Virus record (IMG/VR): IMGVR_UViG_3300042922_000116
Location: 1-38,603 of that record
DNA: 38,603 nucleotides
Origin: a virus
Reading direction: 5' to 3' (one strand)
In this document: one piece after another, positions 1 to 38,603 of the stretch
How the letters are laid out: each line of letters opens with the position of its first letter
Numbering within the stretch: the first letter of the stretch is position 1
Position numbers and translations under genes: made by a program
The notes under the pieces: model-generated
The model's input: the letters and a program-made list of their open reading frames with translations, nothing else
Told to the model about the DNA's origin: nothing
Databases searched by the model: none

Positions 1-1239
1 ACCGAGGGAGAAATTGATGCCCTCACAGCTAGTCAAGTCCAAGGTAACAAGTACCCTACGGTCTCCTTACCATGTGGAGCAAAGTCCGCGAAGAAAACCT
101 TTAAGGCTCAGTCGGAATGGCTAGAGAGCTTTGAGGAAGTCGTGACAATGTTCGATATGGATGAGGAAGGTGAAAAGGCCCGTAAGGAAGTCGAAGGTAT
201 TTTGTCTCCGGGTAAGCTCAGACACTCCTATCTACCTCTTAAGGACCCGAACGAGTGTTTGACAGAGGGTAGAGCAGATGAGATTACAAAGGCTATTTGG
301 GCCGCTAAGGTTTATAAGCCTGGAGGTATTCGCAATGGTGCAGAGCTGTGGGACAAGATGAATGAAAAGCAGCAAAGTACCTATTCTATTCCGTGGCCGT
401 GGGAAAACCTTGACATCCAAAAGATGACCCAAGGAATCCGCATGGGTGAAATGCTACTGCTAACAGCCGGGACAGGTATAGGCAAATCTACGGTATTCCG
501 AGAGCTTGCTTATTATATGGGAGTAGTCTTCCCGGAAGCCTTTAAGGTAGGCATGATCTTCCTTGAGGAACAAAACACAGAAACCGCAATGTCTCTAATG
601 TCTCTCCACGTTAACAAAAGACTTCACCTTGCTTGGAACTCATTGGGTGCTGAGGAACGGAGAAGGGCCTTTGAGGAGACCTTAGGAACTGAGCGGTTTA
701 TCTTTTATGACCACTTTGGGAGCCTTGATGGAGACTCCTTGCTCCAAAAGATTCGCTATATGGCAACTGCGGAAGGGTGTAAGTTCATCTTCCTAGACCA
801 TGTGTCAATAGCTATAAGCGGCCTTGAGAGCAACAATGAGCGGAAAGACATTGATGTCCTTATGACTAACCTTATGTCTCTAATTCAGGAGACCGGAGTA
901 GGGATTGGTGTCATCTGCCACTTAAAGAAAACAGAGAGCAAACAGGAACCCTTTGAGGAAGGTGGTCGGATTTCTCTTGATGACCTTCGCGGTTCTGGCA
1001 CTCTGAAGCAAATACCTAATACAATCGTTGCGGGTGAACGGAATCAGCAAGACGATAACGAGAAATCCAAAAACCTTGTACGCCTCAGGCTCCTTAAGTG
1101 TCGCTTCACGGGTAAGACCGGGATCGCTGGACACCTTTGGTTCAATGAAGAGACCGGAAGGCTTGAGTCCGTGGAAAAGGTAGAGGAGTTCCTTGGGGAC
1201 TGTGAGGGTGAAGACCTTAGCGGTCCTTCTGAATTTTAA
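1..1239 (+). CDS. Primase-helicase, T7 gp4-like, 5' end missing
   Basis: The frame is open from base 1, so the gene begins upstream of the window. The visible part starts in the Toprim core: TEGEIDALT at bases 1-27 and FDMDEEG at about 148-168 carry the conserved acidic residues of the primase active site. The helicase follows, with Walker A GTGIGKST at about 472-495 and a Walker B-like FIFLDH at about 784-801. In T7 this protein unwinds DNA as a hexameric ring and lays down RNA primers for gp5 polymerase. About 412 residues are present; T7 gp4 has 566, so the zinc-binding domain and first part of the primase are missing. A GTG at 142 is an internal codon, not a start. The assignment is firm; only the N-terminus is unknown. 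Confidence 0.95.
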   Translation, partial: TEGEIDALTASQVQGNKYPTVSLPCGAKSAKKTFKAQSEWLESFEEVVTMFDMDEEGEKARKEVEGILSPGKLRHSYLPLKDPNECLTEGRADEITKAIWAAKVYKPGGIRNGAELWDKMNEKQQSTYSIPWPWENLDIQKMTQGIRMGEMLLLTAGTGIGKSTVFRELAYYMGVVFPEAFKVGMIFLEEQNTETAMSLMSLHVNKRLHLAWNSLGAEERRRAFEETLGTERFIFYDHFGSLDGDSLLQKIRYMATAEGCKFIFLDHVSIAISGLESNNERKDIDVLMTNLMSLIQETGVGIGVICHLKKTESKQEPFEEGGRISLDDLRGSGTLKQIPNTIVAGERNQQDDNEKSKNLVRLRLLKCRFTGKTGIAGHLWFNEETGRLESVEKVEEFLGDCEGEDLSGPSEF

Positions 1240-1254
1240 TAGAGGAGGTCCGCT

Positions 1255-1350
1255 ATGGACAAGATTCTTAAATTTGATTCATATGGGGTCTACATAGGTT
1301 CCGAACCTGCTCCTGAGGAGTCCCAAGGCGAGGAGAGTCAAGTTGATTAA
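1255..1350 (+). CDS. Small hypothetical protein, 31 aa
   Basis: An ATG follows GAGGAGG at 1242-1248 with ideal spacing. It encodes a 31-residue acidic-tailed peptide (MDKILKFDSYGVYIGSE..., then Glu/Ser-rich). It lies directly behind the primase-helicase and overlaps the next small gene. No family is recognised. The strong ribosome binding site and tight packing are the reasons to call it. Confidence 0.55.
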   Translation: MDKILKFDSYGVYIGSEPAPEESQGEESQVD

Positions 1351-1504
1351 TAAACACCTTGAGAACCTTAAGCTCATCCTTGACATCATCGCAAAGCAAA
1401 ATGCAAGTATTCTTCAAAAGATCGAAGCAAGAGACCTATGGATACTTAAGGCACTATCGGAAGTCCTGAGGGTTCTTGAAGGAAATAAGGAGGAGAAACC
1501 ATGA
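1343..1504 (+). CDS. Small hypothetical coiled-coil protein, 53 aa, TTG start
   Basis: A TTG start at 1343 is preceded by GGCGAGGAG six bases upstream. The 53-residue product is Leu/Ile/Lys-rich with heptad-like spacing (NLKLILDIIAKQNASILQKI) and is predicted by eye to be helical. It overlaps the previous gene by 8 bases and the next by ATGA, the usual sign of translational coupling. No family is recognised. Confidence 0.55.
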   Translation: MINKHLENLKLILDIIAKQNASILQKIEARDLWILKALSEVLRVLEGNKEEKP

Positions 1505-2160
1505 AAGCTCAAGACCGATGCTCTGTATGTATAGTGAATCAAGGTCCAACTCATCGCGCTAGGATGTGCCGAGAGTGTGTTGGAGGGAGTAGTTTTCGTC
1601 TCTCTCCTACTAAGGCGGCTAGACTAGGAGTCTCCTCTGCGTCTGTAGACATTCATCAGATTAGTTCTGTATGTATGTATGAAGGTTTCCGCTGTAAACA
1701 CCTTAAGGATCGCAAGGAGTGTGCAGGATGCTCCATTGTTCTTGGGAAAAAGACAGGGTCTTTGTATGATCCTGACATCCAGCATATGCCTCCGGGTTCT
1801 ATAATCCCGGTTCCTCCTGGTTTTATGAAAGGAACCATAAAAGGAGTCTCCAAGGATGTCCCTAAGACCGTGAATGAACAGGGTGGAGGGCAATCTGAGG
1901 TATCCTATGGCTTCGACTGCTTAGACCCTAAGGCCATGTTTGCGATGACTGAGGCCCTAGAGGAAGGCCGTAAGGAGTACGGTAAGAATAACTGGCGTAA
2001 AATCTCCGTTGAAGACCACATCAACCATATGCTCATTCATATCTTTGCGTATATGGCAGGGGATACCCAAGATGACCATTTAGGCCATGCCATGTGCAGA
2101 GCGATGTTTGCTAAGGCTGTGGATATTACCAACAACGAAAGGAATGATGAAGACCTATGA
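1501..2160 (+). CDS. dATP/dGTP diphosphohydrolase-like protein (MazG-like) with N-terminal Cys clusters
   Basis: The C-terminal 90 residues have the signature of the phage dATP/dGTP diphosphohydrolase family (DUF5664, MazG-like all-alpha NTP pyrophosphatases): EEGRKEYGKNNWRKI, then DHINHMLIHI, then GDTQDDHLGHAMCRAMFA. Glu, Asp and His in these helices would bind metal and pyrophosphate. Such enzymes remodel the nucleotide pool during phage replication. The N-terminal half carries CxxC pairs (C7/C10, C23/C26, then further cysteines near residues 58-77) that look like a small zinc-binding module, an unusual addition. AAGGAGGAG at 1488-1496 serves the ATG. The family call is good; the exact substrate is not known. 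Confidence 0.75.
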   Translation: MKAQDRCSVCIVNQGPTHRARMCRECVGGSSFRLSPTKAARLGVSSASVDIHQISSVCMYEGFRCKHLKDRKECAGCSIVLGKKTGSLYDPDIQHMPPGSIIPVPPGFMKGTIKGVSKDVPKTVNEQGGGQSEVSYGFDCLDPKAMFAMTEALEEGRKEYGKNNWRKISVEDHINHMLIHIFAYMAGDTQDDHLGHAMCRAMFAKAVDITNNERNDEDL

Positions 2161-2492
2161 AATCCATGAACACCCTTGTGACTATTGAACGGTTCCTCGG
2201 GGCAACTCAAGTAGGTGTCACTAAGGCTGCTCGGTGTGTCCGAGATGTAACCTATAAGATCGAAAACGTAGTCCTTGATGCTGGCTATAAGGTCCGCAGG
2301 GCAATGAAGAAGCTCCCGCAGACTGTCCAAACTAAGTGCATCAAGATCATGCTCGGTCTCTGTAAGGCCCAAGCTAAGGCCCGTAAGGATCGCCTTAAGT
2401 TTATTGCTTTGGAATCCGAGAAGTTAGCTGCTGAGAAGAAGAAGCTGGAGAAAGCAACCGCTGAGTATACCTTAATGAGCCAGCGGTACTAA
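2157..2492 (+). CDS. Basic helical hypothetical protein, 111 aa
   Basis: The start codon overlaps the stop of the diphosphohydrolase (ATGA), so translation is probably coupled. The product is Lys/Arg-rich, and its last 45 residues (KARKDRLKFIALESEKLAAEKKKLEKATAEY) form a clear heptad-type coiled coil. No signal peptide or membrane segment is seen. It lies between the nucleotide enzyme and DNA polymerase, so a DNA-binding or replication-accessory role is possible, but no family is recognised. Confidence 0.7.
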   Translation: MKSMNTLVTIERFLGATQVGVTKAARCVRDVTYKIENVVLDAGYKVRRAMKKLPQTVQTKCIKIMLGLCKAQAKARKDRLKFIALESEKLAAEKKKLEKATAEYTLMSQRY

Positions 2493-2499
2493 TCAAGTA

Positions 2500-4482
2500 A
2501 TGAAGATATTTGACCATGAATCCAATGGTCTCCTCAAGGACCTCACAAAGCTGCACTGCATGGTTATATCCGATGGTTCCCTTGATAAACCTCGAAAACG
2601 CTTCAGACCTGATACAGTAGAGGAAGGCGCGAAGGAACTCTTTGAGGCAACTCTATCAGGTGAAACCATCTGCGGTCATAACATAATCAACCATGACATT
2701 CCAGCGATGGAGAAGGTCTACCCGTGGTTTCGGCTTCCGATAGACAAAAGGGAGTTCGTTCTGGACACCTTAGTTCTCTCAAGGCTCATCTACAGTAACA
2801 TTAAGAGTGGCGATGCAATTCTCATGCGAAAAGGTGTTCTTCCAGGGAAGTTCTATAAGAAGCACTCTCTGAGAGCTTGGGGCTTCCGCTTAGGAGAACT
2901 CAAGGGAGACTTTGCACTCCATACGGAAGAAGATGAGCAGCTATGGGCTATATTCACTGAGGAGATGATGGATTACAATGAGCAAGATGTTGTCGTTACT
3001 GAGAAACTCCTGGCGAAACTTTTGGAAGCGAATTACTCAGCTCAAGCAATACGCTTAGAACATGAGACTGCGTGGCTTATGGCCCAACAGGAGCGCAATG
3101 GTTTTCCTTTTGATGTCCCTAAGGCTTTAGAGCTTGAGGCAATCTTAAGGGGTCGAGCGGCTGTCCTAGAGGCCCAACTTCGCAAAGAGGTTCCTCCGAT
3201 TCCTGGTAAGGTCTTCGTTCCGAAACGAGACAATAAAAGACTCGGGTATATTGCAGGGAACCCTGTGCAGAAGTTTAAGGAATTTAATCCTAATAGTCGG
3301 CAGCAAATTGGCTGGATAGTCACAAAGCACTTTCAGTATCTCCCTGAGGAATGGGAGCTTTTTAATTTCAGCGATGAAGACCGTCACGATAAGACACCTG
3401 AAGAACTCACTCAGGAAGCTCAGACCGGGAAGGTTCCCTTGAAGATTGATGATGAGACCTTCAGGTTCATAAAGGAAGACGAAACGGCTCCTCAAGGACT
3501 CCGCGACTTAGCGAAGATTTTTGAGGAGTTTCTTATGGTCTCCAAGCGGCTCGGTCAGTTAGCTGATGGTAAGCAAGCTTGGTTAAAATGTGTAGGTCCT
3601 GATGGACACATTCACGGCTCTGTGAATCCAAATGGAGCAGTCACAGGGAGAGCAACTCACTCTGGCCCGAACACAGCTCAGGTCCCTAAGGTTCAATTTG
3701 GGCCAAACAAGGAAATTCTTAAGGGTTCTGAAGGTGGCTACGGTTATGAGTGCAGGAGCCTCTTTACGGTTCCTAAGGGATGGGTTCAGGCAGGTGTAGA
3801 TGCCTCAGGGCTAGAGCTAAGGACCCTCGCTCACTTCCTCTATCCATATGATGGAGGTCACTATGCTGAGATTGTGATAAATGGAGATGTCCATAGTTAC
3901 AATCAGGAAGCTGCAGGACTGCCTACACGGGACAACGCGAAAACTTTTATTTACGCCTGGTTATATGGTGCGGGTGATGCGAAGATCGGTAAGATCGTTA
4001 AGGGAGACCGCTTGGTCGGTAAGAGACTCAAAGCGAAATTCCTTAAGTCTCTCCCTGCTGTCCGTGAGCTGAAGCAAGCAATCACAGACACTCTTGTCCT
4101 TACCTCAAAGCAAGGTCGAGTAACCAAATGGAAGCGCAGGTATCTCAAGGGTCTCGATGGGAGGCTCCTCTATGTCCGCAGTCCTCACTCAGCCTTGAAC
4201 ACTCTTCTGCAATCTGCGGGAGCATTGATATGTAAGAAGTGGATTGTAAGGTGGGAGCAGAGGCTGATTGAAAGGGGTCTCGTTCACGGATGGCAAGGAG
4301 ACTTTGCGTTTCTAGCGTGGGTGCATGATGAGTGTCAAGTAGCCTGTAGGTCTGAAGAGATCGCCAAGGTAGTCATTGAGGAAGCTCAGAAGGCGATGGA
4401 AGATGCCCGCGAGTTTTTCGGTATAAGAGTTCCTTTGGGAACTGAAGGAAAGATAGGGAGGAATTGGGCTGAGTGTCATTAA
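2500..4482 (+). CDS. DNA polymerase, family A, T7 gp5-like
   Basis: This is the replicative polymerase with a proofreading domain. Exo I is FDHESNG with Asp5 and Glu7 at the same positions as T7 gp5 (DIEANG). Exo II is GHNIINHD and Exo III is YNEQDVVVTEKL. Polymerase motif A is DASGLELR (Asp434), motif B is RDNAKTFIYAWLYG, and motif C is HDE (Asp610). The length is 660 residues against 704 in T7, so the thioredoxin-binding insertion may be smaller or changed. The ATG lacks a strong ribosome binding site, and the preceding stop is only 8 bases away, so coupling to the upstream gene is likely. Confidence 0.97.
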   Translation: MKIFDHESNGLLKDLTKLHCMVISDGSLDKPRKRFRPDTVEEGAKELFEATLSGETICGHNIINHDIPAMEKVYPWFRLPIDKREFVLDTLVLSRLIYSNIKSGDAILMRKGVLPGKFYKKHSLRAWGFRLGELKGDFALHTEEDEQLWAIFTEEMMDYNEQDVVVTEKLLAKLLEANYSAQAIRLEHETAWLMAQQERNGFPFDVPKALELEAILRGRAAVLEAQLRKEVPPIPGKVFVPKRDNKRLGYIAGNPVQKFKEFNPNSRQQIGWIVTKHFQYLPEEWELFNFSDEDRHDKTPEELTQEAQTGKVPLKIDDETFRFIKEDETAPQGLRDLAKIFEEFLMVSKRLGQLADGKQAWLKCVGPDGHIHGSVNPNGAVTGRATHSGPNTAQVPKVQFGPNKEILKGSEGGYGYECRSLFTVPKGWVQAGVDASGLELRTLAHFLYPYDGGHYAEIVINGDVHSYNQEAAGLPTRDNAKTFIYAWLYGAGDAKIGKIVKGDRLVGKRLKAKFLKSLPAVRELKQAITDTLVLTSKQGRVTKWKRRYLKGLDGRLLYVRSPHSALNTLLQSAGALICKKWIVRWEQRLIERGLVHGWQGDFAFLAWVHDECQVACRSEEIAKVVIEEAQKAMEDAREFFGIRVPLGTEGKIGRNWAECH

Positions 4483-4568
4483 AGGTTATTGAATTATTCG
4501 CAGGGATCGGAGCGTGGGCTAGAGGATTCCGTACTTATTGGCTGAGGAAGGAGAAGCGAGATGTCTAA
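4473..4568 (+). CDS. 31-aa ORF matching motif I of C5-cytosine methyltransferases (remnant?)
   Basis: A GTG at 4473, inside the end of the polymerase gene, opens a 31-codon frame. Its first 20 residues read as the N-terminus of a DNA C5-cytosine methyltransferase: LKVIELFAGIGAWARGF, where LFAGIG is the SAM-binding motif I. The frame then stops, overlapping the start of the kinase gene. AGGGAGG lies 11 bases upstream. It is either the scar of a deleted methyltransferase gene or a tiny expressed peptide. Expression is uncertain; the motif itself is plain. Confidence 0.4.
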   Translation: MSLKVIELFAGIGAWARGFRTYWLRKEKRDV

Positions 4569-5109
4569 AAGACCATTTGTAGTCAACCTCTTCGCAGGTC
4601 CTGGAGCGGGTAAATCAACGGTTGCCGCAGGTGTCTTTGAGGAACTCAAGTGGCAAGGCGTGGAAGTCGAGTTAGTCCGGGAGTTCGCTAAGGACCTTGT
4701 ATGGGCTAAACACTGGACCGCCATGAACAACCAATTTGTAGTTTCAGGCGAGCAAATCTATCGGCAGGAAATCCTAAAGGACCAAGTGGATGTAATCGTT
4801 ACGGACTCCCCGATACTCTTAGGGATGTTCTATAACTGCCCACAGCCTCTCAAGGATGCCCTTGAGGAAACCTTCTGGTCTCAAAACAATCTCAACTATA
4901 TGCTAGAGCGCGTCAAACCTTATAACCCTAAAGGCCGTAGACAATCCGAAGAGTCTGCCCGTGCTGTTGATCTTCAAATATGGGATTATTTTGCAGCGGA
5001 CTCTAAGCGCGAGGGAGCCTTAATTCATCTTCAAGCAGGCCGAGAGGCAAAACATGTAATAGTCGAGAGGGTTCTTAAGGAACTCCAAAAGGTTAACCTC
5101 AATGGATGA
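4561..5109 (+). CDS. P-loop nucleotide kinase / AAA-type ATPase
   Basis: Walker A is GPGAGKST near residues 13-20, followed by VIVTDSPILLG around residue 78, a Walker B-like or DxxP segment. The layout resembles the phage AAA ATPase / nucleoside-nucleotide kinase family (AAA_28-like) seen among phage nucleotide genes. A role in dNTP supply is the likely job; the substrate cannot be read from sequence. GAGGAAGGAG at 4543-4552 precedes the ATG. It sits between DNA polymerase and a HAD phosphatase in the replication operon. Confidence 0.75.
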   Translation: MSKRPFVVNLFAGPGAGKSTVAAGVFEELKWQGVEVELVREFAKDLVWAKHWTAMNNQFVVSGEQIYRQEILKDQVDVIVTDSPILLGMFYNCPQPLKDALEETFWSQNNLNYMLERVKPYNPKGRRQSEESARAVDLQIWDYFAADSKREGALIHLQAGREAKHVIVERVLKELQKVNLNG

Positions 5110-5221
5110 CGCATATATCTGCCTAATTGCCTTGGAGGTCCTTGTGGCCTCCTTAAGTATTCTCAGTGGGATTATTCTATGGGTGATCTTAAGTAAACCT
5201 AAGGGAGGTAATTACAAGTGA
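5102..5221 (+). CDS. Small single-span membrane protein, 39 aa
   Basis: The ATG at 5102 overlaps the end of the kinase gene. The product is 39 residues with one uninterrupted hydrophobic helix (LIALEVLVASLSILSGIILW) and a short basic tail ending GGNYK. Its stop overlaps the GTG of the next gene (GTGA). No family is recognised. Such peptides are common in T7-like replication regions and may modify the host membrane. Confidence 0.55.
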   Translation: MDDAYICLIALEVLVASLSILSGIILWVILSKPKGGNYK

Positions 5222-5580
5222 AAACAATTTGTTTTGATTTTGATGGAGTCATTCACTCTTATGTTTCAGGATGGAAGGGTGCCGATGTTATTCCTGATCC
5301 ACCTGTAGAAGGAATCAGTGAAGTTATTCAGGAGCTTCGTGAGCAAGGATACCAAGTGGTTATCAATTCTGCTCGTTGTGGGCAGGAAAATGGTGTTGCA
5401 GCAATCCTTAAGTACCTTGATGAAAATAACATTAGGGTTGATAAAGTGTGTCTCCATAAACCTCCTGCACTAATGTACGTGGATGATCGCGCCATTCATT
5501 TCAATGGGAACCCTAAGGACCTTCTAAAGGCTATTAAGGGCTTCAAATGCTGGCTTGATAAGGGGCTCAGATATGACTGA
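5218..5580 (+). CDS. HAD-superfamily phosphatase, 120 aa
   Basis: The N-terminus KTICFDFDGVIHSY carries HAD motif I (DxDGV), with Asp7 as the likely nucleophile. Motif II is near VVINSAR, and motif III/IV is in KPPALMYVDDRAIHF (Lys then Asp-Asp). These features match small phage HAD hydrolases related to the phosphatase part of polynucleotide kinase; nucleotide or DNA 3'-end dephosphorylation is possible next to a ligase. GGGAGG at 5203-5208 supports the GTG start at 5218. The ligase start overlaps the end of this gene. Confidence 0.8.
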   Translation: MKTICFDFDGVIHSYVSGWKGADVIPDPPVEGISEVIQELREQGYQVVINSARCGQENGVAAILKYLDENNIRVDKVCLHKPPALMYVDDRAIHFNGNPKDLLKAIKGFKCWLDKGLRYD

Positions 5581-6481
5581 CCTTGTGGCCCTCTCAGGGC
5601 GTGACAAAAAGCATCTCGTTCAACTTGCCTTAGACCTCTCTAAGGTCAACCTCAGCAAACTCAAGTTCCCTGCGCTTGCCTCTGAGAAACTCGATGGAGT
5701 CTTCTGTCTAGCCTTGAAGCTCTCCAGAAAGGTTGAGATATTCAGCCGTACTGGAGAGCTTTATACTTCCATGAGGCACATTGAGGAAATCCTTAATGAG
5801 ATCATGGCGAACGAGGAAATTGTCATCTTTGAAGCCTATGCTCCTAATACTGTCCAGTCTGTCATCAGTGGTTGGTGCAGGGATACCAAGGATCAACATA
5901 CCGAGCTAATGGCAGGGTGTCATGATTGCATATACCTTGATGAGTTCCTACATGAAGCATACGTCCGGTATGACCATCGGTATGCAGACCTCAAGCATCG
6001 TGTGGATACCTATAGGGAAACCAAAGGAACCAAGGGAACCTATTGGACTGTCTTCTGTATTGCGCAGAAAGCAGTTCAATCCCTTGAGGAAGCTCAGGAG
6101 TACGCCGATTGTATCATTGCAGATGGAGGTGAAGGAGCAGTCCTTAGGAATCCTCATGGCTTCTATACTCCCGGAAAGCGTAACCAGGACATCATCAAAC
6201 TGAAACGAGGTGTCTCCTTTGACCTTGAGGTCCTCGATGGATACGAAGGCGAAGGAAAATACAAAGGAGTCCTTGGGGGTCTCATCTGCAAGTGGAAGGA
6301 TGGCAAGACCATTCAAATCTCAGGGATGACCGATGAGCAGCGTAGGTCCTGGTGGACTAACCCTGAGGAGATCAAAGGGAAGATCGTCCAGGTTGATGCG
6401 ATGTGTGAGAGTTCTAAGGGACTCCTGAGGGAGCCGAGGTTCAAAGGGATTCGTACAGATAAAACGGAAGGGGACTTTTAG
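5573..6481 (+). CDS. ATP-dependent DNA ligase
   Basis: This is a nucleotidyltransferase ligase sealing nicks in phage DNA. Motif I is EKLDG (adenylated Lys) near residue 40, motif III is VIFEAYAP, motif IV is DGGEGAVLRNP and motif V is IIKLKRG. It then enters an OB-like C-terminal domain. Length is 302 residues against 359 in T7 ligase. The frame is open to a TTG at 5555, but ATG 5573 has AAGGGG at 5559-5564 with good spacing and gives a family-like N-terminus, so I chose it. In T7 the ligase lies before the primase; here it follows the polymerase. Confidence 0.9.
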   Translation: MTDLVALSGRDKKHLVQLALDLSKVNLSKLKFPALASEKLDGVFCLALKLSRKVEIFSRTGELYTSMRHIEEILNEIMANEEIVIFEAYAPNTVQSVISGWCRDTKDQHTELMAGCHDCIYLDEFLHEAYVRYDHRYADLKHRVDTYRETKGTKGTYWTVFCIAQKAVQSLEEAQEYADCIIADGGEGAVLRNPHGFYTPGKRNQDIIKLKRGVSFDLEVLDGYEGEGKYKGVLGGLICKWKDGKTIQISGMTDEQRRSWWTNPEEIKGKIVQVDAMCESSKGLLREPRFKGIRTDKTEGDF

Positions 6482-6483
6482 CA

Positions 6484-6996
6484 ATGACGAAAAAGTTTAA
6501 GGTAGATCAAAAGGTTAAGGCCACTCAATTACTACCCTATGTTAAAACCTTGCGTGAAGCAGGTATTGTTCCAAACATAGGCCGTTATCCTGAACAGGGC
6601 GAAACAGGAGTGATAGTTCCCTGCCCTGAAAATATGATAGATGGGGATTCACTGGCTTTTGTGAAGCTAGACTTAGATGGTAATGTATGGTGTTTCTCTG
6701 AGAGCGAAGTCAGTGGTGAAGCTATGGAGGAGTCACAGGGTTATCAAGCAGGAATGAAGGTTACAGTTAAAACCGATGCATCGGATCATGTTATGTATGC
6801 ACATGGACTATGCGCTCCTGATAGAAGACCTCCTAATCCTGGTGAGGTCTGTACTGTCCTTGAGTTGTCCTGCTCATGCGGAGTGTGTTCAGGTACTGGT
6901 CCAAGAGTCATAATGGATGATGGATGTACCTGGATGACTCCTAAGGACTCCCTCACAGTGATCGAAGAACCTTCTACAGAAACGGAGATGTTCTAA
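6484..6996 (+). CDS. Hypothetical protein with two SH3-like half repeats, 170 aa
   Basis: Two halves of similar layout are visible. Residues about 4-75 (FKVDQKVKAT ... GETGVIV ... VWCFSESEV) and 88-160 (YQAGMKVTVKT ... PGEVCTVLE ... CTWMTPKDSLTVIEE) each read as a small beta barrel of the SH3/KOW type, beginning with a hydrophobic-V-x-V strand and ending W-x-x-x-x-x-L/V. The second half has a Cys cluster (CSCGVCSG). No function is recognised. It is tightly packed, two bases after the ligase stop. Confidence 0.7.
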   Translation: MTKKFKVDQKVKATQLLPYVKTLREAGIVPNIGRYPEQGETGVIVPCPENMIDGDSLAFVKLDLDGNVWCFSESEVSGEAMEESQGYQAGMKVTVKTDASDHVMYAHGLCAPDRRPPNPGEVCTVLELSCSCGVCSGTGPRVIMDDGCTWMTPKDSLTVIEEPSTETEMF

Positions 6997-7188
6997 GTGC
7001 CAGAAGCCAAGGTGAGTGTCACGCTTGAGGTTACTGTAGTAGATGATGTTCCACAGGCTGTCTTGAATGACTTCCTCAAGATGACACAAGAGGAGCGCAT
7101 CGAAGCAGCTACCGGAATGTTAAAAGAAACTCTAGGTACGGAGTATGTCAAAGTACTCTCGTATGCTCATGAGATTAAGGAGGAATAA
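6997..7188 (+). CDS. Small hypothetical protein, 63 aa, GTG start
   Basis: The GTG immediately follows the stop of the preceding gene. The 63-residue product begins with alternating hydrophobic residues (KVSVTLEVTVVDDV), suggesting a beta strand pair, followed by a helix (LNDFLKMTQEERIEAATGMLKETL). No family is recognised. Gene packing and codon use like that of its neighbours support it. Confidence 0.6.
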   Translation: MPEAKVSVTLEVTVVDDVPQAVLNDFLKMTQEERIEAATGMLKETLGTEYVKVLSYAHEIKEE

Positions 7189-7191
7189 ACA

Positions 7192-7380
7192 TTGGGAGAA
7201 TACTTAAAACTCCTCAAGGACATCCAAAGGAAACCCCGGCACGTTCAAAGTGACTTCGCTCGATACAATGCCCGGATGGTCGCTGAAGCATCCACAAGGG
7301 GTCATATTGGATTCCAAGGATTGTGGTATATCACGAAAGCGGGAATGGACTTTATGGTCGCTAATGGAGTGATTGTATAA
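7192..7380 (+). CDS. Small hypothetical protein, 62 aa, TTG start
   Basis: AAGGAGG at 7177-7183 serves a TTG at 7192. The product has a basic N-terminal helix and ends in YITKAGMDFMVANGVIV, which resembles the winged C-terminal element of small DNA-binding proteins, though this is only a suggestion. No family is recognised. Confidence 0.6.
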   Translation: MGEYLKLLKDIQRKPRHVQSDFARYNARMVAEASTRGHIGFQGLWYITKAGMDFMVANGVIV

Positions 7381-7381
7381 G

Positions 7382-7558
7382 ATGCAGGAAAAGAAGCCTT
7401 TATTTTATGTAGTCGCTTCAGACCCCTCTAAACTCTATCAAACTTACGGTAGGATTAGAGCATATGGGACCCTTTCTTCAGCCCGGAAGGAAGTTACACG
7501 GTCCGGTAACAAGCTCAAGGCATACGCCATTAGTGAGGTCCAAGATGTCCAATACTAA
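7382..7558 (+). CDS. Small hypothetical protein, 58 aa
   Basis: The ATG at 7382 gives 58 residues (QEKKPLFYVVASDPSKLYQTYGRIRAYG...), an alpha/beta-looking basic protein. An in-frame TTG at 7373 would add three residues. Its end overlaps the start of the exonuclease gene. No family is recognised. Confidence 0.55.
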   Translation: MQEKKPLFYVVASDPSKLYQTYGRIRAYGTLSSARKEVTRSGNKLKAYAISEVQDVQY

Positions 7559-8375
7559 CACCTTTGAGGCTCCTTTGCTCCTCCTCTTCGATGGCGATAT
7601 GTTGGTCTTCGAGACTACCTCAGCCTGTGAAAAGGAAATGAACTGGGAAGGAGACCTTTGGGTCCTCTATTCAGATGCAGGGGAAGCCAAAAGTATCATT
7701 GATGATCGCGTGCAGTCAATCACTAATAAGGTCCTAGAGAAAACCAAACACGTAGGTCCTTATGAAATCGTCATGTGCTTTACGGATGACACTAACTTTC
7801 GCAAGAAACTCCTGCCTACCTATAAGGCCAACCGGATCGGCAAAAGGAAACCCTTAGCGTACTCTGCAGTTAAGCAATGGGTAAAAGACAATTACAACTC
7901 TTACCAAAGACCTCACTTAGAGGCTGATGACTGCATGGGAATCCTTGCGACTCTAAAACAGAATACAGTTGTTATAAGCGGCGATAAGGACTTCAAATGT
8001 GTTCCTGGTCGCTTTTTTAATTACCGCAAGAATGACTTTATGGAAATCTCTGAGGTCCAAGCGGATTACTGGCATATGTTCCAGACTCTCATAGGAGATA
8101 CTGCGGACAACTATGCGGGATGTCCAGGGATTGGTGAGAAGACCGCTGAGAAACTCCTTGAGGCAGTCGTTCAGGACTGTACCCCTTGGGCCGATGACGA
8201 GACACGCAGGAAGAAACTCTGGGAAGTTGTAGTCGCTCAGTTCGTTAAGAAGGGCCTCACGGAATCCGATGCGCTCCTTCAGGCACAGGTGGCGAGAATC
8301 TTAAGGAAAGCTGATTATGACCTCAAGAATAAGGAGGTTGTCTTATGGGAGCCTGTGAGACCGAAGAAGCAATAA
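7545..8375 (+). CDS. 5'-3' exonuclease / flap endonuclease, T7 gp6-like
   Basis: FEN-family nuclease that in T7 removes RNA primers and degrades host DNA. Metal-binding acidic motifs are visible: FDGDMLVF near the start, LEADDCMGI, and SGDKDFK. The helix-3-turn-helix DNA-binding element follows as GDTADNYAGCPGIGEKTAEKLL. The length is 276 residues from ATG 7545, close to T7 gp6 (about 300). The frame is open further upstream, but GAGGTC at 7535-7540 and the family alignment favour 7545. It overlaps both flanking genes. Confidence 0.93.
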   Translation: MSNTNTFEAPLLLLFDGDMLVFETTSACEKEMNWEGDLWVLYSDAGEAKSIIDDRVQSITNKVLEKTKHVGPYEIVMCFTDDTNFRKKLLPTYKANRIGKRKPLAYSAVKQWVKDNYNSYQRPHLEADDCMGILATLKQNTVVISGDKDFKCVPGRFFNYRKNDFMEISEVQADYWHMFQTLIGDTADNYAGCPGIGEKTAEKLLEAVVQDCTPWADDETRRKKLWEVVVAQFVKKGLTESDALLQAQVARILRKADYDLKNKEVVLWEPVRPKKQ

Positions 8376-8845
8376 AGCTCTGCAAGATACCTCTGTCTCC
8401 TAAAGAAAGGCGAATAGTCGCTAAGATAATCTTTGAGACTCTCCAAGAACGAGGCGAACAGGGACATCCTCTGAAGAGCCTTGTCGATTACTCTTCTATT
8501 TTAGAAGAAGTCAGTCTCCGAGACCTTCAGGACCGTTTATTAAAATTCGTGAACACCTCAGGGAAACTTGTAGGTGTCCTCGCGTTTGATGTAGGACAGC
8601 CGTGGTGGTCCTCTGAGAAATGCCTTGAGGAAGTCTTTGTCTATTGCCTTGACCCGGACCTGCATGGATTCGGAAGGATTGCATTGAGACACCTTGAGGA
8701 CCTTGCGGAAACCTATGGTTGCTCCTTTATTGAAGCTGGAGGAGCTGCTTGTGTTGACTCAAAGCCTCTAGAAAACCTTTACATGAAAAAGGGAGGCTTC
8801 AGCTTCTCATATCCTAACTTTATCAAACGCTTGGAGAAAGGCTAA
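8345..8845 (+). CDS. GNAT-family N-acetyltransferase
   Basis: The central segment LEEVFVYCLDPDLHGFGRIALRHLEDLAETYGC has the GNAT beta4-alpha3 shape: a V-x-V-like strand followed by an acetyl-CoA pyrophosphate loop (here DLHGFGRIAL instead of the classic R/QxxGxG/A) and a helix. It ends LYMKKGGFSFSYPNFIK, like the GNAT tail. AAGGAGG at 8331-8337 supports the ATG. It overlaps the exonuclease end. The substrate is unknown; related genes lie near structural genes in other podoviruses. Confidence 0.75.
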   Translation: MGACETEEAIKLCKIPLSPKERRIVAKIIFETLQERGEQGHPLKSLVDYSSILEEVSLRDLQDRLLKFVNTSGKLVGVLAFDVGQPWWSSEKCLEEVFVYCLDPDLHGFGRIALRHLEDLAETYGCSFIEAGGAACVDSKPLENLYMKKGGFSFSYPNFIKRLEKG

Positions 8846-8867
8846 TAAGTTAGAAAAGGAGGGTCTA

Positions 8868-9065
8868 ATGGAAAGACCTGAAATTAAAGTCCCTTCTATT
8901 CCTGTTCAGATCATTGAGTATCTTGAGGAATCCTTTAGGATCGATAGTCTCCTCTCGAAAAAGACAAGCAACAATGATGAGCAAGTCGGCTTCATCAAGG
9001 GAGTGAGGGAAGTTGTAGGACACCTTAGGACACTCCATAACGAACAGAATGGAGCTGAGGACTAA
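8868..9065 (+). CDS. Small conserved-looking phage protein, 65 aa
   Basis: AAAAGGAGGG at 8855-8864 precedes the ATG. The product (IPVQIIEYLEESFRIDSLL ... DEQVGFIKGVREVVGHLRTLH) is helical. The pattern yLeexFri..ll then GfikGvrevv..L is one I associate with small proteins just upstream of podoviral portal genes, but I cannot name a function. Its stop overlaps the next ATG by one base, starting the virion operon. Confidence 0.65.
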   Translation: MERPEIKVPSIPVQIIEYLEESFRIDSLLSKKTSNNDEQVGFIKGVREVVGHLRTLHNEQNGAED

Positions 9066-9277
9066 TGTGTTGGAAACTCAAAACTCCTTCGATTCCTGCG
9101 GTATCTACTGCAGCCCGTGACATTCTCCCTTCTACAGAAGCGAAGGAACCTGAGGCCCCTATACTTGGGGATGAGGTAGACTTCGTAAGGAGTGCCACAA
9201 AGAGAGGCAAGGATGCCTTGAAGATCAACTTAGATTCATCAGTAAAGAGAGGAGGTTCATCTAGCTACTATGGGTAA
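9065..9277 (+). CDS. Small virion-type protein, 70 aa
   Basis: The product starts MCWKLKTPSIPA and ends DALKINLDSSVKRGGSSSYYG, a low-complexity protein with a basic, Ser/Gly-rich tail. The MCW/MCF start with a K-I-N-L-type C-terminus recalls small virion proteins beside T7 gp7.3-like genes in related phages. It overlaps the next gene by 8 bases. Assignment as a tail or virion accessory protein is inferred from position and composition. Confidence 0.6.
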   Translation: MCWKLKTPSIPAVSTAARDILPSTEAKEPEAPILGDEVDFVRSATKRGKDALKINLDSSVKRGGSSSYYG

Positions 9278-9545
9278 AGTTTTCAAAGCAATAGGGAAGA
9301 TTATTTCCTCCCCTTTCAAAATCCTGAAGAACATTGTAGACCCTCCAGAGGCCAAGGTTGTCCAGCAGACTGCAGAACCTACTGCCCAAGCTGCTCCTAC
9401 GGCAGCTCCTACAGCTAACCAACAGGAGACCGGAGTAGACACTACAGGGATGACCTTGAAGCGCAAGGCGAAAGGCAAACGGGCATTGATGATCTCCCCT
9501 GCGAATACCGGAAGTGGGACCAATGGAACCGGATTGAACCTGTGA
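9270..9545 (+). CDS. Tail/host-range accessory protein, T7 gp7.3-like
   Basis: This 91-residue protein has the layout of T7 gp7.3: a basic amphipathic N-terminus (MGKVFKAIGKIISSPFKILK), an Ala/Pro/Thr/Gln-rich middle, and a basic then Gly/Ser-rich end (KRKAKGKRALMI ... TGSGTNGTGLNL), comparable to the KKSLSVARSSGGGINI end of gp7.3. T7 gp7.3 is a virion protein needed for adsorption and tail assembly. It lies directly before the connector gene as in T7. Confidence 0.7.
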   Translation: MGKVFKAIGKIISSPFKILKNIVDPPEAKVVQQTAEPTAQAAPTAAPTANQQETGVDTTGMTLKRKAKGKRALMISPANTGSGTNGTGLNL

Positions 9546-9552
9546 GGTGTCT

Positions 9553-11100
9553 ATGAATGAAACCATAAATACGCCTCAGGAAACCGCTAAGGCGGTCTAT
9601 GATCGCCTAGCCTCCGGTGACAGAGCGCAGTATGTCCAAAGAGCAGAGGAATCTGCTAAATACACTATCCCCTCGATTTTCCCGAAGACCTCAGATACTT
9701 CCTCAACTGAGTATAAGATTGGCTATCAAAGCATAGGAGCGCGAGGTGTGAACAACCTAGCGAGTAAACTCATGCTTGCCCTTATGCCTCCTAACAGTCC
9801 TTTCTTCCGATTGTCTGTAAGTGAGAAAGCCTTAGCGGACCTGGCGGGAAAACAGGATGTCCAGGTGAAAGTTGAGGAAGCTTTAGGAAGAGTCGAAAGA
9901 AGCATAATGCGCTACATTGAGACCCGTCAGATTCGCGTGACTGTCACCGAAGCTCTGAAGGGTCTTATTATTACTGGCAATGGGTTACTATATTTACCTC
10001 CTAAGGAAGGTGGTATCAAGCTCTATAAGCTAAACAATTATGTAGTGCAAAGGGATGGCCTTGGAAATGTGATCCTAATTGTCACAGTAGACAAACTGTC
10101 CATTGCTGCTCTCCCTGAGGAAGTCAAGAAGCTAGTCCTTGCTAAAGACCCAAATAAGAAGCCTTATGATTCTGTCTCGGTCTATACCCATGTGTCCCTT
10201 GAGGGAGACCAATATGTTTCCTTTCAGGAGGTCGAAGGGGTCCGAGTAGCTGGCTCAGAGCAGACCTTTCCGAAACTAAAGACTCCTTGGATTCCCTTGC
10301 GAATGGTTAAGGTGGACGGTGAGTCTTATGGTCGAGGGTTCGTTGAGGAGTACCTTGGAGACCTCATCAGTCTTGAAGGACTCTCTAAGGCAATCGTTGA
10401 GCTATCTGCTATCTGCGCTACTGTTATCTTCCTGGTTCATCCTAACGGACAGACAAGGGCCGCTAAGGTCGCTAAGGCGAAATCAGGGGACTTCGTTCAG
10501 GGTCGTAAAGAGGACATTGATGCTCTGACCTTGGACAAGTATGCAGACCTTCAGGTAGCTAAGGCAACCAAGGATGACATTGAGGCTCGGATGTCTTATG
10601 TATTCCTGCTTAACTCATCAGTACAGCGCAATGGTGAACGAGTGACTGCTGAGGAAATCCGCTATGTAGCAGGGGAGCTTGAGGATACCTTAGGAGGTCT
10701 CTATAGCATCCTCTCTCAAGAGTTGCAATTAGCTCTTATCCGTAGACTCATTCCTCAGCTCCAGAGTACCGGAGAGATTCCAGACCTCCCGGATGAAGCT
10801 ATCGAGCCTAGTATCACTACTGGACTTGAAGCGATAGGCCGAGGCCATGACCTCAACAAACTTACTCTGTTCCTGGAGTTTATTCAGAAGATACCTAATG
10901 CAGCCTTAAGGCTCAAGCTTGGGTCTCTCTTGATTATGCTTGCGACTTCTTTAGGAATCGATACGAGTGACCTTGTGAAGTCCGATGAGGAATACGCTCA
11001 GGAACAAGCACAACAGCAACAGTTAGCTATGCTACAACAGGCCACTCCAAACCTAGCGAAATCCTTTGGAGATGCCCAACTTCAAAATCAAACAGCTTAA
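9553..11100 (+). CDS. Head-tail connector (portal), T7 gp8-like
   Basis: Dodecameric portal at the packaging vertex. The 515-residue length (T7 gp8 is 536), the position and the sequence match: an N-terminal Y-x-R-L region, GARGVNNLASKLMLALMPPNSPFFRL typical of this family near residue 60-85, and a Gln-rich C-terminus (QEQAQQQQLAMLQQATPN). The frame also allows a GTG at 9547; ATG 9553 is preferred because GAGG at 9544-9547 lies just upstream. It follows gp7.3 and precedes the scaffold. Confidence 0.93.
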   Translation: MNETINTPQETAKAVYDRLASGDRAQYVQRAEESAKYTIPSIFPKTSDTSSTEYKIGYQSIGARGVNNLASKLMLALMPPNSPFFRLSVSEKALADLAGKQDVQVKVEEALGRVERSIMRYIETRQIRVTVTEALKGLIITGNGLLYLPPKEGGIKLYKLNNYVVQRDGLGNVILIVTVDKLSIAALPEEVKKLVLAKDPNKKPYDSVSVYTHVSLEGDQYVSFQEVEGVRVAGSEQTFPKLKTPWIPLRMVKVDGESYGRGFVEEYLGDLISLEGLSKAIVELSAICATVIFLVHPNGQTRAAKVAKAKSGDFVQGRKEDIDALTLDKYADLQVAKATKDDIEARMSYVFLLNSSVQRNGERVTAEEIRYVAGELEDTLGGLYSILSQELQLALIRRLIPQLQSTGEIPDLPDEAIEPSITTGLEAIGRGHDLNKLTLFLEFIQKIPNAALRLKLGSLLIMLATSLGIDTSDLVKSDEEYAQEQAQQQQLAMLQQATPNLAKSFGDAQLQNQTA

Positions 11101-11114
11101 GGAGGAAGTAACAA

Positions 11115-11879
11115 GTGGAAAACAGTGAATTTTTCGGGGCGAATGTAGTTCCAGGGTCAGAGGTTATAAGCATTACCTCTACAGACACTGAGCAATTTAC
11201 ACCTGAAGGAACCGAGGAGAAACCTGAGGTAAAACCTTCAGGCACAGAAGAGACTCCTAAGGAAGGCCAAGAGGACCCTGCAAAGAAAGAGGAGACTCCC
11301 GAGCTAACCCCTGAGGAAAAACTTCAGGCAGATGTTCAGAAGTCTATGCAAGCCGATGCGGATGTCCAAAAGGACCTTGAGGGAAAAGGTGTAGACTTCA
11401 CCAGTTTAGCGACTGAGTATGAATCCTCTGGAACCCTAAGCGCAGAATCCTTTGCGGCCCTTGAAGCTGCTGGCTATCCTCGCTCTGTAGTTGATGCGTA
11501 TATCACAGGAATGGAAGCGACTGCTAACCAATTCACTCAGGCGGTCTATGGATTCGCAGGTGGAGAACAAGAGTTCGTTAAGATCGCTCAGTTCGTTCAG
11601 GGTCTCGGTGAGTCCCAAGTGAAGACCTTCAATAAGATCGTGGAGACAGGAGACCTCAATCAAATCCAGGTTGTCGTAGAGGGTTATCGAGCAAAGATGA
11701 CCGCTAAGTACGGCACAGCAAATCCCTCGCTGATTGGTGGAGGACAGAAACCTCAAGCAGTCCAAGGGTTTTCCAATAAGGCCGAAATGGTACAAGCCAT
11801 GAGTGACCCGAAGTATGGAAAAGACAAAGCCTACACAACTGAAGTGAAAACAAAAGTTAGTGCTTCCCGGTTCCTCTAA
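11115..11879 (+). CDS. Capsid assembly scaffolding protein, T7 gp9-like
   Basis: The product is acidic, with a Glu/Pro/Thr-rich N-terminal half (TPEGTEEKPEVKPSGTEE...) and a helical C-terminal part ending in KAYTTEVKTKVSASRFL, as in podoviral scaffolds whose C-terminus meets the capsid protein. Length is 254 residues against 307 in T7. AAGGAGG at 11100-11106 supports the GTG at 11115. Position between portal and capsid is diagnostic. Confidence 0.9.
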   Translation: MENSEFFGANVVPGSEVISITSTDTEQFTPEGTEEKPEVKPSGTEETPKEGQEDPAKKEETPELTPEEKLQADVQKSMQADADVQKDLEGKGVDFTSLATEYESSGTLSAESFAALEAAGYPRSVVDAYITGMEATANQFTQAVYGFAGGEQEFVKIAQFVQGLGESQVKTFNKIVETGDLNQIQVVVEGYRAKMTAKYGTANPSLIGGGQKPQAVQGFSNKAEMVQAMSDPKYGKDKAYTTEVKTKVSASRFL

Positions 11880-11901
11880 GAATCCAATAGGTTCCCTTTA
11901 G

Positions 11902-11931
11902 GAGACCCACTCAAGTCAGTGGGTCTCTTTG
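11902..11931 (+). terminator. Terminator between scaffold and capsid genes
   Basis: A perfect 10-bp stem (GAGACCCACT at 11902-11911 with AGTGGGTCTC at 11918-11927) closes a 6-base loop and is followed by TTTGTT. It probably attenuates readthrough into capsid or gives the capsid message a stable 5' boundary. Confidence 0.75.
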
Positions 11932-11976
11932 TTATGTCCAAATAAAAAAATGGTAAATTGAAAGGATGATTAACTA

Positions 11977-12975
11977 ATGGCAGATGCAATCGTTAATAAC
12001 CCAGGACTTATCCAAGGCGGCTCAGACATTCTCGCAAAGAACCTTAAGGTATATGCAGGTGAGGTCATCACGGCCTTTGAGCGTTCCGCAATGGCTTTTA
12101 ATCGCCATATTACCCGTACCATCGAAGCAGGTAAATCCGCGCAATTCCCGGTCTATGGTCGAAATAAGGCTCACTACCTGAAACCCGGTAAGAATCTTGA
12201 TGACCTGCGGGAACAAATTCCAGGCAATGAGAAGATCATTCTGCTAGATGGTCTGCTGACCTCTGATGTAATGATTACTGACATTGAGGATGCAATGGCC
12301 CATGATGATGTCCGAGGCGAGTATGCCAAGCAGTCCGGTGAAGCCTTGAGCATCTCTATGGATGCCTCTATTTTCGCTGAGATCGCTAAGATGATTGTAG
12401 CTGATACCGCAAACATTACCGGAACTAATGGAACCGGTAAAGGTGCAATTATTCAGCGGACCCTTGCGGCTGGACAAGAAGTAAATATCAATGAGGAAAC
12501 TGGTCGCGCTTTGGTTGCTATCTTCCTTGAGGCCTCCTCGAAGATGACTAAGAACCGTGTTCCAAAATCTGAGCGTTATGCTTACGTAGACCCAGACTTC
12601 CAAGCAGCCTTGATTAACTCATGGGTAGCTATCAATCGTGACTTCGGTGGCATTGGCACTATCGCAAATGGCGAAATCAAGACCCTTGCTGGCTTTGAGA
12701 TCATTGAGGTTCCTCATCTGACTGAAGGTGGAGCTGATGCAGCTAATGTCCTTCAAGGTGATGGTCATGTGTTCCCTGCAGCTTATACTGCTAAGAAACC
12801 TGTACTGTTCGCTCATCGTACTGCTGTAGGCACGCTGAAACTGAAAGACCTTGCCTTTGAGAAAGCGCGGAGAGCGGAATATCAGGCAGACCAACTCATC
12901 GCTAAGATGGCAGTAGGTCATGGTGGCCTTCGTCCTGAGTCGGCCTTCATGGGTCTTGTTAATCCCCCGGTATGA
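11977..12975 (+). CDS. Major capsid protein, T7 gp10A-like
   Basis: HK97-fold capsid subunit of T7 type. The 332 residues (T7 10A is 345) include the N-terminal GGSDILAKNLKVYAGEVITAFERSA, the conserved R-x-I..GKSAQFPVYGR (MRHITRTIEAGKSAQFP in T7-like form) and the C-terminal SVGTLKLKDLAFEKARRAEYQADQLIAKMAVGHGGLRPE pattern. GAAAGGATG at 11960-11968 is the ribosome binding site. It is the only gene flanked on both sides by terminators, as expected for a highly expressed capsid message. Confidence 0.95.
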   Translation: MADAIVNNPGLIQGGSDILAKNLKVYAGEVITAFERSAMAFNRHITRTIEAGKSAQFPVYGRNKAHYLKPGKNLDDLREQIPGNEKIILLDGLLTSDVMITDIEDAMAHDDVRGEYAKQSGEALSISMDASIFAEIAKMIVADTANITGTNGTGKGAIIQRTLAAGQEVNINEETGRALVAIFLEASSKMTKNRVPKSERYAYVDPDFQAALINSWVAINRDFGGIGTIANGEIKTLAGFEIIEVPHLTEGGADAANVLQGDGHVFPAAYTAKKPVLFAHRTAVGTLKLKDLAFEKARRAEYQADQLIAKMAVGHGGLRPESAFMGLVNPPV

Positions 12976-12994
12976 TCCTAGTTAACTAAATGAT

Positions 12995-13046
12995 AAAGGG
13001 AGGGACTTCTGAGGACTTTAAGTGTCCCTGAGGCTCTCCCTTTTTT
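12995..13046 (+). terminator. Terminator after capsid gene (T-phi position)
   Basis: Nested stems AAAGGGAG (12995-13002) with CTCCCTTT (13036-13043), and inside them GGGAC with GTCCC, are followed by a run of six T. It sits where T7 places its major class III terminator T-phi, directly after gene 10. Confidence 0.8.
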
Positions 13047-13071
13047 ACCTTCCATAGAAAGGAGGCTAATT

Positions 13072-13641
13072 ATGATAATTACCCCTGTAACAGAGTTAGA
13101 TGCAGTCAATGAAATCCTATCGGCTGTAGGGGATTCCCCTGTGAACTCCATAGAGAACCCTAAGAATGTAAATGTGATAAATGCAATCCGTATGCTACGC
13201 TTAGTGACTCGCAAGCAACAGTCCCGAGGGTGGTTCTTTAATTCCTATAGCTCCTATGTGTTGAACCCTGATGTCTTCACAAAGAAAATACGCTGGCAAG
13301 ATAACTTTCTTCAGCTTGAGGGTTCCAATGGGGAGACCTTCATTAAACGTGGAGACTACCTCTACGATAAGGACAACCTAACGGATACCTTTACGGGCCC
13401 TGTGACTGTGGATGTGCTTCTTCAGGTCCCTTTTACCGACCTCCCGGAACAGCTAAGACATTACATCACAGCCAAGGCCGCTAAGGACTTCCAGACGAGA
13501 TACTTAGGAGATGCTGCGTTAGCTGAGGAATTAGCGAGGGATGAAGTAGAAGCGTATCAAGCTCTCATAGATGCTGACCTGGAAATCAACGATTACAATA
13601 TGCTTGACAATACAAGTGTAATGGAACTGCGGAGGAGATAG
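13072..13641 (+). CDS. Tail tubular protein A, T7 gp11-like
   Basis: Gatekeeper/adaptor ring between portal and nozzle. The 189 residues (T7 gp11 is 196) show the family pattern: AVNEILSAVGDSPVNS, then RMLRLVTRKQQSRGWFFN, and a late AAKDFQTRYLGDAALAEELARDEVEAY helix. AAAGGAGG at 13059-13066 precedes the ATG. It follows the capsid terminator and precedes gp12. Confidence 0.93.
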   Translation: MIITPVTELDAVNEILSAVGDSPVNSIENPKNVNVINAIRMLRLVTRKQQSRGWFFNSYSSYVLNPDVFTKKIRWQDNFLQLEGSNGETFIKRGDYLYDKDNLTDTFTGPVTVDVLLQVPFTDLPEQLRHYITAKAAKDFQTRYLGDAALAEELARDEVEAYQALIDADLEINDYNMLDNTSVMELRRR

Positions 13642-13644
13642 CAT

Positions 13645-16014
13645 ATGGCTCTTTACTCACAGACCATTAAAAACATTGTCGCAGGTATCAGTCAACAACC
13701 TGCAATCTTAAGACATCCTGAGCAACTCGAAGAACAAATCAATGGGATGTCTACAGAGGCCAATGGACTCCAAAAGAGACCCCCTACGCTCCATCTCGCT
13801 AACCTTCAGGCTTCCCTTGTGACAAACATTAAACCAATGGTCCACTTAATTAATCGAGATGAGAATGAACAGTATGCAGCGATGTTCAATGGAAATAGTG
13901 TTCAAGTATGGGACCTTATAGGAGCCTCAAAGACTGTTAACTACCAAGGGTCTGCCTCAGCTTATCTCACTACTTCATCTCCTCGTAAGAGCCTGAAGAC
14001 TGTAACCGTGGCTGATTATACCTTCATTGTTAACACTGAGAAGACCGTAGCGATGACCTCAGCGATAACTGCGGATGTATGGGCCGCTCAGGGCGCGCTA
14101 ATAAATGTAAAGAGTGGTCAGTATGGGAGGACCTATGCTGTCATTCTTGATGATGTCCAAGTAGCAGCCTTTTCGACTCCTGATGGTTCTGTAGCAGCAC
14201 ACACAGCACAGATTGACACAAACTACATTGCGTGGCAGTTGGCAGCTTCCCTTATTGGGGGTTACACTGTAGCACAATCGGGGGAAGGTTGGCTATATAT
14301 CGTTAAGAACAGCGGGAGTATTACCTCGATTAAGACTAAAGACGGTTTTAATAATCAGGCCATGTATGGATTCCATAAGACTGCCCAAAGGTTCTCTATG
14401 CTCCCTGCCACAGCTCCTCATGGATACTTAGTGCAAATTGCAGGGGAACCAGGAAGTGGAGCCGATGATTACTATGTGGTCTATGATGCAACAAATAAGG
14501 TCTGGAAGGAAACCGCAAGGCCGGGAATCTTGAACTCCTTTGACTCATCAACGATGCCTCATGTTCTCGTTAGGGAAGCTAATGGGACCTTCACTTGTAA
14601 ACCTGCAGAATGGGACAAGCGGACCGTAGGGGACGATGATAGCAACCCTGAGCCTTCCTTCATTAACCAAAAGGTAAATGATTTGTTCTTCTTTAGGAAT
14701 CGCTTAGGATTCGCTGCAGGTGAGAATGTCATCATGAGTAAATCCGGGGAGTTCTTTAAGTTCTGGATGAGTTCCGCTGTGGACATTCTAGATACCGATG
14801 CGATTGATAATGCAGCTAGTGACAATAAAGTGTCGATCCTATACCATGCGCTCCCCTTCAATGAGGAGCTTCTTTTATTCTCTGCTCAATCTCAGTTTAT
14901 TGGGAGAGCAGAAGGGATCATCAGTCCTAAGAACTTCCGCATTGATTCCGCAACTGAGTATGAGGATAGTGTACAGGTTAGACCCATTGTAGCAGGTAGG
15001 AATGTCTACTTCCCGGCTCCTCGGGCCTTATACACTTCCATTAAGGAGTTCTATACGGTCCAAGATGTGACCAGTGTTAAGAACGCTCAGGACATTACAA
15101 GCCATGTAGCCTCGTATATTCCTAACGGTGTCCATAAGTTGCTATCAAGTACCTCTGAGAACCTCTTGCTAGTCCTAACGGAAGGAGCAGAGAATCACAT
15201 CTATGTCTACAAATACCTCTTTGAAGAGGAGACACGTAAGCAAGCCTCCTGGTCTCATTGGAACCTTGGGGAAGGTGTGAAGATACTTGGAGGAGGCTTT
15301 GTAGGTCCTACACTTTACCTTGTGGTTCAGCGTGGAGAAGGAACCTTCTTAGAAAAGATGGTCTTCACCTGGAACACGAAGGATAACAATGTAGAGCCCT
15401 ATAGGGTCTTCTTGGATCGAAAGGTCTTAACTGCTCCTATTCCTTTAGCGAACTATGATGCTGTCTGGAATAAGACTACGGTAGACATTCAGGCTCTCTA
15501 TGGGACAACTCCGCTGAGCGAGGAATGTTATGCCATTGTGTCTCCTTCAGGGTTCTTTAAGACCTTCAAGCTGGAAGACCTACAGAGCGGTACGATTCGC
15601 CTTGATGGAAACTTCACAGGCCAAAGGTTAACCGTAGGAACCTGTCCTCCTCATAAGGTAGTCTTTAGTCCGGTCATGTTGAAAACCGTAGACGAGCGAG
15701 GGACCCGAAGCGATACTGAAGGAACCCTTTATGTCCGTAACTTTTGGGTGAACTATGTGGACTGTGGCTACTTCAAAGTAACCGTAGAGCATTTCAATAA
15801 GGAGACCTATGAGTATGAGATGACCGCTAGAATCCTCGGGTCCGGTAATAACAAACTTGGAGAGCTTCCTTTTGAGACAGGGAAATTCAAGTTTCCTGTG
15901 CAGTCCTTAAGTACCGAGTGCAAGATAACCATAGAAAGTCCTTACCCTGTTCCCTTCTGTATCATAGGGGCGGGATGGGAAGGCAATTATCACAGAAGGA
16001 GTCAAAAGGTATGA
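13645..16014 (+). CDS. Tail tubular protein B (nozzle), T7 gp12-like
   Basis: The 789-residue length (T7 gp12 is 794) and start QTIKNIVAGISQQPAILRHPEQLEEQINGMSTEANGLQKRPPT are characteristic of the nozzle protein; the SQQP...R.P.Q...Q.N......GL.KRP pattern is family-defining. It forms the hexameric tube below gp11. It ends overlapping the gp13-like start (ATGA). Confidence 0.95.
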   Translation: MALYSQTIKNIVAGISQQPAILRHPEQLEEQINGMSTEANGLQKRPPTLHLANLQASLVTNIKPMVHLINRDENEQYAAMFNGNSVQVWDLIGASKTVNYQGSASAYLTTSSPRKSLKTVTVADYTFIVNTEKTVAMTSAITADVWAAQGALINVKSGQYGRTYAVILDDVQVAAFSTPDGSVAAHTAQIDTNYIAWQLAASLIGGYTVAQSGEGWLYIVKNSGSITSIKTKDGFNNQAMYGFHKTAQRFSMLPATAPHGYLVQIAGEPGSGADDYYVVYDATNKVWKETARPGILNSFDSSTMPHVLVREANGTFTCKPAEWDKRTVGDDDSNPEPSFINQKVNDLFFFRNRLGFAAGENVIMSKSGEFFKFWMSSAVDILDTDAIDNAASDNKVSILYHALPFNEELLLFSAQSQFIGRAEGIISPKNFRIDSATEYEDSVQVRPIVAGRNVYFPAPRALYTSIKEFYTVQDVTSVKNAQDITSHVASYIPNGVHKLLSSTSENLLLVLTEGAENHIYVYKYLFEEETRKQASWSHWNLGEGVKILGGGFVGPTLYLVVQRGEGTFLEKMVFTWNTKDNNVEPYRVFLDRKVLTAPIPLANYDAVWNKTTVDIQALYGTTPLSEECYAIVSPSGFFKTFKLEDLQSGTIRLDGNFTGQRLTVGTCPPHKVVFSPVMLKTVDERGTRSDTEGTLYVRNFWVNYVDCGYFKVTVEHFNKETYEYEMTARILGSGNNKLGELPFETGKFKFPVQSLSTECKITIESPYPVPFCIIGAGWEGNYHRRSQKV

Positions 16015-16469
16015 TTATTGTTAGAGACCTTACCATAGGGCAACTTATTGACTTCCTGAAGATTGCTCGTCCTGAAGACCTTGCAGAGGTACAGGCAATG
16101 ACCGGACATAGCATCCTTGAGGAGCCTCTGGCTCTACTTGAGGGAGCGAAGGCGATTATCTTTATGGACTGTCCAGAAGGCGAAGAGGTTCTCTTAGGAA
16201 TCGGAGCTGTAGCAATCGAATGCCGTAGAGGGATCGAAGGAATGGCTATACCGTGGCTTCTCCTTACTACAGAGGTCTACAAGCATCCTATAGAGTTCTT
16301 AAGGTTTTCAAAGAGATACCTTCAGGAATTATTAAAAACTGTTTCTATCGTAGGCAATGCTGTCTATGCTAAGAACGAACTACACATCAAATGGCTTACA
16401 TGGCTTGGGTGTGAATGGGTAGGTGAACACAAAGGAGGTAAGATATTTGCGTTTCAAAGAGGTGATTAA
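16011..16469 (+). CDS. Internal virion protein A, T7 gp13-like (acetyltransferase fold)
   Basis: The C-terminal pattern AIPWLLLTTEV ... FLRFSKRYLQELLKTVSIVGNAVYAKNELHIKWLTWLGCEW is that of the DUF2833 family to which T7 gp13 belongs, a degenerate GNAT-like fold. Length is 152 residues (T7 gp13 is 138). ATG 16011 overlaps the gp12 stop and has AGAAGGAG at 15994-16001; the longer frame upstream is not used. The role in virion assembly is known from T7, though the exact function is unclear. Confidence 0.85.
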   Translation: MIIVRDLTIGQLIDFLKIARPEDLAEVQAMTGHSILEEPLALLEGAKAIIFMDCPEGEEVLLGIGAVAIECRRGIEGMAIPWLLLTTEVYKHPIEFLRFSKRYLQELLKTVSIVGNAVYAKNELHIKWLTWLGCEWVGEHKGGKIFAFQRGD

Positions 16470-17030
16470 ATGTGTTGGATAGTCGCTGCGGCCCAAGCAG
16501 GACTCTCTATGTTTGGAACTCAACAGGCTTATAAAGCGCAAGCCAAGGCTGCTTCCCAACAGGCTACTGCAGCGGTCACTGACATGAATTTCAACTTCCA
16601 GAATTACGAGATGCAAAGGCAGGATACCTATGATGCTCTTGTAAAGGAAATTGAGACTACCCGAATGAACGCTATGGGTCTCAATGCAACTGTAGACGCT
16701 GCTATTAATGAAGATACGGCAGGAGGAGGCAGGACCGCAGAGCTTCTCCGCAGGAGCGTTAAAGGCGATGAGCTGAGAAACATAGGGTCCATTAAGGAAA
16801 ATTATACCCGGAAGTCTAATGAGATTGACTTGAATAAAGAGGCAGTCGCTCGGGGAACCAAAACGAACCTCACGAACATTAAGGACAACCTTAAGACCGC
16901 TAAGAAGGCCGCAAGGAACAGTATGATTGCCACGGCGATTAATGGGTATGCCTCAGGGATGGCTGCAAAGAATGATGCTGTCTCCAAGGGACTCAAGTGG
17001 GACTTCTGGCAAGGAGCAGTTAAAAAGTAG
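16470..17030 (+). CDS. Internal virion protein B, T7 gp14-like
   Basis: Ejectosome component forming the outer-membrane pore in T7. The 186 residues (T7 gp14 is 196) start MCWIVAAAQAGLSMFGTQQAYKAQ with a hydrophobic Ala-rich N-terminus and continue in a long amphipathic helix with NEDTAGGGRTAELLRRSVKGDE. It begins directly after the gp13-like stop. Position between gp13 and gp15 is diagnostic. Confidence 0.9.
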   Translation: MCWIVAAAQAGLSMFGTQQAYKAQAKAASQQATAAVTDMNFNFQNYEMQRQDTYDALVKEIETTRMNAMGLNATVDAAINEDTAGGGRTAELLRRSVKGDELRNIGSIKENYTRKSNEIDLNKEAVARGTKTNLTNIKDNLKTAKKAARNSMIATAINGYASGMAAKNDAVSKGLKWDFWQGAVKK

Positions 17031-17039
17031 GAGGTAACA

Positions 17040-19376
17040 ATGGCGAGTAATGTATCCAATGCGATAGGAACGCAAAGGCAATTTTCAGGAGTCCCGCAGG
17101 ATACCTACGCGAAAAGACTAATACAGTCCGATTCTTCTTCTCAAGCTGCGGCTGCAACTCGCGGGGTAGGGATGCAACTGGCTCAATCCTTAGGAGTCCT
17201 TGGGGAGGCCATAGGAACCTTAGGATTCCAGCAGGAAAAAGATAAAGAGAAAATAGGGATCGCTAAGGCTGAGGAGATAGCCGCAGGACAAACTGAGGAG
17301 AACTGGAGAAAACTATCTGCTATTGATATGATCTCGGCCTCAGGTGCTGTGGATACTGCTGATAATCCTTATGCAATCTCTATGATCGAGAGGATGCGTG
17401 GGAAGTTCTTATCCTCTCGCGCTCGACTCTCTTATGAAACTGAGGTCATCCAAAAGGAAGGCCATTCGAAGACTGCTGATGAGGAGGTCTCTCGTTATAA
17501 CAAATATATGCAGGAACACTTTGGGACTTCCTCAGGAGCCTCCTCAGACCTTGAGGCATTTCAAAAGGGCTTTTGGGATAATCATGCGGTAGATCAGGTA
17601 GGCGTTGCAGATAAACAGATCAAATGGTCTTCTCAACAGATGGACGCAATTCGTCAAGGAGAGACCTCAGCAACCTTAAGGATCGGCTCAGAGAAGTGGG
17701 GAAATACCCCTAAGGAAGACCTAGCGGCCTCTTGGAACTCTATTATGGCAGACAATCGGATCGCTAATGCTTCCATCCCGGAACGCATACAGCAAATCAA
17801 GGGAGCCGCTCAGGACTTCGTACAGAGTACAGGAGACCATGAGAAGCTCACTTATATCTTGGATAATGTCACTATTGGGGTGGATGGGTCCGGTAAGGAA
17901 ATTAAAGCGTCCTCTGTTATTTCCCCTGAGGACTTCCGACAGGAAGCCACTATCAGAACTCGGCAGATATTCGGGGAACGCCTTCAGGGAGACCTAAAGA
18001 AACTCTCAGGTATGTCTGTACCGGAAATGAATAAGTGGTTCGAGGATACCCAAAGGGATGATCCTAAGTGGTTCGGCACGGTGGTAGATTATAGACCAGG
18101 ACTGGTTAACCAAAGGACAAAACTTGAGGAGGATCAGAAGCGAGAAGCACTCAAACTGTCAATTACTCAGCACGTTCGCAAGCAGTCCTTTGGAGTCCTT
18201 GATAGTCAACTGAAGGCATATCTCAACGGTAACACTCACGATGCCCAAGGGTTCCTTAAGGCTACTTCCTTTAGTGGTCTCCCTACGCTTGAGTATGATG
18301 TCCCTGATGAAAAAGGTGGGACAACCTCTAAGAAACACTCTTGGAAGAAAGAAGATGTCTTCAGTTTCATTGACCATCATATTCAGACTATCAAAGCTGA
18401 TGGAAGCCTAACGGATGAAGAGAAATCTGCTCAGGTTCTTCAGGTCCTCCAATGGGGTCCTGCGGAGAACTACAGGGATAGCGTGAAGTCCAGCTTAGGA
18501 ATGGCCCTGGATACCCTTACGGTTGACAAACTGAAAACCGATGGACAAGGCAAAGCAAACCTCACTCCTCAGATGCAGGATGCCTTAAGGATGTACCAAA
18601 CGGACCCTGAGGCTTCCCTTACGATCCTTGGAGAAAAGAATATATCTGACCTGGATCATCTCCAGCTTTTACTTCAGGCTGAAGGAGATGAGAGGGCTGC
18701 TGTGAGTCAGTTTGCACAGGTAAGAGATAAGCGTAAGGATAAGGATGCTGTAAAGGCAGCAAGCGGACAGGTTCAACACTATCTATCTACCGCTACAGTT
18801 ACAGGCTTTAGAGACATCTCAGGGAAGGAGCTTAGTGTAAACACTTCTATAATGTCGAATTACTCCCTGATGAAGCGTATTAAAGTCCTCGCTGAGGATA
18901 GAGTTCTTGGAGGGATGGCCCCTGATAAAGCTGTAGAGGTCGCTAAGGAAAAAGTCCGGGCAAATACTTATATCTATAAAGACACAGCGATTCCTCGGAG
19001 TATCTTTAATGGCATTGACTCTGAACACAGGATAACTGTAGGGCAGCAGGTCCTTGATTATTACGTTCAGGACTTCGCTAATCAGACCGGACTTGACTCT
19101 AAGTTTATCGCTACGGAATGGGACATAGACCGGAATGTTTTTGTTGTCTCAGGAGGTGGAGGTCATGTGAGGTATACCCTGAATGATATTGCATATAGTG
19201 GCAATTATCTCCTTCAGGAAAACTCGAAGAATCCTGGAGGCAGAAACATTGAACTCCTGGAGGCTCAGGAAGCCAATGCCATGAGGAGACCAATAACTCC
19301 TCCGGTGTCTGATGAACTCAATATAGCTGGATGGGACCCGAATGTCACTCAAGCGAATCGCGGAGATAGACCTTAG
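17040..19376 (+). CDS. Internal virion protein C, T7 gp15-like
   Basis: The 778-residue length (T7 gp15 is 747), position between gp14 and gp16, and mainly helical Gln/Lys-rich sequence identify it. The N-terminus (QRQFSGVPQDTYAKRLIQSDSS ... LAQSLGVLGEAIGTL) matches the start of this family. In T7 gp15 forms the periplasmic tunnel with gp16 for DNA ejection. GGAGG at 17030-17034 precedes the ATG. Confidence 0.88.
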   Translation: MASNVSNAIGTQRQFSGVPQDTYAKRLIQSDSSSQAAAATRGVGMQLAQSLGVLGEAIGTLGFQQEKDKEKIGIAKAEEIAAGQTEENWRKLSAIDMISASGAVDTADNPYAISMIERMRGKFLSSRARLSYETEVIQKEGHSKTADEEVSRYNKYMQEHFGTSSGASSDLEAFQKGFWDNHAVDQVGVADKQIKWSSQQMDAIRQGETSATLRIGSEKWGNTPKEDLAASWNSIMADNRIANASIPERIQQIKGAAQDFVQSTGDHEKLTYILDNVTIGVDGSGKEIKASSVISPEDFRQEATIRTRQIFGERLQGDLKKLSGMSVPEMNKWFEDTQRDDPKWFGTVVDYRPGLVNQRTKLEEDQKREALKLSITQHVRKQSFGVLDSQLKAYLNGNTHDAQGFLKATSFSGLPTLEYDVPDEKGGTTSKKHSWKKEDVFSFIDHHIQTIKADGSLTDEEKSAQVLQVLQWGPAENYRDSVKSSLGMALDTLTVDKLKTDGQGKANLTPQMQDALRMYQTDPEASLTILGEKNISDLDHLQLLLQAEGDERAAVSQFAQVRDKRKDKDAVKAASGQVQHYLSTATVTGFRDISGKELSVNTSIMSNYSLMKRIKVLAEDRVLGGMAPDKAVEVAKEKVRANTYIYKDTAIPRSIFNGIDSEHRITVGQQVLDYYVQDFANQTGLDSKFIATEWDIDRNVFVVSGGGGHVRYTLNDIAYSGNYLLQENSKNPGGRNIELLEAQEANAMRRPITPPVSDELNIAGWDPNVTQANRGDRP

Positions 19377-19388
19377 GAGGATGAATAA

Positions 19389-22300
19389 ATGGCAGATGTA
19401 ATGAAACTCCTTTCAGCCCTCTCGGGACAGGAGAGCAGCGGAGACCCTCAAGCATACAACTCCTTAGGTCTCGCTATGGGTAAATATCAATTCCAGCAGG
19501 GGACTTGGGATGGAGCTGCTAAGATGGCAAGCCGGGAGGACCTCGTAGGGGTAGACCCTCGGGAAGTCGCTGAGGTAGACCAGGACCATGTAGCAGGGAC
19601 ATACGCTAATTATCTCCTGGAGAAATCTGGAGGAGACCTTGGGTATGTTGCAGCAGCGTGGTATGCAGGGGAAACTAATGCAGATGAATATTCTAGGCAA
19701 GGCCGCTTCCCAACAGCGAGGGAAGAAGGAGACCATCCTTCAGTAGCTGAGTATGTCCAACAGGTAAAGCAGAGATATAACGATGGTTCCTATGCTCTTG
19801 ATGGTGTCTTCAATCGGTCTACTGATCCATTTGGTGCTAAAGCTCCTAGTGTCCCTACAATAGAACCTCAGCCTCAGTCATTCCTCGGGGAGACCAAAGA
19901 TAAATTCCTTGATTCTCTCTATGATTCTACTCTTGTAGGAGCCGCGAGGACTGCTTGGGTGGGGGCTTCGAGTGTAAATTCTTATGCTGATCGGTCCTTC
20001 CAGGTCTCTCAGGAAGATGTTGACTATGTAACTAAGGCACTTCCTGGAGACTTCATTGCTCAGAAGTTTGTCTTGATGAACGCGCGGAATCGGGAGCATC
20101 TTTCAAGGCTTACCTTAATGAAGCAAGAGGATGAAGCAAGGAGACAAAGGGTCGATAGTTATTCGATGGGATTGTCCAGCATCGGAACCATTGCAGGAGC
20201 CATAGCAGACCCTTTGACTTTCCTTCCGCTTGGACAAGAAGCAGTCATCTTGAAAACCTTAGGACGCTTAGGAACCTCAACAGCCTCTAAGATGGCCTTA
20301 AGTAAACTCGCTAAGTATGGAGAATTAGCAGCGACTAATGCGGCCCTTAATGTAGCCGAAAGAAAAGGTGCTGAACATTTCTCTGGGTACGAGCAGGACT
20401 ATACCTCAGCGGCTCTTATAGGAGGTGTGGCAGGTGCAGGGCTAGGGATGCTTGGAGACCTTGCACGTTCCTTTGCGAACAAGAAGGGACTCCAAAAGGT
20501 TAACGCTGCTTTACTCAATGCTGAAGATCATGCAATCCTTCAAGCTGCTGATGGTCCTTTGCCTTCCGGTGTCCCTAAGGATACCCGAGGAATACTGCAG
20601 GAACTCCATGACCCTAACTTTACTCATACCTCAGAGAATCTCTCGAAGCTGATTGAGAAAGATATGGTCTATGTAGTTTCCAAGGCAGACCTTCCGAACC
20701 TCGCGAAACGCTTAGGGGTTAACATAGAGGAAGGAGCTAAAGCGTTCCATAAGGCTGATGAAGGTTTTACTGTTATTGTAAAAGACAATCTTCCTACTAA
20801 CTATAACCTGGATAATCTTCTCGCTCATGAGATGGGTGTCCATCGTTTCAAAGAGGTAATGGGAGAAGACGCTTACAGTCAACTCATGGAGTCTGTGCGG
20901 AAGAATGTTGAGAACCCGCCTGATGAGGAATGGTTAAGAGCTATCAAAGCTGTACCTGATGGTGGTCTTGAGGAAGTTCTAGGATACTATGTAGAACATA
21001 GTGGTCTTGATAATAGTCTTCTAGGAAGTGTCAGGGGAAAGATAAACCTAGGTCTGCGAAAATTGGGACTTACTAAAGACCTCAATAATGCAGAAATCAA
21101 GGACTTTGTTAAGCGGTCACTTGATGTCCAAATTGAACAAGCTCAAGGATACCATATGATGCCTGATGGTTCTGTGGTAATGAATGGGCTTAAGTATTCC
21201 AATGCGAACCTTTTCAATCCTGAAGGAATCCTTGCGGACCAATTCGCTGCTGATACTAAGGCAATCACGCAGGGAGCCTTTCCGAAGCTCCTCAGAGGTA
21301 TTGGACAACGTATGGAGGCAGGAGGATTCGCAGGGACAATTCACGGTATCCTCTATAACTCAAAGTCTCACATGGGGCGTAAGATAGCTTCCTTGATATT
21401 CCATGATGCCCGGATGCGAGGAACAGCCGACAGCCTTGTGATGCCTGTAGAGAAAATGAAGGAGACCATAAACAACCGCTTGAGTAAATTCTATGGAGAC
21501 TTCATGGATATTCGCTCTGAGGCTCTCTTTGGGAGTTCCGCAGGGGATCGCCTTGTCAATGCTCCTAAGGTAACGAATCTCACGGCTCACCTTCTGGACT
21601 TCAATAGGCAGGTTCGGGAAGCCTTCAATGCAACCTACACGAACAACCATGCAGGTCTCACGGGACGCTCATGGTCTCCTGAGGTGATGAAGGCTGCTAA
21701 GGTTCTTAAGGACCTCCGGGAGGATATGATCGAGATAGGCAAGCGATCCTCAGAGATGTTTGGGACCCAAGGGGAGAACCTTATCGCTAAGGATTGGAAA
21801 GCTTGGGATGATGAACTATGGAGAGTCATGGATGACGATAAATGGTTAACCTTTCATAATAAATTCCCTACTGTTAAAGCTGCTGAGGACTTCCTTGCAG
21901 AATATGCCAAGCGAGCAGTCAAGCGGGACATTATGGAACAAAAGCTGCTTATCCAAAAGGTTAAGGAATGGGAAGAGTCTCAGAAACTTTGGGAGCCTAA
22001 GTATGTTTCCTGGAAGAAGGAAATGGATGCTTGGGAGACTAAGGTTGAACAGCTTGCAGCGAGAGATGAGAAGAAATATCAGACTCGCTTAAAGAAGCAT
22101 GAGGAAGCCCTTGAGGAATGGAAGCTGGACATCGCGACTGCTCCTAAAGGAACCCCTAAGCCTCCTAAACCGAAGAAACCAGAAAGACCTCCTGCTACTC
22201 CTAAACCTGAGAAACCTAAGGCTCCTAAGGAACCCGGAGACAAACCTACTCAGGTGACTCCTGAGGAACTCCAGCAGCACATTGACGAGGAAGCAAAGGG

Positions 22301-24044
22301 ATGGTCTAAAGGAATCATCGACCGGGACCATAGCAACCTTGAACTCCTTAAGGAAGGCTATCACAATGAAGGGGCTATCTCCTTTATGCGTGAGCGGCTC
22401 CCAATGGATACCTCAACTCGCCTAATGACTCCTTGGGGCGAAGAGTTCTCCTTTGATATTCACCTGCGGGATGATGACTTGGACCGCATAGTTCCTAAGA
22501 TTATCAATAGGTTCTCAGGGGAAGCAGCCTTGAAGAATGTCTTTGCGACTCCTGATGCCTTTAGGACAGCCAGAGGAACCCTTGAGAGTCAACTGCTTCA
22601 CGCTGAAGGGCAAGGAGCAATCTCTAAGTCTCAAATGGCCCGAGAGCTAGGAGCCTTCGATGATGGAATCGCTATGCTCCGAGGGACAAATAGCTCTAAG
22701 GACCCCAGGGGAGCTTGGGATGCTTTTACTCGTCTGTTTACGAACCTCAGTTATTCTCAGAATGGTTCAAACATGGGCTTTAATCAACTCGGGGAAGTTG
22801 GAGGACCGCTTGCTTATTCTGGAGGCAGAGCATTGTTTCATCTCTTCCCGGCCCTTGCGGATCATGTGAGGTCCTTGAGGAGCGGTAAGGGAATAGCTGA
22901 TGCAGTCCGTGAGGCAGAGTATAGAGCCTTTGGAGATACCTTGGAGTCTCGTATTTGGCAGCGTAGTTTTCAATCAAGGGTCTTTAAGGAAGTAACAGCC
23001 GCAGGGGACAGAATGAGATCATTGGATACCATAAACACTGGCTTTAATTTTGCTAGTCGATTGGTCTCTCAAATCAACTTGCTTCCTGTACTGACCGATA
23101 GGATGGTCCGAGGAGCGAGAGCTGATGCCATCGCGGACTCCTTAGAGTGGGCTGGAGGGAAAGAGTTTAGTAAACTCAGGAACCCCTTTAGTCCTACAAA
23201 ACTTAAAGGGGCTGGAGTGTCTCCTGAGTTAGTCCCTCAGATCAAGCAGGACCTTCAAAGGTACTTCTTGGATAGCCTTGAGTCTCCTAAGCTCTCCGAA
23301 TGGGCCGAAGCGAACTCTGAGACTTACTGGAAATGGATAAGTCTAATAGACAATCAAGGCATGAGGGCAATCCAACAGAACACCATAGGAAACAAGAATG
23401 TCCTTAAGGATGCTAACCTGTTCACAAGGATGCTCTTTCAGTTCAAAGACTTCACGCTTAAGGCAATCAATGGGCAGACCTTAAGGGCCTTGACGAGTCG
23501 AGAGATTGATGATGGTCTAGCTGCTCTGTTCTCTATGGGTACAAATACGCTTGTCTACGCAGGGTTAACCAAAGGGAGAGCAATGGCTTACTTCCCGAAT
23601 GACGAGGCCAAACAGCAGGAATACCTGGACGCTCGGCTAACTCCAGGGAAACTGGCAGGGGCCGCTCTGCTCCGTGGGGTTATCACTGGGTCGGCCTTGA
23701 GTTTTGGTATGGATGCATATGAGGCTGCTACAGGTAGTCAGTCCTTCAGGACAACTGTAGACCGTACAGCGCAGTTCAAAGGAAAACAGCAGGAAGGACT
23801 GAAGGAGCCTAAGGATGCCCTTGGGGACTCCTTAGCTCAACTTCCAGCCGCCCGAGCTTCCTTTGGGTCTGCCTATACAGGCTATAAGGTTGGCAAGAGT
23901 TACCTTGAGACCAACCAGTTAACGCAGAGGGACCTTAAGGAACTCTATAGGCTCCTTCCTCTCCAGAACTTTCTGCCGATGGTCTACATTAGCAGTATGC
24001 TTGTGGAAGAGACAGGGCTACCTAAAGACAAACTGAAGAAATAA
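19389..24044 (+). CDS. Internal virion protein D, T7 gp16-like, with lytic transglycosylase and zincin-like domains
   Basis: 1551 residues, longer than T7 gp16 (1318). Residues about 1-130 are a soluble lytic transglycosylase domain (SALSGQESSGDPQAYN with catalytic Glu15; GKYQFQQGTW; YVAAAWYAG) that opens peptidoglycan for DNA entry. Residues 133-149 carry GSYALDGVFNRSTDPFG, which recurs in the secreted protein at 32.3 kb. Around residues 470-510 is LLAHEMGVHRFKEVMGEDAY, resembling a metallopeptidase-like module of phage polyvalent proteins (HExGxH). A Lys/Pro/Glu-rich linker lies near 900-960. The C-terminal 500 residues resemble the gp16 membrane/tunnel region. GGAGG at 19376-19380 precedes the ATG. 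Confidence 0.93.
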   Translation: MADVMKLLSALSGQESSGDPQAYNSLGLAMGKYQFQQGTWDGAAKMASREDLVGVDPREVAEVDQDHVAGTYANYLLEKSGGDLGYVAAAWYAGETNADEYSRQGRFPTAREEGDHPSVAEYVQQVKQRYNDGSYALDGVFNRSTDPFGAKAPSVPTIEPQPQSFLGETKDKFLDSLYDSTLVGAARTAWVGASSVNSYADRSFQVSQEDVDYVTKALPGDFIAQKFVLMNARNREHLSRLTLMKQEDEARRQRVDSYSMGLSSIGTIAGAIADPLTFLPLGQEAVILKTLGRLGTSTASKMALSKLAKYGELAATNAALNVAERKGAEHFSGYEQDYTSAALIGGVAGAGLGMLGDLARSFANKKGLQKVNAALLNAEDHAILQAADGPLPSGVPKDTRGILQELHDPNFTHTSENLSKLIEKDMVYVVSKADLPNLAKRLGVNIEEGAKAFHKADEGFTVIVKDNLPTNYNLDNLLAHEMGVHRFKEVMGEDAYSQLMESVRKNVENPPDEEWLRAIKAVPDGGLEEVLGYYVEHSGLDNSLLGSVRGKINLGLRKLGLTKDLNNAEIKDFVKRSLDVQIEQAQGYHMMPDGSVVMNGLKYSNANLFNPEGILADQFAADTKAITQGAFPKLLRGIGQRMEAGGFAGTIHGILYNSKSHMGRKIASLIFHDARMRGTADSLVMPVEKMKETINNRLSKFYGDFMDIRSEALFGSSAGDRLVNAPKVTNLTAHLLDFNRQVREAFNATYTNNHAGLTGRSWSPEVMKAAKVLKDLREDMIEIGKRSSEMFGTQGENLIAKDWKAWDDELWRVMDDDKWLTFHNKFPTVKAAEDFLAEYAKRAVKRDIMEQKLLIQKVKEWEESQKLWEPKYVSWKKEMDAWETKVEQLAARDEKKYQTRLKKHEEALEEWKLDIATAPKGTPKPPKPKKPERPPATPKPEKPKAPKEPGDKPTQVTPEELQQHIDEEAKGWSKGIIDRDHSNLELLKEGYHNEGAISFMRERLPMDTSTRLMTPWGEEFSFDIHLRDDDLDRIVPKIINRFSGEAALKNVFATPDAFRTARGTLESQLLHAEGQGAISKSQMARELGAFDDGIAMLRGTNSSKDPRGAWDAFTRLFTNLSYSQNGSNMGFNQLGEVGGPLAYSGGRALFHLFPALADHVRSLRSGKGIADAVREAEYRAFGDTLESRIWQRSFQSRVFKEVTAAGDRMRSLDTINTGFNFASRLVSQINLLPVLTDRMVRGARADAIADSLEWAGGKEFSKLRNPFSPTKLKGAGVSPELVPQIKQDLQRYFLDSLESPKLSEWAEANSETYWKWISLIDNQGMRAIQQNTIGNKNVLKDANLFTRMLFQFKDFTLKAINGQTLRALTSREIDDGLAALFSMGTNTLVYAGLTKGRAMAYFPNDEAKQQEYLDARLTPGKLAGAALLRGVITGSALSFGMDAYEAATGSQSFRTTVDRTAQFKGKQQEGLKEPKDALGDSLAQLPAARASFGSAYTGYKVGKSYLETNQLTQRDLKELYRLLPLQNFLPMVYISSMLVEETGLPKDKLKK

Positions 24045-24060
24045 ATAAAGGACAAAGCTA

Positions 24061-24094
24061 GGGACCTCTGCGATATTGTAGAGGTCTCTTTTGC
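24061..24094 (+). terminator. Terminator between gp16-like and tail fibre genes
   Basis: The stem GACCTCTGC (24063-24071) with GTAGAGGTC (24078-24086) has a 6-base loop and is followed by TCTTTTG. It separates the internal-protein operon from the tail fibre. Confidence 0.7.
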
Positions 24095-24121
24095 GTGTCC
24101 TCCAGAAAGGTAAGTGATAAA

Positions 24122-25726
24122 TTGGCTTATGAACGCAAGGCAACAGTAACATATACCGGGGACGGTTCCCAAAAGATATTTGCGTTTCCTTTTGATTACC
24201 TAAGTTATCCCTTTGTGAAGGTCCGAATTGACGAGGATGTGCTTGTTTACGGGACCGATTATGGAGTCAATGGAAAACAAGTGGAACTCCTCACGGCTCC
24301 TGCGGTTGATGCAGTAGTTACAGTCTATAGGGAGACCTCTACGGAGCGTATGGTCGCTTGGGAGAATGCCTCAGTAATGACTGCAGGTGATATGACACTT
24401 GAGCAGGTACAACAGTTGCATTTAGCCGAGGAGACAATGGACAAGGTGCAGGACTCAGGACTCGCTTTGGACCCTTTGGATTCCAGGTGGGATGCCAGGT
24501 TCGGAATCCTTAAGAATCTTTTGGACCCTGAGAATCCTGGAGATGCTGTACCATTGAGGTATCTTGAGAGTGTCCAGGGGGCTGTTGTCACGGCAAAAAA
24601 TACTGCGGTACAAAAGGCATCTGAGGCCGCGACTTCCGCAAGTGCAGCTTTGGTGTCTGAAGGAAAAGCAAGGACCTCTGAGATAAACGCTAGTGCTTCA
24701 GAGACGGCTGCGGAGGTAGCTGAGACTGCAGCGGTCGCTGCTAAGGTTGAAGCTGTCAGTGCAAAAGATACTGTAGTTCCATTAGTTCCAACAGTTAACC
24801 AAGCTGCTCAAGACGCTGCTGCTGCTGCTGCACTTGCCGCTCAGGCTGCTCAAGACGCTGCTGCTGCGCTTGAGGGTGTAAAGGCACTTGGAGCGGTCCC
24901 TGTAGGTATGCTTGTTCCGTTCCTGGTTGAGAATGTCCCTCCAGGATATCTTCTGTTATCCGGTGTTAACCGTGTAGCATCCTTTGATCAACTATTGTAT
25001 CCAGACCTCTACGCATACCTTGGGACTGACCAGTTACCTGACTGCACCAATAAGTTTCCTGAAGGTGCTGGAGATAGGATTGCTGGAGGTGCTGTGAAGG
25101 CTTGGAGACTCCCTACTTTTGAGACGAATATAACTGGTTCGCATGGACACAATGGCACCACTCAACTGCTGAAGTACACAGCTGCAGGAGGGTCACTAAC
25201 AGTAACTGCCGGGACACTAATAACTACAGAGTGGCCTTCATTGGCTGGAGACCACAGTCACTCCTTAAGTATCCCTGCAGGTAACACTGATACTTACCTC
25301 GCCCCGGATGCCTTTGGTGTCTATTGGGCAATTAAGGCTTTTGGTGCTTTGAGTAACGAAGGGACTGCCGAGGCTGCCCAGTTGATTGCTGATGTTGCTG
25401 TGCTGAAAACACAGGAGGCATGGCAAACACCTACCTTCCTTAATGGTTGGACTCAGTTTGATTCTGTAGGACATCCTGTTAGATATTACAAAGATTCTAC
25501 AGGAATAGTACACCTCAAGGGGTTAGTTAAAGGTGGAGCCACTTCAACTGAAATCTTTAAACTTCCCAGTGGATACAGACCGTCATCTCCTCTGCTTATA
25601 TTTACTACAATGGCAGATAATGCCTTCGCCGCTGTACAGGTATCATCAGGTGGCAATGTGACACATCGCTTAGGTGGAGTTAGTTACGTTACACTCGATG
25701 GAATCTCCTTCAGAGCGGAGGGTTAA
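24122..25726 (+). CDS. Tail fibre, T7 gp17-like N-terminus with collar and distinct C-terminal domain
   Basis: The first 120 residues align with the T7 gp17 virion-binding domain (TYTGDGSQKIFAFPFDYL, FVKVRIDED, ETSTERMVAW, LEQVQQLHLAEE). An Ala-rich coiled coil follows, including an AAQDAAAAAALAAQ-type repeat. Next is a phage tail-collar segment (VGMLVPFLVENVPPGYLLLSG ... HGHNGTT ... GDHSHSLSIP). The last 100 residues (FLNGWTQF ... YYKDSTGIVHLKGLVKGG ... LPSGYRPSSPL) form the probable receptor-binding tip. TTG 24122 is chosen because it gives the same 16-residue lead to DGS as in T7; GTG 24095 is an alternative. Confidence 0.92.
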   Translation: MAYERKATVTYTGDGSQKIFAFPFDYLSYPFVKVRIDEDVLVYGTDYGVNGKQVELLTAPAVDAVVTVYRETSTERMVAWENASVMTAGDMTLEQVQQLHLAEETMDKVQDSGLALDPLDSRWDARFGILKNLLDPENPGDAVPLRYLESVQGAVVTAKNTAVQKASEAATSASAALVSEGKARTSEINASASETAAEVAETAAVAAKVEAVSAKDTVVPLVPTVNQAAQDAAAAAALAAQAAQDAAAALEGVKALGAVPVGMLVPFLVENVPPGYLLLSGVNRVASFDQLLYPDLYAYLGTDQLPDCTNKFPEGAGDRIAGGAVKAWRLPTFETNITGSHGHNGTTQLLKYTAAGGSLTVTAGTLITTEWPSLAGDHSHSLSIPAGNTDTYLAPDAFGVYWAIKAFGALSNEGTAEAAQLIADVAVLKTQEAWQTPTFLNGWTQFDSVGHPVRYYKDSTGIVHLKGLVKGGATSTEIFKLPSGYRPSSPLLIFTTMADNAFAAVQVSSGGNVTHRLGGVSYVTLDGISFRAEG

Positions 25727-25729
25727 CCA

Positions 25730-25915
25730 ATGGAATCACATGAAATCAAAACTGAATTGACCCGCATGGCCCCTCCTATAGGTGTCTCCACGGTATCTAT
25801 AGCAGGGGTCTCTCTGTCTGAGTGGGTCCTCGGGGCAACCCTCGTGTATACCCTCATTCAGATTGGATGGACAATCTATAGGATCGTCAGGCACTTCAAA
25901 GGAGGTAACAAGTGA
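25730..25915 (+). CDS. Holin, T7 gp17.5-like class II
   Basis: The 61-residue product follows the tail fibre as gene 17.5 does in T7. It has a polar N-terminus with MAPPIGVSTVSIAGVSLSEW, one clear membrane helix (VLGATLVYTLIQIGWTIY) and a basic tail (RIVRHFKGGNK), the pattern of T7-type holins. It would permeabilise the inner membrane so the amidase reaches the wall. It overlaps the next gene by GTGA. Confidence 0.82.
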   Translation: MESHEIKTELTRMAPPIGVSTVSIAGVSLSEWVLGATLVYTLIQIGWTIYRIVRHFKGGNK

Positions 25916-26157
25916 CCGAAAACAAAGACATGAGAATATGGACGATCATCTTTGTGGTCTTAGGAATTTCCGAGCAGCTTGCTAACGGTCTCCTTAAGAC
26001 CTCCTTTAGTCTCTATGACCTCCTTGCGGTCTATGGCATGGTAGCTGCTTATTATGGCTATACGTTCCATATGGCCTCCAAATGGGGTCCTCCGGGACAG
26101 CCTGTGACACGAAATCAGCAAATGACAGGAGGGAGCTATAGGAATGAACCAAATTAA
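25912..26157 (+). CDS. Two-span membrane protein of the lysis cassette, 81 aa
   Basis: The GTG at 25912 has AAAGGAGG at 25898-25905. Two hydrophobic helices (IWTIIFVVLGISEQLANGLL and LLAVYGMVAAYYGYTFHM) are followed by a polar tail. It lies between holin and amidase and overlaps both, so it could be an antiholin, second holin or lysis regulator. No family is recognised. Confidence 0.65.
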   Translation: MTENKDMRIWTIIFVVLGISEQLANGLLKTSFSLYDLLAVYGMVAAYYGYTFHMASKWGPPGQPVTRNQQMTGGSYRNEPN

Positions 26158-26629
26158 TATTAGGGAGACCTCTTTGGAATTCGGGGAGATGCTCCCACAA
26201 CCATATGTAAATCGCATTGTCATTCATCACATAGGAGACCCTCCCCGCGATGTATCCGCTAGTGAGGTGCATGGTTGGCATTTAGGTAATGGATGGGCAG
26301 GTATTGGCTATCATTATCTCATCCGCAGGGAAGGTACGATTGAGCGAGGGAGACCTGAGGAATACATTGGGTCTCATGCCCAAGGCTTCAACACAGGATC
26401 AATCGGGATAAACTTCGCAGGTAACATGGAGATCATGCCTGTTACACCTGAGCAGATCGAGAGCGGAGCTATGTTAATGGCTGATATTTGTCTGCGATAC
26501 GGTATGGTTCCTGATGGTGTCTCTGTGGTAGGGCATGGGTCCTTGATGCCTACAAGTTGTCCAGGGAAGAACCTCAGGGACCTATTGGACATCCTCAGGG
26601 GTAAAGCCGTTTGGTACACTCAGAATTAA
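26144..26629 (+). CDS. N-acetylmuramoyl-L-alanine amidase (T7 lysozyme-type)
   Basis: Amidase_2 zinc enzyme that cuts the bond between MurNAc and the stem peptide. Visible zinc ligands are His in VIHHIG, His in VVGHGSL and Cys in TSCPGKN, as in T7 lysozyme (His17, His122, Cys130). SIGINFAGNM and HYLIRREG are core strands. The 161-residue length fits T7 gp3.5 (151). T7 lysozyme also binds and inhibits T7 RNA polymerase; whether this protein does so is unknown. Here the gene sits in the late lysis cassette, not among the replication genes. Confidence 0.9.
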   Translation: MNQINIRETSLEFGEMLPQPYVNRIVIHHIGDPPRDVSASEVHGWHLGNGWAGIGYHYLIRREGTIERGRPEEYIGSHAQGFNTGSIGINFAGNMEIMPVTPEQIESGAMLMADICLRYGMVPDGVSVVGHGSLMPTSCPGKNLRDLLDILRGKAVWYTQN

Positions 26630-26658
26630 GATACTTTAATTAGAAAGGAGGCTATTTA

Positions 26659-26817
26659 ATGGAGGCTATTTCATCTTTTGCAGCTTTACTGGCAGCTACA
26701 ATCGACACTTCCTTACAGGACTCTAGGGAGAAATCCTTAGCTCTGACCAAGATCGAGGAAGCTGTGATGTGGGCCAATGCTGCAGCAACTAAACAGAGAC
26801 AAGGAGGCAATAAATGA
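26659..26817 (+). CDS. Acb2/Tad1-like hairpin protein, candidate cyclic-nucleotide sponge (anti-CBASS/Thoeris)
   Basis: AAAGGAGG at 26644-26651 precedes an ATG for 52 residues. The second half, SREKSLALTKIEEAVMWANAAA, has the signature I associate with the Acb2/Tad1 hairpin domain family: S-R-E/Q-x-S-L-A-x-T-K-L/I-E-E-A-x-M-W-A. These small phage proteins bind cyclic oligonucleotide signals made by CBASS or Thoeris and block defence. The stop overlaps the terminase small subunit start (ATGA). Family membership is strong by eye; actual sequestration is inferred. Confidence 0.75.
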   Translation: MEAISSFAALLAATIDTSLQDSREKSLALTKIEEAVMWANAAATKQRQGGNK

Positions 26818-27050
26818 CGAAAATTGACCAAAAGATTTTAGATGAAATTGCACAAAAGGAAGTAGAGGCTCTCCTTAAGAATCTTCAGGACCCTGAAATG
26901 ATTCGCAATCCGAGCTTCCTTGAGAAGGTCCGAAAGTTCCTTAAGGACAACAAACTCGATATCTCCCCGGAAACTCCAGGAGTCAAAACGATCCAGCGAA
27001 AAGCTGAGGAGCTCCCGGTGTTCGAGGATGAAGAAGGAGTCCTTAACTAA
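26814..27050 (+). CDS. Terminase small subunit (DNA maturase A), T7 gp18-like
   Basis: The 78-residue size (T7 gp18 is 89), position directly before the large subunit with a one-base overlap, and sequence layout (helical N-terminus EALLKNLQDPEMIRNPSFLEKVRKFLKDNKLDI then an acidic tail) match gp18-like small terminases, which mark concatemeric DNA for packaging. AAGGAGG at 26801-26807 serves the ATG. Confidence 0.85.
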   Translation: MTKIDQKILDEIAQKEVEALLKNLQDPEMIRNPSFLEKVRKFLKDNKLDISPETPGVKTIQRKAEELPVFEDEEGVLN

Positions 27051-28789
27051 TGTTTCAATGGACTCATGGACAAGTCGAAAAGGCTTTTGCAGACTTCCGC
27101 AAGTTCCTCTTCATTGTCTGGAGGATGGTAGGACTGCCTGAGCCTACACCTATTCAGTACGATATGGGAAAGACCCTTCAGAATCCCCCGAGCGATCGCT
27201 TCATACTTCAAGGATTTCGAGGGGTCGCTAAGTCCTTTATAACCTGTGCGCTTATCGTGTGGCTCCTCTGGAAAGACCCTCAAAAGAAATGTATGATTGT
27301 CTCAGCTTCAAAGGATCGTGCAGATGCTAACGCTGTGTTTATCAAGCGTATCATCCAAACGATCCCTTTTCTTTCTGAGCTGCTTCCTAAGGACAACCAG
27401 AGGAACACTCAGAATCTATTTGATGTTGGCCCTGCGGTTCCTGATATATCCCCCTCTGTGAAGTCTGTAGGTATTACCGGACAAATCACAGGGTCGCGTG
27501 CAGACATCCTTGTAGCTGACGATGTGGAGGTCCCTAACAATTCCGGGACACAACAGCAAAGGGATAAGCTCGGGGAAGCCGTTAAGGAGTTTGATGCTAT
27601 CCTGAAGCCTGGAGGTCAGATCATCTACCTCGGGACTCCTCAGAATGAAATGTCGATCTACAACGAACTCCAGAAGAGGGGCTATTCCACCATTATTTAT
27701 CCTGTGGTCTACCCTGAGAGCCAAAAGGAACGTGAGTTCTATGGGGATCGTTTGGCCCCTGTACTAGCTAGGAAGTACGATAAGAACCCTCAGAAGTATG
27801 CAGGGGTTCCTACAGACCCTCTGAGGTTCAATGAGGAAGAGATCGCGAAACGTAGGTTGTCCTATGGTCGCGCAGGGTTCGCCTTGCAGTTCCTCCTTAA
27901 TACTAACCTTAGCGATGCCGAGAAGTATCCCCTTAAGGTTCAAGACCTCATTGTTACTCAGCTTGACCTCAGCGAAACTAGCTTAAAATGGTCGTGGGCC
28001 TCAGGACCCCTTCAGAGACTCCAGGATGTTCCCTGTGTGGGTCTTAAAGGGGACTTTTTCTATGGTCCTTTCCAAAGGTCTACGGAGGTTGGCTATTATA
28101 CCGGAACTGTGATGGCAATAGACCCCTCAGGGAGAGGTAAGGACGAAACGGCGTATGCCATAGTGAAATACCTTAACGGCCATCTCTTTGTGATGGAGAT
28201 AGGAGGCTACAAGGATGGTTACTCTGATGCAACCTTAAGGACCCTTGCGAACAAGGCGAAGTTCTATAAGGTAACTGATGTGACCATTGAGCCTAACTTT
28301 GGGGATGGTATGTTCACTAAGCTAATAACTCCTATCTTCAATGAGATTCACCCTTGTAGTATCCAAGAGGCCAAGCGAAGCTCTACACAGAAGGAAGCCC
28401 GAATCATAGACACTCTGGAGCCTGTTATGGCCCAACATAAGCTTATCTTCCAGCAGCAGGTCCTTGAGGAAGACTATAAGGTCTATGAGATTGACCCTGC
28501 GTATTCCTTGATCTATCAAATGACTCGTATCTGCCGAGACCGTAACGCATTGGCCCATGATGACCGTCTGGATGCCCTCACGTTAGCTGTAGCGTTCTGG
28601 CTTGAGTTCATGGACAGGAATGCTCAGGTAGGCATGGATGAGCATATGGATGATCTACTGGAGCAATGGATGGACCCTGAGAGAGGTATTATGTACGTTG
28701 AGGAGAAGCCTGAGGGGAACCTGAAGGTAGCTAAGTATAATCATTCAGAAAAATGCATGAATATACTTCAAGGATTCTTTGAGGATTAA
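27050..28789 (+). CDS. Terminase large subunit (DNA maturase B), T7 gp19-like
   Basis: Packaging ATPase and nuclease. Walker A is QGFRGVAKSFITCA, close to T7 gp19, Walker B is ADILVADDVE, and the coupling motif region is YLGTPQNEMS. The nuclease domain has AIDPSGRGKDETAYAI, EPNFGDGMF and HDDRLDALTLAVAF with the conserved acidic residues. Length is 579 residues (T7 gp19 is 586). Its TAA stop is the first three bases of the first phage-type promoter. Confidence 0.96.
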   Translation: MFQWTHGQVEKAFADFRKFLFIVWRMVGLPEPTPIQYDMGKTLQNPPSDRFILQGFRGVAKSFITCALIVWLLWKDPQKKCMIVSASKDRADANAVFIKRIIQTIPFLSELLPKDNQRNTQNLFDVGPAVPDISPSVKSVGITGQITGSRADILVADDVEVPNNSGTQQQRDKLGEAVKEFDAILKPGGQIIYLGTPQNEMSIYNELQKRGYSTIIYPVVYPESQKEREFYGDRLAPVLARKYDKNPQKYAGVPTDPLRFNEEEIAKRRLSYGRAGFALQFLLNTNLSDAEKYPLKVQDLIVTQLDLSETSLKWSWASGPLQRLQDVPCVGLKGDFFYGPFQRSTEVGYYTGTVMAIDPSGRGKDETAYAIVKYLNGHLFVMEIGGYKDGYSDATLRTLANKAKFYKVTDVTIEPNFGDGMFTKLITPIFNEIHPCSIQEAKRSSTQKEARIIDTLEPVMAQHKLIFQQQVLEEDYKVYEIDPAYSLIYQMTRICRDRNALAHDDRLDALTLAVAFWLEFMDRNAQVGMDEHMDDLLEQWMDPERGIMYVEEKPEGNLKVAKYNHSEKCMNILQGFFED

Positions 28790-28810
28790 TTGTCCCCCAT
28801 ATATACAGGA
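28787..28810 (+). promoter_or_regulatory. Candidate phage RNA polymerase promoter, copy 1
   Basis: TAATTGTCCCCCATA is shared exactly by three sites in this window, followed here by TATACAGGA. The layout (TAAT start, about 17-18 bases to a TATA-like element, then purines) parallels the T7 promoter. The site sits at the right-end position where T7 has phi-OR. Confidence 0.6.
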
Positions 28811-28814
28811 AGCC

Positions 28815-28838
28815 TAATTGTCCCCCATATTAGAACGA
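28815..28838 (+). promoter_or_regulatory. Candidate phage RNA polymerase promoter, copy 2
   Basis: The same TAATTGTCCCCCATA core occurs 28 bases downstream of copy 1 and is followed by TTAGAACGAAAGG. The TTA-G step 18 bases after the first T would place +1 on a G. Tandem copies near genome ends are common in T7 relatives. Confidence 0.6.
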
Positions 28839-28905
28839 AAGGATAAAACATAGTATACAGAGCTAATGTCTGCCTATGTATGTCCTTGCATATTCCTCCT
28901 GTATC

Positions 28906-28959
28906 CTTAAGGACTCCTCACGATGTCCCTCGCTCAGAGGTTAGTGAGGAGTCCTTAAG
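28906..28959. repeat. 16-bp perfect inverted repeat in the terminase-downstream gap
   Basis: CTTAAGGACTCCTCAC (28906-28921) is exactly repeated in inverted form at 28944-28959 around a 22-base loop. It lies about 120 bp after terminase, where T7-like genomes carry the concatemer junction, so it may be a packaging or end-processing structure. It could instead be a terminator, but it has only TTTCT after it. Confidence 0.6.
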
Positions 28960-28982
28960 TTTCTCCACTAGTCCTCCTTAAG

Positions 28983-29030
28983 GTAGTCCTGAGGTATCGC
29001 TAAGGTACTCCTCGGGACTACTCTTTCTTA
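28983..29030 (+). terminator. Probable terminator downstream of terminase
   Basis: GTAGTCCTGAGG (28983-28994) pairs with CCTCGGGACTAC (29010-29021) with one G-U, followed by TCTTTCTT. Together with the preceding inverted repeat it ends late transcription. The gap from 28790 to 29076 holds the two promoter-like sites, the inverted repeat and this hairpin; no gene is seen. Confidence 0.6.
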
Positions 29031-29076
29031 CAGCTACTATCTACTTCTAATAAACTACCTCAGGAGGTGTTCAAAG

Positions 29077-29211
29077 ATCGTAAAGGTTCTCGCTTGGGTC
29101 TCCATAGGGCTATACCTCAGTTCCTCCCTGGAAGGCTCCCAAGCGATCCTTTATGGACTTGTGGTATTCCTCCAGGTCCTCCGATATTTTATTAAGACTA
29201 AGGAAGGGTAA
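29077..29211 (+). CDS. Putative 44-aa membrane protein with non-canonical ATC start
   Basis: A perfect AGGAGG (29062-29067) is followed nine bases later by ATC, opening a 44-residue frame with two hydrophobic stretches (VKVLAWVSIGLYLSSSL and AILYGLVVFLQVLRYFI) and a basic end KTKEG. No ATG, GTG or TTG is available in this frame near the site. It precedes a second membrane-anchored protein by 3 bases. The reading frame looks real by its membrane-protein character; the start codon is the uncertainty. Confidence 0.45.
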   Translation: MVKVLAWVSIGLYLSSSLEGSQAILYGLVVFLQVLRYFIKTKEG

Positions 29212-29214
29212 AGT

Positions 29215-29757
29215 ATGAACTCAAAATATCTGCCTTATTTAAAGGCGTTTATAGCTGCTATCTTATGTACGGCTATTGTTTACCTAGGATACCAATGGTT
29301 CTTCAAAGAGCCTCCCAAGGCATCCCCTAAGCCTTCAACTCCTGCTATTATAGACCAAACAACCTCAGTCTCTACGATTCCTAAGGCATCTCTTCAGGAC
29401 CCTGATGTCTCACTACAACAGACCTATACAGCAGTTGTCAATGGTCAGAAGGTAGTAGCTCCTATCAAGACCTCAGGTCCCTCAGGAGTCACAGGGGTTA
29501 TTAAGCAAGAGATTGATATGACAAAGATTGTCGATAAAGCACTTGAGGCCGAAAGGAAACTCCTCCAGCCTCCTAAATGGGAACTAAGTACAGGCATAGG
29601 CGTCCATGACAAGGATGTCTATGTTCCTCTGGAACTCCAAAAGAACTACAAGATCAACCGAGCGTTATCTGCAGAGGTCCACTTAGATGCTGAGAAGCTA
29701 GTCCAAGGGCAGCTTAAGGTAACCGGAGGGGAGGTAAAGCACACTTGGAAATTCTAA
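29215..29757 (+). CDS. Membrane-anchored accessory protein, 180 aa
   Basis: An N-terminal anchor (AFIAAILCTAIVYLGYQWFF) is followed by a Pro/Ser-rich stalk, a helical segment (QEIDMTKIVDKALEAERKLL) and a beta-rich end (WELSTGIGVHDKDVYVPLELQKNY ... AEVHLDAEKLVQGQLKVTGG). This places about 155 residues outside the inner membrane. No family is named with confidence. It could act in lysis (spanin-like) or alter the envelope of the lysogen. AAGGAAGGG at 29200-29208 serves the ATG. Confidence 0.7.
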   Translation: MNSKYLPYLKAFIAAILCTAIVYLGYQWFFKEPPKASPKPSTPAIIDQTTSVSTIPKASLQDPDVSLQQTYTAVVNGQKVVAPIKTSGPSGVTGVIKQEIDMTKIVDKALEAERKLLQPPKWELSTGIGVHDKDVYVPLELQKNYKINRALSAEVHLDAEKLVQGQLKVTGGEVKHTWKF

Positions 29758-29879
29758 CTCCTACGGCCTCCATAAAGAACACCTTCAAGAACGGTGACAA
29801 GCCAGACCCTAAACTTCTGTCAGAGAAATGGGCAAACATAATTAATCTCCTAGAAGACAAAGCAGAGATACACACTTGA
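29745..29879 (+). CDS. Small hypothetical protein, 44 aa, TTG start
   Basis: GGAGGGGAGG at 29725-29734 precedes a TTG at 29745, which overlaps the end of the membrane-anchored protein by 13 bases. The product (EILTPTASIKNTFKNGDKPDPKLLSEKWANIINLLEDKAEI) is well composed for a protein, ending in a likely helix. No family is recognised. It closes the operon before a large inverted repeat. Confidence 0.5.
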   Translation: MEILTPTASIKNTFKNGDKPDPKLLSEKWANIINLLEDKAEIHT

Positions 29880-29887
29880 TGACATTT

Positions 29888-29944
29888 ACAAGCTAAGGTT
29901 CCCTGAGCTATACTAAAGTTAGCGGAACCTTAGCTTGTTTATTG
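29888..29944 (+). terminator. 15-bp hairpin before the recombinase gene
   Basis: ACAAGCTAAGGTTCC (29888-29902) pairs perfectly with GGAACCTTAGCTTGT (29924-29938) around a 21-base loop that itself contains GCTA/TAGC, followed by TTATT. It is long for a terminator and adjoins the integrase start, so a role in recombination cannot be excluded. Confidence 0.6.
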
Positions 29945-29972
29945 AATCTTAATTGAGGAGATAGATGAGCAA

Positions 29973-31541
29973 ATGGCATTAAATGTAGCAATATGTTGTC
30001 GGCTGTCTGAGGAGGATAAAAACAAACAGACAGGTATTATAGACAGTGAAAGCATTCAAAATCAAAAATCCATGCTTATATCATATGCAGTAGAGCGCGG
30101 GTGGGTAGTCTATGACATCTATAGCGATGATGATTACTCAGGAGCTGATAGGGACCGTCCAGCTTTCAAAAGACTTATTAGAGACGCAGAGGATCGTAAG
30201 TTTGATATTGTCCTTTGCAAATCTCAATCTCGCTTCACAAGGGAGCTTGAGTTAGTCGAGAAGTACCTTCATCACCTCTTCCCACTTTGGGGAATCCGCT
30301 TTGTAAGCATCGTAGACAACGCAGACACAGAGGTAAAAGGTAATAAGAAGTCAAGGCAAATTAATGGTCTTATTAACGAGTGGTATATCGAAGACCTCTC
30401 AGAGGATATTAAGAAGGTATTGACAGACAAACGCAAGAAGGGTCTTCATATCGGCGCGTTCGTTCGGTATGGATACCAAAAGGACCCAAACCGAAAAGGC
30501 CACATAATCATTGATGAGGAAGCGGCTCAAGTTGTTAGAGAGATATTCACACTATATGCCTCTGGTTATGGTAAGCACACCATAGCGCGTTTATTGAACG
30601 CTCGGGGTATCCCAAACCCTACAACCTATAAACAGTTGAAGGGGATTCATTATCAACAATCAAGGCATCAGCACAGTCCTTTCTGGAGTTATCATGTAAT
30701 CTCTGAGACATTAGTTAATGAAATCTATAGAGGACATATGGTACAAGGTAGGGTAGCCAGTATATCCTATAAGACCCAAAAGAGTCGTAAGGTCCCTAAG
30801 GATAAGTGGCTGATTGTAAAGAACACACACGAGCCTATCATCAGTGAACAACTATGGAACACAGTACAGGCCCTTAACAAACACACAGCTAAACCTTGTA
30901 GTACAGGGATTGTCTCTATCTTCGCAGGGAAGGCCAAATGCCAACACTGCGGGTACGCCTTAAAGAACCAAAGGAAAAGCAATAGCGACTCTCGCTATCT
31001 AACCTGCACAACACGCCTTAACAGAAGCGTAGATGCTTGCCCTGGAACCTTTATCGCTGTTAAGACATTAGAACAGAACGTCCTAGAGCAGCTTCAAGGG
31101 ATTCTCAAGGAGTTCCTTAATGAGGAAGAGACAGAGCAACAGATACGCCTACGGAGTTCCATTGAGGAACAGCAGGTGAACCTTCGCTCATCATTAGCTA
31201 CATACGAGCAGAAGAACGCTGAGTATTCTAAAGGTATCAAAGAGCTTTACCTTGACAAAACCAGAGGAATACTTACAGAAGGAGAATTCCTCCATCTGCA
31301 ACGAGAGTTATCAAAAGACAAAGAAAAGGTTGCAAAACTTATCACAGCCACACAGGATCAAATAAGTTCCTTAGAGTCTAAAAAGAGTACAACAAGAACC
31401 CGTAGGGATATCCTTGAGAAATATAAGGAAACCTCTTCACTTGATAGGGTTATGATAGTAGAACTCATTGACACTATCTTAATCGGGAAAAGAAACCCTG
31501 AGACTAAAAAGTGGCCTATAGAAATCAAATGGAGTCTATAG
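29973..31541 (+). CDS. Large serine recombinase (phage integrase)
   Basis: 522 residues. The N-terminal resolvase domain shows AICCRLSEEDK with the probable catalytic Ser12, SIQNQKSMLISYA, YSDDDYSGADRDRPAFKRL and QSRFTRE. A recombinase domain follows (GYGKHTIARLLNARGIPNP). The zinc ribbon is CQHCGYALKN ... CTTRLNRSVDAC, with a long coiled coil near residues 395-475, as in phiC31/TP901-type integrases. It would integrate the phage at attB. GAGGAG (29954-29959) is 13 bases from ATG 29973 but only 5 from an out-of-frame ATG at 29965 encoding MSKWH-stop, so initiation may be damped. Genuine T7 lacks any integrase. Confidence 0.95.
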   Translation: MALNVAICCRLSEEDKNKQTGIIDSESIQNQKSMLISYAVERGWVVYDIYSDDDYSGADRDRPAFKRLIRDAEDRKFDIVLCKSQSRFTRELELVEKYLHHLFPLWGIRFVSIVDNADTEVKGNKKSRQINGLINEWYIEDLSEDIKKVLTDKRKKGLHIGAFVRYGYQKDPNRKGHIIIDEEAAQVVREIFTLYASGYGKHTIARLLNARGIPNPTTYKQLKGIHYQQSRHQHSPFWSYHVISETLVNEIYRGHMVQGRVASISYKTQKSRKVPKDKWLIVKNTHEPIISEQLWNTVQALNKHTAKPCSTGIVSIFAGKAKCQHCGYALKNQRKSNSDSRYLTCTTRLNRSVDACPGTFIAVKTLEQNVLEQLQGILKEFLNEEETEQQIRLRSSIEEQQVNLRSSLATYEQKNAEYSKGIKELYLDKTRGILTEGEFLHLQRELSKDKEKVAKLITATQDQISSLESKKSTTRTRRDILEKYKETSSLDRVMIVELIDTILIGKRNPETKKWPIEIKWSL

Positions 31542-31581
31542 TATCCAGAAGTAATCCTTGCATGATCGTAGCAGACCCGAA

Positions 31582-31687
31582 GGTATCGCAAAGACTACCT
31601 GAGGTAAGAATCCAGCATTGGTGCGGGTTCCGAGATTTCAAATGTAAGGGTAATCCTAGCAATGCTACGGTATCCTAAAGACTACTT
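31582..31687. repeat. Imperfect direct repeat downstream of recombinase
   Basis: GGTATCGCAAAGACTACCT at 31582-31600 and GGTATCCTAAAGACTACTT at 31669-31687 share 16 of 19 bases. Paired sites next to a serine recombinase may be recombinase or directionality-factor binding sites, but their function is not shown. Confidence 0.5.
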
Positions 31688-31729
31688 CACGATAAACAAG
31701 CTGGTTCCGCTAAAACTAGCTACTAAAGA

Positions 31730-31758
31730 TTGACAATATTCCACCTTTTATATAGAAT
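31730..31758 (+). promoter_or_regulatory. Sigma-A-type promoter
   Basis: TTGACA at 31730-31735, a 17-base spacer and TAGAAT at 31753-31758. It would start a transcript about 31765 that runs through a hairpin-containing, apparently non-coding stretch toward the secreted protein gene. Confidence 0.65.
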
Positions 31759-31957
31759 GGACACAGAAGACAAGCCTAAGGAAAATTTGGGCAAAAATTG
31801 TGAAAGCCTACCTTAATAAATGCGCTCGCGAGGATTTCCCCCGTGGCCCATGCGGCTCCTTGAGGTCCTGATAGTCCGTCTGGTATCCACAAAAGTCCTG
31901 TGGAAACGGAAGGAATATACCTAGTTTACTTAATGAACATTATCGGACGTAAATTAG

Positions 31958-31971
31958 CGAACAACTGTTCG
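31958..31971. promoter_or_regulatory. LexA (SOS) box, Firmicutes type
   Basis: CGAACAACTGTTCG is a perfect palindrome of the CGAAC-N4-GTTCG type recognised by Gram-positive LexA/DinR. It lies 54 bases upstream of the next promoter's -35 hexamer. Confidence 0.65.
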
Positions 31972-32024
31972 AGGAAACTAGAGGGTAAATAGAGGAAACC
32001 TGAAGGGCTGTCAAGTATTTTCCC

Positions 32025-32052
32025 TTGACAAACATTTGTTCTTATCTATATT
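32025..32052 (+). promoter_or_regulatory. Promoter overlapping a partial LexA box
   Basis: TTGACA (32025-32030), a 16-base spacer, TATATT (32047-32052). CAAACATTTGTTCT (32029-32042) differs from GAAC-N4-GTTC by one base and covers the -35/spacer. It probably drives the secreted protein gene at 32289 across a leader of about 230 bases. Confidence 0.55.
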
Positions 32053-32075
32053 ATCATTATCTGTTTATCTTAAAC

Positions 32076-32148
32076 TGTCTAGTTATTTAGACACATCCTC
32101 AAGGAATCCCTAAGAAACCACTAAGACACATCGTCTATTCCTATAGAC
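32076..32148. repeat. Two copies of GTCTA-N6-TAGAC
   Basis: TGTCTA-N6-TAGACA (32076-32093) and GTCTA-N6-TAGAC (32133-32148) are dyads with the same spacing, centred 56 bases apart, and AGACACATC also recurs at about 32089 and 32123. They lie downstream of the promoter and look like operator sites for an unknown regulator or leader hairpins. Confidence 0.5.
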
Positions 32149-32288
32149 ACCATTGGTATTCTTATTAGTTACCTTCGTTTCTTTCTCCGCTAATAGATCG
32201 CTGGAGTAAATAAATAGTCCTCTTGGAGTCCTTAGCTAGTTGTGGACTAGCCTTAGGGATGACCTGGAGGATACCAGGAGGAATACCG

Positions 32289-32810
32289 ATGCTGAAGAGA
32301 ATAGGTCTTTTAGTGGTCTTATTGGTTGCCCTGTGGAGTCCTTTGGGACATGCTGAGGATGTTAATGAAGAATGGAAGCTGCTCTTTGAGGAGGCCACCG
32401 GGAAGGTCTTCATAAATACTGCCTACTTTAAAAGTAATTGGCCTGATAGATTCACTTCGTTGTATTACTCTGTCGATACCTGGGTATTTATAGAGACACC
32501 TAAAATAAACATAAGGCAGCACTGGACAATCAGAACAGAAACAGCTACCGGACAATCAGAAGGAAAACTTCTATATAATAAGGTCTATGAAAAAGGAACC
32601 GACAAGGTAACTACCTTTGAAGTTCCTGAAGAGGTTGCTAAGTGGGAGTATTTTAAGCCTCAATCGTTTCTTAGTAAACTATCTTTAGAAATCATGAAAT
32701 TTGACATCCTGAGACAAGAGAAGCAGGATAAATCAGGCTCCTATTCACTTGATGGAGTCTTTAATCGCTCTACTGATCCCTTTGGTTCAAAGCCTTCTAC
32801 CAATAAATAA
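32289..32810 (+). CDS. Secreted lysogeny-region protein with a C-terminal copy of a gp16 segment
   Basis: 173 residues from ATG 32289, which has AGGAGG at 32276-32281; the longer upstream frame is unlikely because the signal peptide begins here (MLKRIGLLVVLLVALWSPLGHA, cleavage after GHA). The mature domain (EEWKLLFEEATGKVFINTAYF ... WVFIETPK ... HWTIRTETATG) is beta-rich and loosely resembles small exported proteins of didermic Firmicutes (Adhesin_E-like), a weak suggestion. Residues 150-166, GSYSLDGVFNRSTDPFG, match residues 133-149 of the phage gp16-like transglycosylase at 16 of 17 positions. Position beside repressor and recombinase suggests expression in lysogens, possibly for superinfection exclusion. 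Confidence 0.8.
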   Translation: MLKRIGLLVVLLVALWSPLGHAEDVNEEWKLLFEEATGKVFINTAYFKSNWPDRFTSLYYSVDTWVFIETPKINIRQHWTIRTETATGQSEGKLLYNKVYEKGTDKVTTFEVPEEVAKWEYFKPQSFLSKLSLEIMKFDILRQEKQDKSGSYSLDGVFNRSTDPFGSKPSTNK

Positions 32811-32820
32811 GAACATAACA

Positions 32821-32874
32821 AAGGCCCTCCTTAAGGAGTCCACACGGATTCCCTGAGGAGGGCCTTATTTTTTT
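32821..32874. terminator. Bidirectional terminator between convergent genes
   Basis: AAGGCCCTCCT (32821-32831) pairs perfectly with AGGAGGGCCTT (32856-32866) and is followed by ATTTTTTTG on the plus strand. It ends the secreted-protein message and, in reverse, the repressor message. Confidence 0.85.
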
Positions 32875-32882
32875 GTCTCAAT

Positions 32883-33311
32883 TTAGCGCAGGTCCTTACG
32901 AATCCACTCAATCGTATACCCAAGAATGTCAGCTATTTCCAGCACTTCTTTATAAGTAATTGTACCTCTTCTTAATTTATTAGTCAGATTCGCGCTTGAT
33001 GTTGGTCTTCCTCTTTGGGCTAATTCCTCACATACTTCCTGCATGGTTCTACCTTCGCGAGTGATATAGGACTTTATTATATCTCTAAGGTCCTCAGGGT
33101 CTTCTTCTGGAGACTTTAGGCTTTCTGCAGGATTCGCCGGAGGTCTCATTTCCATATTAAACCCTTGATTCGCTAGTTGCTCCATATGTGCATTAACTAG
33201 TTTAGTAACCATCTCTTCTAATGTTTGATGCTGAGGAGTCTTTGTTATATCTTCCTGGTTAACCTGCTGTCTTTCCTTTGCGGGTTCTTTACGACTCTGT
33301 TTCTCGCTCAT
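32883..33311 (-). CDS. Phage repressor-like protein with C-terminal helix-turn-helix
   Basis: This is the only convincing minus-strand gene. The 142-residue product has a polar, probably disordered or coiled N-terminal half (SEKQSRKEPAKERQQ ... MVTKLVNAHMEQLANQ) and a C-terminal Cro/CI-type helix-turn-helix (IIKSYITREGRTMQEVCEELAQ ... SSANLTNKLRRGTITYKEVLEIADILGYTIEWIRK). GGGAGG lies just upstream of the ATG. No LexA/CI Ser-Lys peptidase domain is present, so RecA-stimulated self-cleavage is not expected. It diverges from the early operon across an operator cluster and is the likely lysogeny repressor. Confidence 0.8.
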   Translation of the reverse strand: MSEKQSRKEPAKERQQVNQEDITKTPQHQTLEEMVTKLVNAHMEQLANQGFNMEMRPPANPAESLKSPEEDPEDLRDIIKSYITREGRTMQEVCEELAQRGRPTSSANLTNKLRRGTITYKEVLEIADILGYTIEWIRKDLR

Positions 33312-33340
33312 TAGGACACCTCCCTTTAATAACTGTGATT

Positions 33341-33369
33341 ATAATAACACTTAATTTATCGTGACGCAA
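33341..33369 (-). promoter_or_regulatory. Repressor promoter (leftward)
   Basis: On the minus strand TTGCGT (plus-strand 33364-33369) and TATTAT (33341-33346) are separated by 17 bases and followed by the repressor ribosome binding site. The -35 is weak, as often seen for maintenance promoters. Confidence 0.5.
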
Positions 33370-33399
33370 TGCTAAAGTTTTAACCCAAAAGAAAACTAT

Positions 33400-33482
33400 T
33401 TTACTTTAGAGTAAATTTCCCTTGACTTTAGAGTGTGGATGAGTTTATTATTTAACCAAAGAGTAAACTTATTTACTGTAAA
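33400..33482. promoter_or_regulatory. Operator cluster of the lysis-lysogeny switch
   Basis: Three related dyads are visible: TTTACT-TTAG-AGTAAA (33400-33415), ACTTTAGAGT (33425-33434, the same core 22 bases on, overlapping the -35), and AGTAAA-CTTA-TTTACT (33462-33477), which continues into TTTAC-T-GTAAA (33472-33482). They bracket the rightward promoter as repressor operators would. Confidence 0.7.
33422..33451 (+). promoter_or_regulatory. Early rightward promoter
   Basis: TTGACT (33422-33427), an 18-base spacer and TATTAT (33446-33451). The -35 overlaps the middle operator. It drives the small-gene operon starting at 33500. Confidence 0.65.
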
Positions 33483-33499
33483 GCAAGGAGGACAAGCGA

Positions 33500-33676
33500 A
33501 TGCGTAAGAAACACAAAGGATGGCTGATAGTCTCCAAGATCGACAAGGTTACAGGAATGGAGTTCTTCTACTGTTACCTACCGGACGAACTGGAATACCC
33601 TGCGAATCTCAGGAGCTATGAATGGGAAGCTTGCAGTCTTCAGGAAGCCCTAGACTTTATCAATAGTTGCAGATAA
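33500..33676 (+). CDS. First early gene, 58-aa hypothetical protein
   Basis: AAGGAGG at 33485-33491 precedes the ATG; the gene starts about 45 bases after the switch promoter. The product (MRKKHKGWLIVSKIDKVTGMEFFYCYLPDELEYP ... WEACSLQEALDFINSC) is a compact alpha/beta-looking protein without a helix-turn-helix, so it is not an obvious Cro. Early position suggests host takeover or regulation. No family is recognised. Confidence 0.65.
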   Translation: MRKKHKGWLIVSKIDKVTGMEFFYCYLPDELEYPANLRSYEWEACSLQEALDFINSCR

Positions 33677-33688
33677 GGAGGCATTGAG

Positions 33689-34111
33689 ATGAAAAACATC
33701 GATGTAATTAACGCGATTGAACGGGTCATTGAGAAAAGGCAGCAGCGTGGTGCTACTGATGAAAGCATTGTGAAGTACCTGCTACATCTAAGGACCGTTT
33801 GGAAGAACAATTCAGCCATACTGCAGTTTATAGATGCAATCTTACCTATATTCAAAGAGGAGGCAATAACAATGGCAAAGTTCAACAAAATGCAATCTCA
33901 AGGTCTCGAACCGTGGAACGGTAAGCACATTAAGGATGTCCAGGGGCATATCGACATGGCTATTAGTAGCTGCGAGAAACACGGATTGGCCTATAGCTAC
34001 TGCCTGAGTGGTGACCTGATGGTAACTGTATGCCGAGGGGACGAGAATCAATATGAGGTCTATGTGAGTCGTATGGAATCCTCTGGAAAGCGGGAGGTCG
34101 TAAGCAAATGA
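33689..34111 (+). CDS. Early hypothetical protein, 140 aa, with strong internal start
   Basis: AAGGAGG at 33675-33681 serves ATG 33689. Residues 1-60 are helical (IERVIEKRQQRGATDESIVKYLLHLRTVW); residues 62-140 (MAKFNKMQSQGLEPWNGKHIKDVQGHIDMAISSCEKHG ...) look like a separate alpha/beta domain. GAGGAGG at 33857-33863 lies eight bases before an in-frame ATG at 33872, so a second 79-residue product may be made, or two former genes have fused. No family is recognised. Confidence 0.65.
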   Translation: MKNIDVINAIERVIEKRQQRGATDESIVKYLLHLRTVWKNNSAILQFIDAILPIFKEEAITMAKFNKMQSQGLEPWNGKHIKDVQGHIDMAISSCEKHGLAYSYCLSGDLMVTVCRGDENQYEVYVSRMESSGKREVVSK

Positions 34112-34449
34112 GACAAACACAAAAGGAACAACTCCAGAACGCCAAAAGAGCCTATATAATGGCCCTCAATGATCCCAAGGATGCCATGAGTACCCAAAGG
34201 TTCTCAGTGTACCTCGACAATGGAAATGGTCTGGACATCCTCTGGCCCTCTGACAGTCATGAAGGTAAGAAGTCTAAAGAACTCCTCGGACATCAAATAT
34301 ATACCACTAACCGAAAGTACCCTGCATATCATTGGGCACTCTCAGGATGCGGCTACAGTAAAACTAATGAAATCAAGAGAGAGCTACAGACAGTCAACAA
34401 GGCCCTGGAGGTCTTCACAATATCCGGTTGGATTCCTAGTAATGCTTAG
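34108..34449 (+). CDS. Early hypothetical protein, 113 aa
   Basis: The start overlaps the previous stop (ATGA). The product has a basic helical N-terminus and a central HWALSGCGYSKTNEIKRELQTVNKALEVFTISGWIPS. It is soluble with no signal peptide. No family is recognised; it belongs to the early operon under the switch promoter. Confidence 0.65.
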   Translation: MRQTQKEQLQNAKRAYIMALNDPKDAMSTQRFSVYLDNGNGLDILWPSDSHEGKKSKELLGHQIYTTNRKYPAYHWALSGCGYSKTNEIKRELQTVNKALEVFTISGWIPSNA

Positions 34450-34537
34450 TGTCTAGCAAGGGAGGTCCTGAGGGGAATCCTTCAGGGCTTCAATGGTGGA
34501 CATTAACAGTCTCACTAAATAAGAGGAGGTATTTAGT

Positions 34538-34728
34538 ATGAAAAAACAATGGCAAACCTTAACAGTCTATCGGGTAGCTGTGATTGAGCCCGCCGATTTG
34601 GCTCCAAAGTCAGCTTAGCACTATTTGAAAGTAGAGAACAAGCAAGAGAGTTTGGAGACCTCATGGAGTCTAAGGGTTACTCTGTAAGCGTTAACCAGTG
34701 GTCCTGGGAAGTCAAAGTCGAACTGTAA
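34538..34728 (+). pseudogene. Frameshifted small early gene
   Basis: GAGGAGG at 34523-34529 and ATG 34538 open a 26-residue frame (MKKQWQTLTVYRVAVIEP...) that stops at 34618. The minus-one frame carries a sensible continuation from about 34591 to a stop at 34728: RFGSKVSLALFESREQAREF then GDLMESKGYSVSVNQWSWEV. Joined, they make a normal 60-residue phage protein. The break is near GAGCCCGCCGATTTGG. Mutation, sequencing error and programmed shift are all possible; I see no classic slippery heptamer in frame. Confidence 0.6.
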
Positions 34729-34755
34729 GGTCTAAACGTAGAGGAGGTTTGCGAA

Positions 34756-34929
34756 ATGAACAAAGTTGTCTATCAGCCAGTGTACTTTAATCAGCAGGGA
34801 GAATTAGAGGCTGTGTCAGAGGTAGTGTTTCCGACTGCCAAATCTGCTGAAAAGTATGGGCGGTTTGTATGCGCTAAGGGACTGACAGTAAAAGTGCTTA
34901 CCGTAAGAGTACAGGAGGTAATCAAATGA
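34756..34929 (+). CDS. Small early hypothetical protein, 57 aa
   Basis: GAGGAGG at 34741-34747 precedes the ATG. The product (MNKVVYQPVYFNQQGELEAVSEVVFPTAKSAEKYGRF ... LTVKVLTVRVQEVIK) resembles the frameshifted upstream gene in layout: an N-terminal strand, a central helix after A-K-S-A-E, and a C-terminal V-x-V strand. The two may be distant paralogues. The stop overlaps the next ATG. Confidence 0.6.
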   Translation: MNKVVYQPVYFNQQGELEAVSEVVFPTAKSAEKYGRFVCAKGLTVKVLTVRVQEVIK

Positions 34930-35081
34930 AAGTTCTCCGTGAAAAGCAACTCTCACTCATGCAGTCAGATTTACAGGCAGCTATCAGATGTTTAGATAGC
35001 TCCAATGAAAATGAGAAGAAAGCAAGAGTGCATCTAATCGCCGCCCTTAGCTTTCTTACGAAGGAGGTCTCAGTAGAATGA
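34926..35081 (+). CDS. Small early helical protein, 51 aa
   Basis: The ATG overlaps the previous stop (ATGA), with CAGGAGG at 34912-34918. The product (KVLREKQLSLMQSDLQAAIRCLDSSNENEKKARVHLIAALSFLTKEV) is almost wholly helical, a likely two-helix hairpin. No family is recognised. Confidence 0.6.
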   Translation: MKVLREKQLSLMQSDLQAAIRCLDSSNENEKKARVHLIAALSFLTKEVSVE

Positions 35082-35149
35082 CCCTCAAGGAACGCCTTTG
35101 CATCCTTTTAGTACTCACAAGCAGAAGGAGACCCTCAAGCAACCACTAG
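35078..35149 (+). CDS. Possible 23-aa peptide ending the early operon
   Basis: AAGGAGG at 35061-35067 precedes ATG 35078, which overlaps the previous stop. The peptide (MTLKERLCILLVLTSRRRPSSNH) is short and hydrophobic-basic. Expression is possible from the ribosome binding site but it could be chance. Confidence 0.35.
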   Translation: MTLKERLCILLVLTSRRRPSSNH

Positions 35150-35168
35150 GCCCACCTCAGCAGTCCAG

Positions 35169-35220
35169 AAGGCTGACTCAGGCTAGGTCAACCAAAGGAG
35201 GCCACTAGGTCAGCCTTTGT
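35169..35220 (+). terminator. Terminator of the early operon
   Basis: AAGGCTGAC (35169-35177) pairs with GTCAGCCTT (35209-35217) and TTGT follows. Inside the loop GGCTAGGTCA and CTAGGTCAGCC allow other foldings. It separates the early genes from the RNA polymerase promoter. Confidence 0.55.
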
Positions 35221-35245
35221 GACAATCGAACGAATGTTCTATTCT
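35217..35245 (+). promoter_or_regulatory. RNA polymerase operon promoter with LexA box in the spacer
   Basis: TTGTGA (35217-35222), a 17-base spacer and TATTCT (35240-35245). The spacer contains CGAACGAATGTTCT (35227-35240), which fits the Bacillus-type SOS box CGAACRNRYGTTYC at 13 of 14 positions. LexA bound here would block the promoter, tying phage polymerase synthesis to DNA damage. The hexamers are only moderate matches. Confidence 0.65.
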
Positions 35246-35362
35246 ATTCATAAGGACCTAGAGGACCTAAGGTTTATCTTTATGTGACGATTGACGCAAT
35301 TCGGACAAGTGTCACAGGTTATCAGGCTATAGCCGAGAAGGTAGACAGAAGGAGGTGAACCC

Positions 35363-35458
35363 TTGCGAACCCTAAAGATCGTCCTAGAGTTACTTCTATT
35401 GATCCTAACGCCGCTCTTGCTATACCTATTCGACTTCTTAAATCATCTTCGCAAATAA
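35363..35458 (+). CDS. 31-aa membrane peptide in the RNA polymerase leader, TTG start
   Basis: AAGGAGGTGA at 35349-35358 is one of the best ribosome binding sites in the window and precedes TTG 35363. The peptide is a single hydrophobic helix (IVLELLLLILTPLLLYLFDFL) with basic ends. It lies between the SOS-type promoter and the polymerase gene, so it would be made on induction. A toxin, holin-like or leader function is possible; none is proven. Confidence 0.55.
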   Translation: MRTLKIVLELLLLILTPLLLYLFDFLNHLRK

Positions 35459-35477
35459 CCAAATGGAGGTTCTGAAA

Positions 35478-35510
35478 GTGCAACATACGCCAAAATTGAC
35501 AGTTACATAG
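35478..35510 (+). CDS. Possible 10-aa leader peptide
   Basis: GGAGG (35465-35469) precedes GTG 35478 encoding VQHTPKLTVT, ending shortly before the terminator-like hairpin at 35545. It may be a translated leader or chance. Confidence 0.25.
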   Translation: MQHTPKLTVT

Positions 35511-35544
35511 AACGGTATTCCTTGTTCCTAAATAACGCCTACAG

Positions 35545-35582
35545 GCCAGTCTGAAGGGTTATTCCTTAGGGCTGGCTTTCTT
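35545..35582 (+). terminator. Terminator-like hairpin in the RNA polymerase leader
   Basis: GCCAG (35545-35549) pairs with CTGGC (35572-35576), with AAGG/CCTT inside, followed by TTTCTT. It stands between the SOS-type promoter and the polymerase start, so it may attenuate transcription; a second hairpin (AGGTCC at 35612 with GGACCT at 35627) lies just before the polymerase ribosome binding site. Confidence 0.5.
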
Positions 35583-35656
35583 ATTGCCTAAAATCAGTCT
35601 AACAAATACAAAGGTCCACCCATGAAGGACCTAATTAAGAGGAGGAAATTTGCACT

Positions 35657-38266
35657 ATGACAACTCAAACGATCCTTAAGGAAACCTCATTCGATCCTAG
35701 CGTGGCCTATGGAGACCTTTACACTAAGCAGCTACGCATTGAGTCAACCTGGAAGCAGTTGGCAGAGGAGAAACTCACGGCCCACCTAACACTCCAAGCG
35801 CAGATAGGCAAGGCCGCGACCTTAAGTACAGGTAAGGGACTCATTGACTTTTCCTGGCCTACAGTCCTTGAGAACGTGAAGGCTTTCCTTGAGCATACCT
35901 TAGGACATAAAAGAGGAGTCCGTCCGGGATACTACTCGATCCTTCAGCAGGTGCAGGAGGTCTTTCCAGACGAGCAGAGGGCTGCGACATTGTTAGCCTT
36001 TAGTGCCTTCTCTACGCTCTTGAATAAAATGTTCATGCACGAATACCGTTTGACGAACCTTTCGGCTGCTGTAGGACACGCTATAGAGGCTGAGGTCCGT
36101 CTTGAGGCATACATTCAAGCTCACCCGGAACACGCAGGGATGACCATTCAGGGCATGGCCCAAAGGGTCCAGGAGTTCTATAAGGAGTACTATGCAGGTC
36201 GCAGAATGGCTCATGCGGGCTTCACATGGAACGGGTGGCAAACGGAGCAAAGGGTCCATTTAGGCGCAAAACTTATAGAGTTGGTCATGCAGGGAAGTGG
36301 TTATTTTGAGATTGTCAACGGCAAAGGACCCAAGGGAAACCATGTGACAGAAGTCCATCCTACCCAATGGCTCCTTGATACATGGCTGAAGAACGAAGAG
36401 AATATCATCTCCAAAGCATCCTCAAGCTGTCCTATGGTAATTCCTCCGGCTCCCTGGAAGGACTTTACTTCAGGGGGATACTATGGAGACCTTAAGGTCC
36501 ACTCTACGCTCCTCCGGGTAGTTACAAGGGACGGAGGGCAAGAAAATGGATTCGTTAGGAAATACATAGATCAACTCAGGCAGGTAGACCTCAGTAGAGT
36601 AGAGGCAGCAATAAACGCAATTCAAGAGACTCCTTGGGTTATCAATAAGGAAGTCCTAGCGGTAGCTCAGGCTATCATTAAGCGAGGCGGGGAACTTGCA
36701 GGACTCCCAAGGACTGAACCCTTACCGGAAGTCCATAGGTTAGTCGGGGACTTCACAGAGGAAGAACTGAAGGCCAATAAAGACAAGGCAGTCCAGCGTA
36801 TCAAGCTAGAGACTAAACGGAAGTCAAAGGCTCTCAGGACCTTAACAGTCCTAAGGACCGCAGAGGAATTCCAGAAGTACGAGCGGATCTACTTCCCGCA
36901 TAATATGGACTTTAGAGGCCGTGTTTACCCGATTCCCTCCTTTAGTCCTCAAGGGGATGACCTGAATAGGGCCTTGCTGCTTTTCGCCGATGCTCCTGAG
37001 TGTCAGACAACGGAAGACATAGGATGGCTAATGGTCCAAGGCGCGAACTGTGCAGGAGTTGATAAGGTCTCCTATGCGGACCGCAGGAAATGGGTCTTGG
37101 ACAATGAGCAACATATTCTAGCGAGCGCAGAGGACCCTTTAGGATACCTCTGGTGGTCTAAAGTAGCCGAAAAGGATTATCCCTTCCAGTTCCTAGCGTT
37201 CTGCTTCGAGTGGAAGCGATGGAAGGAATACGAGGCAACCTATGGGACTCCTAAAGGTTTCCAAACAGGCCTATATGTAGCCTTTGATGGGACCTGCAGT
37301 GGCCTTCAGCACTTCTCAGCGATCCTACGGGACCCTGTAGGAGGACAAGCGGTCAACCTGATTCCTGCTGAGAAGCCTCAGGACATTTACGGCATTGTTG
37401 CATCAAAAGTTAACGTAATATTACAAAAAGACGCAATAGAGGGAACATTAGATGAAGAAAAGGTCTCCCAAAAGACCGGGAAGCCTTACATCAAATATGG
37501 CACGAAGTCCTTAGCGCAACAGTGGTTATCCTATGGGGTAGACCGGAAGGTAACTAAGCGGTCCGTAATGACTCTAGCGTATGGCTCTAAAGAGTACGGG
37601 TTTCGTGAGCAGCTCCTTGAGGACATCATAGAGCCAGCCCTTGATGAAGGCCGAGGCAGCATGTTCATCGACAAAAATCAGTCTGCTGCATACCTAGCGA
37701 AATTAATCTGGCAGGTAGTTCAGAAGGTAGTCATCAAGGCTGTTGAAGGGATGAAGTGGCTCCAGCAGGTGGCCCGGATGGTCTGCAAGCAGGGCCGTGT
37801 AGTGGCCTGGACGACTCCTATGGGTCTCCCGGTGCAGCAGTCTTATATGGAATACAATGTAGAGGAGTTTCGACTTCGATTCCTTGGGAGCAAACGCTAT
37901 ATACACATAGGAAAACCTACAGGAAACATTAACAAACTCCATCAGGCCTCAGGGATCGCTCCTAACTTCATTCATTCGATGGATGCCGCTCACCTTCAGA
38001 AAACCGTAGTAATGGCGAAGGAGGCTGGGATAAATCACTTCACGATGATTCATGACAGTTACGGGTCTCCTGTGGCTCAAGCAGGACGCATGTACAAGAC
38101 TGTAAGACAAGCCTTCATTAATATGTATACGGAAACGGATGTCCTTCAGGACTTCCAAACAGAAATGTCGGTTTACCTTGATGATCCTAAAGAGATTCCT
38201 GAGGTTCCTTATAAAGGAAAACTAGACCTAAATCTGATTGAAAACTCGGAATATATCTTCTCGTAA
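35657..38266 (+). CDS. Single-subunit DNA-directed RNA polymerase, T7 gp1-like
   Basis: 869 residues (T7 is 883). The palm motif A is FDGTCSGLQHFSA with Asp544, motif B is RKVTKRSVMTLAYGSKEYGF (O-helix Lys and the Tyr639 equivalent), and motif C is MIHDSYG with Asp800. The C-terminus ENSEYIFS parallels the FAFA foot of T7. The specificity loop reads SYMEYNVEEFRLRFLGSKRYIHI; where T7 has Asn748 this has Arg, so promoter recognition should differ from T7. It transcribes middle and late phage genes. GAGGAGG at 35639-35645 precedes the ATG. The leader holds a LexA-box promoter and hairpins, which suggests tight control in lysogens. Confidence 0.98.
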   Translation: MTTQTILKETSFDPSVAYGDLYTKQLRIESTWKQLAEEKLTAHLTLQAQIGKAATLSTGKGLIDFSWPTVLENVKAFLEHTLGHKRGVRPGYYSILQQVQEVFPDEQRAATLLAFSAFSTLLNKMFMHEYRLTNLSAAVGHAIEAEVRLEAYIQAHPEHAGMTIQGMAQRVQEFYKEYYAGRRMAHAGFTWNGWQTEQRVHLGAKLIELVMQGSGYFEIVNGKGPKGNHVTEVHPTQWLLDTWLKNEENIISKASSSCPMVIPPAPWKDFTSGGYYGDLKVHSTLLRVVTRDGGQENGFVRKYIDQLRQVDLSRVEAAINAIQETPWVINKEVLAVAQAIIKRGGELAGLPRTEPLPEVHRLVGDFTEEELKANKDKAVQRIKLETKRKSKALRTLTVLRTAEEFQKYERIYFPHNMDFRGRVYPIPSFSPQGDDLNRALLLFADAPECQTTEDIGWLMVQGANCAGVDKVSYADRRKWVLDNEQHILASAEDPLGYLWWSKVAEKDYPFQFLAFCFEWKRWKEYEATYGTPKGFQTGLYVAFDGTCSGLQHFSAILRDPVGGQAVNLIPAEKPQDIYGIVASKVNVILQKDAIEGTLDEEKVSQKTGKPYIKYGTKSLAQQWLSYGVDRKVTKRSVMTLAYGSKEYGFREQLLEDIIEPALDEGRGSMFIDKNQSAAYLAKLIWQVVQKVVIKAVEGMKWLQQVARMVCKQGRVVAWTTPMGLPVQQSYMEYNVEEFRLRFLGSKRYIHIGKPTGNINKLHQASGIAPNFIHSMDAAHLQKTVVMAKEAGINHFTMIHDSYGSPVAQAGRMYKTVRQAFINMYTETDVLQDFQTEMSVYLDDPKEIPEVPYKGKLDLNLIENSEYIFS

Positions 38267-38269
38267 ATT

Positions 38270-38293
38270 TAATTGTCCCCCATAATAGAAAGA
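38270..38293 (+). promoter_or_regulatory. Candidate phage RNA polymerase promoter, copy 3
   Basis: TAATTGTCCCCCATA recurs three bases after the polymerase stop codon and is followed by ATAGAAAG, placing a G 18 bases after the first T. T7 has its first middle promoters (phi 1.1A/B) after genes 1-1.1 in the same way. Confidence 0.6.
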
Positions 38294-38319
38294 AGACGCT
38301 CTTAAGTCCTCCTTAGGGT

Positions 38320-38374
38320 AGACCTAAAGGAACTCCTTTATTGGAACCTTTAGGTCTCCTTATTTTTTTTTCTT
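38320..38374 (+). terminator. Strong terminator after RNA polymerase gene (TE-like)
   Basis: AGACCTAAAGG (38320-38330) pairs perfectly with CCTTTAGGTCT (38347-38357), followed by CCTTATTTTTTTTTC. It would stop host polymerase after the early region, as TE does in T7, leaving downstream genes to the phage polymerase starting at 38270. Confidence 0.8.
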
Positions 38375-38428
38375 CTATTAATAACAGCTTTAGATAATTC
38401 CTTAAGGAAAGGAGGTGACACAAAGAAG

Positions 38429-38603
38429 ATGGTAACAAAGAAAACCAAAGCGACTCCTGAGGTAGTTCCAGAGGTAACTCCTGAGGTAGTTCCAGAGGTA
38501 ACTCCTGAGGTAGTTCCAGAGGTAACTCCTGAGGTAGTTCCAGAGGTAACTCCTGAGGTAGTTCCAGAGGTAACTCCTGAGGTAGTTCCAGAGGTAACTC
38601 CTG
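38429..38603 (+). CDS. Tandem-repeat protein (TPEVVPEV)n, 3' end missing
   Basis: AAAGGAGG at 38408-38415 precedes ATG 38429. After MVTKKTKA the frame runs through exact copies of the octapeptide TPEVVPEV to the window end, with no stop. Such Pro-Glu-Val repeats form an extended, acidic, rod-like or disordered chain. The position after the early terminator is that of T7 class II genes between polymerase and primase. The total length and the domain that follows are unknown. Confidence 0.6.
   Translation, partial: MVTKKTKATPEVVPEVTPEVVPEVTPEVVPEVTPEVVPEVTPEVVPEVTPEVVPEVTP
38453..38603 (+). repeat. 24-bp perfect tandem repeat, at least 6.3 copies
   Basis: Six identical 24-base units plus seven bases run to the end of the window, each encoding TPEVVPEV. 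Each unit is two related 12-mers (ACTCCTGAGGTA and GTTCCAGAGGTA). Exact identity indicates recent expansion or ongoing slippage, and such a repeat would also break a short-read assembly here. Confidence 0.95.

Follow-up and report, generated by a model that had tools for sequence, protein, structure and literature searches.

A 52-residue protein encoded between the lysis and terminase genes of a T7-like phage clearly belongs, by sequence, to the Acb2/Tad1 hairpin superfamily PF24729, and it represents a reduced form of that family. Our preferred reading, held tentatively and at somewhat below an even chance, is of a stand-alone hairpin that lacks the dinucleotide-pocket segment, keeps both the core and the oligomer interface, and would probably serve as a sponge limited to cyclic trinucleotides. 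Di- and trinucleotides occupy separate pockets in Acb2 and Tad1, and bacteria punish dinucleotide sponges through the Panoptes system. A natural hairpin-only protein would show whether the trinucleotide site works alone, and whether phages trim their sponges to evade Panoptes. If this protein is a sponge, it is a very small one.

The window (the whole stretch of DNA analysed, 38,603 nucleotides) encodes the product MEAISSFAALLAATIDTSLQDSREKSLALTKIEEAVMWANAAATKQRQGGNK on its plus strand, at 26659-26817; the translation contains the peptide quoted in the first-pass annotation. This open reading frame is a real gene, with codon usage like that of genuine genes: codon log-odds are +12.4 in the gene frame, -16.6 and -22.0 in the remaining two forward frames, and +10.0 on average for windows within known genes of the same contig. 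Two other features read from the DNA at the outset, a strong ribosome-binding site and coupling to the terminase small subunit (TerS), are likewise borne out (Table 1). The former lies in the context AGAAAGGAGGCTA, and a similar one also precedes the open reading frame at 13072; the latter takes the form of a stop/start overlap, from which translational coupling of the two genes is probable. No sigma-70-type promoter for the sponge-family gene rose above chance.

Table 1. Features of the lysis-to-terminase region and of the putative lysogeny genes (positions in the window).
Feature	Position	Strand	Basis
T7-family holin	25730..25915	+	PF10746, phrog_920
Small protein, 81 aa, kept in relative L115	25912..26157	+	
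N-acetylmuramoyl-L-alanine amidase (endolysin)	26144..26629	+	PF01510 E=1.3e-22
Sponge-family gene ribosome-binding site AAGGAGG, ATG 7 nt downstream	26645..26651	+	sequence
Acb2/Tad1-type hairpin protein, 52 aa, reduced form	26659..26817	+	PF24729 E=5.9e-14; AlphaFold2 two-helix hairpin, mean pLDDT 93.7
TerS ribosome-binding site AAGGAGG, within 3' end of sponge-family gene	26801..26807	+	sequence
ATGA overlap, 4 bases: TerS ATG 26814-26816, sponge-family TGA 26815-26817	26814..26817	+	sequence
Terminase small subunit (TerS)	26814..27050	+	PF11123 28.3 bits, cut-off 27.5; phrog_1351
Terminase large subunit (TerL), T7 type	27050..28789	+	55-58% identity to T7-like phage terminases
Large serine recombinase	29973-31541	+	PF07508, PF00239
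Small DNA-binding repressor candidate	32883-33311	-	PF20075 (DUF6471)

The profile search that the first-pass annotation proposed as a check returned PF24729 from Pfam at 52.4 bits (E=5.9e-14; curated cut-off, 27 bits) and phrog_1454 at E=4.5e-13. Both lie far beyond chance, and the call of the Acb2/Tad1 hairpin family holds. (A search of NCBIfam gave no match.) The positive controls, T4 Vs.4, PaP2 Acb2, and a protein of Paenibacillus phage Sitara, all matched PF24729, as did one of Mycobacterium phage Coog. Viral contigs and bacterial genomes supplied about 80 relatives, with 52 in the aligned set; a PDB search with a profile built from 52 relatives retrieved Acb2 homolog 43 (9ptq), Tad1, and T4 Vs.4. 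The conserved core of the family, R-E-x5-T-x2-E-E-A-x2-W-A, is present: R23, E24, T30, E33-A35, and M37-N40 all match. Measured against the family consensus, core identity is 0.90, as is the family mean, in a set of relatives whose core conservation is partly built in, several search patterns having been derived from the core itself. Among 398 bacterial genomes of one phylum, only the centre genome, a carrier known beforehand, passes the PF24729 cut-off; in that sample the domain is rare in bacteria. In three relatives (L063, L075, and L049) the hairpin domain forms the C-terminal end of a longer open frame, of at most about 300 residues, which suggests possible hairpin fusions.

The reduction lies at the N-terminus. 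The match covers profile positions 13-57 of 58; those of the T4, PaP2, and Sitara proteins begin at position 1. The F-x-Y-H-x-P segment, together with an Arg 15 residues past its Tyr, occurs in almost every relative examined and is absent here. Numbered by relative L035, the aligned set conserves Y11 (49/52), H12 (49/52), P14 (48/52), and R26 (51/52). The 52-residue protein starts at position 22 of this numbering; Y11, H12, and P14 are absent, and R26 is replaced by S5. At the other end, the C-terminal Arg of the relatives is Lys (K45). Most of the actinophage relatives examined retain the aromatic-His pair (F-H or Y-H), and the relatives gathered included no second copy of the exact short form.

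Upstream of the ATG, the frame stays open for only five sense codons (KGGYL|M) before a stop is reached at the sixth, so an N-terminal extension of more than five residues is impossible. The gap to the amidase gene is only 29 nt and contains the ribosome site. Because the frame is closed just upstream and the gap is this short, the absence of the segment is clean, resulting from neither a start-site error nor a frameshift. A hidden N-terminal remnant further upstream was considered and ruled out on the same grounds.

Residues of known function in T4 Acb2 (Vs.4) include those that contact cGAMP (Y8, H11, K23, R79, and F82) and those that form the hexamer interface (L29, A66, A73, and A77; Jenson et al., PMC10097602). 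Profile alignment fixed the register of helix 2 (T4 63-84 equals family 46-67 and residues 25-46 of the 52-residue protein); that of helix 1 was inferred from the common 15-residue spacing from Tyr to Lys or Arg (T4 Y8-K23; PaP2 Y11-K26; family Y11-R26). Comparing the profiles of the Sitara-like family and PaP2 Acb2 was uninformative, so residues were mapped on T4 only. Every cGAMP contact differs: Y8 and H11 are absent, K23 corresponds to S5, R79 to A41, and F82 to T44. All four hexamer-interface residues are identical: L11 (for L29, placed by spacing), A28 (A66), A35 (A73), and A39 (A77). T4 residue T68, at which the mutation T68M lowers Acb2 affinity (PMC12657230), is also retained, as T30. 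By this mapping, the known dinucleotide-holding residues appear to be gone and the known oligomer-holding residues kept. The Sitara-like relatives likewise lack equivalents of R79 and F82, so it is the N-terminal segment, and not those two residues, that sets the 52-residue protein apart.

The AlphaFold2 model is a confidently predicted two-helix hairpin, with helices at residues 2-18 and 23-49; prediction for a full-length relative shows an additional N-terminal helix. A Foldseek search against 350,542 PDB chains placed three CbTad1 chains at the top with weak scores (best E=0.41); one of the three is from 8kbf, the entry with cA3 bound, whose hairpin (residues 66-118) is the part aligned. 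By Z (6.3), CbTad1 ranks level with helical proteins of no known kinship. Because comparable Z values link two-helix hairpins to a wide range of unrelated proteins, the fold search supports the family assignment but was rejected as proof of it.

Comparison with the characterised proteins reveals a shared hairpin in different settings. Acb2 (T4 Vs.4 and PaP2 p26; PDB 7uq2 and 8h2j) has the PF24729 hairpin, with the T4 hexamer-interface residues conserved in the present protein, but is 88-94 residues long and carries an N-terminal helix and an IKGY motif; the 52-residue protein has neither this segment nor the five mapped cGAMP contacts. Tad1 (PDB 7uav and 8kbf) has the hairpin helices in common with it but adds an N-terminal beta domain; the 52-residue protein is all helical and begins at the hairpin. 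The closest sequence relatives are the F-x-Y-H-x-P / SREKSLAxTKLEEAVMWANAAIAR proteins of Paenibacillus and metagenomic phages (for example Sitara gp67, 67 residues), which have a near-identical hairpin core and 58-64% identity over about 40 residues. Three features of these Sitara-like proteins are missing from the 52-residue protein: the aromatic-His motif at the N-terminus, the Arg of helix 1, and the IAR tail. Since it lacks a defining feature of each (the dinucleotide pocket for Acb2, the beta domain for Tad1), the protein should be filed under the superfamily, as neither Acb2 nor Tad1 proper. The same two absences partly contradict the initial proposal of a general sponge for CBASS and Thoeris signals.

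Sponge action is nevertheless plausible from the sequence, and since the elements for dinucleotides are missing, the simplest hypothesis to work with is a sponge for trinucleotides only. Acb2 has two separate sites; the one for trinucleotides, which are bound more tightly, is formed where the helices meet at the trimer interface (PMC12043709). We infer that the 52-residue hairpin would still assemble into an oligomer, would retain this site, and would act as a sponge, most likely for the cyclic trinucleotides cA3 and cAAG. Expressed late, alongside packaging and capsid proteins, it would blunt CBASS or cA3-based type III CRISPR signalling while structural proteins accumulate. Counting against this preferred reading, the missing N-terminal segment may be needed for the hexamer too.

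Loss of dinucleotide binding could bring a second benefit. Acb2 activates Panoptes by binding dinucleotides, and Panoptes kills cells once Acb2 has removed them; Y8A or F82C abolishes activation (PMC12657218). Phage escape from Panoptes has been reported through loss of Acb2 dinucleotide binding (PMC12657218, PMC12657230), and the reduced protein could help its phage avoid Panoptes in this way. The fuller proposal, a natural half-sponge that takes up trinucleotides only, blocks cA3-based CBASS or type III CRISPR without triggering Panoptes, and is timed by the terminase overlap, is possible, if on the unlikely side. The overlap with TerS suggests that a phage can link the making of a sponge to late infection, the stage at which it produces the capsid proteins associated with activation of CBASS and Thoeris.

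The main rival is that the gene is the decayed remnant of a full sponge, binds no nucleotide, and persists because the stop/start overlap aids TerS translation. Loss of every known dinucleotide contact would fit such decay, as would the nearest T7-like relatives, which manage without the gene. However, the core stands at family-average identity, which argues against decay, and the gene has a strong ribosome site, normal codon usage, no frameshift, and no residual N-terminal coding sequence; moreover, TerS owns a separate ribosome-binding site. We consider this explanation unlikely.

Distinctly less probable is a fully working sponge that holds dinucleotides or other signals by another set of residues, such as K25, W38, or K45, in a rearranged oligomer. 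The replacement of the relatives' C-terminal Arg by Lys (K45) would be compatible with it, and the ligand pockets of Tad1 use the hairpin helices together with other parts. Gordonia phage Culver gp10 (55 residues; L211:1414-1581), another short stand-alone hairpin with the core SREKSLALTKLEEAYLWA, shows that the family tolerates short forms, although it differs in its shorter helix 1, in keeping Tyr residues before the hairpin, and in its phage type. Against such a sponge, the single mutations Y8A and F82C each abolish the dinucleotide action of T4 Acb2 (PMC12657218), and both positions are lost here.

The phage itself is T7-like in its RNA polymerase, DNA polymerase, and terminase. The large serine recombinase and the repressor candidate sit between TerL and the RNA polymerase gene, which makes a temperate T7-like lineage probable; the late-operon position in a T7-like phage described at the outset is borne out, in a phage with such lysogeny genes. 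(The best match of the recombinase in a plasmid collection is from Subdoligranulum, at 51%, and in relative L113, too, a recombinase follows TerL.) An IMG/VR search with a TerL alignment found the closest terminase relatives, L113-L115, at 69-76% identity; TerS, or TerL by itself, retrieved none. With lysis genes named by eye, the gene order in L115 is holin, two small genes, a lysozyme-like gene, TerS, and TerL, and that in L114 is holin, another amidase-like gene, and TerS. Neither contains the sponge-family gene, and none of 50 terminase relatives, several of them fragments, matches PF24729. The gene is thus accessory, inserted into a variable slot between lysis genes and TerS, and the presence of this domain in the late operon is unusual within T7-like phages.

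Across the family as a whole, the position is more familiar. Whitty gp1 lies 6 nt upstream of TerS, and the distance to the downstream terminase gene is about 30 nt in L035 (TerL), about 115 nt in L011 (TerS), and about 196 nt in L097 (TerL). In 14 of 19 loci sampled, the downstream large gene is a packaging, head, or tail gene; in a survey of 63 loci, the terminase large subunit was the commonest downstream match and was scarcer upstream. Given how common structural genes are among phages, this modest excess amounts to a tendency and no strict rule. Relatives do often adjoin packaging or structural genes, several directly before terminase genes, and the late position, at first judged odd for an anti-defence gene, is not odd for this family. 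It is very improbable that the hairpin has been co-opted, as an oligomerisation module, for an accessory function in packaging or the head and has no defence role: the gene adjoins and overlaps TerS, family members are often near packaging and head genes, and core conservation is unusually high for an arms-race protein, but the solved and studied members (Acb2 and Tad1) bind cyclic nucleotides, and the T7-like relatives package DNA without the gene.

Other features of the window were noted in passing. Phage-polymerase promoter-like repeats (TAATTGTCCCCCATANTAGAA) occur at 28787, 28815, and 38270, with none near the sponge-family gene. The full repeat, TAATTGTCCCCCATANTAGAANGAA, is a candidate phage-polymerase promoter; it spans 28787-28811 and 28815-28839 after TerL (one of these copies being degenerate), and 38270-38294 after the RNA polymerase gene. 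Also after TerL, the plus strand at 29215-29757 encodes a 180-residue protein whose N-terminal stretch is hydrophobic and which matches no family; by position it is spanin-like, an assignment that is unproven. The contig seems to begin inside a primase/helicase gene (1-142, helicase part only), so the record appears to be permuted or incomplete. At the contig end, just past the RNA polymerase gene, tandem 12-nt units (38429-38596) encode a TPEVVPEV-like repeat.

What the first reader, a model, noticed from the sequence alone, without database searches (positions are those of the whole stretch)
32289..32810. Secreted lysogeny protein ends in a near-copy of a segment of the phage's own ejection transglycosylase
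Seen: residues 150-166 of the signal-peptide protein (GSYSLDGVFNRSTDPFG, bases 32736-32786) match residues 133-149 of the gp16-like protein (GSYALDGVFNRSTDPFG, bases 19785-19835) at 16 of 17 positions. The DNA matches at 43 of 51; five differences are silent third-position changes and three lie in the one changed codon (Ala/Ser), a pattern of selection on the peptide. Known: superinfection-exclusion proteins such as the lipoprotein Ltp of phage TP-J34 act outside the membrane on injection proteins. Inference: made by the lysogen and exported, this tail may mimic the segment just behind the SLT domain and jam or misassemble the ejectosome of an incoming relative. It could instead be a shared protease site or partner-binding tag.
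Basis: partly seen in the sequence, partly recalled or inferred. Interest (0 to 1): 0.82.

Follow-up and report, generated by a model that had tools for sequence, protein, structure and literature searches.

The report
Exported copy of phage's ejection tape
A bacterial virus that can lie dormant in its host carries a small exported protein containing a copy of one short piece of its own DNA-injection machine; a related virus independently carries a copy of the equivalent but different piece of its own machine, which suggests a decoy that stops sister viruses from injecting.

Summary
P0001 (32289-32810) has a signal peptide and near its C-terminus repeats residues 133-152 of the phage's own gp16 (18 of 20 residues; 16 of 17 in the core; dN/dS about 0.04). 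It is the only significant match among 1,035 gene pairs of the window. The decisive test was co-variation. The nearest relative found (G001, IMGVR_UViG_2585428088_000001, RNA polymerase 61% identical) has a different peptidoglycan-hydrolase domain and a different following linker in gp16. It also has an unrelated signal-peptide/three-TM-segment protein carrying a copy of its own linker (E about 1e-9). Both copies come from the same place in gp16, directly behind the hydrolase domain. By position this is the start of what corresponds to T7 gp16's 'molecular tape', which cements the gp15 periplasmic tunnel. Both genes converge on a putative repressor gene upstream of the RNA polymerase. About 20 other T7-like phages and prophages lack such a pair; the motif was not found elsewhere in IMG/VR or GTDB contigs. 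Best reading: two independently built exported decoys for self-specific superinfection exclusion, acting on ejectosome assembly. The sequence evidence is strong; the function is inferred, not tested.

The parts
32289..32810 (+). P0001, exported 173-aa protein carrying the copied segment
   Evidence: ORF; AGGAGG Shine-Dalgarno 5' of the ATG; hydrophobic N-terminus; no Pfam, PHROG, NCBIfam, PADLOC or PDB relative
32289..32354 (+). signal peptide by inspection, MLKRIGLLVVLLVALWSPLGHA, residues 1-22
   Evidence: KR n-region, hydrophobic stretch, A at -1 and G at -3; no lipobox Cys. Not tested with a dedicated predictor
32736..32795 (+). copied segment GSYSLDGVFNRSTDPFGSK(P), residues 150-169
   Evidence: matches own gp16 133-152
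19389..24044 (+). gp16-like ejection protein, 1551 aa
   Evidence: phrog_342 E=8e-86; matches T7 gp16 in PDB
19404..19700 (+). SLT transglycosylase domain of gp16, residues 6-104
   Evidence: PF01464 E=0.0024, below gathering score
19785..19844 (+). source segment in gp16, residues 133-152, start of the 'tape' region by position
   Evidence: self-match; hhalign places window 202-358 on T7 269-407, so the stretch between the hydrolase domain and residue 202 corresponds to T7 157-268, which contains the tape 157-228
19878..19925 (+). SFLGETKDKFLDSLYD, residues 164-179, where homology with the G001 gp16 begins
   Evidence: alignment A2
17040..19376 (+). gp15-like internal virion/tunnel protein, proposed target
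   Evidence: synteny with T7 gene 15; 25% identity to the G001 counterpart, 17% to T7 gp15; no PHROG hit
29973..31541 (+). serine integrase
   Evidence: PF00239, PF07508; phrog_95 E=7e-95
32025..32052 (+). sigma-70-like promoter TTGACA-16-TATATT upstream of P0001
   Evidence: 11 of 12 consensus positions; consensus match only
32821..32875 (+). hairpin plus T run between P0001 and the repressor gene, probable terminator
   Evidence: AAGGCCCTCC / GGAGGGCCTT then TATTTTTTT, read from the sequence
32883..33311 (-). putative repressor (142 aa), convergent with P0001
   Evidence: PF20075 DUF6471 E=8e-8; weak phrog_4583 transcriptional repressor
35657..38266 (+). T7-like RNA polymerase
   Evidence: 39% identity to Vibrio phage N4 RNA polymerase; 61% to G001

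Best explanation
P0001 is a prophage-encoded exported decoy. SHOWN: it carries a near-copy of the segment directly behind the peptidoglycan-hydrolase domain of the phage's own gp16; a relative carries a copy of its own, different segment on an unrelated signal-peptide/membrane protein at the same genomic place. INFERRED: in a lysogen the decoy sits in the periplasm. When a phage with the same gp16 module ejects gp14, gp15 and gp16, the decoy occupies the gp15 site meant for the first part of the gp16 'molecular tape', so the periplasmic tunnel does not assemble and DNA does not enter: self-specific superinfection exclusion. Export would keep the decoy away from the phage's own gp15 in the cytoplasm.
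For: Self-match in the window, E 2.6e-6, and in G001, E 2.4e-9, each the only pair at E<1e-3 among 1,035 and 780 gene pairs. Both fall at the same gp16 place although the hydrolase domains differ (SLT; PF18013 Phage_lysozyme2 at residues 13-142, E 5.6e-28) and the linkers differ. Carriers are not homologous to each other (BLASTP E 1.2). Both have hydrophobic N-termini; P0003 has three further TM-like stretches and the copy lies before the first. Same layout: copy gene (+), terminator-like hairpin, repressor-like gene (-), upstream of the RNA polymerase. Window 17-mer dN/dS about 0.04; G001 12-mer about 0.09. T7 gp16 157-228 is the tape that cements gp15 (PMC8954989). P22 SieA, an inner-membrane exclusion protein, is escaped by changes in ejection proteins gp16 and gp20 (PMC10883804).
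Against: No binding, exclusion or expression data. Only two instances; three temperate relatives at about 41-42% RNA polymerase identity and other T7-like prophages lack it. Over the whole G001 match dN/dS is about 0.6. The correspondence to T7 tape residues is by position between anchors; the linkers themselves do not align with T7. AlphaFold models from single sequences are of too low confidence to use. In G001 the first ATG with a Shine-Dalgarno is out of frame with the copy ORF across an A run.
Confidence: 0.55

Rival explanations
1. Same exclusion outcome, other target: the gp16 linker binds a host envelope component (a periplasmic or inner-membrane protein, or cell wall) needed for entry, and the exported copy masks that host partner.
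For: The carriers would sit in the envelope; the segment lies next to the peptidoglycan hydrolase domain; the linker is part of a module that is swapped together with that domain.
Against: T7 structural work assigns this region to gp15 binding (PMC8954989); no host partner is known here.
Confidence: 0.15
2. The segment is a partner-binding or processing tag used by both proteins for something other than exclusion, for example a shared protease site, anchoring of P0001 to the virion core, or regulation of the hydrolase.
For: A short conserved peptide at or near an end of each carrier fits a tag.
Against: A general host protease site would not differ completely between two related phages while still matching within each phage; an exported protein is badly placed for virion assembly.
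Confidence: 0.12
3. Fortuitous capture: illegitimate recombination pasted a piece of gp16 DNA into the variable lysogeny region and it has no function.
For: DNA identity is still about 80% in both phages, so the copies derive from the phage's own gp16 DNA; lysogeny regions are recombination-prone (general knowledge); the G001 copy has many replacement changes over its full length.
Against: Two independent captures of the same gp16 region, both in frame, both in proteins with an export-type N-terminus, both beside the repressor; mostly silent drift in the cores.
Confidence: 0.15

Closest known systems
P22 SieA superinfection exclusion protein (PMC10883804)
   Same: Prophage-encoded envelope protein that blocks DNA injection of related podophages; escape mutations lie in ejection proteins gp16 and gp20.
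   Different: [quoted passage not shown] it acts across P22-like phages, and the two of its three sequence types that were compared had the same specificity.
Ltp of Streptococcus thermophilus phage TP-J34 (PMC3952083)
   Same: Exported lysogeny protein thought to act on an injected phage protein (C-terminus of the tape measure protein).
   Different: A lipoprotein with repeat domains and acidic residues that bind the target; Gram-positive host; broad range; complementary binding, no copied target sequence described.
HK97 gp15 moron exclusion protein (from memory)
   Same: Small prophage-encoded membrane protein that blocks DNA entry, with specificity set by the tape measure protein.
   Different: No copying of its target known to me; different phage type; not compared here.
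T7 gp16 'molecular tape', residues 157-228 (PMC8954989)
   Same: The copied segment sits at the corresponding place in gp16, behind the hydrolase domain.
   Different: There it is part of the ejection protein itself; here a piece is repeated in a separate exported protein.

Membership tests
Superinfection exclusion protein (functional class) | Prophage expression protects the lysogen against related phage at DNA entry | not testable with these tools
   Needs infection experiments
Superinfection exclusion protein (functional class) | Encoded in a temperate phage, in or beside the lysogeny module | tested here: met
   Integrase and putative repressor flank the gene; G001 copy gene also next to a repressor-like gene
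Superinfection exclusion protein (functional class) | Located in the cell envelope | tested here: inconclusive
   Signal-peptide-like N-terminus by hydropathy and inspection only
SieA family | Sequence similarity to SieA proteins | tested here: not met
   No Pfam, PHROG or NCBIfam hit and no phage-database relative; direct SieA alignment not done
SieA family | Inner-membrane multi-pass protein | tested here: not met
   P0001 has only the N-terminal hydrophobic stretch; P0003 of G001 does have three TM-like stretches
Ltp family | Lipoprotein signal with lipobox Cys and repeat domains | tested here: not met
   No Cys at the end of the hydrophobic stretch and no family hit
T7 gp16-type ejection protein (source gene 19389-24044) | N-terminal hydrolase domain plus conserved C-terminal half, position after gp15-like gene | tested here: met
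   phrog_342 E=8e-86; T7 gp16 match 954-1488; synteny
PADLOC anti-phage defence families | Profile match | tested here: not met
   No hit at E up to 10 for P0001 or P0003

The most novel reading that the evidence does not exclude
Temperate T7-like phages achieve self-recognition by mimicry: they duplicate the variable tape segment of their own ejection protein into unrelated exported carriers, so the immunity specificity is copied from the target itself and can be renewed whenever the gp16 module is swapped. It would be a self-versus-other exclusion system without a dedicated recognition protein family.
Probability: 0.42. Interest if true: 0.87.

Novelty: new variant of a known kind. Interest (0 to 1): 0.76.

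Why it matters
Exclusion proteins acting on ejection proteins are known, but how their specificity arises is not. A copied target segment gives a directly testable rule (own linker copied, own kind excluded) and a way to find exclusion genes with no sequence family: search for short self-matches between lysogeny proteins and ejection or tape measure proteins. It also points to a short peptide that might inhibit ejectosome assembly, useful for studying how podophages build the periplasmic tunnel.

Tried and rejected
Relatives of P0001: none by 8-mer patterns in IMG/VR, tblastn in phages and plasmids, or in 18 related virus records. gp16 and terminase single-protein scans found nothing. The motif as a widespread tag: rejected (the scans leave out records near the window). 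More members of the clade: only G001 and a 6.6 kb fragment, L134, that lacks both regions of interest. Sampling 498 genomes for T7-like RNA polymerase gave new loci, of which G412 and a second G024 locus hold gp16-like candidates; none had a pair. Structure prediction: P0001 mean pLDDT 47 and gp16 N-terminus 37, too poor for fold search. Host assignment: integrase closest to a Subdoligranulum plasmid record at 51%, not enough to name a host. Searches for published mimicry-type exclusion found no precedent in the held library. Chance and assembly artefact: rejected, since the copies differ from gp16 DNA by about 14-20%.

Full report
WHAT IS THERE. The window (a 38,603-base IMG/VR virus record) is a T7-like phage: RNA polymerase, helicase, capsid, tail tube, gp14-, gp15- and gp16-like genes, tail fibre, holin, amidase and terminase in T7 order. 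It also has a serine integrase and a putative repressor, so it is probably temperate. Between integrase and repressor lies P0001, a 173-aa protein with a good Shine-Dalgarno and a signal-peptide-like N-terminus, and with no relative in Pfam, PHROGs, NCBIfam, PADLOC, PDB, phage or plasmid records.

E is about 1e-6 to 3e-6 against all ORFs of the phage, and shuffling P0001 gives p about 1e-6. No other gene pair in the window reaches E 1e-3.

CO-VARIATION. Using an RNA polymerase alignment, the nearest record found was G001, IMGVR_UViG_2585428088_000001, 61% identical. Its gp16 begins with a different enzyme, Phage_lysozyme2 PF18013, and continues with an unrelated linker ...SDPASFFFRTGQGAYGVPENTPNPEDPAPPP... 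before homology with the window's gp16 resumes at SF..E(S/T)KDKFLDS.YD. At the start of the G001 record an ORF of 181 aa (P0003) reads ...NDPISLFFRGLGAYGLPENTPNPKDPIPS..., a near-copy of that linker. E is 2.4e-9, or 1e-10 in the gene-only comparison. P0001 and P0003 are not related to each other: in P0001 the segment is near the C-terminus of a soluble-looking exported protein, in P0003 it follows an N-terminal hydrophobic stretch and precedes three TM-like stretches. Both topologies can put the segment in the periplasm. Both genes run towards a repressor-like gene on the other strand, with a hairpin-and-T-run terminator between, and lie upstream of the RNA polymerase gene.

HOW UNUSUAL. Among 15 temperate T7-like phages and prophages only these two have a significant gp16/small-ORF self-match, and both hits fall at the same place in gp16. 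All-against-all comparison of 19,574 gene pairs gave otherwise paralogues, repeats and low-complexity or compositional matches. T7, P-SSP7, Lo5R7ANS, HTVC019P, PPPL-1 and ICP3 show nothing, nor do two further prophages (the G112 stretch examined there showed no recognisable gp16). The motif was not found in IMG/VR (exact 9 residues) or GTDB contigs (relaxed 12 residues); the G001 motif occurs only in G001's own two genes.

ORIGIN. About 80-86% DNA identity between copy and source in both phages means the copies derive from the phage's own gp16 DNA. The window core shows strong constraint (dN/dS about 0.04), the G001 12-residue core too (about 0.09, on very few sites), while the longer G001 match is looser (about 0.6). 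Since carriers and sequences differ, two separate captures, or one capture repeatedly overwritten, are needed.

MECHANISM. In T7, gp16 residues 1-156 are the transglycosylase and 157-228 an extended 'molecular tape' that cements gp15 interfaces of the periplasmic DNA tunnel (PMC8954989). Profile alignment puts window gp16 202-358 on T7 269-407, and the hydrolase domain ends before residue 132, so the copied segment lies at the start of the tape region. This is a placement by position: the linkers themselves are too divergent to align. I infer that the exported copy competes for gp15 in the periplasm and prevents tunnel assembly by phages with the same gp16 module. P22 SieA gives a precedent for exclusion at this step, with escape mutations in ejection proteins (PMC10883804), and Ltp for an exported protein that acts on an injected protein (PMC3952083). 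I found no precedent for a copied target segment, within an open-access library only.

LIMITS. Two cases; no experiment; signal peptides by inspection; structure predictions unusable. In G001 the ATG with a Shine-Dalgarno is out of frame with the copy ORF across a run of A, so its exact start is uncertain. Host unknown.

VERDICT. Observation confirmed; interpretation as an exclusion decoy is supported by co-variation but not shown. New variant of a known kind, interest 0.76.

Noticed in passing
window 1-38603: CCTNAGG occurs 78 times against about 18 expected from a first-order model; T7 30 against 9; the relative G001 has none where about 8 are expected.
   Followed up: partly
window 38429-38596: In-frame 24-base tandem repeat (ACTCCTGAGGTAGTTCCAGAGGTA, coding PEVVPEVT) runs to the end of the record; the record probably breaks in it.
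   Followed up: no
window 1-1239: The helicase ORF is open to the left edge and matches only the helicase part of phrog_239, so the record probably starts inside the primase/helicase gene.
   Followed up: no
L124 121-183: In G001 the copy ORF starts at an ATG without Shine-Dalgarno; an upstream ATG with one is out of frame across a run of A. Homopolymer sequencing error or slippage.
   Followed up: partly
L125 12163-12590 and window 19389-19790: Two related phages have non-homologous N-terminal hydrolase domains in gp16 (lysozyme2 versus SLT) with homology resuming abruptly at SFxxE(S/T)KDKFLDSxYD: a swapped module.
   Followed up: yes
L126-L132 (G002-G004): T7-like phages with tyrosine-type integrases by inspection and gp16 proteins of 1566-1698 aa with again different N-terminal domains; no self-copy.
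   Followed up: partly
window 29973-31541: The serine integrase is closest (51%) to one on an unannotated Subdoligranulum plasmid record, OY725852.1, although the phage is of a type known from Gram-negative hosts.
   Followed up: no
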